Part shown: one piece after another, positions 1 through 64,000 of the stretch
Layout: the number at the start of each line of letters is the position of its first letter
Position numbering within the stretch: position 1 is the stretch's first letter
NCBI GenBank assembly: GCA_028291945.1
Contig: JAQGNH010000229.1
Location: 1 to 64,000 of the forward strand
Source of the DNA: Betaproteobacteria bacterium
GTDB lineage: Bacteria; Pseudomonadota; Gammaproteobacteria; Burkholderiales; SG8-41
Length of the DNA: 64,000 nucleotides
Direction of reading: 5' to 3'
Position numbers and translations under genes: made by a program
The notes under the pieces: generated by a model
Databases searched by the model: none
Told to the model about the DNA's origin: nothing
Seen by the model: the letters and a program-made list of their open reading frames with translations, nothing else

Positions 1-847
1 GCGTGCAGATCGCGTTTTTCATTTTTAGCAGCGGGTAGTTTGCGTCGTAGACCGGCTCGCTATCGTATACGTCGATCGCGGCTCTCCCAGGACGCCCGTT
101 CTTGAGCGCCTGCTCGAGCGCGCCGGCTGCGATGATAGGGCCCCGGCTGGTATTCACGATCAGCGCCGTGGGTTTCATACGCGCGAGATCCTGCGCCGTG
201 ACGATGCCGCGCGTGTCCTTGTTGAGCGGCAGGTGCAGTCTGATGATGTCGGCGGTCTCGAAGAATGCTTCACGGGTTGCCGGCACCGCGTATCCCGCCT
301 CTGTCGCTTTTGCGGTTGAGGCCTCGCGACCCCAGCACGTGACTTTCATGCCGAATGCCCGGCCCACTCCGGCGACGATGCTACCAATGCGTCCGTAGGC
401 GTATACGCCGAGTGTCCTGCCATTCAGCCCTACGCCGACGGTGCTCTGCCACTTACCCTCCTTCATGTGCTGCACTTCTTCTGGTATGTGGCGCAGCCCC
501 GCCAGAATGATCGCCCACGTGAGCTCAGCCGTAGGGTTCGGGCCGCCGCCGCCACCGGCTGATACGACGATGCCTTTCTCGGTGCACGCGGCGAGATCGA
601 TGTGATATGCGTTCTTGCCGGTCTGGCTGATGAGCTTCAGCTTGGGCAAACGCTCGATGATCGTCCGTGGAAACGGCGAGCGCTGCTGCGTCAGAACGAC
701 TGCCTCTGCGTCCTTCAGCCGTGCTGCGAGCTTCTCCGGGTCTTTTTGCGTGTCGTTGTAAACGGTGACATCGTGATCTTTCAGCTGCGGATAAGCCTTC
801 GTCTTTGCAAATGCGCCCTGGTAATCGTCGATCACTGCGATTTTCAT
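1..847 (-). CDS. D-2-hydroxyacid dehydrogenase family protein (3' end outside window)
   Basis: NAD-dependent dehydrogenase of the D-isomer 2-hydroxyacid (SerA-like) family. It is absent from the ORF track because its stop lies beyond base 1; I translated 282 codons by hand from the ATG at 847. The nucleotide-binding turn GVYAYGRIG is at about residues 147-155. The substrate-domain motif NTSRGPII carries the catalytic Arg (about 235) and VYDSEP the catalytic Glu (about 264). The catalytic His would lie off the window. A run of five glycines (SAGGGGGP, about 96-103) precedes the cofactor domain. The substrate cannot be told; phosphoglycerate or another 2-oxoacid is possible. It ends a minus-strand run behind the two MFS genes but is separated from them by 43 bp. 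Confidence 0.88.
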   Translation of the reverse strand, partial: MKIAVIDDYQGAFAKTKAYPQLKDHDVTVYNDTQKDPEKLAARLKDAEAVVLTQQRSPFPRTIIERLPKLKLISQTGKNAYHIDLAACTEKGIVVSAGGGGGPNPTAELTWAIILAGLRHIPEEVQHMKEGKWQSTVGVGLNGRTLGVYAYGRIGSIVAGVGRAFGMKVTCWGREASTAKATEAGYAVPATREAFFETADIIRLHLPLNKDTRGIVTAQDLARMKPTALIVNTSRGPIIAAGALEQALKNGRPGRAAIDVYDSEPVYDANYPLLKMKNAICT

Positions 848-890
848 GCGCCGCCTTCCGGGAAAATGCGTCGATTATATGCTGCGTCCA

Positions 891-2054
891 TTAGCTTGGC
901 GGAGTGCGCGTCAGGCGGCGCTGCGCCCGTCGGCTCAAGAGGCCGCCTGCACCGAGTATCGCAGCGTTGGCGACAAACACCGGCGCTAGGCCGAAAGCAG
1001 TTCCGAGCGAGCCGAAGAGCATCGGCACAGCGATGTGCGTGAAATTATTGATCATGAGCCGCAAGCCGAGCGCTTCTCCCGAGCGACCGGGCGGCGCTCT
1101 ATCGTAAATCAGCATGAGACTCACGGGTTGGCTGCAGCCCATCCCGAGTCCGAGCACGAACGCCATCACAGCCAGAAGGATCGGCGTCTCGAATATCGGG
1201 AACAGCACATACGCGGCGGCCCCCATATAGAGCGACCCCACCAGCACGGTGTCTGCGCCGTAGCGCTTGACGAGCCGCGGCATGATGAGCCGTACCACGA
1301 ACGCAGCAACAGCGAACATGCCCAGGATGATGCCGATCACAGAAGCGGAAAGACCGATCGCGCGGCCGTAGATCGGCATATAGAACTGGAAAAGGTCGGT
1401 ACCCGTCAGCACGATACCGCTGGTGATCAATGTTTGCCGCAACGGTACGTTCTTCAAAAGACTCGCCGAATACGAGGCGTGGTCGTCATCACGGCGCGAG
1501 TGCTCCGTGTGCGACGACGGCACGCGCAGGTAGAGGGTCACGATTGCGGCGCTAAACGTCACCGCAGCAAGGACCAGGTAAGACGGTGCGTACCCCAGAT
1601 GGTCGATCGAAAAGCCGACCAGCAGCGGCCCCGCGAAGCTGCCGCCGGCCATGACCAGGCCATAGTTGCTGAAATTTTTGGCTCGTGAGTCGGCGTCACT
1701 CAAGTCCCCGATGAGATTCTGGGCGCACACGTTGTAGAACACCCACGAGGCGCCCATGAGTGCCGCAGACACGTATAGCGCGGCCAGGTTGGGGAAAAAA
1801 TAAGGCACCAGTAGACCTAGAGCAACGCCCACCGAGCCGCCCACCATCGGCGTTCGCACTCCGAGCCGGTCGGTCAGCTTGCCCGCGTACAGGCCGAACA
1901 TCAACGGAAATACCGAGAACATCGCGGCGAGAACGCCAATATAAAATTGCGGCACTCCGAGATCCACAGCAAACAAAGTGACGATGACGCGACTGCCGCG
2001 GTAGGACGTCATGTTAAGCAGCACGATCAACAGCACCAGGTAGACGGGCGGCAC
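891..2054 (-). CDS. MFS transporter (second of a tandem paralogous pair)
   Basis: Integral membrane carrier of the major facilitator superfamily, 387 aa with about twelve hydrophobic segments. The loop between TM2 and TM3 holds the family signature as AGKLTDRLGVRTP. It reads from a GTG start 2 bp after the stop of the upstream MFS gene, so the two are almost certainly co-transcribed. The two proteins are similar along their length: LYAGKLTDRLGVRTPMVGG here matches VYAGRVSDHYGVRMPVVGG there, and PPGRSGEALGLRLMINN matches PPGRAGETIGLRIAINN. This points to tandem duplication. The substrate is unknown; efflux of a small organic compound is only a family-level guess. Confidence 0.85.
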   Translation of the reverse strand: MPPVYLVLLIVLLNMTSYRGSRVIVTLFAVDLGVPQFYIGVLAAMFSVFPLMFGLYAGKLTDRLGVRTPMVGGSVGVALGLLVPYFFPNLAALYVSAALMGASWVFYNVCAQNLIGDLSDADSRAKNFSNYGLVMAGGSFAGPLLVGFSIDHLGYAPSYLVLAAVTFSAAIVTLYLRVPSSHTEHSRRDDDHASYSASLLKNVPLRQTLITSGIVLTGTDLFQFYMPIYGRAIGLSASVIGIILGMFAVAAFVVRLIMPRLVKRYGADTVLVGSLYMGAAAYVLFPIFETPILLAVMAFVLGLGMGCSQPVSLMLIYDRAPPGRSGEALGLRLMINNFTHIAVPMLFGSLGTAFGLAPVFVANAAILGAGGLLSRRAQRRLTRTPPS

Positions 2055-2056
2055 TG

Positions 2057-3226
2057 CTATGCCCCGCGCCGGTGGCTCATGTACGCTCCCACGCCGAGCA
2101 TCGCCGAGCTCAACCAGAACACCGGGCCGATGCCGAGCACCGAGCCCAACCCGCCCATTGCAGTCGGCACGACGACATGCATGGAATTGTTGATCGCGAT
2201 ACGCAGACCTATCGTTTCCCCCGCACGGCCTGGCGGCGAGTAGTTATAAGCGAGAATGACCGAAAGCGGCTGACCCATCGCCATGCCCAGCCCCAGCGCG
2301 AAGCTGATCGCGCCGAGTGCATAACCATTCGTCACCAAAGGTATCAGCACGAAAGTCGCTGCCGCCGTCGCGATCGAGCCAACAAGAGCCGGTTCTTCTC
2401 CCACTCGACTGACTATCAGCGGCATGATTGCGCGCGTCACAAAGCCTGCCACCGCGAATGAGCCCAGCACGAGCCCGATCGCAGACGCCGACAATCCGAG
2501 GTCGTGACCATAGAGTGGCATGTACAGCTGAAACAGGTCGAGCCCTGTCATCACCACCGCGCTGGCGATGAAAACACGTCTCAGGTTCGGGACGCGCATG
2601 AGATCTATCATGCGGCGGTTCGCCCTGCCTGCGGCAGCGCCGGCTCCCTTCGGGAAGCTCTTCGCGGTGAAAACCAGTCCGACCAGCGCTGTCGAGCTCA
2701 GCAAACCCAGCCAGAGATACGTCGCAACGTATCCAGCATGGTCGATTGCGAAGCCGGCGACGACCGGACCAAGAAAATCAGCCGTCGAGACGACCAGCGC
2801 GTACGAGTTGATATTGCGCGTGCGTGCCGCTCCACCCGCAAGTGAACCGGTCAGCGTCTGCAGCCCCACCTGAACGAAGATGAATCCGGTCCCAGTAATA
2901 GCTGCGGAGATAAAAACCGCCGCGAGGCCGGGCCAGAAGTACGGCAACAGGATGCCTGCGACCGACATGATGACGCCGCCCACGACCGGCATGCGCACAC
3001 CGTAATGATCGGAGACACGCCCGGCGTACACCGCAAGCACAAGCGCAAAAAGTCCATACGTTGAAAGCAGCAGGCCGATCTCGAACGGCTTCGCGCCAAG
3101 CTCGAGCGCATAGAGGGTGTTCAAAACGCGCGCGCCCTTGTAACCGCTGTTCCACAGGAGGATTAGAGCGAAGAGCTGGTAGAGCCGAATGCGAGGTGTT
3201 TCCGCAGCGAAGCGTTCGTTGTTCAT
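2057..3226 (-). CDS. MFS transporter (first of a tandem paralogous pair)
   Basis: Major facilitator superfamily permease of 389 aa and the upstream partner of the following MFS gene. It has about twelve predicted transmembrane helices and the TM2-TM3 motif AGRVSDHYGVRMP. The ATG at 3226 follows a 77 bp gap shared with the divergent MFS gene at 3304. It pairs with the gene at 891-2054 as a tandem duplicate; two half-size or heteromeric transporters are conceivable, but each is full length. No substrate-determining neighbour is present, so function stays at the level of secondary transporter. Confidence 0.85.
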   Translation of the reverse strand: MNNERFAAETPRIRLYQLFALILLWNSGYKGARVLNTLYALELGAKPFEIGLLLSTYGLFALVLAVYAGRVSDHYGVRMPVVGGVIMSVAGILLPYFWPGLAAVFISAAITGTGFIFVQVGLQTLTGSLAGGAARTRNINSYALVVSTADFLGPVVAGFAIDHAGYVATYLWLGLLSSTALVGLVFTAKSFPKGAGAAAGRANRRMIDLMRVPNLRRVFIASAVVMTGLDLFQLYMPLYGHDLGLSASAIGLVLGSFAVAGFVTRAIMPLIVSRVGEEPALVGSIATAAATFVLIPLVTNGYALGAISFALGLGMAMGQPLSVILAYNYSPPGRAGETIGLRIAINNSMHVVVPTAMGGLGSVLGIGPVFWLSSAMLGVGAYMSHRRGA

Positions 3227-3303
3227 TGCTGGCTCCGATTGTAGCGCGCGAGGATGTGGGCGAAGCGCGATAGAATTGCGCCTTTTCTCGCATTCCGGAC
3301 TCC

Positions 3304-4554
3304 GTGCGGCTTACCATCTTCCGGGCGCTGAAGCATCGCAACTTCGCGCTGTTTACGTCGGGCCAGGTGTGCGCGCTCATCGGCTACTGGATGCAGTCGA
3401 TTGCACAAAGCTGGCTGCTGTACCGCATGACGGGCTCGGCGACGCTGCTCGGCGTGCTGGGCTTTGCCGGAAGCGTGCCCATTCTTCTGCTCGCGCCACT
3501 CGCAGGCTTGTGGTCCGACCGCGCGAACCTTCATCGCACGATGTTCGCCACGCAAGTCCTCGAGATGCTGCAGGCTCTATCGCTTGCAGCCCTCGCGATC
3601 TCCGGACTTATCGCGCCCTGGCACATCATCACGCTGTCGATGCTGATGGGCGTGCTCGTCGCGATCGAGATCCCGATGCGTCACGCCTATCTTCTGGAGC
3701 TCGTTGGCGGCAAGCAGGATCTACCGAATGCAATAGCGGTCACTTCACTCATAGGCAATACCGGACGCCTGATCGGCCCGGCTCTGGCCGGGATCGTCAT
3801 TGCCGCTTACGGGGAACCCGCATGCTTCGCGATTAACGCCCTCACGTACGTTGGGGTACTCGTGAGCTTCATGATGATTCGCGTCCGGGCGAGTCCACGG
3901 CCCGCCACCCATGCACCGGTCCTCAGCGGCCTGCGCGAAGGCTTCAACTATGTTTGGCGCTCGGTACCGATACGGCTGCTGCTGAGCGTGCTTGCCGTGG
4001 TGAGCCTTCTCGCCACCCCTTACATGACGCTGATGCCGGTGCTCGTGCGCGAAGTCTACGGCGGCGGCGCGAACGTGATGGGATTTCTAGTGGGTGCGGC
4101 CGGGTTCGGCGCGCTTTCGGGGACACTGTTTCTCGCGTCGCGCGCGAATGTACGAGGTCTCGTGCGCATCATTTCATACGCGAGCATCGCAGCGGGCGCT
4201 GCGCTCGCCCTCCTCTCGTGGGCCGGTGCCGTATCCGTCGTGTTACCCCTGCTCGCGATTATTGGATTTGGCATACTGGTGACCTCGGTATCGGTGAACA
4301 TGATCCTGCAAACGATCGTCGATGATGACAAGCGAGGACGCGTGATGAGCCTCTACACCGTTGCGTTCCTCGGCGCGTCGCCGCTCGGCGCCATTGCGGC
4401 GGGTGCCATGGCGGACCGGATCGGGGTCGCGCTGACGCTGACTGCCGGCGGCATATCCTGCGCACTCGCCGGGCTTTACCTTGCGTACAAGCGCGCTGAA
4501 ATCCGACGCCACATGCTGCCGATCTACGCAAAACTCGGCATCGCGGCGCGCTAG
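3304..4554 (+). CDS. MFS transporter, EntS/MFS_3-like
   Basis: A third major facilitator protein, 416 aa, divergent from the tandem pair and not a close relative of them. The N-terminus (FRALKHRNFALFTSGQ) and the TM2-TM3 region LAGLWSDRANLHRTM resemble the MFS_3 branch that includes EntS-type exporters. About twelve hydrophobic helices are visible. It starts with GTG at 3304; a possible -10 (TAGAAT) lies near 3270. The name EntS would be over-interpretation because no siderophore genes are near. The following thioesterase gene is 92 bp downstream on the same strand. Confidence 0.83.
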   Translation: MRLTIFRALKHRNFALFTSGQVCALIGYWMQSIAQSWLLYRMTGSATLLGVLGFAGSVPILLLAPLAGLWSDRANLHRTMFATQVLEMLQALSLAALAISGLIAPWHIITLSMLMGVLVAIEIPMRHAYLLELVGGKQDLPNAIAVTSLIGNTGRLIGPALAGIVIAAYGEPACFAINALTYVGVLVSFMMIRVRASPRPATHAPVLSGLREGFNYVWRSVPIRLLLSVLAVVSLLATPYMTLMPVLVREVYGGGANVMGFLVGAAGFGALSGTLFLASRANVRGLVRIISYASIAAGAALALLSWAGAVSVVLPLLAIIGFGILVTSVSVNMILQTIVDDDKRGRVMSLYTVAFLGASPLGAIAAGAMADRIGVALTLTAGGISCALAGLYLAYKRAEIRRHMLPIYAKLGIAAR

Positions 4555-4646
4555 CAAGTGCTTTGTCTGAAGAAGGTGAACACTCATTCCGGAAACGCAC
4601 ATGCTTGCCGCAATTCGTCGCTGTTTTCTGCGTAGATGCGTGGTGA

Positions 4647-5639
4647 GTGAACCATCAGGCTCCAAACGTCGTGTCTTCAAAACAATCCTCTGATGCTCGC
4701 ATAGACCCCCAACGCCTCAGCGAGCGCGTGCTCGCCGCGCTCGCGGCGAACCGCCAGCCGGGCTTTCACCTGCCAGGCTATTTTCTCGAACTGACCTGGC
4801 CGCGAATCGGGAAAACGGACATCGAGCACGCGTTGAAAGCAGGTCCGCACTGTCGCGGTATAGACGGCAGCGTGCACCCGACTGCGCTGGCAATACTCGT
4901 CGACTCGGCATTGGCAACTGCGCCGCGGCTCGCCATCGAGCCAGGAGCGAGGCAGGCCACAGTGCATCTGAGCATTCAGTACACCGGTCACGCGCCGCGT
5001 GGCGATATGAGCATGGTAGCGCGGCTCGAGGGGTTCTTTGCGGGCGACGCTGTGCCGCACGCACTCACGCGCGGAGTGCTCTCGAGCGATGGACAGATCG
5101 TTGCTTACGCAAACGGCACGTTCATGGTGTTGCCGCCACCGTCGGGCGTCAAGCTGGCACCGCTGCCGTGGCAAAGGCAAGGGGAGGCCGCTGCCGCTCC
5201 ACTCGATCTGCAAGACCTCGACACGAATGAGCGCACAGTGTTGCATGCCGCTGAAGCCGCGCGATCGAGCACGAATTCGGAGCGTGCATTCATCGAGCAC
5301 TTCTGGGGAATATCGCCAAGGCAGACGCAATCAGGATCGGTCTGCCGCGTAAAAGTCACCCCCCAGATCGGGAACCGCGTGGGTCACGTGCAGGGTGGGC
5401 TACTGTTCGGGCTCGCGCAAGCGACTGCCAGCGCCGCAGTGCCGCGCCATCCCGCAGTGTCGAACATTTCCGCGTGGTATATCAGTCCCGGTCAGGGGAG
5501 CGTGCTGAAAGTGCGATCGAAAGTGATGCACGCGGGGCGCAGCTTTTCAGTCGTTCGCACCGAAATCAGGAATGCAGACGGAACGCGGGTGCTCGAAGCA
5601 GTGAGCAATCATGCTGCGCACGTTACCCGCAAGCCGTGA
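4647..5639 (+). CDS. PaaI-family acyl-CoA thioesterase, double hotdog
   Basis: Probable thioesterase hydrolysing acyl- or aroyl-CoA thioesters in the cytoplasm. The 330 aa protein appears to hold two hotdog folds. The first (about residues 40-165) contains HPTALAILVDSAL followed by TVHLSIQYTGHAPRGD. The second (about 215-325) contains GHVQGGLLFGLAQATAS followed by WYISPGQGSVLKVRSKV. Both show the helix-then-strand pattern of the family, and GGLLFGLAQ is the hotdog helix with its usual glycines. The start is GTG at 4647. The single-hotdog PaaI is about 140 aa, so this is a duplicated form. Neighbours give no pathway. Confidence 0.78.
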   Translation: MNHQAPNVVSSKQSSDARIDPQRLSERVLAALAANRQPGFHLPGYFLELTWPRIGKTDIEHALKAGPHCRGIDGSVHPTALAILVDSALATAPRLAIEPGARQATVHLSIQYTGHAPRGDMSMVARLEGFFAGDAVPHALTRGVLSSDGQIVAYANGTFMVLPPPSGVKLAPLPWQRQGEAAAAPLDLQDLDTNERTVLHAAEAARSSTNSERAFIEHFWGISPRQTQSGSVCRVKVTPQIGNRVGHVQGGLLFGLAQATASAAVPRHPAVSNISAWYISPGQGSVLKVRSKVMHAGRSFSVVRTEIRNADGTRVLEAVSNHAAHVTRKP

Positions 5640-5653
5640 GCCGGCGGCGGTGC

Positions 5654-5851
5654 TTACGAGCCGCTTTTGGAACCGGCTTCGTTGCGCCAGCGTTCCCAGG
5701 CGGCACGCTGGTCCTCGCGTATGGTGTCGTCCTCGAGCATGCTGCGCACGAGCGCGGTCACATCGGATTCGTAACCACCCTTGCGCTTCTCGATCTCCCA
5801 CTTGTGCCCCGCAGGAAAAACCGGCGACTTGGGAAAGCGATGCCATCTCAT
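5654..5851 (-). CDS. small hypothetical protein, 65 aa
   Basis: I do not recognise this gene. It encodes a short, charged, soluble protein starting MRWHRFPKSPVFPAGHKWEI and ending in a Ser/Gly tail. The middle (VTALVRSMLEDDTIREDQRAAWERWRNE) looks like an amphipathic helix. It converges on the thioesterase gene with a 14 bp gap. Codon use (GC-rich third positions) looks coding, and no overlapping gene competes, so I keep it despite its size. No signal peptide or membrane segment. Confidence 0.5.
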   Translation of the reverse strand: MRWHRFPKSPVFPAGHKWEIEKRKGGYESDVTALVRSMLEDDTIREDQRAAWERWRNEAGSKSGS

Positions 5852-6001
5852 GATGCTTGGAGTCCTTTACGAGGAGGCCGTACGTTACTCGGCGCGAATA
5901 CCTGCGTCAACCCGTCAGCGGTCGGCGGAAAGAATGCTCCGCAATCCTTACGTTCCGCGCCGATCTCGGATGCGAGTGGCTCCGAGACTCGAGTGGTTAC
6001 G

Positions 6002-6036
6002 GCTGACCGCTGACGGCCTACGTCTTAGCTGACCGC
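6002..6036. repeat. short intergenic GCTGACCGC repeats
   Basis: Two copies of GCTGACCGC (6002-6010 and 6028-6036) with a degenerate TGACGGC between them, in the 193 bp gap between the small ORF and the DUF4340 gene. The same heptamer, in reverse complement, is in tandem at 18468-18495, and one further copy lies near 21889. Function unknown. Confidence 0.5.
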
Positions 6037-6044
6037 AGACGAGC

Positions 6045-7229
6045 TTACCGCTTGCCCTTGCCCGGTTTCGCCTTCGCGCGTGTGGACTGGGCAGGACCGC
6101 CGTCCTCGGCATCCGGCTTACGCTGCGCCAACATCTGCTCGCGCGTCTTCAGCAGAGGCGCGATCTGCTTTGCCTCTACGACATACGTCCACTGCGCAAG
6201 CGCCTTCTCACGTCCCACGCGTGACTCGAGCCTCTTGCGAGTTTCTGCAAAATCCTTGTCGCGTTGTCCTTTCTGTTCGGCCTTTTCATCTTTTTCGGCC
6301 TGACGCTCGCGCGGCGCCTCACCCGACACAGTCACACCGACGAGATAGTCCTCGCCGCTTGTGGCTTTCCCTATACGCAGCGTATAGATCAGATTGTCGA
6401 ACGTCTCGGCAGTCACCGTGCCCCGCGAAGGATTGTCGGGCTTGACGTCGAGGGCCACGTCATTGAACGTCAGATTGCCAAGCGCGTTAACCGCGCCCAC
6501 AGCGGAGCTCGCATCGAGATCGCCGCCGCCGGCAAACTTCCACTGACCCCACTCGACATCGCGCGTGATCTTCCAGGGCGTGCCGCCTTCATTCGCGACG
6601 GCCAGCGTCTTGATGCGATCGGCTTTGAAAAAATCCTTGTCCAGCCAGCGGCCGGGTTGTGCCTCCGCAATACTGAGCGGATCCGAGACGACGACCACGC
6701 GATCCTTGCCCTCGAGAAAACGCACGTAGCGCCCGGCCGGTACTCCGTTCTGCGCATTGGGCAGGGGATTGCCCGGATCCTTCTTGAGAATGATCTTGCC
6801 GAGAACAACGTTCGCGAGCAGTTTGCCCGCCGCGTCCCTGAGCTCGATCTGTGTGCCGGCGCCTTCGCCCTTGCCGGGTTCCACGAGCTCGACTCGGGGT
6901 AGGAGCGATTCCCCAATGACCTCGGACTGGACAACTTTGAGGTCCGCGAGCTTGATGATCAGATCACTGATTGCTTTGAAATCGGCGGGGTAGCCGTTGC
7001 GCTCCTGCACGACCCAACTGTTTTCCTTGCGGATGAGCGTCACGGCGGATTTGGCACTGCGCAGCTGGATCTGCGCCACATCAGCCACTTTGAGGCTGGG
7101 CAACAGCTTTGCGCCTATTTTTGCTCCGCTGGCCCTGTAATCCGAGATGTCCTGCCAGAACAGGGCGAAGCCGGCTCCGCCCAGTACGATCAAGGCAAGC
7201 ACGAGTATCAGGAACTGTTTGCGGGTCAT
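6045..7229 (-). CDS. DUF4340 domain-containing protein (GldG-associated)
   Basis: Membrane-anchored protein of 394 aa with one N-terminal transmembrane helix (ILVLALIVLGGAGFALFW, about residues 7-24) and a large periplasmic part. The repeated pattern (KSAVTLIRKENSWVVQERNGYPAD, later WKITRDVEWGQWKFAGG) is typical of DUF4340. The C-terminus is rich in Lys, Glu and Arg. It is the last gene of a four-gene cassette with a GldA-like ATPase, GldF-like permease and GldG-like protein. In many proteobacteria DUF4340 accompanies this cassette; the transported substrate is not established. Gap to the GldG-like gene is 28 bp. Confidence 0.8.
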   Translation of the reverse strand: MTRKQFLILVLALIVLGGAGFALFWQDISDYRASGAKIGAKLLPSLKVADVAQIQLRSAKSAVTLIRKENSWVVQERNGYPADFKAISDLIIKLADLKVVQSEVIGESLLPRVELVEPGKGEGAGTQIELRDAAGKLLANVVLGKIILKKDPGNPLPNAQNGVPAGRYVRFLEGKDRVVVVSDPLSIAEAQPGRWLDKDFFKADRIKTLAVANEGGTPWKITRDVEWGQWKFAGGGDLDASSAVGAVNALGNLTFNDVALDVKPDNPSRGTVTAETFDNLIYTLRIGKATSGEDYLVGVTVSGEAPRERQAEKDEKAEQKGQRDKDFAETRKRLESRVGREKALAQWTYVVEAKQIAPLLKTREQMLAQRKPDAEDGGPAQSTRAKAKPGKGKR

Positions 7230-7257
7230 TCAACGATCTCCGTATCGGCCTGCGCCA

Positions 7258-9156
7258 TCACGCCGGTCTCTGAGCCGCCGCGATTCTTCGTCGCTTGGCA
7301 AACGCAAGGGCGAGCCCGGCAAGCGCGACCAGTAAGGGCACCAGACCGATGTTGACCACCTTGGTCCAGAACTGAAGCCGTTCGCTCTCCACACGCAGGT
7401 TCTTGCGCACCTCTTTGAGCTGCACACGACTCTCGGCCGCTTTCTTGCGAAAGTTGTCGATCTCGGATTGCTGCTCGGCTGTGAGTATCGCGCTCGTTCC
7501 GACCCCGGGTTTTCCTTTCTGCAGCGCCTGCAGCTTCTCCTGAGTTTGGTTGACGCTGTCTTCGAGCTCCTTGATCTTGCCGAGATACTGCTGTTGTGCG
7601 CGGCTCTCCATCCTCTGGATGACAGTGAGAGGGCGGGTAAACGACGCCCGGCTGCGCAGGCTCATCAGGTTCTGATCGCCTGAGAATTGCTCGACCAGCC
7701 CCTGCGCGAACGACAGATTTCCATTGCGCGGCACGACAAGTTTCTGGCCGAACATGTCCTGGACCTCGACGGCTGCGCCGTCGGTGAGTAAATCGACATC
7801 CGCAACGAGCACCACCTGGTTCTCTGCAGCCGCTTCGCGCAGATGCGGCACAGCCTTCTCGTCAGTCTTCGGCGTTTCCGCTTTCGGATCCCTCGGCATC
7901 ATCGGGGCCGGCTTGCCATTCGGGAAAGCCGTCTTGAACTTCCCCGCGAGGCGGATCGCAATGGGATTTTCTTCGCCTGAAGGCTGAAAACCACGGGTCG
8001 AAGGCTCGCCGGAAAGCGTCGCGATGATGAGATCGACGAGCATCGAGTTCTTCGAGGTGTGGGCAAGCGCGGTCTCCTTGAGGCCTTCAGCGGGTTTACC
8101 CTTGAACACACCGCTGAACGGCACGAGCATCGTGCCCACCTGGCTCATCACGACATCGTCCTGATTGAGCGCCTCCGGGGGCAACGAGAGCAGTGTTGGC
8201 AACAGCCGTGGACCTGCGCCGCTGGGGTACGTGAGATCGGCTATGACCTGGTTGAGCGGGACATCGATGCCCCACGCCTTGAACAGGGTATACAGCGTCG
8301 ATTGACCCGCCTGCGCTCCGCCGAATGGATTCTGGAGGTCGGGCTGCTGATCGAAATACGCGTACGGATCTACGAACGCGATCAGCTTGCCGCCGCGAAG
8401 GATGAACTGATCGATCGCATACTCGGTTTCCTCGGTGATATTGCGAGGGTGTATGACGAGCAGGACCTTGATGTCATCGTCGATCTTTTTCGCGTCGAGC
8501 TCGACTTTGCGCACGTCGAAATTGCGCTTCAACTCCGAACCGAACACCCACGGTTCGGTCGGCTGCTGTTTCGACATCGGATTCAACGGCCGACCCAGCA
8601 CGGGAAGCGCGCTCATCAGGCCGACGACCGGTTTTTTGGTTGCCGATACCTGAGCGATGGCGCGCGTGATGTCGTATTCGAGCAGGCGCTCGCGGTCGGG
8701 CGACAGGACCGGTATTGCCGCCTTCTGATCGAGGAATGATGCAGAGAGACCCAGGTAGAACTTCTCGCCCGTGTCCGTCTGCTGGCCTTCGACGTTGTCG
8801 AGCTGAGCCGACTCCTCAGCGTCTGAATCCGGCTCGGGGTTGAACCGCTCGATGATCACTTTGCCTTTCGAAGCCGAACGATACTCGTTCAGTATGTCTT
8901 CTACGCGCTGAGCGAACGTCTTCAGAGCGACGGGTACGGCATTGCTGCCCTGCGTATAGTAGAAACGGATACGAACGGGCGCTTCGAGCTTGGAAAGAAT
9001 CGCTTTGGTTCCAGGCGAGAGCGTATACACGTGGCCTTGCGTCAGATCCACCCGCGCGTTGAACGCGCTCACGATGAAATTCGCCGCGACGAGTATGACG
9101 AAGAGGGCGATCAGGCCACCCGCTGAATACCACAGTGTTTCACGAGTACGTTTCAT
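7258..9156 (-). CDS. GldG-family ABC-type transport auxiliary protein
   Basis: Protein of 632 aa resembling GldG / the ABC-type uncharacterised transport system domain. It has an N-terminal transmembrane helix (LIALFVILVAANFIVSAF, about 14-31) followed by VDLTQGHVYTLSPGTKAIL, a very characteristic GldG opening. There is a long periplasmic region, a coiled-coil stretch near 530-590 (KIKELEDSVNQTQEKLQALQ), and a C-terminal helix (VVNIGLVPLLVALAGLALAFA) before a basic tail. It follows the permease gene by 4 bp. Despite the name, gliding is not implied; proteobacterial homologues are of unknown function. Confidence 0.82.
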   Translation of the reverse strand: MKRTRETLWYSAGGLIALFVILVAANFIVSAFNARVDLTQGHVYTLSPGTKAILSKLEAPVRIRFYYTQGSNAVPVALKTFAQRVEDILNEYRSASKGKVIIERFNPEPDSDAEESAQLDNVEGQQTDTGEKFYLGLSASFLDQKAAIPVLSPDRERLLEYDITRAIAQVSATKKPVVGLMSALPVLGRPLNPMSKQQPTEPWVFGSELKRNFDVRKVELDAKKIDDDIKVLLVIHPRNITEETEYAIDQFILRGGKLIAFVDPYAYFDQQPDLQNPFGGAQAGQSTLYTLFKAWGIDVPLNQVIADLTYPSGAGPRLLPTLLSLPPEALNQDDVVMSQVGTMLVPFSGVFKGKPAEGLKETALAHTSKNSMLVDLIIATLSGEPSTRGFQPSGEENPIAIRLAGKFKTAFPNGKPAPMMPRDPKAETPKTDEKAVPHLREAAAENQVVLVADVDLLTDGAAVEVQDMFGQKLVVPRNGNLSFAQGLVEQFSGDQNLMSLRSRASFTRPLTVIQRMESRAQQQYLGKIKELEDSVNQTQEKLQALQKGKPGVGTSAILTAEQQSEIDNFRKKAAESRVQLKEVRKNLRVESERLQFWTKVVNIGLVPLLVALAGLALAFAKRRRIAAAQRPA

Positions 9157-9160
9157 GTCC

Positions 9161-9904
9161 TTAACCTGCGCGCTGGTTGCGGATGATCAGGCCGGTCGTG
9201 AAAAGCGCAAAGCCGATCACTGATGCGAAAAAGATGACATCTCGAGCATCGAGAACTCCGCGCTGGAAGCCTTCGAAGTGCGTCATGACCGAAAATGCCG
9301 CGACGATCTGGGTAACAATCGGATTTGCGAAACGCGTCAGCAGATCGGTGACGGGCGTATAGCCTGCGAGTATGAGGAACAGGCAGATCATGACCGACAG
9401 AATGAAGCTGATCACCTGATTGCGCGTCATCGCGGAGGTCATGCAGCTGATGGCCAGGTACGCGCCAGCGAGCAGTAGGCTGCCGACATATCCGGCCAGG
9501 ATGACTCCGTTATCCGGATTGCCGAGCCAGTTCACAGTGATGATCACCGGAAACGTCAGTGCCAGCGCGAGCGCCAGGAACAGCCACGACGCGAGAAACT
9601 TTCCGACGATGGCCTGCCAGGTCGTGATCGGCAGCGTGAGCAGAAGCTCGAGCGTGCCGAGGCGTCGCTCCTCTGACCACAGCCGCATGCCAACCGCGGG
9701 AACGAGGAACAGGTAGAGCCAGGGGTGCCATGTGAAGAACGAGACTAGAGATGCATCGCCGCGCTCGAAGAAGTTGCCCACCGTGAATGTAAAAAAGCCG
9801 GTCAGCAGAAGGAAAATGACGAGGAAGACGTAAGCGATCGGCGAGGTGAAGTAACCGCCGAGCTCGCGCTTCATTATGGCTTTGATATTGGCCCAGGCGT
9901 TCAT
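9161..9904 (-). CDS. ABC transporter permease, ABC-2 type (GldF-like)
   Basis: Inner-membrane permease of 247 aa with six hydrophobic segments, of the ABC-2 / NatB-GldF type. The N-terminus (IKAIMKRELGGYFTSPIAYVF) and the cytosolic loop SEERRLGTLELLLTLPIT are family hallmarks. Its ATG overlaps the stop of the ATPase gene (ATGA at 9901-9904), which indicates translational coupling and a two-component ABC transporter. The neighbouring GldG-like and DUF4340 genes are likely accessory subunits. Substrate unknown. Confidence 0.87.
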   Translation of the reverse strand: MNAWANIKAIMKRELGGYFTSPIAYVFLVIFLLLTGFFTFTVGNFFERGDASLVSFFTWHPWLYLFLVPAVGMRLWSEERRLGTLELLLTLPITTWQAIVGKFLASWLFLALALALTFPVIITVNWLGNPDNGVILAGYVGSLLLAGAYLAISCMTSAMTRNQVISFILSVMICLFLILAGYTPVTDLLTRFANPIVTQIVAAFSVMTHFEGFQRGVLDARDVIFFASVIGFALFTTGLIIRNQRAG

Positions 9905-10857
9905 GCGGCGGCCTTTACAGTGTCAGGTAGAGTGATCGTGCGGAACACTTCATCGAGCCGCCCCTCTTCCGTATGGATCTCGTCGAGCTGCCATCCCTCG
10001 CGCGCAGCGAGCTCCGCTACGCTGCGGGTCAGCGTCGCGGTCGCGGATGGGGCGGGATAAACCCGTGCTTCCACGCCGTTCTGCGATTCCGAAATGATTT
10101 CTACCCGGGCAGCGCCGGGCACCCGGGACAAGCGCTCGTGCAGGACCGCCGACGGGCCTCGCGCACGCAGGTGCACCGCCCCGGCTGTCTCCGAGCGGGC
10201 CTTCAGCTCTGCGGGTGTGCCATTGGCAACGATGCGACCACGGTCGATGATGATGACGCGCGAACAGACGGCCTCGACCTCTTCCAGTATGTGCGTCGAA
10301 AAGACGATCGCCTTGTTCGCACCCATGCGCTTGATCAGATTGCGCACCTCGTGCTTCTGATTGGGGTCCAGCCCATCCGTGGGCTCATCGAGGATCAGCA
10401 CGTCAGGGTCATGGATCAGGGCCTGCGCGAGACACGTGCGGTGTTTGTAGCCCTTCGACAGCGTGTCGATCGTCTGATACAGGACCGCGTCGAGAAAGCA
10501 TAGCTCCACTGCCCGGTTCACCGCGGCTCGACGCGCTCCTCCTTTGAGCCCTCTCAATTCGGCAATGAAATGCAGGAAGCCGCGGACCGTCATATCGGCG
10601 TAGCCTGGAGCATTCTCCGGCAAGTACCCCATCAGACGCTTGGCAGGAATCGGTGTCTCGACGACGTCATAGCCGCCTACCGTGATGCTGCCGGCCGTGG
10701 GCGGAATGAATCCGGTGATCATGCGCATGCTCGTCGATTTTCCCGCGCCATTCGGGCCGAGAAAACCCAGTACTTCCCCGCGCGCTACGCTGAAGGACAC
10801 GTTATTGACCGCGAGATTCGGGCCAAACGCCTTTGTCAGGTTTTCAACCTTGATCAC
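9901..10857 (-). CDS. ABC transporter ATP-binding protein (GldA-like)
   Basis: ATPase subunit of the Gld-type transporter. Walker A is GPNGAGKST, the ABC signature is close to LSKGYKHR, and Walker B is VLILDEPTDGLDPNQ. The switch histidine is in VFSTHILEEVEAV. The C-terminal third (about 220-318) is a DUF4162-like extension. The track start at 10929 adds 24 residues; I chose the GTG at 10857 because a strong ribosome binding site (AGGAGGA) lies just upstream and the family N-terminus IKVENLTKAFG begins there. First gene of the ABC cassette. The signature reads LSKGY rather than LSGGQ, which is common in this subfamily. Confidence 0.88.
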   Translation of the reverse strand: MIKVENLTKAFGPNLAVNNVSFSVARGEVLGFLGPNGAGKSTSMRMITGFIPPTAGSITVGGYDVVETPIPAKRLMGYLPENAPGYADMTVRGFLHFIAELRGLKGGARRAAVNRAVELCFLDAVLYQTIDTLSKGYKHRTCLAQALIHDPDVLILDEPTDGLDPNQKHEVRNLIKRMGANKAIVFSTHILEEVEAVCSRVIIIDRGRIVANGTPAELKARSETAGAVHLRARGPSAVLHERLSRVPGAARVEIISESQNGVEARVYPAPSATATLTRSVAELAAREGWQLDEIHTEEGRLDEVFRTITLPDTVKAAA

Positions 10858-11035
10858 AGCTCTTCCTCCTGTCGTCACCGAGTGACGCTCTTTTTTAGCT
10901 CTAAATAAGTTCGCCGCCCGCCTTTTCAACTACGCATCGGACGCGGACGCTTCGAACAGCATGCGGTCGTGGTTTTGCGGCGGGCCGGCACCAGAGAGCG
11001 ATTGCTCGAATCGCCCGGGCGCTAACCCGAGTAAC

Positions 11036-11111
11036 TGGTGCCGACAGTCTGACTCGAACAGACGACCTACCGCTTACAAGGCGGTTGCTCTACCAACTGA
11101 GCTATGCCGGC
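11036..11111 (-). tRNA. tRNA-Thr (anticodon TGT)
   Basis: Complete cloverleaf on the minus strand: acceptor GCCGGCA pairs with TGTCGGC (one G-U), the D arm is GCTCAGTTGGTAGAGC, the anticodon stem is ACCGC/GCGGT with loop CTTGTAA, and the T arm is GTCTG-TTCGAGT-CAGAC. The anticodon TGT specifies threonine (ACA). Discriminator A and an encoded CCA follow. Length 76 nt including CCA. Confidence 0.96.
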
Positions 11112-11121
11112 GAGGCGGTGA

Positions 11122-11151
11122 ATTATAGAGCGCGCCGCGATGCCGCGTAAA
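11122..11151 (-). promoter_or_regulatory. sigma-70 promoter for tRNA-Thr
   Basis: Minus-strand -10 hexamer TATAAT (11122-11127, perfect consensus) and -35 TTTACG (11146-11151) with an 18 bp spacer. Predicted transcription start is about 4 nt upstream of the mature tRNA 5' end, so only a very short leader would be processed. Confidence 0.6.
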
Positions 11152-11382
11152 CGAACACCTTTTAGCGTAAAACTTACCCAACGCTGTAAAGATCGCCGCC
11201 GCAAAACTTGTGACCCACTCTTTAACACCTTGATCTGAAATGAGCCTTAAATCTGGCATGGCCGATGCTAGAACATTCCATCTTGTTTCCAGAGAACAGG
11301 TGTTCATTACAGCCGGGCTCACCGAAACGCCCTCGAAACGGAGGTCGCTTACGTGCCCAGATCGCTTACGGCACATTCGATA

Positions 11383-11398
11383 AGACCGCCGGCGGTCT
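11383..11398. repeat. 16-bp perfect palindrome AGACCGCCGGCGGTCT
   Basis: AGACCGCC joined directly to its reverse complement GGCGGTCT with no spacer. A gapless palindrome of this size is more like a dimeric-regulator site than a transcription terminator hairpin, and no T-run follows. Confidence 0.55.
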
Positions 11399-11832
11399 GC
11401 ACAAGCGCTCCCTTTTGAGCTCCGTAACCGCGCTTTTTTAGGAATGGGCGTTGCATTACAGCTGACAATCCGGCGGACGACATCGTACTTGCCCGAAACC
11501 GGCACACACCATTTTTTGAATAAACCCGCCCGCGCCCGCGCCGGCGATCACTCGAGAGAAAACATGCGTAAATTGCGACGCCTGCCATGGCGTATTCCAA
11601 AGTCTCACAACTCCCAATCGACGACCCCGGCCCTGCCGGAAGCTGCGCCACACGCGCAGCCTGAAAGACAGATAGTCAGGGAAGTGGATAACACTCAGCC
11701 GGTCGCGTTCGCTGGCGGGCGATATGTCTATGGCATGGCATCATCGGTCCCGTGCACGACTGAGATCCGCCACAAAGGGCGACATCGCACTGTCACACCG
11801 CTCGGCGCCACCGCTACTCGCTAATCTCATCG

Positions 11833-11851
11833 GCGCGGGATTCTCCCGCGC
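11833..11851. repeat. perfect 8-bp inverted repeat (hairpin)
   Basis: GCGCGGGA-TTC-TCCCGCGC forms an 8 bp GC-rich stem with a 3 nt loop. A CTTTTT run occurs about 11 nt downstream on the plus strand, too far for a textbook intrinsic terminator. It lies about 160 bp upstream of the DUF1328 pair. Confidence 0.5.
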
Positions 11852-11875
11852 AATCTTCCGAGCTTTTTGCCGCCG

Positions 11876-11892
11876 TGTGCGCGTCACGCACA
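11876..11892. repeat. inverted repeat TGTGCG-N5-CGCACA
   Basis: Six-base arms TGTGCG and CGCACA separated by CGTCA. A second one, CCCGT-N7-ACGGG, follows at about 11898-11916. Both lie upstream of the DUF1328 genes and could be operator half-sites or mRNA leader hairpins. No regulator can be named. Confidence 0.4.
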
Positions 11893-12007
11893 TAGTCACC
11901 CGTACGTCACACGGGACGAGCGGCACAGCTATTGCAGTCGGCTGACCGTGAAGCCCGGTTGGGTCGTCAGTCGGCGGCTGGCGCGGGACACAAAAAGGAG
12001 ATCCAAC

Positions 12008-12175
12008 ATGCTGCACTACGCTGCGGTGTTCTTCGTTATTGCAATCGTCGCTGCTCTGTTCGGATTTGGCGGCATTGCCGCCGGCGCTGCCGAAATCGCC
12101 AAAGTGCTGTTCTTCATCTTCCTCGTGCTCTTCGTCGTCTCACTCGTCGCGGGCTTGTTCCGACGCGGACGGTAA
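12008..12175 (+). CDS. DUF1328 small membrane protein (copy 1)
   Basis: Peptide of 55 aa with two transmembrane helices and a basic C-terminus (GLFRRGR). The sequence [28 protein letters not shown] is the typical DUF1328/YtjA pattern, including the central [10 protein letters not shown] turn. I start at the ATG at 12008 behind AAAGGAG rather than the 102 aa track start, which would add an unrelated N-terminus. Family function is unknown; members are often stress-induced and sit beside BON or CsbD proteins. A second copy follows 21 bp downstream. Confidence 0.85.
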
Positions 12176-12196
12176 CAGTCATCACCGAGGTGACGC

Positions 12197-12370
12197 ATGC
12201 TGAAGTGGGCGCTCATCTTTTTTCTGATCTCGATCGTCGCGGGGTTCTTCGGCTTCACTGGGGTGGCAGCGGGCGCCGCGAGCATTTCGAAGATCCTGTT
12301 CTTCCTGTTTCTGCTCGTGGCGATCGCGATCGTTGTATTCGCAATCATGGCAGGCAAAGCTCTGTTTTGA
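12197..12370 (+). CDS. DUF1328 small membrane protein (copy 2)
   Basis: Not in the ORF track because of its length (57 aa). It starts at the ATG at 12197 and reads MLKWALIFFLISIVAGFFGF then TGVAAGAASISKILFFLFLL, ending at the TGA at 12368-12370. It has two hydrophobic helices and the same FGFxGxAAGA turn as its neighbour, so the two are tandem paralogues of DUF1328. A purine-rich CCGAGG precedes the start. The second helix is longer and lacks the basic tail of copy 1. Confidence 0.82.
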   Translation: MLKWALIFFLISIVAGFFGFTGVAAGAASISKILFFLFLLVAIAIVVFAIMAGKALF

Positions 12371-12504
12371 CGGACACGATAGACGATGCGATGCTGGTGG
12401 CAAGAGTTAAAGCGGCTTTGCGCAGCGCGCCTTTGAGGGCGGGACACGCCGGTTCTGCCGAGGGCACGCAGCTGGCGTTTACGAATTACGATCGCATCCG
12501 TTAG
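12366..12504 (+). pseudogene. possible BON-domain (OsmY-like) remnant
   Basis: A reading frame overlapping the end of DUF1328 copy 2 reads LTDTIDDAMLVARVKAALRS and later TQLAFTNYDRIR. The first part resembles the start of OsmY-type BON domains (DDxxIxAKVKAAL), and the second looks like the strand that follows. The frame has no good start codon, lacks a signal peptide, and is far shorter than a BON domain plus leader. I infer a decayed fragment. It could also be chance similarity. Confidence 0.3.
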
Positions 12505-12581
12505 CCCGATCGCACACAGAAGCACGTAACAGATCGCGAGCCGCTTTTCCTCAGCTCTCCATAGAGAACATTTTCAAGCGG

Positions 12582-12980
12582 TCACTTTACGACTTGTAAC
12601 TTGGGACGCCCGCCATTGGGCGGTGTAGTCGGTGTGTCGCTGGGAGTCTCTGCCGCTGCAGACGGTGCCTCTTCGGCCGGAAAGAAAAGGCCCTGACCGT
12701 TCTCGCGCGCGAAAATGCCGAGCACCGCTTCGATTGGAACGGAGCACTCGCGCGAGACGCCGTTGAAGCGGGCTGAAAACTGAACGACATCATTGCCTAT
12801 GGTGAGGCGATGCGTCGCGTCATAGCTGACGTTGAGCACGATCTCGCCGTTTTTGACGTGCTCAGTCGGCACCCGCGTGTTTGCATCGACCTTGACCGAG
12901 AGGTAAGGCGTGAAATTGCTATCCGAGCACCATTCGTGAATAGCGCGGATCAGATAGGGTTTGGTCGATTTTTCCGCCAT
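12582..12980 (-). CDS. sspB: ClpXP protease specificity-enhancing factor SspB
   Basis: Adaptor that binds ssrA-tagged substrates and tethers them to ClpX. The 132 aa protein opens with KPYLIRAIHEWCSDSNFTPYLSV, the usual SspB N-terminus, continues through GEIVLNVSYDATHRLTIGND and FSARFNGVSRECSVPIEAVLGI, and ends with a flexible Pro/Thr-rich linker and the short ClpX-docking tail GGRPKLQVVK. Directly downstream of sspA (3 bp), the normal pairing in beta- and gammaproteobacteria. Confidence 0.95.
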   Translation of the reverse strand: MAEKSTKPYLIRAIHEWCSDSNFTPYLSVKVDANTRVPTEHVKNGEIVLNVSYDATHRLTIGNDVVQFSARFNGVSRECSVPIEAVLGIFARENGQGLFFPAEEAPSAAAETPSDTPTTPPNGGRPKLQVVK

Positions 12981-12983
12981 ACG

Positions 12984-13583
12984 CTATTTTCTCATGACCT
13001 TTTCAGACGCCGTGAGCGCGTCGATGAACGCGGGCCTGCTGAAGAGACGCTCCGCATACTTCGCAAGCGGCGCCGCCTGCTTCGGAAGCTGGATGCCGTA
13101 ATAATCGAGCCGCCAAAGCAGCGGCGCTATCGCGACATCAAGCATCGAAAACTCGTCACCCAGCATGTGCTTCTGTTTGGTAAATACCGGGGCGATTTGC
13201 GTGAGGTTGTCGCGGATGACCGTGCGCGCCTTGTCGGCCTGCTTCTGAGTACCTTTCTCGATCGATTCGATATGAATGAACATTTCCTGCTCGAAACGGA
13301 AAAGAAAAAGCCGTGCCCGCGCCCGCATCACCGGATCGGCCGGCATCAGCTGCGGATGCGGGAATCGGTCGTCGATGTACTCGTTGATGATGTTCGATTC
13401 ATAGAGTATCAGGTCCCGCTCGACGAGGACGGGCACCTGATTGTAGGGGTTCATCACCGCGAGATCTTCGGGCTTGTTGAAAAGGTCGACATCCACGATC
13501 TGGAAGTCCATGCCTTTCTCATAGAGCACGATACGGCAGCGCTGGCTGAAAGGGCATGTAGTGCCGGAGTAAAGCGTCATCAT
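12984..13583 (-). CDS. sspA: stringent starvation protein A (GST fold)
   Basis: RNA-polymerase-associated regulator with a glutathione S-transferase fold, 199 aa. The N-terminal thioredoxin-like part contains TLYSGTTCPFSQRCRIVLYEKG, then NPYNQVPVLVERDLILYESNIINEYID, which is the cis-Pro and Ser/Asn region of GST folds. The rest is the helical C-domain (PVMRARARLFLFRFEQEM). The start codon is doubled (ATGATG). It sits between petC and sspB in the same direction, a common betaproteobacterial arrangement. Confidence 0.94.
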   Translation of the reverse strand: MMTLYSGTTCPFSQRCRIVLYEKGMDFQIVDVDLFNKPEDLAVMNPYNQVPVLVERDLILYESNIINEYIDDRFPHPQLMPADPVMRARARLFLFRFEQEMFIHIESIEKGTQKQADKARTVIRDNLTQIAPVFTKQKHMLGDEFSMLDVAIAPLLWRLDYYGIQLPKQAAPLAKYAERLFSRPAFIDALTASEKVMRK

Positions 13584-13596
13584 AATAAAGTCGACC

Positions 13597-14358
13597 TCAG
13601 TGTACGTCTTTCCAGAATTCCTTCTTGAGCGCGTAGGTAAGCGCGATCAGGATGGAAATGACAATCAGCGCGTACAAGCCCAGCGTGATGCGATCCTCGC
13701 GCGCAGGCTCGCTCATGTATGTCATGTAGTTCACGAGATCGGCTACAAGCTGATCGAACTCGACAGGCTTCAGCGTTCCAGGTTTGTCCAGCGCGAGCTG
13801 CTGGACCGTTCTCATATAGCCCGGCCCGGGAGCCTGTGCCTCTTTCATGACTTGCTCGCCCTGCAGTTGCCACAGGGCGTGTGGCATTCCGACATTCGGA
13901 TAGACCACGTTGTTCCACCCCGTGGGTCGCGAGGAATCGCGGTAGAACGTGCGCAGGTAGGTATAAAGCCAATCACTGCCGGACCCCGCCTCCGACGAGC
14001 GTGACCGCGCGATCACGGTCAAGTCGGGCGGCGGAGCCCCGAACCATTCCTTCGCGTCCTTCGCGTCGGCGGCAATCTTCATGAGATCACCCACTTTCGC
14101 CTCGGTGAAGATGAGGTTGTCGCGGATCTGTTGCTCCGTGAGGCCGATATCGCGCAGCCGGTTGTAGCGCATGTAGTTCGCGCTATGGCAGTTGAGACAG
14201 TAGTTCACGAACGTGCGCGCGCCCCGCTGCAGCGATTCGGTATCGTGAGCGTCGATGGGCGCATGATCGAGCGTGAACTCGGTTTCCGAGGCGAGCGCCA
14301 GCGCCGGCGCGAGAACGCAAAGAAGTGCAACGGCTCGCATTGCTTTCATGATCAGCAT
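13597..14358 (-). CDS. petC: cytochrome bc1 complex, cytochrome c1
   Basis: Membrane-anchored c-type cytochrome of complex III, accepting electrons from the Rieske protein. From the ATG at 14358 the protein is 253 aa: an N-terminal signal (AVALLCVLAPALALASE), the heme-binding motif CLNCH at about 54-58, and a C-terminal anchor (LGLYALIVISILIALTYAL) that holds it in the inner membrane. The track start at 14841 runs back through petB in another frame and is wrong. An alternative ATG lies at 14349. The start nearly overlaps the petB stop, so petABC is translationally compact. Confidence 0.93.
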   Translation of the reverse strand: MLIMKAMRAVALLCVLAPALALASETEFTLDHAPIDAHDTESLQRGARTFVNYCLNCHSANYMRYNRLRDIGLTEQQIRDNLIFTEAKVGDLMKIAADAKDAKEWFGAPPPDLTVIARSRSSEAGSGSDWLYTYLRTFYRDSSRPTGWNNVVYPNVGMPHALWQLQGEQVMKEAQAPGPGYMRTVQQLALDKPGTLKPVEFDQLVADLVNYMTYMSEPAREDRITLGLYALIVISILIALTYALKKEFWKDVH

Positions 14359-14360
14359 GC

Positions 14361-15755
14361 TCACACCGTCACCCGCTCTGGCACAGGCTTGGTCTTGTCC
14401 ATTCTCGAATACCACGGCATCAGGAAAAAGAACGCGAAGTACAGCAGCGTGCCCAATTGCGCCATGTAAGTCGCGAACGGGCTCACCGGCTGCGTCCCGA
14501 AATAGCCCAGCACGAGAAATACGACTACGAATACCGCAAGCGCCGACTTGTACAGGGGCCCCTTGGAGCGGATCGATTTCACCGGACTCACGTCCAGCCA
14601 CGGCAGCAGGAAGAAGATCATGACTGCCAGACCCATTAACACGACGCCCCATACTTTTGCATCGATGAAGTAAAAACCTACGAGCAGCGCCACGGTAACG
14701 AATACAGCAAGCGCCTTGGTCTTTGCGCGGAAAGGACTGCGCACGATCAGAAAGGCCATCGCGAGCGCGGCTGCGGAAAGCACCAGCTTGAAATCGGCCG
14801 TCGTCGCGCGGAGGATCGAATAATACGGTGTGAAGTACCATACCGGTGCGATGTGCTGCGGCGTCTTCAGGGGATCGGCTGGAACGAAGTTGTTGTATTC
14901 CAGAAAATAGCCGCCGAATTCCGGCATGAAGAACAGGACGATTGCGAACAGGCCCAGAAACACCATCACACCAAAGGTGTCCTTGACCGTGTAGTACGGG
15001 TGAAATGGAATGCCGTCGAGCGGATGGCCGTCGGGACCGAGCTTCGCCTTGATCTCCACACCATCAGGGTTATTGGAGCCCACTTCGTGCAGCGCCATGA
15101 TATGCGCTGCTACGAGTCCAACCAGCACGAGCGGAATGGCAATCACGTGAAAAGCAAAGAAGCGATTGAGCGTCGCATCGGACACCACGAAATCGCCGCG
15201 TATCCAAAGCGCGAGATCGGGACCAATCAGCGGCAGCGCATCGAACAGGTTCACGATGACCTGAGCGCCCCAGTAGGACATCTGCCCCCACGGAAGGAGG
15301 TAGCCGAAAAAGGCTTCGGCCATCAGCATGAGGTAAATGATCATGCCGAATATCCACACCAGCTCGCGAGGCTGACGGTACGATCCGTACATCAGCCCGC
15401 GAAACATGTGGAGGTAAATGACGATGAAAAACGCAGACGCCCCCGTGGAATGCATGTAGCGGATGAGCCAGCCCCAGGGCACATCGCGCATGATGTATTC
15501 GACCGATGCGAAAGCTTGCGCCGCATCCGGTTTGTAATGCATGACCAGGAAAATGCCCGTGACGATCTGAAGCACGAGCACGAACATCGCCAGCGAACCG
15601 AAGTAGTACCAGAAATTGAAGTTCTTCGGCGCGTAGTACTCGGAAACGTGCTCGCGCCACAGCGAGAGCAGCGGGAATCGCTGGTCGATCCACGTAAGCA
15701 CGCCGTTGAACGGGCCCGCGCCGGTAACTGGCAGTTTTTGTTCTGTTGCGGCCAT
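14361..15755 (-). CDS. petB: cytochrome bc1 complex, cytochrome b
   Basis: Multi-spanning subunit carrying the two b hemes and both quinol sites. From the ATG at 15755 it is 464 aa. Visible features are WYYFGSLAMFVLVLQIVTGIFLVMHY (first helix), MHSTGASAFFIVIYLHMFRGLMYGSY with heme-ligating His, FFAFHVIAIPLVLVGLVAAH with the second set, and the Qo-site PEFGGY in a variant of PEW. The track start at 15968 adds 71 unrelated residues; MAATEQKLPVTGAGPFNG is the natural N-terminus and follows the petA stop by 2 bp. Confidence 0.95.
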   Translation of the reverse strand: MAATEQKLPVTGAGPFNGVLTWIDQRFPLLSLWREHVSEYYAPKNFNFWYYFGSLAMFVLVLQIVTGIFLVMHYKPDAAQAFASVEYIMRDVPWGWLIRYMHSTGASAFFIVIYLHMFRGLMYGSYRQPRELVWIFGMIIYLMLMAEAFFGYLLPWGQMSYWGAQVIVNLFDALPLIGPDLALWIRGDFVVSDATLNRFFAFHVIAIPLVLVGLVAAHIMALHEVGSNNPDGVEIKAKLGPDGHPLDGIPFHPYYTVKDTFGVMVFLGLFAIVLFFMPEFGGYFLEYNNFVPADPLKTPQHIAPVWYFTPYYSILRATTADFKLVLSAAALAMAFLIVRSPFRAKTKALAVFVTVALLVGFYFIDAKVWGVVLMGLAVMIFFLLPWLDVSPVKSIRSKGPLYKSALAVFVVVFLVLGYFGTQPVSPFATYMAQLGTLLYFAFFFLMPWYSRMDKTKPVPERVTV

Positions 15756-15757
15756 CC

Positions 15758-16351
15758 TCAAGCTCCCTGCGTGTCGTCGCCGATGACGAGCTTCGCATCG
15801 CCTACGAGTTTGTAGGGCGGCACAGTAAGATTGTCCGGAGCGGGCTTGTTCTTGTAAACGCGACCGGCGAGATCGAACAACGATCCATGGCATGGACAGT
15901 AAAATCCGCCGTGCCAATCGGCGGCGAAAGGCTCGGGCTTGGGCTCGAGGCGGTCGACCGGCGAGCACCCGAGATGGGTGCAGATCCCGACCAGGACGAG
16001 CAGGTCAGGTTTGAGCGAACGGTATTCGTTTTTCGCGTAGCTCGGCTGCTGACTGCGCGTGCTTTGTGGATCTGCCACCCGTTCGTCATCCGCCTGCACC
16101 GCCTTCAACATCTCGGGCGTTCTGCGCACGACCCATACGGGTTTACCGCGCCACTCGACAATCATCTTCTGGCCGGGCTCGAGCTTGCTGATGTCCACTT
16201 CGACCGGCGCGCCGGCGGCTTTCGCGCGCTCGGAAGGCAACATGCTCGCGACGAAAGGCACTGCTGCAGCGCCAGCCGCGACGCCGCACCCAAGCGTTGT
16301 GGCGGTCAGGAGAAAGCGCCGTTTCGCCCGATCCAAATCTGTGTCGGCCAT
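15758..16351 (-). CDS. petA: ubiquinol-cytochrome c reductase, Rieske iron-sulfur subunit
   Basis: The 2Fe-2S subunit of complex III, 197 aa. Cluster ligands are in CTHLGC and CPCHGS, with the disulfide cysteines of the same two boxes. The N-terminus has a twin arginine before a hydrophobic stretch (KRRFLLTATTLGCGVAAGAA), indicating Tat-dependent membrane insertion; tatABC is encoded 3 kb away. First gene of petABC, with a well-formed promoter 31 bp upstream. Confidence 0.96.
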   Translation of the reverse strand: MADTDLDRAKRRFLLTATTLGCGVAAGAAAVPFVASMLPSERAKAAGAPVEVDISKLEPGQKMIVEWRGKPVWVVRRTPEMLKAVQADDERVADPQSTRSQQPSYAKNEYRSLKPDLLVLVGICTHLGCSPVDRLEPKPEPFAADWHGGFYCPCHGSLFDLAGRVYKNKPAPDNLTVPPYKLVGDAKLVIGDDTQGA

Positions 16352-16381
16352 GAATGTCCCTGAGTTGCAGAAAAAACGCCC

Positions 16382-16410
16382 ATTTTAACAATCGGGCGCG
16401 CAAAAGTTAA
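16382..16410 (-). promoter_or_regulatory. sigma-70 promoter of petABC
   Basis: Minus-strand -35 TTAACT (16405-16410) and -10 TAAAAT (16382-16387) with an exact 17 bp spacer, in an otherwise GC-rich region. Predicted start about 24 nt upstream of the petA ATG. Confidence 0.55.
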
Positions 16411-16477
16411 GCGAAACGCAAGAAACGCTCGGCACGTCAGCCACTTACCAGCGCTTCGCGCTAATAAATGAGACCCT

Positions 16478-17224
16478 CTAGACCGGGTTTGGGATGTCGA
16501 TGTGGGTGTGCCGGATTGCGAAGCGCCGCACCAGGTGCGCGCCCAGCGCCTGCACGCCATAGCGCTCGGTGGCGTGATGACCGGCAGCGATGAATGCAAC
16601 CCCGCTCTCCCGAGCCAGGTGCACCGTTTGTTCTGAGACTTCACCGCTGATATACGCATCTACACCGAGGCGCACGGCTTCGTCCAGATAGCCTTGAGCC
16701 GCGCCTGTGCACCACGCAACGCGTCGAACAGGTCGAGCTGTATCGCCGATCACTAGAGGCTTGCGGTCGAGACGTTCTTCGATGCGCTGTGCGAAAGCGC
16801 CCAAGGTCATGATGGCGTCAACGCGGCCGTGGAAAACAAGATCCTGCTCGCCGGAACTGCCCTCAACCTCGAGACCCAGTTGTCGTGCCAGCGAAACGTT
16901 GTTGCCGACTTCGGGGTGAGCATCGAGCGGCAGGTGAAACGCAAACAGGTTGAGGTTGTTCTCGATGAGCGCAGCAATGCGTTGGCGCCGAGTAGCCACG
17001 ATGCGCATGTCTTCGCCGCGCCAAAAATACCCGTGGTGAACGATCAGTGCGTGCGCGCCCGCGTCGATGGCAGCAGTGATGAGGTCCGCTGACGCGGTAA
17101 CTCCGGTGACGATGCATTCGACATGCGCCGTCCCTTCCACCTGCAGCCCGTTTGGGCAATAATCTCGAAACCTCGCGACGTCCAGGTACTGGTCGAGGTA
17201 GGCGTCGAGCTCTGCGCGCTGCAT
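16478..17224 (-). CDS. Nif3-like dinuclear metal-binding protein (YbgI/GTP cyclohydrolase I type 2-like)
   Basis: A 248 aa member of the Nif3/DUF34 family, toroidal hexamers with a dinuclear metal site. Metal-ligand motifs are visible as ALIVHHGYFW near residue 65, FHLPLDAHPEVGNN near 100, and FIAAGHHATERYG near the C-terminus. DYCPNGLQVEG at the N-terminus is typical. I start at the ATG at 17224 (MQRAELDAYLDQYL); the track adds 90 antisense-derived residues. Biochemical function is unsettled. It is divergent from the protease gene 76 bp away. Confidence 0.9.
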   Translation of the reverse strand: MQRAELDAYLDQYLDVARFRDYCPNGLQVEGTAHVECIVTGVTASADLITAAIDAGAHALIVHHGYFWRGEDMRIVATRRQRIAALIENNLNLFAFHLPLDAHPEVGNNVSLARQLGLEVEGSSGEQDLVFHGRVDAIMTLGAFAQRIEERLDRKPLVIGDTARPVRRVAWCTGAAQGYLDEAVRLGVDAYISGEVSEQTVHLARESGVAFIAAGHHATERYGVQALGAHLVRRFAIRHTHIDIPNPV

Positions 17225-17300
17225 CAGCGTCCGGTCCGATCCTGCCGAAACAAGCATTTTAGCCGAACCGCTGGACACCCTACTTCGACTCCCCGATCTT

Positions 17301-18464
17301 ATGATCCGCAAGCTGTGGCTCGTGTTCTGCCAAACTGCGACGGTCTGCGTGGCCGCGCTGTTCGTCGTCACCACGCTGCGCCCCGACCTGCTCGCCTGGA
17401 GCCCGCGCGGGACCGTCGTTACGATCCGTGAGGCGCCGCCCGAAGGTGACGCGAAAAAAATCTCATCGTACAGCGACGCGGCGAAGCGAGCCATGCCCGC
17501 GGTGGTGAATATTTATACGGCCAAGGAAATGAAGATGCAGCGGCATCCTTTCATGGATGACCCCGCGTTCCGCCACTTCTTCGGCGAACAGTTCGATGCA
17601 CAAACCCGAAGGAGCACGAACCTCGGCTCGGGCGTGATCGTGAGCGAGCAGGGCTACATAATCACGAACAGCCACGTGGTCGAAGCAGCGGACGAGATCG
17701 AGGTCGCGCTGGCCGATACGCGACGCGCAAAAGCTCGCGTTGTGGGCACCGACCCCGAAACTGACCTGGCCGTTTTGAAAATCGACCTGCCGACGCTGCC
17801 TTCGATTCTCTTCGGCCAGTCCGATCACGCGCGAGTGGGTGACGTAGTCCTCGCGATTGGCAATCCGTTCGGAGTGGGACAGACCGTCACGCTCGGCATC
17901 ATCAGTGCGACCGGCCGCAGCCATCTCGGCATCAACACCTTCGAAAACTTTATCCAGACGGACGCGGCGATCAATCCGGGCAATTCGGGCGGCGCGCTCG
18001 TCGATACTACGGGGCAACTGATCGGGATCAATACGGCGATCTATTCGCGCACGCCGGGGGGCGCGTCTCTGGGAATCGGCTTCGCGATTCCCGCCAGCAC
18101 CGCGAAACAGGTGCTGGAGCAGATCATGCAAAGCGGTCAGGTGACACGCGGCTGGATCGGCGTCGGTGTGCAGGACATGACACGAGAGCTGTCGGAGTCG
18201 TTCAAGCTGCCAGAGATTCGCGGGGCGCTCATTACCGAAGTCTTTCGCGGTACGCCCGCGGATAAAGCGGGCATCAAGCTCGGTGACATTCTCGTTGCAG
18301 TCGAAGGAAAGCCGGTTACCGATTCATCGAGCATGCTGAACCTTGTGGCGGCGCTGAACCCTGGCAAACAGGCCACCTTGAAGGTCGTGCGCAGCCAGCA
18401 CGAGACCGACCTCAAAGTGATCGTTGGACGTCGCCCGCTGCAGCAGCGAGAGCAGCAGCGTTAG
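17301..18464 (+). CDS. DegS/AlgW-type periplasmic serine endoprotease
   Basis: Membrane-anchored HtrA-family protease with one PDZ domain, 387 aa. An uncleaved N-terminal helix (about 8-25) is followed by the trypsin-like domain with the triad His125 (NSHVV), Asp155 (TDLAVL) and Ser229 (GNSGGAL), then a single PDZ domain (about 285-375, GVQDMTRELSESFKL and TPADKAGIKLGDILVAVEG). One PDZ and a transmembrane anchor favour DegS/AlgW over DegP/DegQ. In relatives such proteases start RseA/MucA cleavage to free sigma-E; no such genes are in the window. Confidence 0.9.
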   Translation: MIRKLWLVFCQTATVCVAALFVVTTLRPDLLAWSPRGTVVTIREAPPEGDAKKISSYSDAAKRAMPAVVNIYTAKEMKMQRHPFMDDPAFRHFFGEQFDAQTRRSTNLGSGVIVSEQGYIITNSHVVEAADEIEVALADTRRAKARVVGTDPETDLAVLKIDLPTLPSILFGQSDHARVGDVVLAIGNPFGVGQTVTLGIISATGRSHLGINTFENFIQTDAAINPGNSGGALVDTTGQLIGINTAIYSRTPGGASLGIGFAIPASTAKQVLEQIMQSGQVTRGWIGVGVQDMTRELSESFKLPEIRGALITEVFRGTPADKAGIKLGDILVAVEGKPVTDSSSMLNLVAALNPGKQATLKVVRSQHETDLKVIVGRRPLQQREQQR

Positions 18465-18467
18465 CGC

Positions 18468-18495
18468 GCGGTCAGCGGTCAGCGGTCAGCGGTCA
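18468..18495. repeat. tandem heptamer repeat (GCGGTCA)x4
   Basis: Four exact head-to-tail copies of GCGGTCA between the convergent protease and tatC genes, followed by a degenerate ACGG. The reverse complement TGACCGC recurs at 6002-6036 and near 21889. A 6 bp inverted repeat AACCAG/CTGGTT just downstream might assist termination but has no T-run. Confidence 0.75.
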
Positions 18496-18540
18496 ACGGA
18501 AAACAAACCAGGACGGAACCGCTGGTTCACTGCCCGTTTC

Positions 18541-19329
18541 TCACTTACGTTCCGTGTCGATCCGGTCGAGCTCGCCGTCGAGCGCGGCGTCTGAAGGCGA
18601 GCGGTACTCGTCTTTCTCCGGCGGTTTGACGAAGAACCGCGCAGCGAACAGTCCTAGTTCATAAAGCAGACACATTGGAATCGCGAGCAACAATTGCGAG
18701 ACGACGTCAGGCGGCGTGACTACCGCAGCAACGACGAACGCGCCGACCACGAAATAAGGGCGCACGTTTCTCAATTGCTCCAGGCTTACGACGCCCATGC
18801 GTGCAAGCAGGACCACGGCAATCGGCACTTCGAACGTCACGCCGAATGCAAGAAACATGGTGAGTACGAAATTCAGATACTGCTCGATATCCGGCGCAAC
18901 CGAGATACTCTTCGGCGCGATCCGGTTGACAAAGCTGAACACCACACCGAAAACGAAAAAATAGCAGAACGCAATTCCCAGCACGAAGAGCACAGTGCTC
19001 GCGACGACCAGCGGCAGGACGAGCTTCTTCTCGTGCGAATACAGCCCAGGCGCGACAAAGGCCCACGCCTGATAGAGTACGTACGGCAGAACGACGAGGA
19101 ACGCGACCATGCCCGCAATTTTTACGGGGATCAGGAACGGCGTGATGACGCCGGTCGCGATCATCTTCGATCCCTGAGGCAATGATTGAATCATCGGATA
19201 TGCAAGCAGGTCGTACAGCTCCGATGCAAATGGAAACAGGCACAGAAAGATTATCCCTATCGCGATGAGCGACCGCAGCAATCGGTCGCGCAACTCCATG
19301 AGATGGGAGATGAAGGTGTCTTCGCTCAT
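18541..19329 (-). CDS. tatC: Sec-independent protein translocase TatC
   Basis: Six-helix receptor component of the twin-arginine translocase. MSEDTFISHLMELRDRLLRSL is the canonical N-terminus and decides the ATG at 19329 over the GTG five codons upstream. The protein (262 aa) shows the expected helices, including FLVVLPYVLYQAWAFVAPGLYSHEKK and FLAFGVTFEVPIAVVLLARMGVVS, with the functionally important Glu in FGVTFEVP. The last gene of tatABC. Confidence 0.95.
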   Translation of the reverse strand: MSEDTFISHLMELRDRLLRSLIAIGIIFLCLFPFASELYDLLAYPMIQSLPQGSKMIATGVITPFLIPVKIAGMVAFLVVLPYVLYQAWAFVAPGLYSHEKKLVLPLVVASTVLFVLGIAFCYFFVFGVVFSFVNRIAPKSISVAPDIEQYLNFVLTMFLAFGVTFEVPIAVVLLARMGVVSLEQLRNVRPYFVVGAFVVAAVVTPPDVVSQLLLAIPMCLLYELGLFAARFFVKPPEKDEYRSPSDAALDGELDRIDTERK

Positions 19330-19351
19330 GCCGCGGCCCGGCACTTACGGC

Positions 19352-19813
19352 TCAAGCGCGCTTCTCACTGGACGCGGTAGACGGATCGAGTTCGAGGTTG
19401 AGCTGCGCGCTCGCCTCGGCAGCCGTGAGCTCGCCTGGCGCCGGCGCGACTCCCGTCTCGGCCGGCGGTGAGATCCCGGCTGACGCTGGCGGCGGAGTGG
19501 GCGCCAGGTTCTCGGCCGCCATGGTGTTCGCCTCCTGCGCGATCTTCTGCAGTTCCGCTTCGGTCGCATTGACTTCTTGCGTGACGGACCGTTCAAAAGA
19601 ACGCGCCGCGTCCTGCATGCTCGTCTGGAGCTTTCTCAGCTCGTCCAGCTCCATTTCGCGACTGATGTCAGCTTTTACGTCGTTCACGTAACGCTGCATG
19701 CGTCCGAACAGATGGCCGAGAGTGCGAGCAACTTTTGGCAGCCGCTCCGGGCCGATCACGATCAGGGCAACCACCGCGATGACCATGAGCTCGGAAAAGC
19801 CGATATCGAACAT
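19352..19813 (-). CDS. tatB: Sec-independent protein translocase TatB
   Basis: Single-span Tat component that works with TatC in signal-peptide recognition. MFDIGFSELMVIAVVALIVIGPERLPKV carries the short N-terminal helix and the essential Glu and hinge Gly-Pro. An amphipathic helix follows (KVARTLGHLFGRMQRYVNDVKADISREMEL), then a long Ala/Glu/Pro-rich tail to residue 153. The length and FDIGFSEL start separate it from TatA. It is 22 bp upstream of tatC. Confidence 0.95.
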   Translation of the reverse strand: MFDIGFSELMVIAVVALIVIGPERLPKVARTLGHLFGRMQRYVNDVKADISREMELDELRKLQTSMQDAARSFERSVTQEVNATEAELQKIAQEANTMAAENLAPTPPPASAGISPPAETGVAPAPGELTAAEASAQLNLELDPSTASSEKRA

Positions 19814-19901
19814 GCGCGGGCGGTAAAAGCGAGAGTGAAAAGAGAGAAGGTTCGATGACGCGGATTGAAGGGCGCGCCTCTGGCCTTCCTTACGTTGCGG
19901 C

Positions 19902-20126
19902 CTACGTCTTCGTGGTTTCCTTCCGCACCTCGCCCTCGATCGTCTGGCCGGCAGATGGAGGGATTTCGGATTTCATGGACTTGTCTTCATCCGTCTTCAT
20001 GCCGTCCTTGAAGCCTTTGACTGCGCTGCCAAGATCGGTTCCGAGATTGCGCAGCTTCTTGGTGCCGAAAATCAGAACGACCACGAGCAAAACGATCAGC
20101 CAGTGCCACATGCTGAACGAACCCAT
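19902..20126 (-). CDS. tatA: Sec-independent protein translocase TatA
   Basis: Pore-forming Tat component, 74 aa: [29 protein letters not shown] gives the short transmembrane helix and FGTKKL hinge, and [11 protein letters not shown] the amphipathic helix, followed by an acidic tail. It sits 68 bp downstream of hisE and 88 bp upstream of tatB. In many relatives a HIT-family hydrolase gene lies between hisE and tatA; none fits in this gap. Confidence 0.95.
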
Positions 20127-20194
20127 ATCGTGCTCCTAAGTTGTGGACCGCAGACACGCCACAGCACAGCCGGTGCCACCAGGACTGCGAGCCT

Positions 20195-20521
20195 CTACCG
20201 CCGCGACGCTTTTTCCTCGATGCCGGACATGCCTTCGCGGCGCTGCAGCTCAGCCAGCACATCGGCGGAATCAACGCCGTGCCAAGCGAGCAGTACCATG
20301 CTGTGGAACCAGAGGTCGGCCGTCTCGCGTATGAGGTGCAGTTTATCACCGTCCTTGGAGGCAAGCAGTGTCTCGACCGCCTCTTCGGCAACCTTCTTCA
20401 ATATGGCGTCCTGACCTTTTGCGGCGAGACTAGCCACGTACGATGTGGCGGGATCGGACTTCAGCCGCGCCGCAATCGTCGCCGCCAGACGCTCGAGTAT
20501 CTCAGCCTGCTTCACGGCCAT
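20195..20521 (-). CDS. hisE: phosphoribosyl-ATP diphosphatase
   Basis: Second step of histidine synthesis, hydrolysing PR-ATP to PR-AMP. The 108 aa protein has the MazG-like all-alpha fold; [13 protein letters not shown] is the metal-binding helix and [16 protein letters not shown] the second. The ATG at 20521 is preceded by AGGAG and lies 20 nt inside the end of hisI, so the two are translationally coupled while remaining separate polypeptides (fused in enterics). Confidence 0.95.
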
Positions 20522-20894
20522 AAATCTCCTGCGGATCTCTCAAAACCGGATCCGTTGCAATCCACTGGCCGTTATCCAGCCTCTGGAAAAAGCAGCTATG
20601 TCGACCCGTATGACACGCGATCCCGCCGTGTTGTTCAACTTCGAGAAGTATCACGTCTTCGTCGCAATCCAGACGTACCGACTGCACCTTCTGCACGTGG
20701 CCTGATTCTTCGCCTTTGTGCCAGAGTTTGCCACGCGAGCGCGACCAATAATGCGCTTCTCCAGTCTCCACGGTCCGCGCGAGCGCTTCGCGATTCATCC
20801 ATGCAAGACTGAGAACACGACCGGAACCCGCCTCCTGCGCGACGGCAGGCACCAGACCGTCATCGGTCCATTTGACTTTGTCGAGCCAATTCAT
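20502..20894 (-). CDS. hisI: phosphoribosyl-AMP cyclohydrolase
   Basis: Third step of histidine synthesis, a zinc enzyme opening the adenine ring. From the ATG at 20894 it is 130 aa: MNWLDKVKW...[21 protein letters not shown], then [16 protein letters not shown], metal-site [10 protein letters not shown], and zinc-ligand [10 protein letters not shown]. The track start at 20951 adds 19 residues that do not belong to the family. It overlaps hisE by 20 nt. Confidence 0.95.
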
Positions 20895-20986
20895 AGGTGC
20901 AGGATACAGGAATCGAATATCTTCATTCAGGAGAGCACGTCGTCGAAGCACTCGGCGCGGACGGGGGGTGCCCGGCTCCAGGTTCC

Positions 20987-21754
20987 TTAAAACCTGACTT
21001 CTATGCCTTCCCGAGCCATGTGCTGTTTCGCCTGGCGCACCGTGAATTCGCCGTAATGGAATATGCTCGCCGCGAGCACCGCATCCGCATGGCCTTGGAG
21101 TACGCCCTGTGCCAGATGCTCCAGGCTACCCACACCGCCACTCGCGATGACCGGCACGTCCAGCGCATCGGAAAAAGCGCGTGTGAGCTCGAGATCGAAA
21201 CCCTGGCGCGTGCCGTCGCGGTCCATGCTCGTCAGTAGGATCTCCCCCGCACCGAGCGCCTGCATCTTGCGTCCCCAGTCGACCGCGTCAAGGCCGGTCG
21301 CGCGGCGCCCTCCGTGCGTAAACACCTCCCACCGTAATGGTGAAGCATCGGGGACGCGTTTGGCATCGACGGCGACAACGATGCATTGCGCGCCGTAGCG
21401 GTCGGCTGCGTCACGTACGAGCTGGGGGTTCTGCACTGCCGCCGTATTGATGCTGACTTTGTCGGCGCCCGCGTTGAGCAGTCTTCTTACGTCCTCGACG
21501 CTGCGTACACCTCCGCCCACCGTCATCGGGATGAAGACCTGCGCCGCTACAGCCTCGACAATGTTGAGAATGAGATCGCGTTCGTCGCTGCTTGCAGTGA
21601 TGTCCAAAAACGTGAGCTCGTCGGCGCCCTGGTCATCGTAGCGCTTCGCGATTTCCACCGGATCTCCGGCGTCGCGCAGCTCGACGAATCTCACGCCTTT
21701 AACTACCCTGCCCGCCGTGACGTCAAGGCAGGGGATGATGCGTTTGGCTAACAT
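20987..21754 (-). CDS. hisF: imidazole glycerol phosphate synthase, cyclase subunit
   Basis: (beta/alpha)8 barrel making IGP and AICAR with ammonia from His[16 protein letters not shown] contains catalytic Asp11, and VVAVDAKRV the second catalytic Asp (about 130). Phosphate-binding loops are GGGVRS and ASGGVGS. Full length at 255 aa. Separated from hisA by 168 bp that include a copy of the intergenic heptamer. Confidence 0.97.
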
Positions 21755-21922
21755 GCTTCTTAAGCAGTAAATGGCAGACGATACGCCGTTATCGAGGATA
21801 GAGCTCGCTGCAATACTCGTGTATCGCGTCGGGCGCGATCAGCCAGTAGGAGATTTAAAGAGAAGCGCCCAGATCCGACGAGGTTTACCGCTGACCGCGT
21901 TACGGGACACGGCTTAGGAAGA

Positions 21923-22678
21923 TCAGGCTTCCGCCTTTTTCCCAGACAACTGATCCGCAAGCTTTTGGGCTTCCGCGAAATTGAGCGTGCCCTGGTACAC
22001 CGCACGGCCTGTAATCGCCCCGGTGATGCCTTCGGCGGCGACAGCGCACAATGCCTTCACATCAGCGATATCGGTCAGGCCACCACTCGCAATGACAGGA
22101 ACCGTTAGCTGGCGGGCGAGCGCGACGGTTGCATCGATGTTGACACCCGTGAGCATGCCGTCGCGGCCGATGTCCGTATAGATGATGGCTTCGACACCGT
22201 AATCTTCGAATTTTTTGGCGAGGTCGGCGACGTCGTGCCCGGTCATTTTGGACCAGCCATCCACGGCGACCTTCCCGTCCTTGGCATCCAGCGCGACCAG
22301 GACATGCCCCCCGAAGGCGGTGCAAGCATCATGCAGAAAGCCGGGGGTCTTCACCGCGGCAGTGCCGATAATCACGTACGACACACCCTGATCGAGATAG
22401 CGTTCTATGGTATCGAGATCCCGTATGCCTCCACCCAGCTGGATCGGCAGCTTGTCGCCGACAGCCGCTGCGATCGCCTTGATCGCGTTTTCGTTCTTTG
22501 GCTTACCAGCGGCGGCACCATTCAAATCGATCAGGTGCAGGCGCCGCGCGCCTTGCGCGAGCCAGTGCTTCGCAGTTGCGGTGGGGTCGTCGGAAAAGAC
22601 GGTCGCATCGTTCATTGCGCCTTGTTTCAGGCGCACGCACTTACCATCTTTGAGGTCGATCGCAGGAATAATCAGCAT
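21923..22678 (-). CDS. hisA: ProFAR isomerase
   Basis: Fourth step of histidine synthesis, an Amadori rearrangement on a (beta/alpha)8 barrel. [17 protein letters not shown] carries the catalytic Asp8, and [10 protein letters not shown] the second acid (about 130). Phosphate loops are GGGIRD and ASGGLTD. 251 aa, full length. It is unusual in lying between two gaps (161 and 168 bp) rather than being tightly packed with hisF and hisH. Confidence 0.97.
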
Positions 22679-22732
22679 GGCGGAAGGCTAGGAGCCTGGG
22701 CACAACAGGAGGAAGGGACAGGACCGGATAGG

Positions 22733-22756
22733 GTCGGCGTCGGAGTCGGAGTCGCG
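22733..22756. repeat. short tandem hexamers (GTCGGC/GTCGGA/GTCGGA/GTCGCG)
   Basis: Four hexamer units in the hisH-hisA gap, two of them exact GTCGGA. The gap also has a purine-rich run. No function is suggested by the sequence; it matches a tendency of intergenic gaps in this window to hold short tandem repeats. Confidence 0.5.
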
Positions 22757-22839
22757 ATATTGCAGCGTGAGAGCAGGCGAAGTTGAGTAAGCGCCGTTTA
22801 GGTTTTCATCATACTACAACAAGTCGCGAGCGCATGTAA

Positions 22840-23529
22840 TCAAGCGGTAACGCCGCGGCTCCCCGGTATGTCGCCTGTGTCATTTTCACGCTGCGGCTGC
22901 CAGGCAGCGAAATTCGCGAGCAGCTTTAGACCAGCCTCGTGGCTTTTTTCAGGATGGAACTGCACGGCGAATAGGTTGCCCCTGCCGGCGGCACATGTAA
23001 ACGGGAATGGATAAAGACTATAGCCGGCGACAATATCCGATTGCGCAGGCTCTGCAAAATAGCTGTGCACGAAGTAAAAACGGCTGGCATCTGTAATCCC
23101 GTCCCACAATGGGTGCCCGGCCGCCTGGTGCACCTCGTTCCAGCCCATGTGCGGGACTTTGAGCTTGTTGCCGAGGCTATCGATCATTTCGTTCGGAGGA
23201 AACCGGCGTACCCTCCCGGGCAGCAGCCCCAGACCGGGCGTGTTGCCCTCCTCGCTGAAATCGAAGAGCATCTGCAGGCCGATGCAGATTCCGAGGAAAG
23301 GCTTTTCACGCGCAGCTTCCAGCACTGCGCTGCGCAGACCGCGCGCGTCCATCTCCCGCATGCAATCACGCATCGCGCCCTGGCCGGGAAACACCACGCG
23401 CTCGGCGCGCCGCACGACCTCCGAATCAGCGGTCACGACCACATCGCATTGCGGCGCAACGTGCTCAATGGCTTTCGCCACTGAACGGAGATTGCCCATC
23501 CCGTAATCGACGACCGCGATACTGCTCAT
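22840..23529 (-). CDS. hisH: imidazole glycerol phosphate synthase, glutaminase subunit
   Basis: Class I glutamine amidotransferase feeding ammonia to HisF. VVDYGMGNLRSV is the standard N-terminus. The nucleophile Cys82 is in LGICIGLQMLF, and the His-Glu pair in VQFHPEKSH. 229 aa; the last 15-20 residues (QRENDTGDIPGSRGVTA) extend beyond the usual end of about 210 and look like read-through of a diverged tail. It starts 6 bp after hisB. Confidence 0.96.
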   Translation of the reverse strand: MSSIAVVDYGMGNLRSVAKAIEHVAPQCDVVVTADSEVVRRAERVVFPGQGAMRDCMREMDARGLRSAVLEAAREKPFLGICIGLQMLFDFSEEGNTPGLGLLPGRVRRFPPNEMIDSLGNKLKVPHMGWNEVHQAAGHPLWDGITDASRFYFVHSYFAEPAQSDIVAGYSLYPFPFTCAAGRGNLFAVQFHPEKSHEAGLKLLANFAAWQPQRENDTGDIPGSRGVTA

Positions 23530-23535
23530 CAGAGT

Positions 23536-24126
23536 CTACAAACTGCCTTTAGTCGACGGCACGCCCGCCGTGCGCGGGTCGATTTCGACCGCCATCCTCA
23601 AAGCACGGCCGAATGCTTTGAAAGCGGTTTCCGCCTGATGGTGGGCGTTCGTGCCTCGGAGATTGTCGATGTGCAGCGTGACGTGCGCGTGATTCGCGAA
23701 ACCCTGAAAAAATTCGTGGACGAGGTCGACGTCAAATGCGCCGATGCGCGCACGCGTGAATGCGATATTGAACTCGAGTCCGGGCCGTCCGGACAAATCG
23801 ATGACCACGCGCGTAAGCGCCTCATCGAGCGGCACGTAAGCATGGCCATACCGGCGCACCGCTTTCTTGTCTCCGATCGCTTTTGTGAATGCCTGTCCCA
23901 GCGTGATACCGATGTCCTCGACCGTGTGATGTGCATCGATGTGCAGGTCGCCGCGGGCTTCGACTTCAAGATCGAACACACCGTGTCGCGCAATCTGGTC
24001 GAGCATGTGATCGAGAAAGGGCACCTGCGTCGCTAAACGCGAGCCCCCGTTGCCGTCGAGGTTAAGCATCACGGTGATTTGCGTTTCCAGCGTATTGCGG
24101 GTCACTTGCGCATCACGCTTGATCAT
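23536..24126 (-). CDS. hisB: imidazoleglycerol-phosphate dehydratase
   Basis: Manganese enzyme of the sixth histidine step. [18 protein letters not shown] opens the protein, and the metal motifs [13 protein letters not shown] and [22 protein letters not shown] are intact. Monofunctional type, without the HisN phosphatase half seen in enterics. I prefer the ATG at 24126 (196 aa, AGG six bases upstream) to the track's GTG at 24141, which has no ribosome binding site. Confidence 0.95.
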
Positions 24127-24179
24127 ATCGGGCCTGTTCACGCGGCGATTGCGGTGGAAATGGATGAAGTTGTGATCGG

Positions 24180-25250
24180 CTACGCAAGGGACGCACGCAG
24201 CGCATCCAAGAACGTGTCGTTCTCTTCGGCCGTTCCGACGGTGACACGCAGGCAGCCCGCAAGCGCGGAATGCGCGCCATGAAGATTCTTCACAAGAATG
24301 CCGCGATGCTTCAATCCATCGAAAATGCGTTCCGCGGCCGCAGTCCTGAACAGGATGAAATTTGCGTCGCTTGGAAACGGCATGATTCCCGGCGTCCGTT
24401 TCAGTTCCTTATGGAGGCGTGTCCGTTCGGATTTGATCGTTGCAGCCTGGTCATCGAGGAGCACCTGATGCTGAAGCACCTGTTCTGCGACGAGCTGAGT
24501 CAGCACGCTGACATTATACGGCAAGCGCACTTTGTCCACGTGCCTGAGCCACTCGCTGTGACCTGCAAGCAGCCCGAGTCGCAAACCGGCGAGGCCCGAT
24601 TTCGAAAGCGTTCTCATCACCAGCAGATTCGGATAATCGCCGAACCGGTTCATGTATGTCCGCCCGGCGAACGCGTGGTACGCCTCATCCACCACGACCA
24701 TCCCCGGCGCGGCCTGCAGCACGCGGTCTATCTGAACGGCCTCGAACAGATTTCCTGTGGGATTGTTCGGGTAAGCGATGAAAACGAGCGCCGGCCGATG
24801 TTCTTCGATTGCGGCTATCATCGCGTCGGCGTCCATGGAGAAGTCCGGTTGCAGCGGAACCCCGACATAGCGCATACCGCAGAACGTAGCGACCAGCCGA
24901 AACATCACGAACGAAGGCTCGACCCCGAGTACTACAGCGCCCGGCCGCGCTGTTGCGAGCATCAGCATCTGAATGATTTCGTCGGACCCGTTGCCGAGCA
25001 GCACCGTGGTGTCCGCAGGAATATTCAGCGTCGCACGCAGGACCGTTTTGAGCCGCGTCGCTGCAGCGTCCGGGTAGCGGTTAATTTCCGCATGCGCGAC
25101 GAGCGCCGCGATTTGTCCGCGAACGTCTTGAGGCAGGCGGTAGGGATTTTCCATCGCATCGAGCTTGACCATGCCCGCTGAGTCCGGCACGTGGTAGCCG
25201 GTAAGCGCCCGAACCTCGTCGCGAATGATGTCTTCAGGTTTCTGTGCCAT
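24180..25250 (-). CDS. hisC: histidinol-phosphate aminotransferase
   Basis: PLP-dependent class I/II aminotransferase, 356 aa. The Schiff-base Lys is in [15 protein letters not shown], the cofactor-binding region includes [13 protein letters not shown] and PNNPTGNLF, and the phosphate-contact Arg is near the end in [17 protein letters not shown]-type loop reads YPNNPTGN. It starts at the ATG at 25250, 129 bp after hisD. Confidence 0.96.
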
Positions 25251-25379
25251 CGTAGCGAACCGTTCGTGCGCAAAAACCCCATGACTGCAAACAACAGGCG
25301 ACGATTGCTGGTGTATCCGCCCATGGAGCGGTCGTTCGACAGCAGGTCGTGAAACCTGCCAGCGGTGTGCCGACGACCT

Positions 25380-26672
25380 TCATGATTTCATTCGGAATTC
25401 TGCGGATCTGGCGTGTGCGGTAAGGCCTTCACCGTACGCAAGCTCGGCCGCGACTGGACCGAGCTTTGCAGCACCCTCGCGCGATATGCGAATGATGCTC
25501 GATCGCTTCTGAAAATCATATACGCCGAGCGGTGACGAAAAGCGGGCCGTGCGCGAAGTGGGCAGCACATGGTTCGGTCCCGCGCAGTAATCGCCGAGTG
25601 CTTCAGAGGCATAGCGACCGATGAATATTGCGCCGGCGTGGCGGATTTTGGCTAGTAACGGCTCACCATCCTCGACCGAGAGTTCCAGATGCTCGGGCGC
25701 AACACGATTGACGATCTCGCAAGCTTCGTCGAGATCGCGGACTTCGATGAACGCACCGCGGCCCTCAAGCGAATTCTTGATGATATCGCGACGCGACATG
25801 CCCGGCAGCTGGCGCCGAATGCTCTGCTCCACCGCATCGATAAACGTTCTGTCCGGCGAAACCAGGATGGCCTGTGCGAGCTCATCGTGCTCGGCTTGCG
25901 AAAACAGATCCATCGCCACCCAGTCCGGATTGCTTTTGCCGTCCGACACCACGAGGATTTCCGAAGGCCCGGCAATCATGTCGATGCCCACGACGCCGAA
26001 CACCCGCCGCTTCGCTGCTGCGACATACGCATTGCCGGGTCCGACGATCTTGTCGACCGCAGGTAGGGTCTCAGTGCCATAAGCCATCGCAGCGATCGCC
26101 TGCGCGCCACCGATGGAGTAAACCCAATCCACACCGCACAAAGCCGCAGCCGCCAACACGAGCGGGTTGCGCTCGCCTCTCGGAGTCGGTACCGCCATGA
26201 CGATTTCGCGCACACCCGCTACTTTCGCCGGCATCACGTTCATGATCACGGAAGATGGATACGCGGCTTTGCCGCCGGGAACATAGACGCCCACGCGATC
26301 GAGCGCAGTGACGCGCTGTCCCAGCTCATTGCCTTGTGCGTCATGAAATGTCCACGACTCTGCGCGCTGCCGCTCGTGATACGTGCGCACGCGCTCCGCG
26401 GCTGTGACGAGCGCCGCACGCCGTGCTTGCGGCAGCGTCGCGAGCGCACGCTCGCAAGCGTCACGTCCGATTTCGAGCTCGCTCGCATCGAGCACTTCCA
26501 GATCGTCGAAACGCCGCGTGTACTCGACCAACGCTACATCGCCGCGCACCTTCACATCTGCAACGATGTCAGCCACGACCTGGTCAATGGCTGGGTCCTG
26601 CGCCGCCTCGAAGAGGAGAAGCTCATCGAACCGCGCATCGAAGTCGGGCTGTACTGTCGAGAGGTGGCGCAT
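25380..26672 (-). CDS. hisD: histidinol dehydrogenase
   Basis: Zinc-dependent NAD enzyme doing the last two oxidations to histidine. Typical segments are [54 protein letters not shown] (metal and catalytic His/Glu) and [22 protein letters not shown]. 430 aa from the ATG at 26672, which overlaps the hisG stop (TGATG). A GTG one codon earlier is the track start. Confidence 0.97.
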
Positions 26673-27307
26673 CACGCTGCGGCTCGCGCAAACGCGTCGA
26701 GGAGCGGCTGAACCCCAACCCGCTTCAATTTGAGCGAGGCCTGATTCACGATGAGTCGTGCGGATATCGACGCGATTTCTTCGACTGCGATGAGACCGTT
26801 CGCTTTCAGCGTATTGCCCGTGCTGACAAGATCCACGATCGCATCAGCAAGCCCCACGAGAGGCGCGAGCTCCATCGAGCCGTACAGCTTGATGAGATCG
26901 ACGTGGACGCCCTTGCCGGCAAAGTGCTCCCGGGCGGTCTGTAAATACTTGGTTGCCACCTTGAGCCGAGCGCCGTGCCGCACCATTCGCTCGTAATCGA
27001 AACCTTCCGCGACGGCGACCATCATTTTGCAGCGCGCGATATTCAGATCCAGCGGCTGATAAAGACCCTGGCCACCATGCTCGTCGAGCACGTCTTTGCC
27101 TGCGACACCGACATCCGCCGCGCCGTATTGGACGTACGTCGGTACGTCGGTCGCACGAACGATGATCACACGCACGTCCTTGCGGTTCGTCGCAAGGATG
27201 AGCTTGCGCGAAGTCTCCGGGTCTTCTGTCGTCGCCACACCCGCCGCAGCGAGCAGCGGTATAGTTTCGTCAAAGATGCGGCCCTTGGACAGCGCAATGG
27301 TGATCAT
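26672..27307 (-). CDS. hisG: ATP phosphoribosyltransferase, short form
   Basis: First enzyme of histidine synthesis. [18 protein letters not shown] starts the catalytic domain; [14 protein letters not shown] and [14 protein letters not shown] (PRPP loop) are intact. At 211 aa it lacks the C-terminal ACT-like regulatory domain, so it is the short form that normally needs HisZ as regulatory partner; hisZ is not in this window. First gene of the his run, 65 bp from the divergent MlaF-like gene. Confidence 0.96.
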
Positions 27308-27336
27308 GGAACGAGAAAAAACGCAGAAAGGTTTGA

Positions 27337-27364
27337 ATTGTAACGCAAAAGAGGTGAGGTTAAA
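27337..27364 (-). promoter_or_regulatory. candidate sigma-70 promoter of the his cluster
   Basis: Minus-strand -10 TACAAT (27337-27342) and -35 TTTAAC (27359-27364) with a 16 bp spacer, about 30 bp upstream of hisG. The -10 matches five of six consensus bases; the -35 only three. No leader peptide or histidine-rich attenuator is seen. Confidence 0.4.
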
Positions 27365-27372
27365 CTCGGGGA

Positions 27373-28182
27373 ATGTCTGCCGAGTCCCTCGTCGAAATCA
27401 ACGATCTCGCCTTCTCGTACGGCACGCACGAAATCTTGCGCCAGGTCAATCTGACGATCCCGCGCGGAAGGATCGTGGGCATCATGGGAGCGAGCGGTTC
27501 GGGCAAAACCACGCTCATGCGCCTGATTGGCGGACAGTTGAAGCCAGCGCGCGGCGAAGTGAAAGTGCTGGGGCAGGTCGTGCACGCGTTGAAGCGTAGC
27601 GAGCTATTCGAGTTGCGGCGCCGAATGGGCATGCAGTTTCAGCAGGGCGGTTTGTTTACGGACCTTTCGGTTTACGAAAACATCGCATTTCAGATGCGAG
27701 AAAAGACCGACTTGCCGGAAAACATGATCAATGATCTCGTGCTGATGAAGTTGAACGCAGTCGGTCTGCGTGGAGCCGCACAATTGATGCCTGCCGAGCT
27801 TTCTGGTGGCATGTTAAGACGAGTAGGACTGGCACGCGCGATCGCACTGGATCCGACGCTGATGATGTATGACGAGCCTTTCGCGGGCCTCGACCCGATT
27901 TCGTGCAACGTAATTGGTAATCTGATTCGGCGACTCAATGACACGCTCGGCCTAACATCCATCGTAGTCTCCTACGATGCGCAGGAAGCACTCAAGGTAA
28001 TCGATTACGTGTATTTCATCGCGGACGGCATAGTCGTTGCGCAGGGCACGACCGAGGAAGTCAAAGCGTCGAATGATCCATTCGTACGCCAGTTCATCCG
28101 CGCGCTGCCCGACGGTCCGGTGCCTTTCCACTACGAGCACGAGCCGTACGAGAAGGACCTCGAATTGGTTACGCCCGAGTAA
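27373..28182 (+). CDS. orphan MlaF-like ABC ATPase with Tyr in place of the switch His
   Basis: ABC ATPase of the MlaF type, 269 aa, encoded alone on the plus strand between hisG and murA. Walker [10 protein letters not shown] (39-47), signature LSGGM (143-147) and Walker B LMMYDE with GLDP are intact. The H-loop is altered: MlaF at 33631-34434 has VVTHDVQEAL where this protein has [10 protein letters not shown], making residue 201 Tyr (codon TAC) instead of His. The rest aligns closely to the genuine MlaF, so it is a paralogue, perhaps with slowed or regulatory ATPase activity. No partner permease is adjacent. Confidence 0.88.
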
Positions 28183-28209
28183 CGCGTTGTGCCCTGCCGG
28201 CCATCGGGT

Positions 28210-29478
<1,269 letters not shown>

Positions 29479-29709
29479 TCAGCCCTGCCATTCTTCGGGC
29501 GTCAGCGTTTTCATCGATAGCGCGTGTATATCCTCGCGCATGCGATCGCCCAGTGCAGCGTAGACGAGCTGGTGTTGTCGCACTTTGGTTTTACCGCGAA
29601 ACAAGGAACTCACGATCACGGCTTCGAAATGGCGGCCGTCGCCTGTCACCTCGACGTGATCGCACTGTAAGCCGCTTTCGATGTACTGCTTGATCTGATT
29701 GGGATCCAC
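29479..29709 (-). CDS. ibaG: BolA/IbaG family protein
   Basis: Small BolA-fold protein of 76 aa, upstream of murA as in the enterobacterial mla-ibaG-murA layout. HVEVTGDGRHFEAVIVSSLF and RQHQLVYAALGDRM contain the conserved His residues proposed to bind a [2Fe-2S] cluster with monothiol glutaredoxin. The N-terminus IKQYIESGLQCDHVEV fits IbaG better than BolA. Fifteen bp from murA. Confidence 0.9.
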   Translation of the reverse strand: MDPNQIKQYIESGLQCDHVEVTGDGRHFEAVIVSSLFRGKTKVRQHQLVYAALGDRMREDIHALSMKTLTPEEWQG

Positions 29710-29721
29710 GGAGGTTCCTAC

Positions 29722-30480
29722 CTAATGGCGAAGCTTGTAGCCCGAGCGAATCAGCCAGAGCGTCAGCAATGATAAGGCGAAAAAACTCGACGTCACAATC
29801 GTTATTGAAAGCCACGGCGAAACGTCAGCCTGCCCGAAAAATCCATAGCGAAAGCCGTCGATCATGTAGAAGATTGGATTGAAATGCGAAAACGTCTGCC
29901 AGAGCGGCGGCAGTGAGTGTATCGAGTAGAAGACACCTGAGAGAAAAGTGAGCGGCAGGATGATGAAGTTCTGGAATGCGGAAAGCTGATCGACTTTATC
30001 GGATTGGATCCCTGCGATCACGCCGAGCGCCGCCATGACGCCGCTCCCGACGACGGCATGCGCGAAAGCCCACAGCGGGTGTGCGAACGGCACATCGACG
30101 AACCAGAGGCTCGCCGCGAACACGCCCGCCCCGACCACGAGACCGCGGGCCATTGCTGCGAGCAGATATGCAAGAAAGAACTCTTGATGCGAAAGCGGCG
30201 GCAGCAGCACGAACACGATGTTGCCCGTCATTTTCGACTGCATGAGGCTTGAAGAGCTGTTCGCAAATGCATTCTGCAACACAGCCATCATCGCGAGACC
30301 CGGCACGAGGAATGCCGTATATTCGACTCCCGGGTAGACCTCCACGTGCTCGCGCAACGTGTGAGCGAACACGAGCAGATAGAGCAGCGCGGTCAGAACG
30401 GGCGCAAGTATGGTCTGGACGCTCACTTTGCAGAAGCGCAGCCATTCTTTATAGAAAAGTGTGTAAAAACCGGTCATCAC
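29722..30480 (-). CDS. ABC-2 type permease (YadH-like)
   Basis: Six-span inner-membrane permease of 252 aa with the ABC-2 signature LTFLSGVFYSIHSLPPLWQTFSHFNP. The first cytosolic part, FYTLFYKEWLRFCKVSVQTILAPV, is the YadH pattern. Its ATG overlaps the stop of the ATPase gene (ATGA at 30477-30480). The pair is inserted between mlaB and ibaG, which argues for a link to envelope maintenance, but the substrate is unknown. Confidence 0.9.
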   Translation of the reverse strand: MMTGFYTLFYKEWLRFCKVSVQTILAPVLTALLYLLVFAHTLREHVEVYPGVEYTAFLVPGLAMMAVLQNAFANSSSSLMQSKMTGNIVFVLLPPLSHQEFFLAYLLAAMARGLVVGAGVFAASLWFVDVPFAHPLWAFAHAVVGSGVMAALGVIAGIQSDKVDQLSAFQNFIILPLTFLSGVFYSIHSLPPLWQTFSHFNPIFYMIDGFRYGFFGQADVSPWLSITIVTSSFFALSLLTLWLIRSGYKLRH

Positions 30481-31376
30481 GACTTCATGACCTGCACGAA
30501 GACCTCTTCCAGGTCAGGCAGCGTCACTTCCATCTCCTGCACTTTGATATGCGCAGCGCGCAGCGCCGCCATGAGGCTTTCGACCTCGTCGTAATCTTTA
30601 AGTGCGATTCGGTATGCGCCGCCTTCCAGCCTCGTCGTCAAGCGACTCGCCCACGCACCGGGCATTCGATCGGGCTCGATGCGCAGCGTCACATAACAAC
30701 CCGAATGTCTGTTCAGGAGATTCTGCGTAGTGTCGAGCGCGACGATCTGGCCTTGCTTAAGCATCGCGATGCGGCCACATAAGGCTTCAGCTTCTTCCAG
30801 GTAGTGCGTCGTCAAGACGATCGTGTGTCCATCAAGGTTGAGCTGCCGGACGAAGCGCCAAAGCGCTTGTCTCAGCTCCACGTCCACACCAGCCGTGGGC
30901 TCGTCGAGGACGATGACGGGTGGTTTGTGCACCAGCGCCTGAGCGACGAGCACCCGTCGCTTCATTCCGCCGGAGAGCGCTCTCATGTTGGTATCGGCCT
31001 TGGAAGTGAGGTCGAGGTGTTCCATCACCTCCTCGATCCAGGCTTCGTTGTTACGAATACCGTAATAGCCAGACTGGATGCGCAACGCTTCCCGTACGGT
31101 AAAAAACGGATCGAACACGAGTTCCTGCGGTACCACGCCGAGCGAACGCCTGGCGGCACGATAGCTTTGCACCACGTCGTGACCCATCACGCGCACGATG
31201 CCCGATGTCGCCCGTGTCAGCCCGGCGATGATGCTGATGAGTGTCGTTTTACCGGCGCCGTTTGGGCCGAGGAGACCGAAGAACTCGCCTTGTTCGATCA
31301 TCAGACTGATACCGGCGAGCGCGTGAAGACCGCCAAAGCTCTTGAATATGCGGTCGACCTCTATGGCAGCGGACAT
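30477..31376 (-). CDS. ABC transporter ATP-binding protein (YadG-like)
   Basis: ATPase partner of the YadH-like permease. Walker [10 protein letters not shown], signature LSGGMKRRV, Walker B VIVLDEPTAGVD and switch His in VLTTHYLEEAEAL are all intact. The C-terminal part after about 215 is a regulatory extension. I chose the ATG at 31376 (299 aa); the track's GTG two codons upstream is equally possible since neither has a good ribosome binding site. Confidence 0.9.
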   Translation of the reverse strand: MSAAIEVDRIFKSFGGLHALAGISLMIEQGEFFGLLGPNGAGKTTLISIIAGLTRATSGIVRVMGHDVVQSYRAARRSLGVVPQELVFDPFFTVREALRIQSGYYGIRNNEAWIEEVMEHLDLTSKADTNMRALSGGMKRRVLVAQALVHKPPVIVLDEPTAGVDVELRQALWRFVRQLNLDGHTIVLTTHYLEEAEALCGRIAMLKQGQIVALDTTQNLLNRHSGCYVTLRIEPDRMPGAWASRLTTRLEGGAYRIALKDYDEVESLMAALRAAHIKVQEMEVTLPDLEEVFVQVMKS

Positions 31377-31415
31377 AGACACGACTTGAGGCTGTGCGCC
31401 GCCCCCGCGATCGCG

Positions 31416-31697
31416 CTACGACGCTCCAAGCAAGTCGGACACGCCGTAGAGATCGGCAAGGCTTTTCAGGTTCGAAGGCAGATTGACGAATTCGATGCGG
31501 CGCTTGCTCGCGAGCGCCTGTCGTCGCCATTCAAGCAAGAGGCTAACGGCCGCCGAGTCTACCTCAGTCACACCTTGCAGGTCGACGAGGATCTCATTAC
31601 CCTCAAACAGCCTTGCGCTCTCTTCCAGCACGCCGGTGACGTTCGCCATCGTGAGCGGGCCCTGAACCGTGCAGCGCCCGCGCTCGCATGAAATCAT
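31416..31697 (-). CDS. mlaB: STAS-domain protein, MlaB
   Basis: Cytoplasmic STAS-domain subunit (93 aa) that binds MlaF and supports the MlaFEDB complex. The core ILVDLQGVTEVDSAAVSLLLEWRRQA is the STAS strand-helix with the Asp-Ser site; the conserved DSA pair is equivalent to the residue important in MlaB. It overlaps the mlaC stop by 4 bp. Confidence 0.9.
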   Translation of the reverse strand: MISCERGRCTVQGPLTMANVTGVLEESARLFEGNEILVDLQGVTEVDSAAVSLLLEWRRQALASKRRIEFVNLPSNLKSLADLYGVSDLLGAS

Positions 31698-32314
31698 CGT
31701 TTCGCGGTCTGTGCCGAAATGGCTTTGTTCTTGTCAGACAGCGCTTTTATGAGGCCGTCGACGCCGTTTCTCTGAACCTCGGAATTGAAGGTATTCCTGT
31801 AGTTTTCGACCAGGCTGATGCCTTCGATCTTGACGTCGTACACCTTCCAGCCGCTGCCAAGATTCTCCATGTTGTAATCGATCGCGACCGGCTGGCCGCC
31901 CGTCTGTTTGATCAGCGACTTCACCAAAACCTCAGTGTCTGTCGGCGCCATGCGTAGCGGCTTGTAATCGACAGTCTGGTCCTTGTACTGCATGAATGCG
32001 GTCGTGTAGGTACGTACGAGTAGCGTACGGAATTCGTCTACGAGCGATTTCTGCTGTTCCGGCGTTGCCTGGCGCCAGTTACGGCCCACGGCAAGCTGCG
32101 TCATGTGCACGAAGTTGAAGTGTGGGAGGACTTTTATTTCAACGAGCTGCGAAAGTCTGTCCGTACGTCCGGTCTGAACGTCTTTGTCAGTGCGCACGAT
32201 GGTCATCACTTCGTCTGTAACGCTGCGAGCGAGCACGTCGGGCGCAGTATCGGCCGCAGCGTGCGCGACCGCCGAAGCGAGCGTAAACAGTCCCACCGTA
32301 ATCGACTTCTTCAT
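31694..32314 (-). CDS. mlaC: periplasmic phospholipid-binding protein MlaC
   Basis: Soluble shuttle that carries phospholipids between MlaA at the outer membrane and MlaD. From the ATG at 32314 (AAGGGGA upstream) it is 206 aa with a signal peptide MKKSITVGLFTLASAVAHAAA. Typical MlaC stretches are VKVLPHFNFVHMTQLAVGRNW-like and WKVYDVKIEGISLVENYRNTF. The track start adds ten residues. No MlaA gene is seen in this operon. Confidence 0.93.
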   Translation of the reverse strand: MKKSITVGLFTLASAVAHAAADTAPDVLARSVTDEVMTIVRTDKDVQTGRTDRLSQLVEIKVLPHFNFVHMTQLAVGRNWRQATPEQQKSLVDEFRTLLVRTYTTAFMQYKDQTVDYKPLRMAPTDTEVLVKSLIKQTGGQPVAIDYNMENLGSGWKVYDVKIEGISLVENYRNTFNSEVQRNGVDGLIKALSDKNKAISAQTAKR

Positions 32315-32343
32315 TGCGAGGTCCCCTTGTCGTTTCAGGTCCA

Positions 32344-32823
32344 TTATTTTTTGGCGGTGTCCCCCTCCGCCGCTTTACTGTACAGGAATTGACTGATCAG
32401 CTTCTCGAGCACCACCGCCGACTGCGTCAACTTAATCGCTTCTCCTGGACCGAGATTAACGCTATCACCGCCCGCATCGAGCCCAACATACTGTTCACCG
32501 AGAAGGCCCGACGTCAGAATCGAGGCGGTCGTATCTTTAGGAAATTTATAACGGTCGTCGATGCTCAGCTCTACGCGGGCGTTGTAACGAGCGTTGTCGA
32601 AGCCGATGCTCGCCACGCGTCCGACAACCACGCCCGCGCTCTTGACCGGTGCCCGCGCCTTGAGGCCGCCGATATTGTCAAAGTTCGCATAGAGGATATA
32701 GGTATGATTGCCCAGTCCGATGCTCGTCATGTTGCCCACTTTCATCGCGAGTATAAGCAGTGCCCCTAGGCCAGCGCAGACGAACAGGCCCACCCAGAGG
32801 TCGAGTGCCGAGCGTTCCATCAA
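32344..32823 (-). CDS. mlaD: MCE-domain protein MlaD
   Basis: Membrane-anchored MCE protein that forms the hexameric periplasmic ring above MlaE. One N-terminal helix ([20 protein letters not shown]) then the MCE domain: [25 protein letters not shown] and [14 protein letters not shown]. 159 aa. Overlaps mlaE by 4 bp (ATGA), 29 bp before mlaC. Confidence 0.94.
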
Positions 32824-33617
32824 AACCCCCGAAACATGAATGAAGTAAGCAGAAAGTCGAGCCCCAATATGGCAAGCGACGATGTAACGACTGTGCGAGT
32901 CGTGGCCCCCGAGACGCCCTCCGCCGTCGGCGGCGCATCATACCCTTCGAAAAGCGAGATCCACGTTACCGCTACCCCGAAGACAAAGCTCTTGACGACG
33001 CCGTTGAGAATATCATTTCGAAAATCCACCGCGGCATTCATTTGCGACCAGAACGAACCCTCGTCGACCCCGATTAGCACTACGCCAACCAGATAACCAC
33101 CGAATATACCCATCGCGCTGAACAGGGCCGCCAGTAAAGGCATCGAGATCACGCCTGCCCAGAAGCGCGGCGCTACGACCCGTGATATAGGATCGACCGC
33201 CATCATCTCCATCGCGGCGAGCTGCTCGGTCGCTTTCATGAGCCCAATCTCCGCAGTCATCGCGGAGCCTGCACGACTTGCGAAAAGTAAACCAGATACG
33301 ACCGGACCCAGCTCCCGTACGAGCGAGAGCGCGACCAGAACGCCCAGCGCTGACTCCGAGCCATAGGTTTGCAGCGTATGGTAGCCCTGAAGGCCCAATA
33401 CCATACCGACGAACAGACCCGACACGAGCACGATGATAAGTGACAGCACGCCCGTGAAGTAGAGCTCTCGGATCAGAAGGCGCAGCCGACGAAAGCTCGC
33501 GCCCGAGCCGGCAATCGTGAGTGCTAAAAAGCGGCTTGCATAGCCGAAGCGCCGCACGGCATCGACCGTGTGGTGACCTATGCTGCGTATGTTGACGATC
33601 GCCGAACGGCCAAACAT
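32820..33617 (-). CDS. mlaE: ABC permease MlaE
   Basis: Permease core of the MlaFEDB phospholipid transporter, 265 aa. The family motif region [59 protein letters not shown] is nearly textbook, and [25 protein letters not shown] follows. Thirteen bp after mlaF. The first about 30 residues are amphipathic. Confidence 0.95.
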
Positions 33618-33630
33618 GTGGCGCTAAGTC

Positions 33631-34434
33631 TCAATGGAGAATTTTCAGATCTTCGGCGAAGGGGCGACTCGGGTACTGGAAAGGCACCGGACCGTCGGCC
33701 TCACCGTACACGAACTGTCGAACGAGTGGGTCGGTCGAAGCGCGCATCTCCTCCGGGGTCCCTTCCGCAACGATGCGTCCGTCGGAGAGGTAATAAACGT
33801 AGTCGACCAGCTCGAGAGCCTCCTGCACGTCGTGCGTGACCACGATAGACGTCGCGCCGAGAGCGTCGTTAAGACGCCTTATCAGATTACTGATTACGCC
33901 CAGCGAAATCGGATCAAGACCCGTAAAGGGCTCGTCGTACATGATCAGCATGGGATCGAGCGCAATCGCGCGTGCAAGTGCCACGCGTCTCGCCATGCCG
34001 CCGGAAAGCTCGGACGGCATGAGACGGTGCGCGCCGCGCAGTCCTACAGCATGCAGCTTCATCATTACGAGGTCACGTATCATGCGTTCCGGGAGGTCAG
34101 TGTGCTCACGCATCTGGAACGCGACGTTGTCGAACACGGAAAGATCCGTAAACAGCGCGCCGAACTGGAAGAGCATGCCCATTCGCCGGCGCAATTCATA
34201 TACGCCGTGTTTATCGAGTCCTTGCACTACTTGCCCCGCCACCCTCACTTCCCCGCTTACCGGCGTTACCACGCCGCCGATCAGGCGCAACAGGGTCGTC
34301 TTGCCAGAGCCGCTTACGCCCATGATGGCGACGACTTTCCCACGTGGAATCACCATGTTGATCCCGGTCAGGATCGGACGGCGGTCGTAGGCGAAGCTGA
34401 CGTTCGAGATTGCGATGAGGTGCGCTTGAGCCAC
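33631..34434 (-). CDS. mlaF: ABC ATPase MlaF (operon copy)
   Basis: ATPase driving MlaFEDB. Walker A GVSGSGKTT, signature LSGGMARRV, Walker B LIMYDEPFTGLDP and the normal switch His in VVTHDVQEAL are present, unlike the orphan copy at 27373. I place the start at the GTG at 34434 (VAQAHLIAISNVSFAY; 267 aa); the track uses a TTG five codons upstream and neither has a clear ribosome binding site. First gene of the mlaFEDCB run, divergent from the SDR gene. Confidence 0.94.
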   Translation of the reverse strand: MAQAHLIAISNVSFAYDRRPILTGINMVIPRGKVVAIMGVSGSGKTTLLRLIGGVVTPVSGEVRVAGQVVQGLDKHGVYELRRRMGMLFQFGALFTDLSVFDNVAFQMREHTDLPERMIRDLVMMKLHAVGLRGAHRLMPSELSGGMARRVALARAIALDPMLIMYDEPFTGLDPISLGVISNLIRRLNDALGATSIVVTHDVQEALELVDYVYYLSDGRIVAEGTPEEMRASTDPLVRQFVYGEADGPVPFQYPSRPFAEDLKILH

Positions 34435-34559
34435 CAGGTGGGGCGCCAAAAAGTGCGAATTCTAAACCACTTCACTGTGCGCAACCAGCCGCGGGCGCAC
34501 TCCGGAACGACGTTCGGGCCCGGCGCTATGCGATCGGCATATGTCGCACCCGTGCATTC

Positions 34560-35447
34560 ATGAGGATCTTCGTTACGGGCGGGAGCTCGTGTTTCGCACA
34601 GGTGCTATTGCCGATGCTTTGTGCTCACGCCGGCGTGGAGGGTGTCACCGCAGCGGACGTGCGCGCGCCTCGAGTCAGCCACCCCAAGCTCAATGTTATC
34701 GGCCCGGACGTCCGCGTGCCCACGCTGCCGGCAGTCCTCCACGGTCACGATGCCCTTGTACATCTCGCGGGCACGATGTTCCCGACACGCATGAGCGCGA
34801 GCGACATGTTCGACGTAAACGTACGTGCGGTGCAAAAGCTTTTTCACGCAGCCCGAGCCACGACGATCACACGCTTCGTGCACGTATCGAGCGCCGTTGT
34901 CTATGGCCCGAGCATACATGCGAACGAGGAGGCGCGGCTCAATCCATTGCCCGGCTTCCTGTACGCGCAACATCAAGCGCAGCTAGAGCACCTGCTCGCG
35001 ATCGAAATGCCGGAATGCGTGCGCCTGCGGCCACACGTCATCGTGGGGCCACACGCCCATCCGATGGTAAAGCGCCTGCTCAGTCAACCGTTCTACTTGC
35101 GACTGAATGAGCCGGAGCCACTTTTCCAGTGCATACACGAGGACGATCTCGGCCTGGCCGTAATTCTATCGCTGGAGAGCGATGCTCGTGGCGCCTACAA
35201 CCTTGCGGCGGAGGAGAGCTTTAGCCTTCGCGAAGCCCTCAGCACACGCGCTTGGCTGACAGCCGGATTGCGCCCCTCTCTCGTGGCCTCGGCATCGCGC
35301 ATGGCTGGTCGCGTTCTGCGTTGGGGCGCGGACCCCGGCATCGTCGAGGCGATGTCTCATCCGCTGCTAATCAACTGCCGTCGCGCGATCGCCGAGCTCG
35401 GCTGGCGCAGCCATTACACGGCCAAGGCCGCTCTCGCGACAACCTGA
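34560..35447 (+). CDS. NAD-dependent epimerase/dehydratase-like protein with altered active site
   Basis: Extended SDR fold, 295 aa. The fold is clear from RIFVTGGS, DALVHLAGTMFPTRM, VHVSSAVVYGPS and RLRPHVIVGPH. Two key sites are changed. The dinucleotide turn reads TGGSSCFAQ instead of TGxxGFIG, and the catalytic YxxxK is YAQHQ (Tyr135, Gln139; codon CAA). A genuine dehydrogenase needs the Lys, so the protein may bind a nucleotide sugar without classical catalysis. It is the first gene of the long pilus locus on this strand, with the ABC ATPase 37 bp downstream. Function unknown. Confidence 0.75.
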   Translation: MRIFVTGGSSCFAQVLLPMLCAHAGVEGVTAADVRAPRVSHPKLNVIGPDVRVPTLPAVLHGHDALVHLAGTMFPTRMSASDMFDVNVRAVQKLFHAARATTITRFVHVSSAVVYGPSIHANEEARLNPLPGFLYAQHQAQLEHLLAIEMPECVRLRPHVIVGPHAHPMVKRLLSQPFYLRLNEPEPLFQCIHEDDLGLAVILSLESDARGAYNLAAEESFSLREALSTRAWLTAGLRPSLVASASRMAGRVLRWGADPGIVEAMSHPLLINCRRAIAELGWRSHYTAKAALATT

Positions 35448-35484
35448 GGGCCCCTGCGCCTTAGTCCCATTTACCTGCTGAACC

Positions 35485-36252
35485 ATGTTCGGTAACGTTA
35501 ATGGGATGACTGATCCGAGTGAACCGAGTGCAACAGCGCTGTCGTTTCAATGCGTGAGTAAGGGGTTCGGTGACACGCCCGTTCTCGACGCCGTAACGTT
35601 CAATGTCGATCGGGGGCAGCTGTTCGGCCTTGTCGGAGGCAACGGCGCAGGCAAAACCACACTGATCAAATGTCTGCTCGACTTTTGCCGGCCTACGGCC
35701 GGTGAGATTCAGATATTCGGCGATTCAAACCGTTCCACCCACTCCCGTACCGGCGTCGCCTTCCTGCCTGAGCGTTTCAGCCCGCCTTATTATGTGACGG
35801 GGCGGGACTTCCTGCGATACATGTCGGAGCTTCATCGTAAACCATACGACGAAGAGCTCGCGAAGCGGACCTTCGAGGACCTCGATCTCGACGCCTCGGC
35901 ACTCACGAGGTCCGCTCGTACGTACTCTAAGGGCATGACACAGAAACTGGGACTTGCCGCGTGCGTTTTGTCCGGCAAACCCTTACAGATTCTAGATGAG
36001 CCCACGAGCGGCCTCGACCCCAAAGCGCGTGCGCTGCTCAAACGGCGCTTGCGAAGCTTGCGCGAGGCAGGCGCAACCGTGTTCTTCACGACTCATACGC
36101 TCGCAGACGTGGAAGAGATCTGCGACCGTATGGCGGTATTGCACCGGGGCCGTCTGCGGTTCGTTGGCACCCCCGTCGCCCTGCGAACGAGCTACGGCGG
36201 CGATCTGGAGCATGCGTATCTAGCATGCGTTGATGAGGCGATCGCCGCATGA
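35485..36252 (+). CDS. ABC transporter ATP-binding protein (no adjacent permease)
   Basis: ATPase of 255 aa. Walker A GGNGAGKTT, signature-equivalent YSKGMTQKL, Walker B LQILDEPTSGLDP and switch His in FFTTHTLADVEEI are intact. The YSKGM form is that of ABC-2/NatA-type ATPases, whose partners are six-helix permeases. No permease adjoins it; the best candidate is the ABC-2 permease at 53631-54401, at the other end of the pilus locus. Its stop overlaps the response-regulator ATG (ATGA). An alternative start is the ATG at 35506. Confidence 0.87.
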   Translation: MFGNVNGMTDPSEPSATALSFQCVSKGFGDTPVLDAVTFNVDRGQLFGLVGGNGAGKTTLIKCLLDFCRPTAGEIQIFGDSNRSTHSRTGVAFLPERFSPPYYVTGRDFLRYMSELHRKPYDEELAKRTFEDLDLDASALTRSARTYSKGMTQKLGLAACVLSGKPLQILDEPTSGLDPKARALLKRRLRSLREAGATVFFTTHTLADVEEICDRMAVLHRGRLRFVGTPVALRTSYGGDLEHAYLACVDEAIAA

Positions 36253-37763
36253 AGGTAGTTGTGGATCGCCCGCTATCTGGCACAATAGGTCCGACTCCAG
36301 GGGATTGGGGACCGGGCGTGACCTATCAAAACAAGCCGGACCTGCTGATCGTGGATGATGATCCGCTCATCACGGACACGCTTGATTTCGTGCTGAGCCG
36401 CGATTTCAGTGTCTACGTCGCCGAGTCGCGCGGCCAAGTCAAAAGCCTTCTTCGCCAGCTCGACGCACCGCCACAGCTCGCCCTCATCGATCTCGGGCTG
36501 CCACCTACACCCCACCGCCCCGACGAAGGATTTCGGCTGGTCACCGAGCTGATTGCGTACTCGCCGGGCATGAAGATCGTGGTGCTGTCTGGACAAAGCG
36601 AGGAAACAAACGCCCGGCACGCGCGCACGCTCGGCGCGGTCGAGTTCGTGCACAAACCCTGTGAACCCGACGCGCTGAGACAGCTGCTGAAGCACGCGCT
36701 GCAGTTGAACGATACCGAAGTCCTCGCAGCGTCCAAAGGGGGACTGCTTGGCAATAACGCCCTCGTCCACAAGTTGCGGCAGCAGATCAACCAGTTCGCG
36801 AACGCGCCATTTCCCGTGCTCATCGAAGGGGAGTCCGGCAGCGGCAAGGAGCTGGTCGCGCATGCGCTGCATTCGAAGAGCCACCGATCAACACGACCCT
36901 TTCTCGCGTTGAATTGCGCCGCCATCTCGCCTGCGCTGGTCGAGCCGACACTTTTTGGCTATGCGAAAGGCGCGTTCACCGGCGCGACAAGCTCCCGGCC
37001 CGGGTACTTCGAAGACGCGCATGCCTCAACTTTGTTTCTCGATGAAATCGGCGAGCTGCCACTGGAGTTGCAAGCCAAGTTGCTGCGCGTGCTGGAAAAT
37101 GGCGAATTCCAGCGTGTCGGTGAAACGCAGAGTCGCGTATCGAGCGCCCGGGTTATCGCGGCCACCAATCGCGACATGCGCCAGGAAATACGCAGTGGGC
37201 GTTTTCGCGCGGATCTTTACCACCGCCTATCGGTTTTTACTTTAAACGTGCCGCCGCTGCGCGAGCTCGGCGACGATAAGGCGCTGCTGCTCGATCACTT
37301 CCGCGAGTTCTATGCGCGACAGGCTGGAATTCGAGCCTTTGAACTGGATTCGCGCGCGATGGCGCTGTGGCTGAACTACGGGTTTCCAGGAAACGTTCGT
37401 GAGCTCAGGAACATCGTCATCCGGCTCACCACGAAGTGCCCCGGCCAGTCAGTAACCAGCGAGCAACTGCAAGCAGAGCTGGACATGGAGGCCTCGGATC
37501 TGGATACGGCGCTCTTACCGATCGAGGATTTCAGCGGTGTGCTCGATACGGCCAAGCGGCAGTTGCAGATGCAGAAGGTGTTTAATCTGGATCACACCCT
37601 CGAGCAATGGGAACGCGGGTATGTCGAGGCGGCGCTCGCAATAACCCAAGGGAATCTTACTCGCGCCGCCAAGCTCCTTGGGATCCATCGAACGACGCTC
37701 TACAGCCGCATGCAGAATTATGTCGACGTGGGGCAGCCGATCAAATCGTCGCTCTCGAGATGA
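36249..37763 (+). CDS. sigma-54-dependent response regulator (NtrC family)
   Basis: Two-component activator of RpoN promoters, 504 aa. Receiver domain (about 30-150): acidic pocket VDDDP, phospho-acceptor Asp in ALIDLGLP, and Lys in VHKPCEPD. AAA+ domain (about 165-400): Walker A EGESGSGKE, the sigma-54-contact motif GAFTGA, Walker B TLFLDEIG, and the R-finger region NRDMRQEIRSGRFRADLYHRL. C-terminal HTH (about 465-490): GNLTRAAKLLGIHRTTLYSRM. The start overlaps the ABC gene; a GTG at 36318 (MTYQNKPDLLIVDDD) is a shorter option. No kinase adjoins; the kinase at 51819 is the nearest. Confidence 0.92.
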   Translation: MKVVVDRPLSGTIGPTPGDWGPGVTYQNKPDLLIVDDDPLITDTLDFVLSRDFSVYVAESRGQVKSLLRQLDAPPQLALIDLGLPPTPHRPDEGFRLVTELIAYSPGMKIVVLSGQSEETNARHARTLGAVEFVHKPCEPDALRQLLKHALQLNDTEVLAASKGGLLGNNALVHKLRQQINQFANAPFPVLIEGESGSGKELVAHALHSKSHRSTRPFLALNCAAISPALVEPTLFGYAKGAFTGATSSRPGYFEDAHASTLFLDEIGELPLELQAKLLRVLENGEFQRVGETQSRVSSARVIAATNRDMRQEIRSGRFRADLYHRLSVFTLNVPPLRELGDDKALLLDHFREFYARQAGIRAFELDSRAMALWLNYGFPGNVRELRNIVIRLTTKCPGQSVTSEQLQAELDMEASDLDTALLPIEDFSGVLDTAKRQLQMQKVFNLDHTLEQWERGYVEAALAITQGNLTRAAKLLGIHRTTLYSRMQNYVDVGQPIKSSLSR

Positions 37764-37804
37764 AGGAGTAATGCGCTGACAGCAAATCGCTGACGCGCGA
37801 AACC

Positions 37805-39310
37805 ATGTATTACGAACATTTCGGACTGACTCAGGCGCCATTCAAGATCACGCCCAACACGGACTTCTTCTTCACTGGAGGGAACCGCGGGCCGGTGCTG
37901 GAAGCGCTGATCTATGCGATCACTCACGGTGAAGGCATCGTGAAAGTGAGCGGCGAAGTTGGTAGTGGCAAAACGATGTTGTGCAACATGCTGCAGAACC
38001 GTCTTGCGGACAACGTCGAGAGTGTGTACCTGGCCAATCCCAGTGTCGCCCCCGAGGAGGTCCTGCACGCGATCGCGTTCGAGTTGCAGCTGGGCGTCGA
38101 CCGTGCAGCGGATCGACTCGAGGTCATGCATGCCCTCCAAGACTATCTTGTGCAGCAGCACGCCGAAGGCAAGCGCGTCGTGGTGTTCATCGAGGAATCG
38201 CAAAGTATGCCGCTCGGCACCCTCGAGGAAATCAGGCTGCTGTCCAACCTCGAAACGCGTACTGACAAACTTTTGCAAATCGTATTATTTGGACAGCCGG
38301 AGCTCGACGAGATGCTCCGCCGGCCGGACATTCGCCAGCTGCGCGATCGCATTGCCCACAGTTTTCGCCTCGAGCCGCTCACTTGTGCAGAGGTCCGAGA
38401 GTACCTCACGTTCCGCATGAGGGCGGCGGGGTATCGGGGCCCGGAAATCTTTTCAACCCACGTCGTAAAACAGATCGCCGATGCTTCCAACGGTCTCACG
38501 CGCCGCGTCAACCTGATTGCCGATAAGGCTCTGCTGGCCGCTTTTTCCGAGAACACGCACACTATTCAGCCGAAGCACGTTCAGGCGGCTTTGCGCGACA
38601 GCGAGTTCAGCCCCCCCGTGCGTCGCTGGAAAATACCCATGCCGCACGCTTGGGTTGCGGTCGCATTGATGTTCGGGACGGTGCTCGGGGCGGTTCTGTT
38701 CGCAGCCTTCGGGACACGCTTCGACAATCACGGCGCTTCGCCCATCGCAGCTTTGACTGGGTCAGTCCTACCCGCCGAGCGAGCTGTGCTGCCCGGGGTC
38801 CCGCCAATGACAGCAGGCGAAAGGCAGGCTCCCGCAAACGCTCACGTCAGCCCTGACGTAGTTAGTGGGCCCTTACTTCTAAGCCCTCGGCGCGGCTCGC
38901 AGGCGCGCGAGGCGTCCGCTGCTAACCCGTCGGAAACCTTACATACACGAGGCGACGCCCATCCCGGCAACGACGTAATCGGTCGACGCCTCAACGCGAC
39001 GAAACGCTGGCTCGGCGGACGCTCAGAGGATCGATACAGCATTCAGTTGCTGGTGGCCAACAGCGAGGAACAGCTGAGAAATCACCTGAAGGATTTGCCA
39101 AAATTCATTGAAATTAATGATATTTATATGTACCGTGGTTTAGGCCAAGGGGGGGCTCGTCTCAATGTTTTATGGGGCTCATACGACACCCGCACCGCGG
39201 CCTTGGAGTCGTTAGACGAACTGCCGCCATCGCTGCGCGCGAATAGACCTTACGTGCGCACCGTAGAGAGCGTCCGCGCTGAGATGGAGAGGAACAGCGC
39301 CTCGAGATGA
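37805..39310 (+). CDS. MshM/ExeA-like AAA ATPase with C-terminal SPOR-like domain
   Basis: Inner-membrane ATPase thought to help place the secretin through the cell wall. MYYEHFGLTQAPFKITPNTDFFF is the classic MshM/ExeA start. Walker A is GEVGSGKTML, Walker B VVFIEESQSM, and the sensor region LQIVLFGQPELDEML. A transmembrane helix follows (about 280-305, HAWVAVALMFGTVLGAVLFA), then a Pro/Ala-rich linker, then a SPOR-like domain (about 412-490, YSIQLLVANSEEQLRNHL and VLWGSYDTRTAALESLDELP). The SPOR part would bind peptidoglycan, as ExeA does with its own wall-binding domain. First structural gene of the MSHA-like set, 42 bp after the regulator. Confidence 0.88.
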   Translation: MYYEHFGLTQAPFKITPNTDFFFTGGNRGPVLEALIYAITHGEGIVKVSGEVGSGKTMLCNMLQNRLADNVESVYLANPSVAPEEVLHAIAFELQLGVDRAADRLEVMHALQDYLVQQHAEGKRVVVFIEESQSMPLGTLEEIRLLSNLETRTDKLLQIVLFGQPELDEMLRRPDIRQLRDRIAHSFRLEPLTCAEVREYLTFRMRAAGYRGPEIFSTHVVKQIADASNGLTRRVNLIADKALLAAFSENTHTIQPKHVQAALRDSEFSPPVRRWKIPMPHAWVAVALMFGTVLGAVLFAAFGTRFDNHGASPIAALTGSVLPAERAVLPGVPPMTAGERQAPANAHVSPDVVSGPLLLSPRRGSQAREASAANPSETLHTRGDAHPGNDVIGRRLNATKRWLGGRSEDRYSIQLLVANSEEQLRNHLKDLPKFIEINDIYMYRGLGQGGARLNVLWGSYDTRTAALESLDELPPSLRANRPYVRTVESVRAEMERNSASR

Positions 39311-39360
39311 CCCGTTGAGCGGGCCCCTCGAGGCACTTTAAGCTCGACCAAGGGGAAAAG

Positions 39361-41238
39361 ATGCGATCCAGACTCGCCAGCAGCACGCGCCGCGAGGCGT
39401 CATACGCGATCAAGCCGGCTGGCTTAACTCATCTGCGCGTCGCCGTTCTGGTAGCGCTCCTAACTGGCGGATGTTCCCAAGTACGTCCTTACGTCCCCCC
39501 TTCGGAAGGGCACATCGCAGCGAAGGCTAAGCCGGAGGTTGAGCAGCGAATACCGGCCCCGGCGCGCGTCAGCAGTTTCGTTCCGCCACCGCAGCCGACA
39601 ATCAAGCCTCAGACCTATAGCGTGGTCGTCAACGAAGTGCCCGTCAAAGAGCTCCTGAACGCGCTGGCTCGGGATACGCGCCAGAACATAGACATTCATC
39701 CAGGTTTGCAGGGCCTCGTGAGTCTGAATGCGATCGACGAAACGCTGCCTGCCATCCTGGAGCGCATCGCGCGCCAGGTCAACATCCGCTTCCGGCAAGA
39801 AGGCAACACGATCGTCGTCGCGCCGGACACGCCGTACATGAAGTCGTATCGCGTCAATTACGTGAACGTCACACGCAACATCAGCTCGACGCTGAACGTA
39901 TCTGGAGAAGTCGGCAGCGGCGCCGTTGTTGGGGGCGCAGGTGGTGCCGGAGGGGGCGGTGTAGGCACGGGGGGCTCTCGTACCACTGTCACGAGCACGA
40001 CCAGCAACGATTTCTGGGAACAACTGCGTGACAACATCCGAGCGATACTGATTTCAACCGCCCGCGTCGCCGCAACAGCCGAAGACAAAGCGGCTCGTGC
40101 TGAAGAAGAAAAAGCCGCAAGGGAAGAAGCGCTCCGGCGCGCTGACGCGGTGTCGCGCGCCGGTCCCGGTGCCGCTGATCTCCTCAGGAGCGCCTTTCCG
40201 CAAAGCCTGCGGCCCGCAGCTTCCCTGCAGCAGACGGACACCGGCACAGACGTCATCATCAATCCCATCAGCGGCACGGTCAGCGTGCTAGGCACCGAGC
40301 GCCAGCAGCAGCTGATACAGCAGCACCTGGACAACATCACCAGTTCCGTTCAGCGCCAGGTTTTGATCGAAGCGACTATCGTGGAAGTAGTCCTGTCCGA
40401 CGCTTACCAGGGCGGGGTCAACTGGAGCCGGCTTGCGGTCAGCGGGGGCATCGCTATCACACAGACACTCCTGGGCGGCTTCGCTGGAGCAGCTAGCGCA
40501 GCCGGCGCAGCTGCCGGGAACTCCCTGACCGTGGGCTATCAGAATCCTCGATCGGACGTGGGGAACATCAGCGCTACCATTCAGCTATTGCAGGAGTTCG
40601 GCAATACGCGCGTGCTGTCGAGTCCGAAGGTCATGGCCATCAACAATCAGACCGCCTTGCTTAAAGTCGTCGACAACATCGTATATTTCGAAGTGCAGGC
40701 GCAGCAGGGATTGATCACCTCCAGCGGCACGCAAACGCCGCCCACTTTTACAAGCACGCCTCGGACAGTTGCAGTCGGGGTCGTGATGGGTGTGACGCCC
40801 CAGATCAACGAGGACGGCCGAGTGACGCTGACCGTGCGCCCGACGATATCGCGCCTGCTGCGTTTCACGAACGATCCGAACCCCAGCCTGTGCAACGAGG
40901 CGCGCACGAATTGCGTTGCCAACCCGGTTCCGGAGGTTCAAGTCAGGGAAATGGAGTCGGTCCTTCAGATCGCAACCGGCCAAACCGTGATTCTTGGCGG
41001 TCTCATGCAGGATGAAGCGAGCTTCAACCGCGAGCAGATTCCGATCGTGGGGAACGTCAAGGACGTAGGAGAGCTTTTCCGGTTTCGCAACGAACGGGTG
41101 CGTAAGACAGAGCTCGTTATTTTCCTGCGGCCTATCGTAATCACCAACCCTAGCCTCGACAGCGATGAGCTGAAGTTCTTCCAGCGTTTTCTGCCGCAGG
41201 TGGGCGGTGCGGCTACACGTACGGGGACGGCACCATGA
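39361..41238 (+). CDS. mshL: MSHA-type secretin MshL (GspD/PilQ family)
   Basis: Outer-membrane secretin, 625 aa, forming the gated pore of the pilus or T2SS. An N-terminal lipoprotein-like signal ends LVALLTGGC (Cys about 38). STN/N0 (KELLNALARDTRQNIDIHPGLQGLVSLNAIDETLPAILERIARQVNI) and N-domains follow. A Gly-rich linker (GGAGGAGGGGVGTGGS) sits at about 190-205. The secretin domain includes VLIEATIVEVVLSDAYQGGVNW and RVLSSPKVMAINNQTALLKV, VGVVMGVTPQINEDGRVTLTVRPT and TVILGGLMQDEA. AAGGGGA precedes the ATG. Overlaps the next gene by 4 bp. Confidence 0.94.
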   Translation: MRSRLASSTRREASYAIKPAGLTHLRVAVLVALLTGGCSQVRPYVPPSEGHIAAKAKPEVEQRIPAPARVSSFVPPPQPTIKPQTYSVVVNEVPVKELLNALARDTRQNIDIHPGLQGLVSLNAIDETLPAILERIARQVNIRFRQEGNTIVVAPDTPYMKSYRVNYVNVTRNISSTLNVSGEVGSGAVVGGAGGAGGGGVGTGGSRTTVTSTTSNDFWEQLRDNIRAILISTARVAATAEDKAARAEEEKAAREEALRRADAVSRAGPGAADLLRSAFPQSLRPAASLQQTDTGTDVIINPISGTVSVLGTERQQQLIQQHLDNITSSVQRQVLIEATIVEVVLSDAYQGGVNWSRLAVSGGIAITQTLLGGFAGAASAAGAAAGNSLTVGYQNPRSDVGNISATIQLLQEFGNTRVLSSPKVMAINNQTALLKVVDNIVYFEVQAQQGLITSSGTQTPPTFTSTPRTVAVGVVMGVTPQINEDGRVTLTVRPTISRLLRFTNDPNPSLCNEARTNCVANPVPEVQVREMESVLQIATGQTVILGGLMQDEASFNREQIPIVGNVKDVGELFRFRNERVRKTELVIFLRPIVITNPSLDSDELKFFQRFLPQVGGAATRTGTAP

Positions 41239-42749
41239 GCTTGCTGATCAAGGCGCTCGAACAAGCCGCGAAGGACAGGGATATCGCCAAAGGCGATCGC
41301 GCCTCGCCGTCCGCGACAGCTTCGTCAAGTGCCTCGCTAGAGCCCACGCTCGAGCCGCCACCACCCCCGCGAGGCGCACGTCCGCCTGAGGCGATGCCGC
41401 TTGCAAAACCGTCCGTCGAGACCGCGCCGCCTGCTGCTCGTGGGACAGCATCGCTCACGCTTGACGCGCCCGCAGCACCGCGCCGTACGACGCCCACTTC
41501 TGTCGCGCTCTCGCACATCGATGCCGAACAGCAACGTGCCCGTGCCGCAGCAGTAATGCAAGCCTCAGCACCATCCAGTCACGTCGTACTCACGTATTTG
41601 CGCGGCAATCCGGTCATCATGTTCGGCACGCTCGCCGGTCTCTTCGGAATCGGTTTCGGCATTTATGTGTACCTGCAGATTGCCCAGCCGGGACTATTCG
41701 TCCGCAACGAGGCGACAGGTGCGCAGCAAAGCAGCGGTCAATCGGTTTCAGCGCCGACGGGGCCCCAAGCGGCCCCCGCGACTGACGTGGCCATGTCCAC
41801 CGGAATACCAGCTGCTTCTGTTCCAGCCATGAGTCGAGTGGATGCGACTGCCAACCCGGTATCGGGGGCGGGCGCTATGTTGCCCGCCTCACCGGTGACA
41901 GGCCGCGTCGGCGCTGCATCGGCTGCGACAAGCAACCCTGCCCCAATCTCGACAGCGTCGATAATTGCCAGTGCAGATCCAGTGGCGGCGCACGGCTCTT
42001 CGGTCACGCGCGAACCGCCAGGCGCACGTGAAGACAATACACGACGCGAACCTGGCAGCTCCCCTATGAGATCGGAAGGTGCAAAGGGCGCTAAGGGACC
42101 TACGTTCGGACCGGCCGAGACAACGTCGAGCCGACGCGAACCGATCGCGGTGAATCCAACTACCACGCAGCCGCGGCTCAATCCTGCGCTTGCTCAGGCA
42201 TATACAGCGCTGCAAACGGGCAACATCGATGACGCACGCACGCTCTACACCAAGCTCAGCCAAAGCGAGCCCCTCAACGTCGATGCATTACTGGGTTTGG
42301 CGTACATCGCGGCGCAGCAGAACCGCAGCGAAGACGCGATGGCGCTATATCTGCGTATCCTGCAGATCAATCCCCGCCACGCAGCAGCACAGGCGGCCCT
42401 CATCGGATTGATGGGCAGGGCAGATCCTGTGGCATCCGAGACACGCCTGAAGCAGTTGATCGCGCGCGAGCCGTCCGCTTTCCTTCATTTTGTACTGGGC
42501 AACCTTTATGCAGACCAGTCGCTGTGGGCACAGGCACAGCAGGCGTACTTCCAGGCGCATACCCTCGAGCCTAACAATCCGGACTATGCGTATAACCTCG
42601 CGATCGGACTCGATCACCTGCGCCAGAACAAGCTTGCGCTGGGCTTTTATACCCGCGCAGAGCAACTCGCCACGTCGTCGACCCGGGCGAACTTCGATGT
42701 AGCGCACGCCCGCGAGCGCATAAACGTCCTCTCATCCCAGTCGGACTAG
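41235..42749 (+). CDS. MshN-like tetratricopeptide protein
   Basis: Inner-membrane TPR protein of 504 aa. The N-terminus MSLLIKALEQAAKDRDIAK is the usual start of MshN/ExeB-like proteins. A transmembrane helix is at about 118-140 (VIMFGTLAGLFGIGFGIYVYL), followed by a long low-complexity periplasmic linker (Ala/Pro/Thr/Ser rich to about 310). Five or so TPRs close the protein (LAQAYTALQTGNIDDARTLYTKLSQSEPLNVDALLGLAYIAAQQNRSEDAM, then NPDYAYNLAIGLDHL). In MSHA operons MshN lies between MshM and MshE, as here. The exact binding partner is unknown. Confidence 0.82.
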   Translation: MSLLIKALEQAAKDRDIAKGDRASPSATASSSASLEPTLEPPPPPRGARPPEAMPLAKPSVETAPPAARGTASLTLDAPAAPRRTTPTSVALSHIDAEQQRARAAAVMQASAPSSHVVLTYLRGNPVIMFGTLAGLFGIGFGIYVYLQIAQPGLFVRNEATGAQQSSGQSVSAPTGPQAAPATDVAMSTGIPAASVPAMSRVDATANPVSGAGAMLPASPVTGRVGAASAATSNPAPISTASIIASADPVAAHGSSVTREPPGAREDNTRREPGSSPMRSEGAKGAKGPTFGPAETTSSRREPIAVNPTTTQPRLNPALAQAYTALQTGNIDDARTLYTKLSQSEPLNVDALLGLAYIAAQQNRSEDAMALYLRILQINPRHAAAQAALIGLMGRADPVASETRLKQLIAREPSAFLHFVLGNLYADQSLWAQAQQAYFQAHTLEPNNPDYAYNLAIGLDHLRQNKLALGFYTRAEQLATSSTRANFDVAHARERINVLSSQSD

Positions 42750-42763
42750 CGAGCGGGCATCCT

Positions 42764-44467
42764 GTGGCGGAACAACGTAAGAAACTCCGGTTGGGCGAAC
42801 TGCTGATCCAGCAGAACATCATCACGACGGATCAGCTCGCAATCGCACTTGCCGAGCAGCGCCACAACAACATACCGCTCGGGCGGCTGCTGGTACGCCT
42901 CGGCTTTGTCACCGAGACCGCCATCCGCGACATCATGGCGCGCACGATCGGTCAAGAATCGATCGATCTGTCGCAGGTCGTAGCCGATCCGGAAGCATTG
43001 AGACTCGTTCCGCAAGAGTTCGCCCGTCGCAATCGCATACTGCCAATCGCCTTCCATACACGCGACCAGGTACTGACGGTTGCTACGACCGAGATATTCA
43101 ATGTCGTAGCAATGGACCAGCTGCGCGCGATGCTCGGAGCGCACTTAGAGATAAAAACTCAGCTTGCGGCTGAAGCGCAGCTTGAAGATTACATCGACCA
43201 GTTCTACGGCTACGAGCTCTCGGTCGACGGCATCCTAAAGGAGATTGAAACAGGAGAGATCGACTACGACAGCTTGCAGGTAGGTGGTGACGAATACACG
43301 CAACCGATGGTTCGGCTCGTGAATGCCTTGCTCGTGGATGCGGTCAAGCGTGGCGCCTCGGACATCCACTTCGAGCCCGAGTACGCATTCATGCGCGTGC
43401 GGTTCCGCATCGACGGCGTGCTTGAGACGGTGCGCAGCCTTCATAAGACTTACATGCCTGGTATCACGGTTCGCATAAAGGTCGTGAGCGACATGAACAT
43501 TGCGGAGACGAGAGCTCCGCAGGATGGACGGCTATCGCTCACGTTAAACGGCCGACCCGTCGACTTCCGCGTTTCAACCCAGCCAACGATCTATGGCGAG
43601 AACGTCGTTCTTCGCGTGCTCGACCGCGAGAAATCGATCATCAGTCTGGATCGCATGAATCTGCCCAAGGATGTGACGGACAGGCTCGCGATCATGCTCG
43701 CAAGACCCGAAGGCATCCTGATCGTCACAGGGCCTACCGGAAGTGGGAAAACGACCACGCTTTACTCGTTGCTCGCTCAGGTCAATGACGAGACAGTGAA
43801 CATCATGACGCTCGAAGACCCGGTCGAGTACCCTCTGACACTGATGAGGCAGACGTCCGTAAACGAAGTCGCCAGAATGGACTTCGCAAACGGGATCCGC
43901 TCAATCATGCGACAGGATCCTGACATCATTCTTGTCGGCGAAGTTCGCGACAAGGAAACTGCCGAAATGGCGTTTCGCGCGGCAATGACTGGCCATCAGG
44001 TATTTACCACCCTGCATACGAACTCAGCGCTCGGTGCGTTCCCACGCCTGCTCGACATCGGCATCCAGCCCGACATCATGGCGGGCAATATCATCGGCGT
44101 CGTCGCACAACGGCTGGTTCGCACCTTGTGCCCGCAGTGCAAGGAGGCGTACGAACCGAGTCGCGAGGAACGCGTCGTGTTAGGGGAATTCGCAAATCAG
44201 GAAACGCTGCTCCACCGGGCAGTTGGATGCAAACAGTGCGACAACAAAGGCTATCGGGGCCGCACGCCGGTGATGGAGCTGCTGGTGATCGATGGAGACA
44301 TGGATGAGCTCATTGCGCGCCGCTCAACGGCTAAAGAGTTGCGCACAGTCGCCATGGCAAAAGGATTCCGTCCGCTTGCCGACGCCGGAATCCAACGCGT
44401 ACTCGACGGCATCACGACGCTCGCGGAACTTGCACGCGCTGTGGACCTGACAGGACGCTACGCGTAA
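42764..44467 (+). CDS. mshE: MSHA-type assembly ATPase MshE (GspE/PilB family)
   Basis: Hexameric extension/secretion ATPase, 567 aa. The N-terminal MshEN-type region (KLRLGELLIQQNIITTDQLAIALAEQ, then LGRLLVRLGFVTETAI) is like the segment that binds c-di-GMP in MshE, though a conserved Gly of the first half is Asn. Walker A GPTGSGKTT, Asp box and Walker B DIILVGEVRDKETAEMAF, His box and a tetracysteine zinc module (CPQCKE and GCKQCDNKGYRG) are intact. GTG start at 42764, 14 bp after the TPR gene. Confidence 0.94.
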   Translation: MAEQRKKLRLGELLIQQNIITTDQLAIALAEQRHNNIPLGRLLVRLGFVTETAIRDIMARTIGQESIDLSQVVADPEALRLVPQEFARRNRILPIAFHTRDQVLTVATTEIFNVVAMDQLRAMLGAHLEIKTQLAAEAQLEDYIDQFYGYELSVDGILKEIETGEIDYDSLQVGGDEYTQPMVRLVNALLVDAVKRGASDIHFEPEYAFMRVRFRIDGVLETVRSLHKTYMPGITVRIKVVSDMNIAETRAPQDGRLSLTLNGRPVDFRVSTQPTIYGENVVLRVLDREKSIISLDRMNLPKDVTDRLAIMLARPEGILIVTGPTGSGKTTTLYSLLAQVNDETVNIMTLEDPVEYPLTLMRQTSVNEVARMDFANGIRSIMRQDPDIILVGEVRDKETAEMAFRAAMTGHQVFTTLHTNSALGAFPRLLDIGIQPDIMAGNIIGVVAQRLVRTLCPQCKEAYEPSREERVVLGEFANQETLLHRAVGCKQCDNKGYRGRTPVMELLVIDGDMDELIARRSTAKELRTVAMAKGFRPLADAGIQRVLDGITTLAELARAVDLTGRYA

Positions 44468-44470
44468 AAC

Positions 44471-45679
44471 ATGTCTGCCTTCGAATACAAGGCAGTCGAC
44501 AAGAGCGGGAGACCGGCCCGCGGCGGACTCGACGCCGTGAACGAGGCCGACCTCGAGCTGCGCCTGCGGCGGATGGGGCTCGATCTCATCACATGCAAGG
44601 CAGTGGATCGCAAGCTGTCCAGGCTTAGAGCTCGCGGCCGCATCACGCGGCAGGACCTGATCAACTTCTGCTTCGATGTGGAGCAGATGAGCCGTTCGGG
44701 GATCCCGATGCTCGATGGGCTGCGCGATTTGCGCAACACGATCGACAACCCACGGTTCCGCGAAACGCTCACCGTGATGATCGAGGATATGGAAGGCGGC
44801 AAAGTCCTCTCGCAGTGCATGGCCGCACACCCTGAGGTTTTCGACAAGGTCTTCGTGAGCCTGGTCCGTGCGGGCGAGCAGACTGGACGTATGCCAGAAG
44901 TTTTCCAGAGCCTTGCTGACTCGCTGAAATGGCAGGACGAGCTCGCGTCGCAGACGCGCCGCCTGCTGATCTATCCGTCCATGGTGATGCTCGTCGTGGC
45001 GGGCGTCGTCCTTTTTCTACTGATCTACCTCGTTCCGCAAGTGACCTCGCTCCTGAAGACGATGGGCATCGCACTGCCATTCCAGACACGCATGTTGATA
45101 GGTGCATCGAATCTCGTGCTGGACTGGTGGCCTCTGCTCTTTGGAGTGCCGATCGCGGCGATCGTCATTCTCAGTGCTGTCATCTCGCGCAATGCACGCA
45201 TGGAATATTTCTGGGACCGCGCCAAGTTACGTGCGCCGGTGGTGGGGGTCATCATCCAGAAAATCATCCTTGCACGTTTCGCAACCTTTTTCGCATTGAT
45301 GTATGAATCCGGCATCACCGTGCTCGACGCGATGCATACCAGTGAAGAAATTGTCGGTAACCGCGTCATTGCCGATGGCCTGATGCGTGCAGGACAGCAG
45401 GTGTCGGCGGGCGCCAGTCTTACCGAATGCTTTCACAATCTCGGGATCTTTCCGCCGCTGGTGATTCGCATGCTTCGCGTGGGAGAAAACACGGGCGCAC
45501 TGGACGTCGCGCTGAGAAACGTAAACTACTTCTACACTCGCGATGTGCGCGAATCGGTCGACAAAGCTTTGAAGCTGCTAGAACCGACTATCACCGTCCT
45601 GTTGGGTGCTGTGCTCGCTTTGATCATGTGGTCCGTGCTGTCACCCGTTTATGATGTTCTAGGCAAACTGAAGTTCTAG
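44471..45679 (+). CDS. mshG: MSHA-type inner-membrane platform protein MshG (PilC/GspF family)
   Basis: Platform protein on which the ATPase acts, 402 aa. Two repeated GspF domains (about 70-195 and 275-400), each with four-helix bundles: SRSGIPMLDGLRDLRNTI plus VFDKVFVSLVRAGEQTGRM, then MYESGITVLDAMHTSEEIVGNRV plus PPLVIRMLRVGENTGALDVAL. Three transmembrane helices (170-195, 220-245, 375-395). Starts 3 bp after mshE. Confidence 0.94.
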   Translation: MSAFEYKAVDKSGRPARGGLDAVNEADLELRLRRMGLDLITCKAVDRKLSRLRARGRITRQDLINFCFDVEQMSRSGIPMLDGLRDLRNTIDNPRFRETLTVMIEDMEGGKVLSQCMAAHPEVFDKVFVSLVRAGEQTGRMPEVFQSLADSLKWQDELASQTRRLLIYPSMVMLVVAGVVLFLLIYLVPQVTSLLKTMGIALPFQTRMLIGASNLVLDWWPLLFGVPIAAIVILSAVISRNARMEYFWDRAKLRAPVVGVIIQKIILARFATFFALMYESGITVLDAMHTSEEIVGNRVIADGLMRAGQQVSAGASLTECFHNLGIFPPLVIRMLRVGENTGALDVALRNVNYFYTRDVRESVDKALKLLEPTITVLLGAVLALIMWSVLSPVYDVLGKLKF

Positions 45680-45683
45680 CGCC

Positions 45684-47258
45684 ATGAGAGAGAAGCTTCT
45701 TATCTGCGTTTCCGCACTCAAGGCATCAGCCGCGCATTGGCGCGCGGGGAAACTTATGCAGCTCGAGCAGTTCGCGCATGATGAGCAGGGGCTCGCCGGA
45801 TTTCGCGAGTTTCTGACGCCGCATTCGAACGTGCCCGTATTCATGATGGTCGACGCGGTCGAAGAAGACTACCGCTTCGAAACGCTACCCCACAGCTTCG
45901 GTCCCGATCGCGCGCAAATGGTCGCGCGCAAACTACGGCAGCATTACCGCACTACGCCATACATTGGAGCGTGGCTGCAGGGGCGCGACAGCGACAAGCG
46001 ACGCGACGACCGTTATCTATTCTCCGCGCTGACAAATCCCGACATCCCTGCCGCGTGGCTAAGAATCATAAACGCGCAGGAGCTGCCGCTTGCGGCTCTG
46101 TATCTTCTTCCCATGGTCAGCGCGGCGCTGCTGGATAAGCTTCAGATAAAAGCGTCGAACCTGCTAATTGCGGCTCAGCACGCCGGCGGGTTACGCCTCA
46201 CGTTTTTCCGGGATCGGCAATTTAGATTGAGCAGACTGACGCGGGGAGACAATTCCAAAAGCACGGATCCCGTCACCCTGTTCTCAGGCGAGATCTCAAA
46301 CACCCGCTTGTACCTGCACGCATTGCGAACCGCAACGCTGGACGAGCATCTGACCGTCTTGCTTCTCGATCGCAACGACGAGTTGGAGCAGGTGGCTCAA
46401 ACGATTGCGCAGGACAATCCCGGCATGGAGTGCCTGCGCATAGGCCGAGCCGAGTTGTGCTCCCGCCTCGGCATTGATGCGCGATTGCTGTCTGCATCAC
46501 CTGATGCCATGTATCTGCAGCTGCTGGGTTTGCAGTCGCCCTTCGGCAATATCGCTCCGACAAGCGCCACCCTGGGGTATCGGCGCTATCGTACACGCCG
46601 CACGATGTACGCTGCGTGTGCCGGCGTCGGCGCGCTCGCTGTAATCTGGAGTGGAGTCAATGGATGGCAGACCTTCCGGGTCAATTCGCAGGCCGCGTAC
46701 GTGACCAAGCAGATCGCGGCTCAGGATACGCAGTATCAGCAAATTACGCGGCAGTTTCCTCCCTCGCCGACGAGCGGCGAGAACCTGAAGCGCGCAGTCG
46801 AGGTGGCCAAAGCATTGCGTGAGAATACGCGTGATCCCGTGCCGATGATGACCGTGGTATCGTCGGCCCTCGAGCCGAACGGCAATGTGGTTTTACGCGA
46901 GTTCGGCTGGAAATACGGGGTGGGTGAAATTGAAAAAGGGATGGACGGCACCGCCACGGTCGCAGCATCGGTGATTCAGCCGACACCAGGCGTGCCGCCT
47001 CCCGCACGCCGCCAGAGCGCATACGTCAGCGGAGAGATCCGGCCTTTCAGAGGCGACTATCGCGCAGCGATCGACACCATAAATGGCCTCGTGTCCCGGC
47101 TGCGGCTACACCCGGCAGTGTTCGAGATCAAAGCCAGCAAAATGCCTTTGAACGTCAGCCCGAAAGCGGCGCTGTCCGGTAATACGCTCGATGCATCACG
47201 CACCGACGCGGGAAGCGCCGAGTTCGAGCTTATCATCGTGTTCAAACCACAAATATGA
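45684..47258 (+). CDS. PilM/PilN-like (MshI-type) pilus biogenesis protein
   Basis: Protein of 524 aa that looks like a cytoplasmic PilM/GspL-like domain fused to a membrane PilN-like part. The N-terminal 290 residues are soluble (MREKLLICVSALKASAAHWR, FMMVDAVEEDYRFETLPH). A transmembrane helix is at about 310-330 (TMYAACAGVGALAVIWSGVNGW), followed by a coiled segment (VTKQIAAQDTQYQQITRQFP) and a periplasmic alpha/beta domain. The placement after MshG and before PilO- and PilP-like genes supports the role of inner-membrane assembly-platform subunit. Detailed homology is uncertain. Confidence 0.7.
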   Translation: MREKLLICVSALKASAAHWRAGKLMQLEQFAHDEQGLAGFREFLTPHSNVPVFMMVDAVEEDYRFETLPHSFGPDRAQMVARKLRQHYRTTPYIGAWLQGRDSDKRRDDRYLFSALTNPDIPAAWLRIINAQELPLAALYLLPMVSAALLDKLQIKASNLLIAAQHAGGLRLTFFRDRQFRLSRLTRGDNSKSTDPVTLFSGEISNTRLYLHALRTATLDEHLTVLLLDRNDELEQVAQTIAQDNPGMECLRIGRAELCSRLGIDARLLSASPDAMYLQLLGLQSPFGNIAPTSATLGYRRYRTRRTMYAACAGVGALAVIWSGVNGWQTFRVNSQAAYVTKQIAAQDTQYQQITRQFPPSPTSGENLKRAVEVAKALRENTRDPVPMMTVVSSALEPNGNVVLREFGWKYGVGEIEKGMDGTATVAASVIQPTPGVPPPARRQSAYVSGEIRPFRGDYRAAIDTINGLVSRLRLHPAVFEIKASKMPLNVSPKAALSGNTLDASRTDAGSAEFELIIVFKPQI

Positions 47259-47875
47259 CTCGCGATGATATCGAAGCACTGAGGATTCCGCTGATCGTGC
47301 TGGCGGTCACTTTAATTCTGACTGCCGGCCTGATCTATTTTTCAGCCAACATGCTCGACAACGCGCAACGAGGACTGACTCAGCGCGAAGGTCAGCTGCG
47401 CGAGGCCCGACTGCGTATACAGAACGCGGGAGAAGAAAAAGACATGATAGCTCGATACCTCGACAGCTATCAGCAGCTCGCCCGCGCTGGATTCGTTGGC
47501 GATGAGCAACGTATCAATTGGCTCGACAGTCTGCGCATTGCGAACGAGGAAGCAGGCATATTCGGCGTCGAGTACGACATCAGCGCACAGCGTCCGTACG
47601 CATATGCGTCGGAATTCAATGCAGGCCAGCTTCTGCTACAGGAATCCTTGATGCGTTTGAGATTCAGTCTGTTGCACGAGGAAGACCTACCGCGCTTCTT
47701 CAACGCGCTCGCGCGCGGCAGCGGCGGCTTCTTTACCGTCGACCACTGCGTGGTACGTCGGCTCAAGTCTGGCGATGCCGAGAACACCTTGACGTTCCAG
47801 CCGCATTTAGCTACGGAATGTGAGCTCAGATGGCTCACCGTCAAACCCAGTGCGGCGGCGGAGAAAAAAGGATGA
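47255..47875 (+). CDS. PilO/MshJ-like inner-membrane protein
   Basis: Protein of 206 aa with one N-terminal transmembrane helix (LIVLAVTLILTAGLIYFSANML), a coiled coil (AQRGLTQREGQLREARLRIQNAGEEKDMIARYL), and a periplasmic ferredoxin-like part. This is the layout of PilO/GspM. Start overlaps the preceding stop (ATGA) and the stop overlaps the next start. Sequence recognition is weak; context and topology are the main support. Confidence 0.7.
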   Translation: MTRDDIEALRIPLIVLAVTLILTAGLIYFSANMLDNAQRGLTQREGQLREARLRIQNAGEEKDMIARYLDSYQQLARAGFVGDEQRINWLDSLRIANEEAGIFGVEYDISAQRPYAYASEFNAGQLLLQESLMRLRFSLLHEEDLPRFFNALARGSGGFFTVDHCVVRRLKSGDAENTLTFQPHLATECELRWLTVKPSAAAEKKG

Positions 47876-48444
47876 TGCGCTCGCTACTCCTGATGCTCTT
47901 CGCGATGGCTCTCGCAAGCGCCGCCACGGCAACCGAGCCGCTTGGCAGGTTTTTCTTTACGCCAGCGGAGCGCGCCCGACTCGATCAGGCAAGGATCCAG
48001 AAGCAGCGTGCGCCGCAGGCCGTCATTGCTGACGCGATAGCGCCGCCTCCGCTACCGGAAGTCATCACCTACAGCGGAATCGTCCGGCGCAGCGACGGCA
48101 GGTCGATACTGTGGCTGAACAATCGGCCAGCAGAAGAAAAGGAAGCATTGTCAGGACTGCCGGTCAATGGCCGTGTCGGCGCTGACGGCGCTGTAACGCT
48201 GTACGTGCCGCAAACAGGCAGCACTATTCAGCTCAAGGTGGGCCAACGCGCCGAACTGCAGACGGGCACAGTTGCAGAGGCGCGTCCAGCGGCAGCGGCG
48301 AGCACGACACCAGCTCCAAAGCAGCCGGATGAGCACGCCGTCGAAACAAAAGCGGAGCCCAGCTTGCCCCCACTAAACAAACCAATGGCAAGTCGCCCGG
48401 ACAGGCGCGAAGAACCGCGCGTAAGCGGCAGCGAAAGAAAGTGA
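47872..48444 (+). CDS. PilP/MshK-like periplasmic protein
   Basis: Secreted protein of 190 aa starting at the ATG at 47872 (AAAAGG just upstream), not the track start 14 codons earlier. Signal peptide MMRSLLLMLFAMALASAATA. The core ITYSGIVRRSDGRSILWLNNRPAEEK and ALSGLPVNGRVGADGAVTLYVP resembles the small beta domain of PilP/MshK. A Pro/Ala/Glu-rich tail follows. As the last of the three PilN-O-P-like genes it may couple the platform to MshL. Confidence 0.68.
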   Translation: MMRSLLLMLFAMALASAATATEPLGRFFFTPAERARLDQARIQKQRAPQAVIADAIAPPPLPEVITYSGIVRRSDGRSILWLNNRPAEEKEALSGLPVNGRVGADGAVTLYVPQTGSTIQLKVGQRAELQTGTVAEARPAAAASTTPAPKQPDEHAVETKAEPSLPPLNKPMASRPDRREEPRVSGSERK

Positions 48445-48717
48445 CACCGCCCGCGGGCGCGTTTACAAGAGCCAGTACTGTGTCCCTTGGTTTTTAGCTG
48501 CAAGACTTAATAGCTGCTCCTGCAGCTTGCCTTGCTCTGCTCCGGGGCAGGGGAAGAGCCACGCGAGCTGCGAAGCTTGCTCCCGCCGATTACCGCCTGC
48601 GATTCGAGGTTTCACTTGCGCTTGAAGCCAAAGAACAGGCTGGTAAGATGTACTTCATAAGAGCGCGCATAAGCGCCCCGCTCCGCTTGCCGACCCCACG
48701 GAAAGCGAAAATCGAAG

Positions 48718-49572
48718 ATGAGCACACAACGCCGCTTTCGCTTGCAGATGCCTCGTCAGTTGGCAAATGCACGCTGCCGGTTCTCCCCGGCGCGTGGTCA
48801 AACACTGCTCGTTCTACTGCTGCTTCTATCGTTTGGCGCAGTGCTGCTTGTCTATGGATCGACGACGGAGGTAGGCCGGGTGATCAAGGCCGAAAACCGT
48901 ACACGCAACGTACTCGAACAAGCGCGGCAGGCCCTGATCGGACGCGCTGTCGCCGACGCGAACAGGCCGGGCAGCCTACCGTGCCCAGATACCAATGACG
49001 ATGGCAGCGCGGACTTGTTCGTTGGTAGCAGTTGTCCCAGTTATATCGGACGCCTACCCTGGCGCACGCTTGGCATCGGCGACCTTCGAGATGAAGGCGG
49101 CGAACGGCTGTGGTACGCGCTTTCGAGCAACTTCCGCGATCATCCTTCGGCACCGCCGCTAAACAGCGATACCAAAGGGACGCTCACCGTCCATCACAGT
49201 AACACTGCGACCACTGCGACAACGCAGGCCATAGCACTGGTATTTGCACTTGGGGTGAGCGTGCCGGGTCAGGTGCGGGACAACGTTGTGGCTTTCTGCA
49301 ATTCGACGGGCACGACGATCCCGAGAAATCGTTGCGCGGCGAACTATCTCGATACCGCGGCTGCTGTCAGCAACGCAACAATGACGGGGCCATATATCGC
49401 TGCACCTGTAGGTGAGCTTTTCAACGACAAGATTGCCACGATGGTAGCGGCTGACGTGATGCCGCTCTTAGAACAACGTGTCGCACTGGAAGTGCGCAAT
49501 GCGCTGCTCGCATATCGCGCGCCAGCCCTTGCAAGTGCTATCCGTGGGCTGACAGCGGAACCGACGGCGTGA
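48718..49572 (+). CDS. N-terminal part of a frameshifted pseudopilin-like gene
   Basis: 284 codons from the ATG at 48718. N-terminus SPARGQTLLVLLLLLSFGAVLLV is a prepilin-like hydrophobic helix after a basic region with Gly before it, but Glu at +5 is absent. A conserved block LPCPDTNDDGSADLF recalls the PCPAD motif of the two pilins downstream, and YIGRLPWRTLGI follows. The frame ends at 49572, yet the -1 frame continues with the coherent sequence CYPWADSGTDGVSDSGISRG into the next ORF. I read the two as one gene broken by a 1-nt indel near 49505-49535, or by assembly error. 273 bp of gene-free sequence precedes it. Confidence 0.6.
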   Translation: MSTQRRFRLQMPRQLANARCRFSPARGQTLLVLLLLLSFGAVLLVYGSTTEVGRVIKAENRTRNVLEQARQALIGRAVADANRPGSLPCPDTNDDGSADLFVGSSCPSYIGRLPWRTLGIGDLRDEGGERLWYALSSNFRDHPSAPPLNSDTKGTLTVHHSNTATTATTQAIALVFALGVSVPGQVRDNVVAFCNSTGTTIPRNRCAANYLDTAAAVSNATMTGPYIAAPVGELFNDKIATMVAADVMPLLEQRVALEVRNALLAYRAPALASAIRGLTAEPTA

Positions 49573-50165
49573 GCGACAGCGGAATAAGCCGTGGCCGCAT
49601 ACCTCATAAGACTGCGTTGCCCAGTAACTGGCCAATCGGAACCTTGCCTGCATACTTCAGCGCGAATGGGTGGGGCCGGGTGATCTACTATGCCGTCGCC
49701 AAAATGGCGCTAGACGCTGCAGGCACAAGTTGCAAAACATGTATCGATTCAAGCCTCGCGGTCGATGGCGTGTCAGGTCATGAGGTGGTGCTTATCACAC
49801 CGGGGTACGCCGGGACGAGCAGGCCGAGCGCCAGCTGGAGTGATTACCTGGACGATGCCGAGAACCAAAACAACGACGATCTGTTCGTAACGCCTGGTTC
49901 ACCCACTGCTGATCGCGATCGGCTCTACGCGATCGTCGGCATGACAGCAGGCTGTGCGCGCAACGCACAAGTACTCATCGGCAACCTACCGTGCGGTGCA
50001 CCGGGCGGTCTGGTTCGGTCCGTGTGCCAGGCGGCGGCATCCGCTTTGAACACGTGCACGTGTTCCGCGGCAGCAGGCGTGATGATCAAGCCACCCTGCA
50101 GCAACGCCCTGAACTTGCCGGGATGTCAGTCAGCGCTGTCCTCACTCCAGGCATGCGTTCTCTGA
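49569..50165 (+). CDS. C-terminal part of the same frameshifted pseudopilin-like gene
   Basis: 198 codons from a GTG at 49569, but the reading frame is already meaningful upstream of that codon (SPCKCYPWADSGTDG), so this is unlikely to be a true start. The protein has a Trp-rich block (LPSNWPIGTLPAYFSANGWGRVIYYAVAKM) and a Cys-rich end (CTCSAAAGVMIKPPCSNALNLPGCQ). It lacks a signal of its own, which would leave it cytoplasmic if translated alone. The stop overlaps the ATG of the next pilin (TGATG). Together with 48718-49572 it would make a protein of roughly 480 aa. Confidence 0.55.
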   Translation: MSDSGISRGRIPHKTALPSNWPIGTLPAYFSANGWGRVIYYAVAKMALDAAGTSCKTCIDSSLAVDGVSGHEVVLITPGYAGTSRPSASWSDYLDDAENQNNDDLFVTPGSPTADRDRLYAIVGMTAGCARNAQVLIGNLPCGAPGGLVRSVCQAAASALNTCTCSAAAGVMIKPPCSNALNLPGCQSALSSLQACVL

Positions 50166-50974
50166 TGCGAATACCGACTACCGGAGTTACGCGCACGGCT
50201 GGATTCACGATCCTGGAACTCGTCGTGTCGCTGTTCGTCGTCGCACTGCTGCTCGGGAGTGTGATGAGTCCCCTGCAGACGCAGGTCGAAGAACGAAGGG
50301 TGAGTGAGACCAAACGTCTGCTGGATCAGGCGCACGAAGCACTTCTCGGGTATGCGGCGGCGCATGGCTATTTCCCGTGTCCGGCCGACGCAGCCAGTAA
50401 TGGGCAGGAAGCGTTCGGCACTAACCACAACACTGGAAGCTGTCCGGTATGGCACGGTTTTCTGCCAGCCGCTCTACTCGGTCTTGGCCCGGCAGATGCA
50501 CAAGGCTATGCGATCGACGCATGGGGACTATCGGCAAATCGGATTCGCTACGCGGTGTCCAATCACGCCGTTGCTGGCGTGGTCAGTCCGTTCACGCGCA
50601 TGAACGGCTTCCGAAGCGTCCCAATGATGGCGATTGCAGCAACACCCCTGTTGCACGTATGTGAAAGCGGCGTCGGCGTGAACCCTGGCACCGATTGTGG
50701 AACCGCGGTGACGCTCGCGTGGAATGCGGTGGTCGTCGTGTGGTCGACAGGGGCGAATGCGGCGACTGGGGGCGCGAGTATGCACGAAGCGGAAAATCCA
50801 AATTCGAACGGAGGAAGCGTCGACCGCATCTTCGTGAGCCGTGTGCGCTCGACCGTCCCCGGGAACGAATTCGACGACATGCTTACGTGGGTTGCAGCGC
50901 CGGCGCTGTTGAGCCGACTCGTGGTTGCAGGGCAGTTCACGCCTGCAGCTTACAGTGCGACATCACCGCCTTGA
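50165..50974 (+). CDS. prepilin-like protein (minor pilin, PCPAD type, copy 1)
   Basis: Class III signal at the start: MRIPTTGVTRTAG then FTILELVVSLFVVALLLG, with Gly at -1, Phe at +1 and Glu at +5, as required for PilD processing. 269 aa from the ATG at 50165, overlapping the previous stop; the track start at 49991 adds 58 wrong residues. The globular part has GYAAAHGYFPCPADAASNG, GFLPAALLGL, GYAIDAWGLSANRIRYAVSN, and paired cysteines. It is a clear paralogue of the gene at 50996. Likely a minor or tip pilin. Confidence 0.82.
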   Translation: MRIPTTGVTRTAGFTILELVVSLFVVALLLGSVMSPLQTQVEERRVSETKRLLDQAHEALLGYAAAHGYFPCPADAASNGQEAFGTNHNTGSCPVWHGFLPAALLGLGPADAQGYAIDAWGLSANRIRYAVSNHAVAGVVSPFTRMNGFRSVPMMAIAATPLLHVCESGVGVNPGTDCGTAVTLAWNAVVVVWSTGANAATGGASMHEAENPNSNGGSVDRIFVSRVRSTVPGNEFDDMLTWVAAPALLSRLVVAGQFTPAAYSATSPP

Positions 50975-50995
50975 CGAACTGCCGATACGAGAGCC

Positions 50996-51787
50996 ATGAC
51001 ACGCGCAACGATCCACACTTGCACTCGGCGCGGATCGATCCTGACCGATTGTTCGGTTGCGATATTCATATCCGCTCTGCTTGTGGGGACAATTGCTACC
51101 CCCCTCCAGACGCAAGTTGAGAACCGCAAAATCGAGCAAACCGAGCAGTTGCTCGACAAAGCACGATCTGCACTTCTGGGCTACGCCGCAGCTCATGGGT
51201 ACTTTCCGTGTCCAGCAGACAACGCGAGCAGCGGCAGAGAGCCTGCGGGAACAGATCATGCGACAGGCGTTTGCCCTACCAATTACGGTTTCTTGCCCGC
51301 TGCCACACTCGGCTTCGAGAATTCCGACACACGCGGCTATGCGGTCGACGCTTGGGGACGATCCGAAAACCGGATCCGTTACGCCATAACGAATCAAGCG
51401 GTGGGTTCACCGACTAACAGTAATGCGTTCACGCGCGCCAACGGCATGCGGACAGCCACCATCGCGGCGTTAAGTGATCCTGCGCTGTCGCTGTTTCACG
51501 TCTGCGGCACTGCCGCCGGTGTTGTGGCGGGAACAAGCTGCGGCACGGCGCTTACGCTCGTTTCGACAACGCCTATCGTGGTGTGGTCCGTGGGCAGCAA
51601 TGCGGCCGAAGGTGGAGCGAGCGCGGACGAAGCACAGAATCCCAACCCGAAGGGCGGCAGTGCAGACCGAATTTTTATAAGCCGCGTCCGCAACAGTGTA
51701 TCCGGCACCGAGTTCGACGACATCGTGTGGTGGATACCGATGCCTGTCCTTGTCACCCGCATGATAGCGGCCGGCCAGCTGCCGTGA
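50996..51787 (+). CDS. prepilin-like protein (PCPAD type, copy 2, degenerate signal)
   Basis: 263 aa paralogue of copy 1: GYAAAHGYFPCPADNASSG, GFLPAATLGFE, GYAVDAWGRSENRIRYAITN and RIFISRVRNSVSGTEFDDI align with it almost along the whole length. The processing site has drifted: RRGSILTDCSVAIFISALLVG has Ser instead of Phe at +1 and Asp instead of Glu at +5, and Cys in the helix. The Asp may weaken N-methylation or assembly. Starts 21 bp after copy 1. Confidence 0.8.
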   Translation: MTRATIHTCTRRGSILTDCSVAIFISALLVGTIATPLQTQVENRKIEQTEQLLDKARSALLGYAAAHGYFPCPADNASSGREPAGTDHATGVCPTNYGFLPAATLGFENSDTRGYAVDAWGRSENRIRYAITNQAVGSPTNSNAFTRANGMRTATIAALSDPALSLFHVCGTAAGVVAGTSCGTALTLVSTTPIVVWSVGSNAAEGGASADEAQNPNPKGGSADRIFISRVRNSVSGTEFDDIVWWIPMPVLVTRMIAAGQLP

Positions 51788-51818
51788 TCCGATCGCGCCA
51801 GCCAAAACAACCGGCGCG

Positions 51819-53474
51819 TCACGCGACCCGCGTAGTGCGTAACCCGTCCCGCGCGCTGTGCTGGCTCGCCAGCACAAAGGAGACATTGCCGATCTCGTTT
51901 GTCGCGAGCGAAAGCGTGTAACCGAAGTCCGCAGCAAGCCGGCTCGACTGGTACAAACCGACACCGAATCCGGTCTGTGAGTGGACCGGCGCCGAAAACA
52001 AGTCTTGCGCCGCGCTCCTGCTGACCGCGCGTCCATTGTCGCTCACTGTCAACGTGCCACGACCGACGGCCGAAAAAATGACTCGCACGCTCAAACCTAC
52101 AGACTCCGTAGACTTCTTCAATGCGTTCTCGATGAGATTGTCTGCAACGCTATCGAAGAGCTCCGCGGGTAGCTTGGTGTCGCACATAAACCCATCAAGC
52201 TTGAAGTGGACGTTGCGATTGCTATAACGCTGCATCAGATTGTTCCACCACGCTGCAGCGTCGATCGCGCTGGCAGGACCGTCTCCCGGACTGCGGAGCT
52301 TTTCGAGCGTACTGTTCAAACGCTGAGTGATTTGCGGAAGTTGACGCTGCATCAGCGCCTGGAGCGCGGGCCCTTGTTCGGGCGTACTGCTAGCGACTGC
52401 CGAACATAACGATTTCAGAGACTGCAGCAGATTCTTGACCTCGTGAGTGAGGCGCGCGCCAGTCTCGTAGATGGCTTGGGTGTATGCGTTTTGGCGCTGC
52501 ACCTGCTCGCGCTGCTTCGATTCGTAGAAGTGACCCACCATCTGTGCCAGCAGTTTCAGGTGCAGCAGTATTGCGGGCGAGACCGTCCAGCGCGTATGGA
52601 TGATGAGCTTGAGATCACCAGACTCCAGAGCCGTCGAGCACGTTGTGCGTGCACCGACTTCGCCCTGCGCTGCTCGAGTTTGCCACTCCACACCTTTAAC
52701 CCACGGCATGTGCAGCATGTGTTGCATAGCTTGGGCAAGAAAGCGCTGAGGTTGGCTCTCTTCCTGGGCGAGCTCCGCGAGGCGCTGCACCCACCGCTCG
52801 AAGGGCAGGCCGAGGCTCATGAGGTAGCTCGAGAGCAGATAACCGAGCCCGGCGAATCCGCTGTGAGGATACCAGAGCCACGACAGGCCGATCAGCAGTA
52901 CGGCGATACCAAAAAGAGTCTGGGCCAGCGCAATCACATAGTTGCCCTGACTCACCTCACGAACAACGAAGCTGCCAAGGACTAGGGCCACGACAAGAAG
53001 GAAGAACAGAAGACTGTAAAACAGATCTACTCCAACCGGGTTCTGGGGCAGACGCGGCGGTGCTCGTATGACAAGAATGGCAAGCGGAATCAGCGGCAGC
53101 GCGTAGCGTACGAGCGTGGCAAGAGCGGGCTCGATCACCTGGTCCGTAAACAACTGAGGTACGACCCAGATCAGCAGCATTGAAAGAAGGTATAGCGCTG
53201 CCAGGATGGAAATCATCCTTTGGCCGCGCTCGGCCAAGCGCGGCACGCTGCCTCCGATCAGGCCGACGAGCACGGCAAGCCATACTGCCATGAGCCACCA
53301 ACTGAGCCAACCTACCAGCAGGCAGGCAACAGCAACGACCGAAAATGCCTGTCCCGGCTCTATCTCGCGCTCACCGCGCCAGACCGGCTGCCAGATAAGA
53401 AAGAGCCCGAGATGCGCGAGAAGAAATGCTCGAGGCCACCAATCCTCGATGTCCCACGCGATCGAAGCATGCAA
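51819..53474 (-). CDS. membrane sensor histidine kinase
   Basis: Histidine kinase of 551 aa with a TTG start, since no other start exists upstream in frame. The N-terminal 220 residues are hydrophobic with about seven helices, the next 100 resemble a GAF-like region, then H-box RLTHEVKNLLQSL (His344), N-box DNLIENALKK, and G-boxes VSDNGRAVS and GFGVGLYQSSRLA. It lies opposite to the flanking genes, converging on copy 2. The domain layout is like PrsK/PilS-type kinases. No response regulator adjoins it; the sigma-54 regulator at 36249 is the best partner by inference. Confidence 0.86.
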   Translation of the reverse strand: MHASIAWDIEDWWPRAFLLAHLGLFLIWQPVWRGEREIEPGQAFSVVAVACLLVGWLSWWLMAVWLAVLVGLIGGSVPRLAERGQRMISILAALYLLSMLLIWVVPQLFTDQVIEPALATLVRYALPLIPLAILVIRAPPRLPQNPVGVDLFYSLLFFLLVVALVLGSFVVREVSQGNYVIALAQTLFGIAVLLIGLSWLWYPHSGFAGLGYLLSSYLMSLGLPFERWVQRLAELAQEESQPQRFLAQAMQHMLHMPWVKGVEWQTRAAQGEVGARTTCSTALESGDLKLIIHTRWTVSPAILLHLKLLAQMVGHFYESKQREQVQRQNAYTQAIYETGARLTHEVKNLLQSLKSLCSAVASSTPEQGPALQALMQRQLPQITQRLNSTLEKLRSPGDGPASAIDAAAWWNNLMQRYSNRNVHFKLDGFMCDTKLPAELFDSVADNLIENALKKSTESVGLSVRVIFSAVGRGTLTVSDNGRAVSRSAAQDLFSAPVHSQTGFGVGLYQSSRLAADFGYTLSLATNEIGNVSFVLASQHSARDGLRTTRVA

Positions 53475-53630
53475 AGGAGCAACATGAAGGCGAGCGATCG
53501 CTCAGGATGCGCCATAGCGGCGCGTTCAGGTGCGCTCAAGAGCGATTTCCGCATGCTCCTCCTGAACGATCGAAATAACGGCATCAGCGCTTTCGTTATA
53601 CTGTCGCATCAAAAGAGCGCAAAGCGTTCC

Positions 53631-54401
53631 ATGAAGAACAGGATTGTCGCTATAGCGCGCTACACGATTCTCGAAGCGGTGCGCACGCGCCTTCTCTTGC
53701 TCACGGTCGCCGTCATCGGCGTTCTGATTGCTGGCAGTTTTCTTGTTCGCGAGATCGCTGTCACCGAAAGCTCGAGATTTCAAACGACATTCTATGCAGC
53801 GACTGTCCGATATGCCTGCGTGTTCATCGTGGCGCTGTACGCGATCGCCAGCATCGCTCGAGAATTCCAGGACAAGGGTCTTGAAGTCGTGCTCGCATTG
53901 GATCTACCGCGCTCTAATTATATCCTCGGTAAACTCGCCGGCTTTCTGGTCATCGGCGCGGCGATAGCAGCCACTGCGAGTCTTCCGCTCATTCCTTTCG
54001 CAGGCTGGCAACCGGTAGCACAGTGGGCTATATCCCTCGCGTTCGAGCTCGGTGTCATCGTCGCGTTGAGCCTCTTTTGCGCCATCACTTTCAACCAGTT
54101 GATGCCGGCGGTCAGTTTCGTACTCGCGTTCTATCTCCTCGCGCGCGCTTTGACAGCAATACGCCTGATAAGCGCCAATCCGATTGCGGACGCAGCAGCC
54201 GTGTCACACCAGATTATGACGCGGCTTGTGGAAGCGCTCGCATTGGTAATCCCTGCGCTTGACGCGTGGACCCGCACGGCGTGGCTTGTCGACAATCCGG
54301 CCTCCGGCCCAGCGCTGTTCTCGATTGCTGCGCACAGCGTGCTATTCGTAGCTATCTTTGCAAGTGCTGCCGTCTTCGACATGCATCGGAGAAACTTCTG
54401 A
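53631..54401 (+). CDS. ABC-2 type permease (likely partner of 35485 ATPase)
   Basis: Six-helix membrane protein of 256 aa from the ATG at 53631 (MKNRIVAIARYTILEAVRTRLLLL); the track start at 53220 is an antisense shadow of the kinase. YTILEAVRTRLLLL and IASIAREFQDKGLEVVLALDLPRSNYILGKLAG are the ABC-2 permease hallmarks. It has no adjacent ATPase; the ABC ATPase at 35485 is the only unpaired one in the locus. A possible -10 TATACT lies at 53597-53602, with no good -35. Substrate unknown. Confidence 0.82.
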   Translation: MKNRIVAIARYTILEAVRTRLLLLTVAVIGVLIAGSFLVREIAVTESSRFQTTFYAATVRYACVFIVALYAIASIAREFQDKGLEVVLALDLPRSNYILGKLAGFLVIGAAIAATASLPLIPFAGWQPVAQWAISLAFELGVIVALSLFCAITFNQLMPAVSFVLAFYLLARALTAIRLISANPIADAAAVSHQIMTRLVEALALVIPALDAWTRTAWLVDNPASGPALFSIAAHSVLFVAIFASAAVFDMHRRNF

Positions 54402-54436
54402 TACGCCGATTTTTTGCCCAACCCGATGCACGTCCG

Positions 54437-55144
54437 GTGTCAGCCGTCCCGCGATACGCAACGGCAATACTGGCTTTGGCACTCGTTGCGCAGATCAGCT
54501 GGCAGGCTTCGGAACCGCAACCGATTGCGCGCGCAGCCGCTTTGGGCAAGCCGGCGGACGTTTCATGGCTTCGCGTGGTTTGTGATGGGGAACCGATTGG
54601 CCTCGCGCAGATGCTGGTGCTCTACCTGCAGGCATTTGACAACCAGCCGGGCGTCAGCATGCCTTTTAGGGCCTTGGACTACGGCGCTGTCGAGCAGTGG
54701 TTGAGTACCGTGATCGATCTGGATCCGTTCACCCAATACCCCATCATGCTGGCTGCGCAGGTCTATGCGCAGGTTCCGGATGAGCAAAGGCAGCGTCGAA
54801 TGCTGGATTTCGTGCACCGCGAATTTCTCCGCGACCCCGAAAGGCGCTGGCGCTGGCTCGCGCACGCTGCGATCATCGCCAAGCACCGGCTGAAAGACAT
54901 GCCCCTCGCTCTCGAGTATGCGGAAGACATCGCCCGCCACGCAAAGGGGGCGCTCGGGTGGGCGCGGCAAATGCGGATTTTCATCCTGGAAGATATGGGA
55001 GAAGTTGAAGCCGCTGCAGTACTGTTGGGCGGTTTGTTGGCGACTGGCGAAGTAACGGACAGTGCCGAGCTTCACTTCCTGACAGAGAGGCTCGAGGCGC
55101 TCAAAGGCGCCGAAAAATCGTCGAAACCGTCTGAGAATCGTTAG
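54437..55144 (+). CDS. hypothetical TPR-like protein between permease and pilin
   Basis: I do not recognise the family. The 235 aa protein from a GTG at 54437 has an N-terminal hydrophobic stretch (YATAILALALVAQISWQA) suggestive of a signal or anchor, then helical repeats such as RRMLDFVHREFLRDPERRWRWLAHAAIIAKHRLKDM and ALEYAEDIARHAKGALGWARQMRIFILEDMGEVEAAAVLLGGLL. It looks like a solenoid of about four helix pairs. No ribosome binding site is clear, and the start could be elsewhere up to 54402. It lies 35 bp after the permease, so they may be translationally linked. Confidence 0.65.
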   Translation: MSAVPRYATAILALALVAQISWQASEPQPIARAAALGKPADVSWLRVVCDGEPIGLAQMLVLYLQAFDNQPGVSMPFRALDYGAVEQWLSTVIDLDPFTQYPIMLAAQVYAQVPDEQRQRRMLDFVHREFLRDPERRWRWLAHAAIIAKHRLKDMPLALEYAEDIARHAKGALGWARQMRIFILEDMGEVEAAAVLLGGLLATGEVTDSAELHFLTERLEALKGAEKSSKPSENR

Positions 55145-55152
55145 CCAATGCG

Positions 55153-55181
55153 TTGTTCTGTTGAATCTCTACGGGTATTAT
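55153..55181 (+). promoter_or_regulatory. candidate sigma-70 promoter upstream of the pilin gene
   Basis: -35 TTGTTC (55153-55158) and -10 TATTAT (55176-55181) with a 17 bp spacer. The -10 matches five of six bases; the -35 three of six. Would start about 58 nt upstream of the pilin ATG, giving a longer leader than the sigma-54 site. Confidence 0.35.
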
Positions 55182-55193
55182 AGCCTCCAGCGC

Positions 55194-55210
55194 TTGGCAC
55201 AGTTCATGCA
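55194..55210 (+). promoter_or_regulatory. sigma-54 (RpoN) -24/-12 promoter of the pilin gene
   Basis: TTGGCACAGTTCATGCA: -24 GG (55196-55197) and -12 GC (55208-55209) are separated by exactly 10 bp, with TGGCAC matching the consensus upstream element fully. Only two positions differ from YTGGCACGRNNNTTGCW. Predicted start near 55221 leaves a 25 nt leader containing the GGGGGG ribosome binding region before the ATG at 55246. Confidence 0.7.
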
Positions 55211-55245
55211 GATGGCCAGCGAGTGTCACTTGGGGGGAACTGAAC

Positions 55246-55917
55246 ATGGGCAAGCGAGAATCGGGTTTTACGCTGATCGAGATTGCGATCGTGCTGGTGA
55301 TTATCGGGCTATTGTTGGGCGGCGTCCTCAAAGGCCAAGAACTGATTACAGGCGCCCGCGTGCGGAATTTCATCCAACAACAGGACGGGGTCAAAGCCGC
55401 GTATTTTGGATTTCTTGACCGCTACCGCGCGCTTCCCGGCGATTACCCCGGCGCGGTCGCGAATATTGCGAACATGTCGACAGCAGCGTGCGGCGGTGGT
55501 AATGGCAATGGGGACGGCAGCATCACGACGACCAATAACGAAAATATTCTCGTTTGGGAGCATCTATCGAGGTCGGGCTTCATCAATGGCACCTACACGT
55601 GTGCCGCTACGGCAAGTAGCACCACATCGCCCACCAATCCCTACGGCCAAGTTCTCAATCTAATTTTCGACGCGACATATCAGAGTCCGTCTGGCATTAC
55701 CAGCACGAGCCGCCACAATCTCCAAACGGGCACCAATGTTCCTTCCGACATCCTTGCAGAGGTTGACCGTAAAGTTGACGACGCTAATGCGTCGACAGGC
55801 TCTTTTCGCGGATCTGGTACGGCCGGCAGTTGCTGGTCAACTGTCGCTGGAACTACCTTTGGCGTCTGGGCGGCCGCGGCGCCGACGAATGCCTGTGCTG
55901 GCGCCACGCTTTTCTAG
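55246..55917 (+). CDS. type IV prepilin (canonical GFTLIE)
   Basis: Likely major or abundant pilin, 223 aa. Leader MGKRESG is cleaved before FTLIEIAIVLVIIGLLLGGVLKGQELI, a model N-methylated helix with Glu at +5. The globular part has paired cysteines (ACGG, TCAA, SCWS, ACAG) and Gly/Asn/Ser-rich loops. TTGGGGGGAACTGAAC supplies a strong ribosome binding site. A sigma-54 promoter lies 35 bp upstream and an intrinsic terminator follows, so it is probably a monocistronic, separately controlled gene, as major pilins usually are. Confidence 0.9.
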   Translation: MGKRESGFTLIEIAIVLVIIGLLLGGVLKGQELITGARVRNFIQQQDGVKAAYFGFLDRYRALPGDYPGAVANIANMSTAACGGGNGNGDGSITTTNNENILVWEHLSRSGFINGTYTCAATASSTTSPTNPYGQVLNLIFDATYQSPSGITSTSRHNLQTGTNVPSDILAEVDRKVDDANASTGSFRGSGTAGSCWSTVAGTTFGVWAAAAPTNACAGATLF

Positions 55918-55939
55918 CCTGAGTAGCGACCGTCTGCGA

Positions 55940-55961
55940 GAGCCACTTCGGTGGCTCTTTT
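55940..55961 (+). terminator. intrinsic terminator of the pilin gene
   Basis: GAGCCAC-TTCG-GTGGCTC stem of 7 bp with a stable UUCG tetraloop, followed immediately by TTTT. Begins 23 bp after the pilin stop. Confidence 0.9.
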
Positions 55962-56040
55962 CATTCTAGAAGATTTCATAAATATGCATTTCTTGACAAG
56001 GAGTTGCAGCAGCGGCCTGCGGCGGAAAAAACAGTCTTTC

Positions 56041-56049
56041 TGCTATAAT
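56041..56049 (+). promoter_or_regulatory. extended -10 promoter of kdsD (leaderless prediction)
   Basis: TGCTATAAT is a perfect TGn-TATAAT extended -10. The predicted start, seven bases after the hexamer, is 56056, which is the A of the kdsD ATG. No acceptable -35 hexamer lies 17 bp upstream, consistent with an extended -10 promoter, and no ribosome binding site precedes the ATG. Confidence 0.6.
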
Positions 56050-56055
56050 TGAATA

Positions 56056-57048
56056 ATGATCCAGGCTGTGCGCAAACCGGTTGTAGCCGACTCGATCGCA
56101 ATAGCGCGCGAAGTGCTTGAAATCGAGGCGAAGGCGATCACTGACCTCGTGGCGCGCATCGACGAGGGCTTCGCCAAGGCGGTGCGCATCGTGATGGACC
56201 GCCACGGTCGAGTCGTCGTCAGTGGCATGGGCAAGTCAGGTCATATCGCACGCAAGATTGCATCCACCCTGGCAAGCACCGGCACACCCGCTTTTTTTGT
56301 CCATCCCGCTGAAGCGAGTCACGGCGATCTTGGAATGGTCATGCGCGACGATGTGTTTATTGGTCTTTCGAATTCAGGCGAGAGCGGCGAACTGCTCGCC
56401 ATCGTGCCGTTGCTGAAACGCCAGGGTGCCAAGCTGATCGCCATGACCGGAAATCCGCTGTCCAGTCTGGCACGAGAAGCGGACGTACACCTGTACGCTG
56501 GCGCCGAAAAGGAAGCCTGCCCACTCAACCTGGCCCCCACGGCCAGTACTACGGCGGCACTGGCGCTCGGCGATGCGCTTGCCGTTGCGCTCATGCACGC
56601 TAAAGGCTTTACGCGCGACGAGTTCGCCCGCTCGCACCCCGGCGGCGCCTTGGGTCGGAAGCTCCTTACTCATGTGCGCGACGTGATGCGAACAGGAGAA
56701 AACGCGCCGCACATCAACGATTGTGCAACGGTGATGGACGCAATGCTGGAGATGTCGCGGGGACGTATGGGCATGACTGCGATACTCGACCAGAACGAGC
56801 GGGTGATCGGCATATTCACCGACGGCGACCTGAGGCGTACACTCGAAAAAGGAGGCGACTTGCGCACGACCGGTGTCAAGGAAGTCATGCGCCCCGGGCC
56901 ACGGACCATCGGGCCTGAACGCCTCGCCGCGGAAGCGGTCGAAATCATGGAGCGCTACAAGGTGAACCAGCTGCTCGTGGTCGACGACAAAAAGCGGCTG
57001 TTGGGAGCGCTTAACATGCACGATCTATTCAGAGCGAAGGTCATTTGA
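56056..57048 (+). CDS. kdsD: arabinose-5-phosphate isomerase (KpsF/KdsD)
   Basis: Converts ribulose-5-phosphate to arabinose-5-phosphate for Kdo synthesis. 330 aa: SIS domain (about 40-190, VVVSGMGKSGHIARKIASTLASTGTPAFFVHPAEASHGDLGM with catalytic His) and two CBS domains (about 210-265 and 280-330, VIGIFTDGDLRRTLEKGG and NQLLVVDDKKRLLGALNMHDL). The ATG at 56056 follows an extended -10 directly, so translation may be leaderless. First gene of the Kdo/LPS export cluster. Confidence 0.96.
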   Translation: MIQAVRKPVVADSIAIAREVLEIEAKAITDLVARIDEGFAKAVRIVMDRHGRVVVSGMGKSGHIARKIASTLASTGTPAFFVHPAEASHGDLGMVMRDDVFIGLSNSGESGELLAIVPLLKRQGAKLIAMTGNPLSSLAREADVHLYAGAEKEACPLNLAPTASTTAALALGDALAVALMHAKGFTRDEFARSHPGGALGRKLLTHVRDVMRTGENAPHINDCATVMDAMLEMSRGRMGMTAILDQNERVIGIFTDGDLRRTLEKGGDLRTTGVKEVMRPGPRTIGPERLAAEAVEIMERYKVNQLLVVDDKKRLLGALNMHDLFRAKVI

Positions 57049-57120
57049 CTCGCCCCGTTACGGCATTGCCAGTCTGCGCCTTGCAGTCTGCACCTGATCC
57101 TCTGCATCGTCCCTGATCCC

Positions 57121-57645
57121 ATGGACGATGTGTACTTGAAAGCGAGACCGATCAGACTCGCAATCTTTGACGTTGATGGCATCCTGACCGACGGTGGTCT
57201 GTACTACAGTGACAGCGGTGAAGAAACCAAAGTATTTGACGTGCGCGACGGCCATGGAATGAAAATGCTGCAGGCGAGTGGTGTCGCGCTCGCGATCATC
57301 ACCAGTCGGCAGTCCCGTTGCGTGGCGCGGCGAGCGGAGAATCTCGGCATCGAACTTGTCTTTCAGGGTGTCGAGAACAAGCTCGGCGCGTTCCACGCGC
57401 TCACGGCACAGCTCGCAGTCGAGCCGTCGGCTTGCGCTTACATGGGAGACGACTGGGTCGACTTACCCGTGCTTATGCGTTGCGGACTCGCTTTGTCGGT
57501 GCCCGAGGCGCCGGCCGTTGTGCGTCAGCGCGTGCATTATGTGACGCGCGCAAGCGGCGGCCGTGGCGCTGCGCGCGAAGCATGCGAGCTCATAATGCAG
57601 GCGCAGGGTACGTTCGAATCGCGGCTCTCGGTCTTTCTCACCTGA
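57121..57645 (+). CDS. kdsC: 3-deoxy-D-manno-octulosonate 8-phosphate phosphatase
   Basis: HAD-family phosphatase removing phosphate from Kdo-8-P, 174 aa. LAIFDVDGILTDGGLYY carries the nucleophile DxD motif, IITSRQS the second HAD motif, and YMGDDWVDLPVL the metal-binding GDD. ALAIITSRQSRCVARRAENLG fits KdsC closely. It follows kdsD by 72 bp in the usual kdsD-kdsC-lptC order. Confidence 0.96.
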   Translation: MDDVYLKARPIRLAIFDVDGILTDGGLYYSDSGEETKVFDVRDGHGMKMLQASGVALAIITSRQSRCVARRAENLGIELVFQGVENKLGAFHALTAQLAVEPSACAYMGDDWVDLPVLMRCGLALSVPEAPAVVRQRVHYVTRASGGRGAAREACELIMQAQGTFESRLSVFLT

Positions 57646-57667
57646 TTTTTAAAACGACGCATCTGCG

Positions 57668-58261
57668 ATGAGCGACCGCTTCGGTGGCTGGTTTCCCCTT
57701 GTGCTGCTTGCGGTTCTCAGCGCACTGACTTTCTGGCTCGACCGCCTAGTCCAGCCTGCCGTCGGACCGCAATCGGATGCCGTCAAACACGATCCTGATT
57801 ACATCGTCGACGGATTGAACGCCTTGCGCATGGATCCGCAGGGACGCGTGAAACATACCCTGCGTGCGCTGAAAATGACCCATTTCCCTGACGACGACAT
57901 TACCTTGCTGCGCGAGCCGAAGCTGGTTGCGTACTCAGAAGGTCACCCCCCCGTGACAGTCACCTCCCGCCGTGCGCGGGTATCCGGCAACGGTGAGGAC
58001 GTGTACTTCGAAGACCAGGTGCGCGTCGTCCGCTCGGCCGACGCACAGCAGAGCGAGCTCGTGCTCGAAACAAACTATCTGCACGTCATTCCCGACGACA
58101 ACGTGGCGAAGACCGACCAAGCCGTAAGGATCACTACCGACGGCACTGTCGTTACGGCTTCTGGCTTAGAATTGAACAGTGACACGCGCGTACTCAACCT
58201 GCAAGGTCGAGTCAAGAGCACTTATGACCGCGCCACCGCGGCGCCACGAAATGCGCCTTGA
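57668..58261 (+). CDS. lptC: LPS export system protein LptC
   Basis: Bitopic protein linking the LptBFG transporter to LptA. N-terminal helix FPLVLLAVLSALTFWLDRLV (about 8-27), then the periplasmic OstA-like beta-jellyroll: DPDYIVDGLNALRMDPQGRVKHTLRALKMTHFPDDD and [19 protein letters not shown]. 197 aa. It overlaps the lptA gene. Confidence 0.92.
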   Translation: MSDRFGGWFPLVLLAVLSALTFWLDRLVQPAVGPQSDAVKHDPDYIVDGLNALRMDPQGRVKHTLRALKMTHFPDDDITLLREPKLVAYSEGHPPVTVTSRRARVSGNGEDVYFEDQVRVVRSADAQQSELVLETNYLHVIPDDNVAKTDQAVRITTDGTVVTASGLELNSDTRVLNLQGRVKSTYDRATAAPRNAP

Positions 58262-58874
58262 TCGGATAGGGATCGCGTTGCGTAGCGCCGTCGTCGTCAT
58301 CGCCTTGTCGCTTATGGCCGCCGTTCCAGCGCATGCCGACAAATCCGATCGCGACAAGCCGATAAACCTCGAAGCGGACCGTGTAACCGTCGACGACGCA
58401 AAGCAGATTGCCACGTTCACCGGCGCCGTCGTTCTGACGCAGGGCACGATGATCCTGCGCGGAGATCGCATGGAAGTCCGCCAGGACAAGACGGGGTTCA
58501 AGCAAGGCACGACCTGGGGCAATCTCGCGTACTTTCGGCAGAAGCGCGAAGGCTATGACGACTTCATAGAGGGTTGGGCCGAGCGCATCGAATATGACAG
58601 CCGTGCGGACAAAGTGCAGATGTTCGATCGCGCGATGTTGAAGCGCGGCCAGGATGAGGTGCGCGGCAGCTACATTTCTTATGATGTCGGCACTGAATTT
58701 TTCCAGGTGACTGGCGGTCCGACGAAGTCGGCCACGGGGCGGCCCGGCGACGGCCGCGTGCGCGCCATCATGCAGCCTACTTCGAAGGACAAGGCCGCTG
58801 CACCGCCAGCCGTACCGCTGAAACCGGACGGTGGATCAGACGTTCAACGCGGAGAAGCTGGTGCCGCGAGGTAA
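58224..58874 (+). CDS. lptA: periplasmic LPS-binding protein LptA
   Basis: Periplasmic bridge protein of the LPS exporter. From the ATG at 58224 (AAGAG upstream) it is 216 aa with signal [21 protein letters not shown]; the ATG at 58251 is a shorter option, and the track start at 58179 too long. The OstA fold is evident in [46 protein letters not shown] Pro/Ala-rich C-terminal tail (about 190-216) is longer than in enterics. Overlaps lptC at its 5' end. Confidence 0.92.
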
Positions 58875-58932
58875 CATTGCCGCACGAGAAATTGGCCCGC
58901 TCGGGATAACGGACGAGCCGGCATCGAGCGCC

Positions 58933-59664
58933 GTGGCGCATGTCAGCGTGCTTCGCGCGCAAAATCTCAAAAAGCGTTACCGGTCGCGCGTAGTCGTTAA
59001 AGATGTGTCGCTCGATGTTCGCAGCGGGGAAGTCATCGGGCTGCTCGGGCCGAACGGTGCAGGAAAAACCACTTGCTTTTACATGATGGTGGGGCTCGTC
59101 GCGATGGACGGCGGAGAGCTCGAACTCGACGGGGAACGACTCACGCACATGCCCATACACGCACGGGCACTGCGCGGTTTGAGCTACCTGCCGCAGGAAG
59201 CTTCGATCTTCAGGCGGCTTTCGGTCGGTGACAACATCAGGGCAGTCCTGGAGCTGCACGAACGCGACTCGGGCGCCCTCGAGCTCAAGCTGGACGACCT
59301 GCTACGGGAGCTGCACATCAGCCACCTGCGCGACAATCCGGCCATCGCCCTTTCCGGCGGTGAGCGGCGGCGAGTGGAAATCGCCCGCGCGCTGGCAACG
59401 GAGCCGCGATTCATACTTCTGGACGAGCCATTTGCAGGGGTCGACCCCATTGCCGTCCTGGAAATACAGAAGATAATCAAGTTCCTGAAGGCGCGCGGCA
59501 TCGGGGTGATCATTACCGATCACAATGTGAGAGAAACGCTGGGAATCTGCGACAGGGCGTACATTATTAACGACGGTTCGGTGCTCGCCTACGGCAAGCC
59601 CGAGGAGATCGTCTATAATGACAGTGTAAGAAAGGTCTATCTGGGAGAGCACTTCCGTCTGTGA
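58933..59664 (+). CDS. lptB: LPS export ABC transporter ATPase LptB
   Basis: Cytoplasmic ATPase of the LptBFG extractor. Walker [10 protein letters not shown], signature [15 protein letters not shown], Walker [14 protein letters not shown] and switch His in [10 protein letters not shown] are intact; [24 protein letters not shown] is the characteristic LptB Q-loop region. I chose the GTG at 58933 (243 aa, the normal length) over the track GTG at 58831, which would overlap lptA by 44 bp and add 34 residues unlike LptB. lptF and lptG are not in the window. Confidence 0.95.
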
Positions 59665-59733
59665 GCTCCCGTGTGAGAGGCCCAGCACGCGGCCCCCGCG
59701 GAAAGCAGCGCCGGCGCGCATGGCTCAGAACGC

Positions 59734-61176
59734 ATGAAGCACTCCCTCCAACTCCGCCTATCTCAGCACCTAACCCTTACCCCGCAGCTGCAGCAGTCCA
59801 TTCGGCTGCTTCAGCTTTCGACGCTGGAGCTCAACCAGGAATTGGAGCGGTTTCTGCAGGACAATCCCCTGCTGGAGCGGGATGAAGGCGCCGGCGAGCA
59901 GCTTGGCATTCCGCCGGGCCTGAACGGCGAGTCAGGGCCGGGCGAACGCGCAGCGGAAGCGAATACTGCCGGCAACGACGACAACCCGGTGCAGCCTGAA
60001 GGTGATGCCTTCACGAGCGCACAGGATGCGCCTTACGGCAGCGGCGGACGCGAAGACGGCGACGACGATGATTACCCTCAGGTTGCCGCCGAAAACCCGA
60101 CGCTGCGCAATCACCTCATCATGCAGCTTTCGCTCAAGAAGCTGTCCGAGCGCGACCGCACGCTCGTCACACTGCTGATCGAGTCGCTCGACGAGGACGG
60201 TTATCTTTCGCAGGACCTGGCAGAGATCCACGCTATGCTCCCCGAAGAAATCGGCGTGGAACCCGAGGAGCTGCAGATCGCGCTCAAACACCTGCAGCAC
60301 TTCGAGCCCACTGGCGTCGGTGCGCGCAATCTGGGTGACTGCCTGGCTTTGCAGCTCACGGCTCTTCCCGAGTCGACGCTTTTCCGGACTGAGGCGCTCG
60401 ACGTCGTGCGCAATCACCTCGAAGCGCTGGCCTCGCGCGACTTTACGCGCCTGAAAAAAATCCTTCGCTGTGACGACGCTTGTCTGCGCGAGGTACAGAA
60501 GCTCATCACGAGCCTCAATCCACGGCCGGGGCGTGAGTATTCGTCCGAGGACACGCGCTATGTCGTGCCTGATGTGGTCGTTCGCAAAGTTAAGGGTGTG
60601 TGGGTTGCGTCGCTGAATCCGGAGGCGATGCCCAAGCTGCGCATCAACCGGCTCTACGCGGACATTCTCTCGCGTGCGCGAAGCTCGGGATCTCAGCAGC
60701 TTGCCACTCAGTTGCAGGAAGCGAAATGGCTCATCAAGAATGTCCAGCAACGTTTCGACACGATATTGCGAGTCGCCCAGGCGATCGTCGACCGGCAGCG
60801 CCATTTTTACGAGCACGGTGAAGTAGCCATGCGCCCGCTCGTCCTGCGCGAAATTGCGGAAGCGCTCGACCTGCACGAGTCGACAGTGTCTCGCGTGACA
60901 ACCCAAAAGTTCATGCATACGCCCCGCGGCATATTCGAGCTCAAGTATTTCTTTGGCAGCCACGTCACGACCGAGAGCGGCGGCTCGGCCTCGAGTACCG
61001 CGATTCGCGCGCTGATCAAACAGCTCGTAAGTGCAGAGAATTCGCGCAAGCCCTTGAGCGACAGCCAGATTTCAGAGATTCTGGGCCAGCAAGGCATCGT
61101 AGTGGCGCGTCGAACCGTAGCGAAGTACCGCGAGTCGCTGCAGATCCTGCCCGTGAACCTGCGCAAAACCCTTTAA
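59734..61176 (+). CDS. rpoN: RNA polymerase sigma-54 factor
   Basis: Alternative sigma factor for nitrogen, pilin and other genes. 480 aa: region I ([44 protein letters not shown]), acidic region II ([11 protein letters not shown]), core-binding region III, HTH, and the RpoN box [10 protein letters not shown] near the C-terminus. Region order and length are normal. Sits after lptB and before hpf, its usual place in proteobacteria. The activator at 36249 and pilin promoter at 55194 may use it. Confidence 0.97.
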
Positions 61177-61192
61177 TAACGAGGAGCGTTGC

Positions 61193-61516
61193 ATGAACCT
61201 ACACCTCACCGGTCACCAGCTTCCGATCACCCCAGCAATTCGCGAGTACGTGGCCACCAAGCTGCAGCGCATCACGCATCATTTCGATCACGTCATCGAC
61301 GTGAACGTGATCATGTCGGTTGAGAAACTCCAGCAGAAAGTCGAGGCGACGGTGCACGTGCGTGGGAAAGACATATTCTGTGAAAGCTCGGCGAGCGACA
61401 TGTACGCGGCAATCGATGGCCTCGTCGACAAGCTCGACCGCAACATCATCAAGCACAAAGAGAAAAACCTCGCGCAGCGGCATACCGGCGCGATCAAGCA
61501 TCAGTCAGCAGAATAA
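61193..61516 (+). CDS. hpf: ribosome hibernation promoting factor (short HPF)
   Basis: Small ribosome-binding protein that stabilises 100S dimers. MNLHLTGHQLPITPAIREYVATKLQRITHHFDHVIDVNVIM and SASDMYAAIDGLVDKLDRNIIKHKEKN are typical of the YfiA/HPF family. 107 aa, the short type without the C-terminal dimerisation domain. Directly downstream of rpoN, 17 bp gap with AACGAGGAG ahead of the ATG. Confidence 0.95.
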   Translation: MNLHLTGHQLPITPAIREYVATKLQRITHHFDHVIDVNVIMSVEKLQQKVEATVHVRGKDIFCESSASDMYAAIDGLVDKLDRNIIKHKEKNLAQRHTGAIKHQSAE

Positions 61517-61566
61517 CTACGCGAGCAAGCGAAACGCCGTCCCGCAAGGGTTTTCAGAGTCTCTCG

Positions 61567-62052
61567 ATGAATCTAATAGCAAAGCTTTTGGCCGAACCCA
61601 ACGTCATCATCGACCTCGATGTGTCGAGCAAGAAACGGGTATTCGAGCAGGTGGGACTGCTTTTCGAAAACAATAACAGCATCGGCCGCAGCGACGTTTT
61701 CGATAGCCTGTTCGCGCGCGAGAAGCTCGGATCGACCGGGCTCGGGCAAGGGATCGCCATACCGCATGGCCGGATCAAGGGGCTCAAAGAAGCCGTCGGC
61801 GCCGTGGTGCGAACGAGAACGCCGATTCCCTTCGACGCGCCGGACGCACAGAACGTGAGCATCATCTTCGTCCTGCTCGTGCCGGACCGCGCGACTGATA
61901 TGCATCTGCAGATCCTGTCGGAGCTCGCGCAGATGTTCAGCGAAAAACCGTTTCGGGTACAACTGCTGGCGGCACCCACCGCCGCCGAACTGCACCGCCT
62001 CATCACACAATGGCTACCCCATGCCACAACTCAGCATAGCTCGGTTATTTGA
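61567..62052 (+). CDS. ptsN: PTS-Ntr EIIA protein
   Basis: EIIA of the nitrogen phosphotransferase system, 161 aa. The phosphorylated His67 is in GLGQGIAIPHGRIKGL, and DAPDAQNVSIIFVLLVPDRATDMHLQILSELAQMF is the downstream family block. It regulates potassium, nitrogen and sigma-E responses in relatives. The gene overlaps hprK by 32 bp. HPr (NPr) and EI (PtsP) genes are not in the window. Confidence 0.96.
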   Translation: MNLIAKLLAEPNVIIDLDVSSKKRVFEQVGLLFENNNSIGRSDVFDSLFAREKLGSTGLGQGIAIPHGRIKGLKEAVGAVVRTRTPIPFDAPDAQNVSIIFVLLVPDRATDMHLQILSELAQMFSEKPFRVQLLAAPTAAELHRLITQWLPHATTQHSSVI

Positions 62053-62959
62053 GGATAACCGCGAGAAGCTGAAGCTCACGTGGAGAGCAGGACGCGGGGG
62101 CGCCAAGGATCTGAACAGTGAAGTCATCAAGGGCTCATCGAAAGGCCTGATTGGCCATCTGAACTTCATTCACCCCAACTGGATACAGGTGCTCGGATCG
62201 ACCGAAGTCCAGTACTTGAAGGGGCTTGCCCCAACCCAGTGTCGCAGCACGCTGAGCGAGATCGCGGGGCGGGATCTCGCATGCTTCGTAGTCGCCGGAA
62301 TCGACGAGATCCCGCCGGCGCTCGCCGAAGTCGCCGAAGCGACATCCACGCCTCTTTTTTCAACGCCCGTACCGAGCGTCGAGCTCATGTGGATGCTGCG
62401 TCCTTATCTCGCGCGCGCGCTCGCCGAATCGATCACCGCTCACGGCGTGTTTCTCGATGTTCTCGGAATGGGCGTCCTGATCACGGGCGCGTCGGGGGTG
62501 GGCAAAAGTGAGCTCGCCCTGGAGCTCATCAGCCGTGGCAGTGGCCTGATCGCTGACGACGTGATCGAGTTCTATCGCATCGGCCCTGAAACGATCGAGG
62601 GGCGGTGCCCCGAGTTGCTGCGGGATTTTCTCGAAGTGCGCGGACTCGGCGTACTCAACATCCGCACCGTGTTCGGCGAAGCGGCCTTGAGACCGCGAAA
62701 GAACCTGAAGCTGATCGTTCACCTGGAACAGCCGCGACCGGATCATGCGCCCGTCGAACGTCTGCCGCTGCGCCCCGGTGCAGAAGACGTCATGGGCGTG
62801 AGCGTTTGCAAGGTGACCATACCCGTCGCAGCCGGCCGCAATCTCGCAGTTTTGACGGAAGCTGCCGTGCGCAACCACGTTCTGCAGCTGCGCGGTATCG
62901 ACAGCACGTCGGAGTTCGTCAACCGGCAGGCTGAGCAACTTCAGGGGCGTGAGCCGTGA
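62021..62959 (+). CDS. hprK: HPr kinase/phosphorylase
   Basis: Bifunctional kinase and phosphorylase of Ser-46 in HPr, 312 aa. N-terminal domain (about 1-130), then P-loop [18 protein letters not shown] (156-163) with phosphorylation site [10 protein letters not shown], and the family signature [20 protein letters not shown]. Reads from an ATG inside ptsN (32 bp overlap), so translation is coupled. Confidence 0.96.
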
Positions 62960-63005
62960 TCCGCGACTCGATAAACAGGCTGACAATTGCCAGCGACGTA
63001 AAACC

Positions 63006-63026
63006 AATCACGAATCACGAGTCACG
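63006..63026. repeat. three 7-bp tandem units (AATCACG, AATCACG, AGTCACG)
   Basis: Sits in the 79 bp hprK-rapZ gap, immediately upstream of the rapZ leader. Another heptameric tandem element in an intergenic gap, of different sequence from GCGGTCA. Confidence 0.55.
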
Positions 63027-63038
63027 CAGTGCGAGCCT

Positions 63039-63881
63039 ATGCAACTCGTTCTAATCACGGGACTCTCCGGCTCAGGCAAAAGCGTGGCGCTCAACGCGCT
63101 GGAAGATGCCGGCTATTACTGCGTCGATAACCTCCCCGTAAAGCTCCTGCCGGAGCTCGTGGCGTTCCTGGCACATGCCGGATACTCGCGCGTGGCTTTG
63201 AGCATGGATGTTCGAAGCGGTGCAGCGCTCGACGCGCTGCCACAGCATCTTGCTTCGCTGCGAGGGGGCGGGACCGACATCAAAATCCTCTTCCTCGACG
63301 CGAAGGACGACACCCTGATACAGCGGTTTTCCGAGACGCGACGCCGGCATCCGCTCGGCGATGGGCGACGCACGCTACCCGAATCCATCGCGCGAGAGCG
63401 CGAGCTGCTCGAAGAGATCGCGAGTCTGTCGCACCATATCGACACGAGTGAGCTCAGTCCCAACGTACTGCGCGGGTGGGTTCGAGATTTCGTACAGGTG
63501 CCGGCAGCGGGCCTCACGCTGCTTTTTCAGTCGTTTGCCTACAAGCACGGAATACCGCTCGACACCGACATGGTGTTCGACGTGCGCTGCCTGCCGAACC
63601 CCCATTACGACCCGAAACTACGGCCATTCACGGGTCGCGATGCACCGGTCATCGAGTTCTGCGAATCGGATGCCGGTGTACAGAAAATGCTCGAAGACAT
63701 ACGCCGCTTCGTCGGCGAGTGGCTGCCGTGCTTCGATCGGGACAGCCGCAGCTATCTGACAGTCGCACTGGGTTGCACCGGCGGGCGTCACCGTTCAGTC
63801 TATCTGTCGGAAGCCCTGGCAAGTTACTTCCGGGAACGCCATGCGCGCGTGCTCGTCAGGCACCGCGAGCTGAGCATCTGA
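63039..63881 (+). CDS. rapZ: RNase adapter protein RapZ
   Basis: Nucleotide-binding adapter that in enterics presents the GlmZ RNA to RNase [41 protein letters not shown] has the P-loop at residues 8-15. The C-terminal half ends with the conserved [19 protein letters not shown] motif. I start at the ATG at 63039 (280 aa); the track adds 30 residues from the repeat-bearing gap. Usual place after hprK/ptsN. Confidence 0.96.
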
Positions 63882-63928
63882 CGTGATGACGGAGTATTGA
63901 TGAAAAGCGCGAGCAAACCGAGTTCAAC

Positions 63929-64000
63929 ATGACCGAAGAGCATTTCATTTTTCCGCTTGGCACGGTGCTTTACCCCGGCGGCATGTTGCCGCTGAAGATC
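63929..64000 (+). CDS. LON substrate-binding domain protein (5' end only)
   Basis: Only 24 codons lie in the window: MTEEHFIFPLGTVLYPGGML then PLKI. This is the usual opening of the Lon N-terminal-domain-only proteins (LON peptidase substrate-binding domain). The start is the ATG at 63929; a nearer ATG at 63900 gives only ten codons before a stop. In many relatives the HPr/EI genes follow rapZ; here this gene comes first. The product is not identifiable beyond the domain. Confidence 0.65.
   Translation, partial: MTEEHFIFPLGTVLYPGGMLPLKI

What the first reader, a model, noticed from the sequence alone, without database searches (positions are those of the whole stretch)
55194..55210. Pilin gene carries a near-consensus sigma-54 promoter
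TTGGCACAGTTCATGCA has GG-N10-GC at the exact spacing and TGGCAC intact. It lies 35 bp upstream of a canonical GFTLIE prepilin gene with a strong ribosome binding site and a clean terminator. rpoN (59734) and a GAFTGA activator (36249) are in the window. RpoN control of pilA through PilS/PilR is established in Pseudomonas; here the pilin belongs to an MSHA-like set.
Basis: partly seen in the sequence, partly recalled or inferred. Interest (0 to 1): 0.65.

Follow-up and report, generated by a model that had tools for sequence, protein, structure and literature searches.

The report
Sigma-54 switch for an MSHA-like pilin
The pilin gene has a genuine, evolutionarily conserved sigma-54 promoter and also a previously unmarked pair of activator-binding sites upstream, which together with a nearby kinase and activator gene look like a dedicated on/off switch for one surface filament across many environmental betaproteobacteria.

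Summary
TGGCAC-AGTTC-ATGCA (55195-55210, GG-N10-GC) is the best sigma-54-like site in the window. One match alone is weak: the genome has no excess of this pattern. Conservation settles it. A -24/-12 element lies within 100 bp of the start in 43 of 44 orthologous first pilin genes that have the histidine-kinase gene next door (random windows 4%), in at least 11 families.

Two 14-bp palindromes (GYCGAAAAATCGWC-N6-GTCGAAAWTTCGAC), exactly 20 bp apart, sit upstream of the promoter, here at 55109-55142, overlapping the end of the preceding gene. The leave-one-out score is 33.9 against 11.1 for the next site in 128 kb. Third-codon-position and frame evidence show that the DNA, not only the protein, is conserved.

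The likely activator is the NtrC-type regulator at 36249-37763 with the kinase at 51819-53474 (minus strand). They flank the msh block and co-occur perfectly in 23 unambiguous genomes. Pilins in genomes lacking both also lack core element and enhancer.

It works like PilS-PilR/pilA, but the operator differs and the pair fails the PrsK/PrsR models: a new variant of a known kind. No transcript or binding data exist.

The parts
55195..55210 (+). sigma-54 core promoter: TGGCAC (-24) and ATGCA (-12), GG-N10-GC
   Evidence: conserved upstream of orthologues
55109..55142 (+). upstream activator sites: palindrome 1 GCCGAAAAATCGTC (55109-55122) and degenerate palindrome 2 GTCTGAGAATCGTT (55129-55142), 20 bp start to start; overlaps the 3' end of the upstream gene
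   Evidence: (leave-one-out score 33.9, next 11.1)
55246..55917 (+). prepilin gene (GFTLIE, 223 aa), the target
   Evidence: PF07963 and TIGR02532 over cut-off; matches in 48 of 60 genomes
55232..55238 (+). ribosome binding site GGGGGGA
   Evidence: Sequence
55938..55959 (+). terminator-like hairpin after the pilin gene
   Evidence: 9-pair stem; 0.9 such sites expected by chance in the stretch
36249..37763 (+). NtrC-type enhancer-binding response regulator (receiver, AAA+ with GAFTGA, Fis-type HTH), candidate activator
   Evidence: orthologues
51819..53474 (-). multi-TM histidine kinase, candidate partner of the activator
   Evidence: HATPase_c; hydrophobic N-terminus and HEVKN box read from sequence; co-occurrence
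59734..61176 (+). rpoN (sigma-54)
   Evidence: PF00309, PF04963, PF04552
37805..51787 (+). MSHA-like pilus machinery: mshM, mshL, mshN, mshE, mshG, mshI-like, mshJ-like, mshK-like and pseudopilin-like genes
   Evidence: names for I, J, K rest on position and conservation
35485..36252 (+). ABC-2 type exporter ATPase, first gene of the block, overlapping the activator gene
53631..54401 (+). ABC-2 type permease of the block
   Evidence: PF12698 below cut-off; conserved
54266..55144 (+). conserved protein gene (ORF; real start probably later) whose 3' end contains the enhancer

Best explanation
The site is the core of a sigma-54-dependent promoter that drives a pilin gene belonging to an MSHA-like type IV pilus cluster. 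RNA polymerase with sigma-54 sits at 55195-55210 and cannot open DNA alone. The membrane histidine kinase (51819-53474) phosphorylates the response regulator (36249-37763). The regulator binds the two palindromes at 55109-55142, two helical turns apart, and as an ATP-driven ring it contacts the polymerase and starts transcription at about 55220-55222. Shown here: the core element, the paired enhancer, their conservation, the domain make-up of both regulators and their co-occurrence. Inferred: the kinase-regulator partnership, binding of the regulator to these palindromes, the start site and the signal.
For: Core: 43 of 44 kinase-linked first pilin genes have a -24/-12 element within 100 bp of the start (null 4.0%), 35 of 44 strong (null 0.66%); later tandem pilin copies in the same kinase-plus-TPR setting 0 of 4. 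Enhancer: best pair spacing is 20 bp in 40 of 46 loci, mean pair mismatches 6.7 against about 11.3 at other spacings, shuffles almost never reach it. A leave-one-out matrix picks 55107-55144 at 33.9, next 11.1 in 128 kb. The pattern gives 28 hits in 60 genomes, nearly all upstream of this pilin, and 0 for the reversed control. DNA-level constraint: third-codon-position information 1.28 against 0.63 upstream, TCG serine codons at one position where the rest of the gene favours AGC; other frame, after the stop codon, or no such gene in L041, L091, L102, L078, L104. Regulators: kinase and activator orthologues both present in 15 and both absent in 8 genomes tested for both. Pilins in kinase/activator-less genomes (L077, L084, L145, L146, L149) lack core element and enhancer.
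Against: No transcript start, binding or mutant data. In this window palindrome 2 is degenerate and the -12 box is ATGC. Enhancer-to-promoter distance varies from about 85 to 245 bp between loci, and in L134 the enhancer lies about 1.4 kb upstream. The enhancer is recognisable mainly inside the family and fades in distant families that keep the core element (L144, L148). L082 has core and enhancer but no kinase orthologue and only a partial activator match. The counts are not corrected for shared descent. The sigma-54 matrix uses weights I set from the textbook consensus.
Confidence: 0.85

Rival explanations
1. The promoter is sigma-54 dependent, but another of the genome's enhancer-binding proteins is the main activator, and the linked regulator serves something else.
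For: The genome has seven strong Sigma54_activat proteins. L082 has core and enhancer with no kinase orthologue and only a partial activator match.
Against: Only this activator is linked to the block; kinase and activator presence matches promoter and enhancer presence in the other genomes tested. The enhancer is essentially single-copy per genome, which fits a dedicated activator.
Confidence: 0.12
2. The GG-N10-GC is a chance match and the pilin is read from an ordinary sigma-70 promoter or by read-through from the upstream permease/TPR genes.
For: The exact pattern is no commoner in the genome than its reversed control. A weak TTGTTC-17-TATTAT can be drawn at 55153-55181.
Against: Conservation of the core element across families. 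The consensus scan finds no sigma-70 site reaching 9 of 12, and the TATTAT box is altered in genus relatives.
Confidence: 0.03
3. The paired palindromes are only the conserved C-terminal coding sequence (AEKSS...) of the upstream gene.
For: In most loci the first palindrome is in frame with that gene and encodes a recurring AEKSS-like end.
Against: Synonymous positions are conserved far above the rest of the gene. The pair persists in another frame, after the stop codon, or without the gene. The 20-bp repeat spacing is not a multiple of three and both units are palindromes.
Confidence: 0.04

Closest known systems
PilS-PilR/RpoN control of pilA (Pseudomonas aeruginosa; also Myxococcus and Geobacter type IVa pili)
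   Same: Membrane kinase, NtrC-type regulator and sigma-54 promoter on a pilin gene, regulators encoded in or near the pilus cluster.
   Different: MSHA-like rather than type IVa machinery. The operator is a 20-bp-spaced GTCGAAAWTTCGAC pair rather than the TGTN11AGA and GTCT elements named for PilR (PMC6058289). Kinase and regulator genes lie at opposite ends of the block. Kinase and regulator were not aligned to PilS/PilR.
PrsK-PrsR regulation of PEP-CTERM genes (PMC1569441)
   Same: A conserved activator motif plus a sigma-54 -24/-12 motif, a transmembrane kinase and an NtrC-type regulator; PrsR is the best-scoring named model for the activator.
   Different: Regulator 356 bits against a 502.6 cut-off; kinase has no PrsK hit. 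The PEP-CTERM motif 1 ends in TTTACA about 63 nt upstream, unlike this palindrome pair. The target here is a pilin, essentially one per genome.
MSHA pilus of Vibrio and relatives
   Same: mshM-L-N-E-G order, MshL-type secretin, MshEN ATPase, no prepilin peptidase in the cluster (the genome's one Peptidase_A24 hit is on another contig).
   Different: Adds an ABC-2 exporter, a kinase and a sigma-54 activator. The pilin is a separate 223-aa type with only weak N-terminal similarity to MshA.
Myxococcus xanthus pil cluster with pilRS and pilGHI (PMC6060248)
   Same: Pilus cluster that carries kinase, NtrC-type regulator and an ABC-transporter set.
   Different: Resemblance is in arrangement only; no homology of the ABC parts to PilGHI was tested.

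Membership tests
sigma-54-dependent promoter | GG-N10-GC with TGGCAC and TTGC-type boxes | tested here: met
   one departure in the -12 box (ATGC)
sigma-54-dependent promoter | Position and element conserved upstream of orthologous genes | tested here: met
   43 of 44
sigma-54-dependent promoter | Upstream activator-binding sites | tested here: met
   Paired palindromes, (sequence evidence only)
sigma-54-dependent promoter | Transcription start 11-13 bp after GC and RpoN dependence | not testable with these tools
   Needs 5'-end mapping and an rpoN mutant
PilS-PilR/pilA system | Kinase plus NtrC-type regulator linked to a pilin with a sigma-54 promoter | tested here: met
PilS-PilR/pilA system | Orthology of kinase and regulator to PilS and PilR | not tested
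   No PilS/PilR reference was aligned; best named regulator model is PrsR
PilS-PilR/pilA system | PilR operator hallmarks (TGTN11AGA, GTCT) | tested here: inconclusive
   The consensus operator is GTCGAAAWTTCGAC; GTCT appears at site 2 only in this genus; TGTN11AGA was not searched
PrsK-PrsR | Regulator above the TIGR02915 cut-off and kinase matching the PrsK model | tested here: not met
   356.2 against 502.6 bits; kinase has no PrsK hit
MSHA pilus cluster | mshE, mshG, mshL, mshM homologues in order | tested here: met
   MshL 244.1 against a 250.2 cut-off (just below), MshEN domain, T2SSF, ExeA-type ATPase
MSHA pilus cluster | MshA-type major pilin | tested here: inconclusive
   Only weak N-terminal similarity to pilins; the structure model was poor, mean pLDDT 51.6

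The most novel reading that the evidence does not exclude
The conserved kinase, its activator and the ABC-2 exporter form one sensory unit: exporter or pilus-assembly activity is sensed by the kinase and passed through the activator to a single enhancer hidden in the end of the exporter operon, so that pilin is made only when the machine is ready.
Probability: 0.2. Interest if true: 0.7.

Novelty: new variant of a known kind. Interest (0 to 1): 0.5.

Why it matters
It gives an MSHA-like pilus of widespread, mostly uncultured betaproteobacteria a dedicated kinase-activator-enhancer-promoter circuit with a sequence-defined operator, so the wiring can be tested in any cultivated member. It also shows a conserved enhancer lying inside the 3' end of a coding gene, and offers natural losses (genomes without kinase, activator, enhancer and core element together) as controls.

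Tried and rejected
My first pattern had the -24/-12 spacing one base short and was discarded. A sigma-70 promoter was considered and not supported. Purely coding conservation of the enhancer was tested and rejected. An IHF-like site (WATCAANNNNTTR) between enhancer and promoter is seen at similar positions in several long-spacing clades (7 of 44 perfect, null 1%) but not in this window, so it is not part of the claim. The AlphaFold model of the pilin was poor and no fold search was made. Eight literature searches listed no title or abstract describing this circuit; the closest statement found is that PilA is enriched in predicted sigma-54 regulons of betaproteobacteria (PMC12316311).

Full report
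Observation. The sequence and coordinates are as stated: TGGCAC at 55195-55200 and TGCA at 55207-55210, GG-N10-GC, 36 bp before the ATG at 55246. It is the best sigma-54-like match of both strands of the window (16.1; next 14.6). The pattern alone is not special in the genome: 14 occurrences in 7.1 Mb against 20 for the reversed control. The case therefore needed comparison.

Comparison. The pilin protein was searched in 60 related genomes: 48 have a match. Records found with names are betaproteobacterial metagenome assemblies, many labelled Burkholderiales. In 28 of the first 30 loci the best-scoring sigma-54-like site in 250 bp is an element at a similar place, mostly starting 50-75 bp before the start codon; the two exceptions are unlinked paralogues. 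In a cleaned, non-redundant set, 43 of 44 first pilin genes with the kinase next door carry an element of score 7.9 or more within 100 bp, against 4.0% of random windows; 35 of 44 reach 12, against 0.66%. These come from at least 11 families. The one exception, L142, has a truncated first pilin gene and a degenerate element. Later tandem copies with kinase and TPR gene nearby have none (0 of 4); two other later copies (L143, L066) do have an element of their own.

Neighbourhood. The block is syntenic in most of the loci long enough to show it: ABC ATPase, activator, mshM-L-N-E-G-I-J-K, pseudopilins, kinase on the other strand, ABC permease, conserved TPR-like gene, pilin, then kdsD-kdsC-lptC-lptA-lptB-rpoN. 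rpoN is thus part of a housekeeping neighbourhood and is not by itself evidence for the promoter.

Enhancer. Palindrome scanning of the upstream regions gave GTCGAAAWTTCGAC-like sites, which turned out to be pairs with a start-to-start distance of 20 bp: best spacing 20 in 40 of 46 loci, mean pair mismatches 6.7 at 20 against about 11.3 at other spacings; in 230 shuffles the best value was 9 mismatches (once), while 44 of 46 real loci had 9 or fewer. A matrix built without this window scores 55107-55144 at 33.9; the next best place in 128 kb scores 11.1. A degenerate pattern finds 28 places in 60 genomes and none for the reversed control; nearly all lie upstream of this pilin. Exceptions are G020:C78, near an MFS-type gene with a weak sigma-54-like site, and G007:C214; in L134 (G056) the pair lies about 1.4 kb upstream, inside the kinase gene.

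Coding confound. In most loci the pair overlaps the last codons of the upstream gene, so protein conservation had to be excluded. Third codon positions in the palindromes carry 1.28 bits on average against 0.63 in the 40 codons before, and several exceed all 40 of those. At one position 22 of 23 serines use TCG, while upstream serines use TCG 4 times in 67. The pair is in another frame in L041, wholly or partly after the stop codon in L102, L091 and L101, and present without that gene in L078 and L104. The DNA itself is under constraint.

Regulators. The 36249 protein has a receiver, a full Sigma54_activat domain and a Fis-type HTH. Its best named model is the PEP-CTERM regulator PrsR, well below cut-off (356.2 against 502.6). 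The kinase has only a general HATPase match. Orthologues of the two were sought separately: both present in 15 genomes, both absent in 8, with one ambiguous (G062). In G055 and G057 the activator is far from the kinase-pilin pair, yet both are kept. Pilins in genomes lacking both regulators (L077, L084, L145, L146, L149) have neither element. In L145 a different kinase-activator pair sits between the TPR gene and the pilin. Non-independence by descent is not corrected.

Mechanism. The standard reading is signal, kinase, phosphorylated activator on the paired palindromes, ATP-driven remodelling of sigma-54 polymerase, transcription from about 55220. In long-spacing loci an IHF-like site may help looping; here the enhancer starts only 86 bp before the core and no IHF-like site is seen. 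The signal is unknown; linkage with the ABC-2 exporter is suggestive only.

Known or new. Sigma-54 control of pilins by PilS-PilR is established in Pseudomonas (PMC6058289), rpoN1 is needed for twitching in Ralstonia (PMC4371752, title), and a 2025 survey finds PilA enriched in predicted sigma-54 regulons of betaproteobacteria (PMC12316311). PrsK-PrsR shows the same logic for PEP-CTERM genes with a different operator (PMC1569441). What appears new is this regulator pair, its operator, its link to an MSHA-like cluster and the enhancer inside a coding end. I saw no description of it among the papers the searches listed; the library holds only open-licence papers.

Noticed in passing
35485-36252 and 53631-54401: The two halves of an ABC-2 type exporter lie at opposite ends of the msh block, next to the activator and the kinase respectively, and this split is conserved in nearly all block loci.
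   Followed up: partly
L145 (G049), about 7600-9500: The same block with the usual kinase lost and a different kinase-activator pair inserted between the TPR gene and the pilin; no sigma-54 element was found before that pilin.
   Followed up: no
L104 (G023:C49), 18813-19754: An unlinked second pilin gene with a strong sigma-54 element and a weak enhancer pair, a possible second target in trans.
   Followed up: partly
L135 (G020:C78), 1391-1503: An enhancer-like pair (26.9) about 60 bp before a weak sigma-54-like site near an MFS-type transporter gene.
   Followed up: partly
L142 (G058:C11), 1500-2100: First pilin gene truncated at its start, lacking GFTLIE, with a degenerate -12 box (TGGC).
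   Followed up: partly
Upstream regions of L058, L063, L071, L045, L065, L094, L102: A perfect IHF-like consensus between enhancer and promoter, at about the same position within clades and only in long-spacing loci.
   Followed up: partly
L092 (G003:C30) and L105 (G040:C3): Unlinked pilin paralogues without enhancer, apparently outside this control.
   Followed up: partly

What the first reader, a model, noticed from the sequence alone, without database searches (positions are those of the whole stretch)
56041..56058. Predicted leaderless transcript for kdsD
TGCTATAAT (perfect extended -10) ends exactly seven bases before the A of the kdsD ATG, no ribosome binding site precedes the ATG, and the upstream pilin terminator isolates the gene. 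This would make the first gene of the Kdo/LPS cluster leaderless, unusual in proteobacteria.
Basis: seen in the sequence. Interest (0 to 1): 0.5.

Follow-up and report, generated by a model that had tools for sequence, protein, structure and literature searches.

The report
Conserved leaderless promoter of kdsD operon
The first gene of a betaproteobacterial LPS-building operon has its promoter so close to the start codon that its mRNA should begin at, or within a few bases of, the AUG, and the same layout recurs in most of the Burkholderiales sampled, so it is very probably a real, selected way of starting this gene.

Summary
TGCTATAAT (56041-56049) lies 6 nt upstream of the kdsD ATG (56056), with an in-frame stop (56050), no Shine-Dalgarno near the ATG and a strong terminator at 55938-55959. 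In the window alone the motif is weak evidence (0.62 TGNTATAMT expected by chance). Comparison decides it. Of 177 Burkholderiales kdsD loci, 154 have a TATA(A/C)T-like hexamer 4-10 nt before an ATG, and 152 of those ATGs are in frame with kdsD. Spacing is sharply 6-9 nt, none of the 152 has a Shine-Dalgarno, no -35 is conserved, and the canonical start positions just before the ATG are depleted of purines. 31 of 49 sampled families show it, against 3 of 41 other gammaproteobacterial loci (chance level). The window's own genome shows no general excess of this spacing. I conclude that an extended -10 promoter makes a leaderless or near-leaderless (about 0-4 nt) mRNA for the kdsD-kdsC-lptCAB-rpoN cluster. 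'Unusual in proteobacteria' is only partly right: published maps report leaderless mRNAs in Burkholderia and Cupriavidus. No paper I found links kdsD to leaderless initiation. No RNA data were available for this gene.

The parts
55938..55959 (+). intrinsic terminator (GAGAGCCAC-UUCG-GUGGCUCUU) after the upstream pilin-like gene
   Evidence: 9-pair stem, -14.8 kcal/mol, z -4.05; followed by a T-rich tail
56041..56049 (+). extended -10 promoter element TGCTATAAT
   Evidence: a TGNTATAMT-type element lies 6-11 nt before an in-frame ATG in the 30 sampled loci of the window's family, window included
56050..56055 (+). discriminator, 6 nt (TGAATA); contains an in-frame TGA that rules out an upstream in-frame start
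56056..56056 (+). predicted transcription start = A of the kdsD AUG (inferred, 0-4 nt uncertainty)
   Evidence: spacing; purine depletion just before the ATG across 81 non-redundant homologues
56056..57048 (+). kdsD, KpsF/GutQ-family arabinose-5-phosphate isomerase, 330 aa
   Evidence: TIGR00393 370.8 bits (cut-off 203.7); KdsD model NF008141 406.5 bits (below its 505 equivalog cut-off)
57121..57645 (+). kdsC, downstream gene, presumably co-transcribed
   Evidence: TIGR01670 166 bits (cut-off 106.95)
57668..58261 (+). lptC
   Evidence: TIGR04409 165 bits (cut-off 38)
58251..58874 (+). lptA (start chosen at the in-frame ATG overlapping the lptC stop)
   Evidence: TIGR03002 156.6 bits (cut-off 71.7)
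58831..59664 (+). lptB (open frame as listed; the true start is uncertain)
   Evidence: TIGR04406 376.4 bits (cut-off 240), matching residues 41-277
59734..61176 (+). rpoN (sigma-54)
   Evidence: NF004598 718.5 bits (cut-off 621)
55984..56052 (+). 22-codon in-frame mini-ORF ending 3 nt before the kdsD ATG; considered as a rival coupling device, probably spurious
   Evidence: not seen in same-genus L083/L084

Best explanation
The kdsD gene is transcribed by the housekeeping sigma-70 RNA polymerase from an extended -10 promoter (TGnTATAMT, no conserved -35) placed 6-9 bp before the ATG. RNA starts at the A of the AUG or a few nt before it, so the mRNA has no room for a Shine-Dalgarno and is translated by the leaderless route (70S binding to a 5'-terminal AUG). 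The transcript presumably continues into kdsC-lptC-lptA-lptB and perhaps rpoN. The layout is widespread in Burkholderiales and parsimoniously old there, with scattered lineages lacking it. Shown here: sequence, spacing, frame, absence of SD, breadth. Inferred: the 5' end, the translation route, co-transcription, ancestry.
For:: 154 of 177 Burkholderiales kdsD loci carry a TATAMT-like hexamer 4-10 nt before an ATG; 152 of 154 of those ATGs are in frame with kdsD (1/3 expected; binomial p about 1e-69, loci not independent). Of 81 non-redundant upstream regions, 79 have a gap of 6-9 nt and only one is shorter than 6, as expected if the AUG must lie inside the transcript; with a start rule that ignores the -10, 39 of 65 loci outside the window's family qualify against a shuffle mean of 2.7 (maximum 9); 67 of 80 genome-contig loci against 2.1; other gammaproteobacteria 3 of 41 against 1.3. 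SD-like tetramers in 0 of 152 kdsD starts, but in 26-50% of kdsC, lptC, lptA and lptB starts at the same loci; at gap 8 the canonical +7 position is 93% pyrimidine and A is nearly absent between it and the ATG, so the A of ATG is the first good initiating purine; no genome-wide excess of this spacing in the window's genome (25 against 29 at a control spacing); kdsD is the only one of the 25 with the TG extension. Independent check of the geometry: C. metallidurans rpoN is reported leaderless (PMC7563307), and Cupriavidus rpoN starts in my loci read TAAAAT-N7-ATG.
Against: Gaps of 8-9 nt, and 10-11 in the window's own genus (L083, L092), allow a leader of 1-5 nt. 18 of 49 sampled families lack the layout by the criterion used, and the tree needs at least 21 changes with many weak branches. 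The N. gonorrhoeae map names only three leaderless mRNAs, none of them kdsD (PMC4176332). Promoter activity is inferred from sequence.
Confidence: 0.83

Rival explanations
1. Near-leaderless with a short leader: the promoter is real, but RNA starts 1-5 nt upstream of the AUG, and this short tail rather than a strict 5'-AUG is what ribosomes use. (This overlaps the best explanation, which allows 0-4 nt.)
For: Many gaps are 7-9 nt and the window's genus has 10-11 nt; TSS selection downstream of a -10 is often spread over several positions (general knowledge).
Against: Purines are depleted at the positions where such starts would fall; the window itself has the 6-nt gap that puts +1 on the A.
Confidence: 0.3
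2. kdsD is mainly expressed from a promoter further upstream and translated by coupling to the 22-codon mini-ORF (55984-56052) that ends 3 nt before its ATG.
For: The mini-ORF is in frame and ends TGA-ATA-ATG.
Against: The mini-ORF is not seen in same-genus L083/L084; a strong terminator lies just upstream; no TTGACA/TATAAT-type promoter was found at 55000-57500; it does not account for the conserved -10 spacing.
Confidence: 0.06
3. The true kdsD start codon is downstream and the ATG at 56056 lies in a normal leader.
For: An in-frame GTG lies 4 codons downstream and the first ~12 codons are poorly conserved.
Against: 152 of 154 motif-linked ATGs are in frame and open to the core; in many relatives no other ATG lies between this ATG and the conserved core.
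Confidence: 0.05
4. Chance: an AT-rich hexamer near an ATG without promoter function.
For: In the window alone the motif is expected 0.62 times by chance.
Against: Order-wide conservation of sequence, spacing and frame.
Confidence: 0.02

Closest known systems
Leaderless mRNAs mapped by dRNA-seq in Burkholderia cenocepacia J2315 (PMC4603805) and Cupriavidus metallidurans CH34 (PMC7563307)
   Same: Same order; TA-rich promoter motif directly upstream of the start codon in place of a Shine-Dalgarno (stated for B. cenocepacia); C. metallidurans rpoN is listed as leaderless
   Different: Those sets are enriched for transcriptional regulators (plus replication/repair genes in C. metallidurans); the readable text names neither kdsD nor LPS genes as leaderless, and conservation across the order was not seen to be examined there
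'-10 region adjacent to ORF' leaderless expression pattern in Deinococcus-Thermus (PMC12340547)
   Same: -10 motif adjacent to the ORF gives a leaderless mRNA
   Different: There it is a common, phylum-wide mode of expression; here the window's genome shows no genome-wide excess and the feature is tied to one orthologous gene
Predicted leaderless genes by TIS-upstream signals (Zheng et al. 2011, PMC3160421)
   Same: Same signal logic; 9 of 71 betaproteobacterial genomes were predicted to have leaderless genes (average 6.8% of genes)
   Different: Genome-level statistics, no orthologue-level case for kdsD

Membership tests
Leaderless (or near-leaderless) gene | -10 element spaced so that +1 falls at or within a few nt of the start codon | tested here: met
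   6-nt gap in the window; 79 of 81 non-redundant homologues at 6-9 nt
Leaderless (or near-leaderless) gene | no Shine-Dalgarno upstream of the start | tested here: met
   0 of 152 kdsD starts
Leaderless (or near-leaderless) gene | AUG start codon | tested here: met
   ATG in the window. The homologue search required ATG, so it cannot test this by itself; but among Burkholderiales loci without the motif only L120 and L202 have no in-frame ATG near the expected start
Leaderless (or near-leaderless) gene | 5' end of the mRNA mapped at 0-5 nt from the start codon | not testable with these tools
   needs 5' RACE or Cappable-seq, or the supplementary TSS tables of PMC4603805 / PMC7563307
Extended -10 sigma-70 promoter | TGn directly upstream of TATAAT | tested here: met
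   window TGCTATAAT; G at the -2 position in 75% of 81 non-redundant homologues, full TG in 46 of 81
Extended -10 sigma-70 promoter | no requirement for a -35 hexamer | tested here: met
   no position from -40 to -6 relative to the hexamer exceeds 0.11 bits
KdsD / KpsF-GutQ arabinose-5-phosphate isomerase | protein matching the family model above cut-off | tested here: met
   TIGR00393 370.8 bits against cut-off 203.7; the KdsD equivalog cut-off (505) is not reached (406.5), so 'kdsD' rests also on its place before kdsC-lptCAB

The most novel reading that the evidence does not exclude
Leaderless initiation of kdsD is an ancient, selected trait of Burkholderiales that ties the first gene of the Kdo/LPS-export operon to the state of the translation machinery (free 70S, IF2/IF3, initiator tRNA), and so acts as a regulatory device for envelope synthesis rather than an accident of promoter position.
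Probability: 0.3. Interest if true: 0.75.

Novelty: new member of a known kind. Interest (0 to 1): 0.5.

Why it matters
Leaderless genes in Gram-negative bacteria are usually treated as scattered oddities or as regulators. A pathway gene whose leaderless layout is kept across most of an order gives a clean natural system for asking why leaderless initiation is retained, and it makes testable whether LPS supply responds to ribosome state. It also allows start sites of kdsD to be set correctly in many genomes.

Tried and rejected
Papers joining 'leaderless' with kdsD, kpsF or arabinose-5-phosphate isomerase: none. TTGACA at 55993-55998 as a -35: 45 nt from the TATAAT, and no partner -10 was found by the scan. 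Mini-ORF coupling: not conserved in same-genus relatives. Structure at the mRNA 5' end: z 0.39 and 0.28, nothing unusual; the first nine bases are unpaired in the predicted fold. Gammaproteobacterial kdsD as a wider home of the trait: at chance level. Gain or loss polarity on the tree: 21 changes at least, backbone poorly supported, so ancestry is only suggested.

Full report
Observation. The sequence is as described: TGCTATAAT at 56041-56049, then TGAATA, then the kdsD ATG at 56056. An in-frame TGA at 56050 means no upstream in-frame start is possible. The only SD-like run, AAGGAG (55998-56003), is too far away. A strong terminator follows the upstream pilin-like gene. In the window alone the motif would be expected 0.62 times by chance, so the single case proves little; the exact string occurs once in the 7.1-Mb genome.

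The gene. The 330-aa product matches the KpsF/GutQ family well above cut-off, with KdsD as the best equivalog though below that equivalog's own cut-off. Its place before kdsC, lptC, lptA, lptB and rpoN fits KdsD; PMC3162934 describes kdsCD and lptABC as conserved neighbours of rpoN.

Comparison. The window comes from an uncultured Burkholderiales family. I collected kdsD loci from genome contigs (80 loci), relatives, the order and the class, fetching further upstream regions. Printed upstream regions show TATACT or TATAAT a few bases before the ATG in Paraburkholderia, Caballeronia, Cupriavidus, Polynucleobacter, Janthinobacterium, Undibacterium, Comamonadaceae (TAAAAT) and nearly all members of the window's family.

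Statistics. With a start rule that ignores the -10 (last ATG before the conserved core), 24 of 29 loci of the window's family, 39 of 65 from other families and 67 of 80 genome-contig loci have the hexamer 4-9 nt before the ATG; dinucleotide shuffles give 0.6, 2.7 and 2.1. Other gammaproteobacteria give 3 of 41 against 1.3. Allowing any ATG in any frame, 154 of 177 loci have the arrangement and 152 of the ATGs are in frame with kdsD. Loci are related, so the p-value overstates independence; after reduction to 81 upstream regions below 65% identity, 79 have a gap of 6-9 nt. At family level 31 of 49 show it.

Anatomy. There is no conserved -35 (all positions from -40 to -6 at most 0.11 bits), while T, T and G upstream of the hexamer are enriched, as in an extended -10. 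SD-like tetramers occur in 0 of 152 kdsD starts but in 26-50% of kdsC, lptC, lptA and lptB starts at the same loci. The gap has a sharp lower edge at 6 nt, which is what a requirement for the whole AUG in the transcript predicts. Bases just before the ATG are C-rich; at gap 8 the canonical start position is 93% pyrimidine. So the A of the ATG is the likely first nucleotide.

Is kdsD special in this genome? Yes by pattern: TATAMT at 6-8 nt from an ATG occurs 25 times, at a control spacing 29 times, and only kdsD among the 25 has the TG extension. Gene-level statistics could not be made, because the whole genome was not available as a file.

External support. dRNA-seq in B. cenocepacia reports 114 leaderless transcripts (24 tRNAs) with the TA-rich promoter motif directly upstream of such genes (PMC4603805). 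C. metallidurans has 4.67% leaderless primary TSSs, rpoN among them (PMC7563307); Cupriavidus rpoN starts in my loci have TAAAAT 7 nt before the ATG, so the geometry used here agrees with a measured case. In Neisseria gonorrhoeae only three leaderless mRNAs are named, not kdsD (PMC4176332), so the trait is probably not universal in betaproteobacteria.

Evolution. On a KdsD tree of 105 rows the layout appears in all larger Burkholderiales branches, with lineages lacking it scattered among them, at least 21 changes and weak backbone support. An old trait with repeated loss is the simplest picture, but it is not proven.

Mechanism. Leaderless mRNAs are translated mainly by 70S ribosomes binding a 5'-terminal AUG, with AUG strongly preferred in E. 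coli and Caulobacter (review PMC9031893). Under this reading kdsD would respond to ribosome and initiation-factor state differently from SD-led genes. That functional consequence is inference.

Limits. No 5' end was measured; supplementary TSS tables could not be opened; start codons were chosen by rule; taxon codes are unnamed for the order and class samples. Gaps of 10-11 nt in the window's own genus (L083, L092) leave room for a short leader there.

Noticed in passing
window 59734 (rpoN start) and related loci, e.g. L024, L031, L073: rpoN starts at these betaproteobacterial loci are all ATG, almost never SD-led (2 of 49), and 12 of 49 have a -10-like hexamer 6-9 nt upstream; Cupriavidus has TAAAAT-N7-ATG, matching its reported leaderless mRNA in C. 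metallidurans.
   Followed up: partly
window 55246-55917 and L083 (pilin-like ORFs, complement strand): A pilin-like gene (prepilin N-terminal motif) sits just upstream of kdsD in the window and in a same-genus genome, which appears to carry more than one related copy.
   Followed up: no
Paraburkholderia, Caballeronia, Cupriavidus, Pandoraea and Polynucleobacter loci, kdsD codons 1-3: The first codons are strikingly alike at DNA level (ATGATAGC), apparently more so than the codons that follow; possibly selection on the leaderless 5' end.
   Followed up: no
L006, L085, L090, L094, L096, L097 and other loci of the window's family: A GAATTGCAA-like motif recurs about 30-40 nt upstream of the -10; role unknown.
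   Followed up: no
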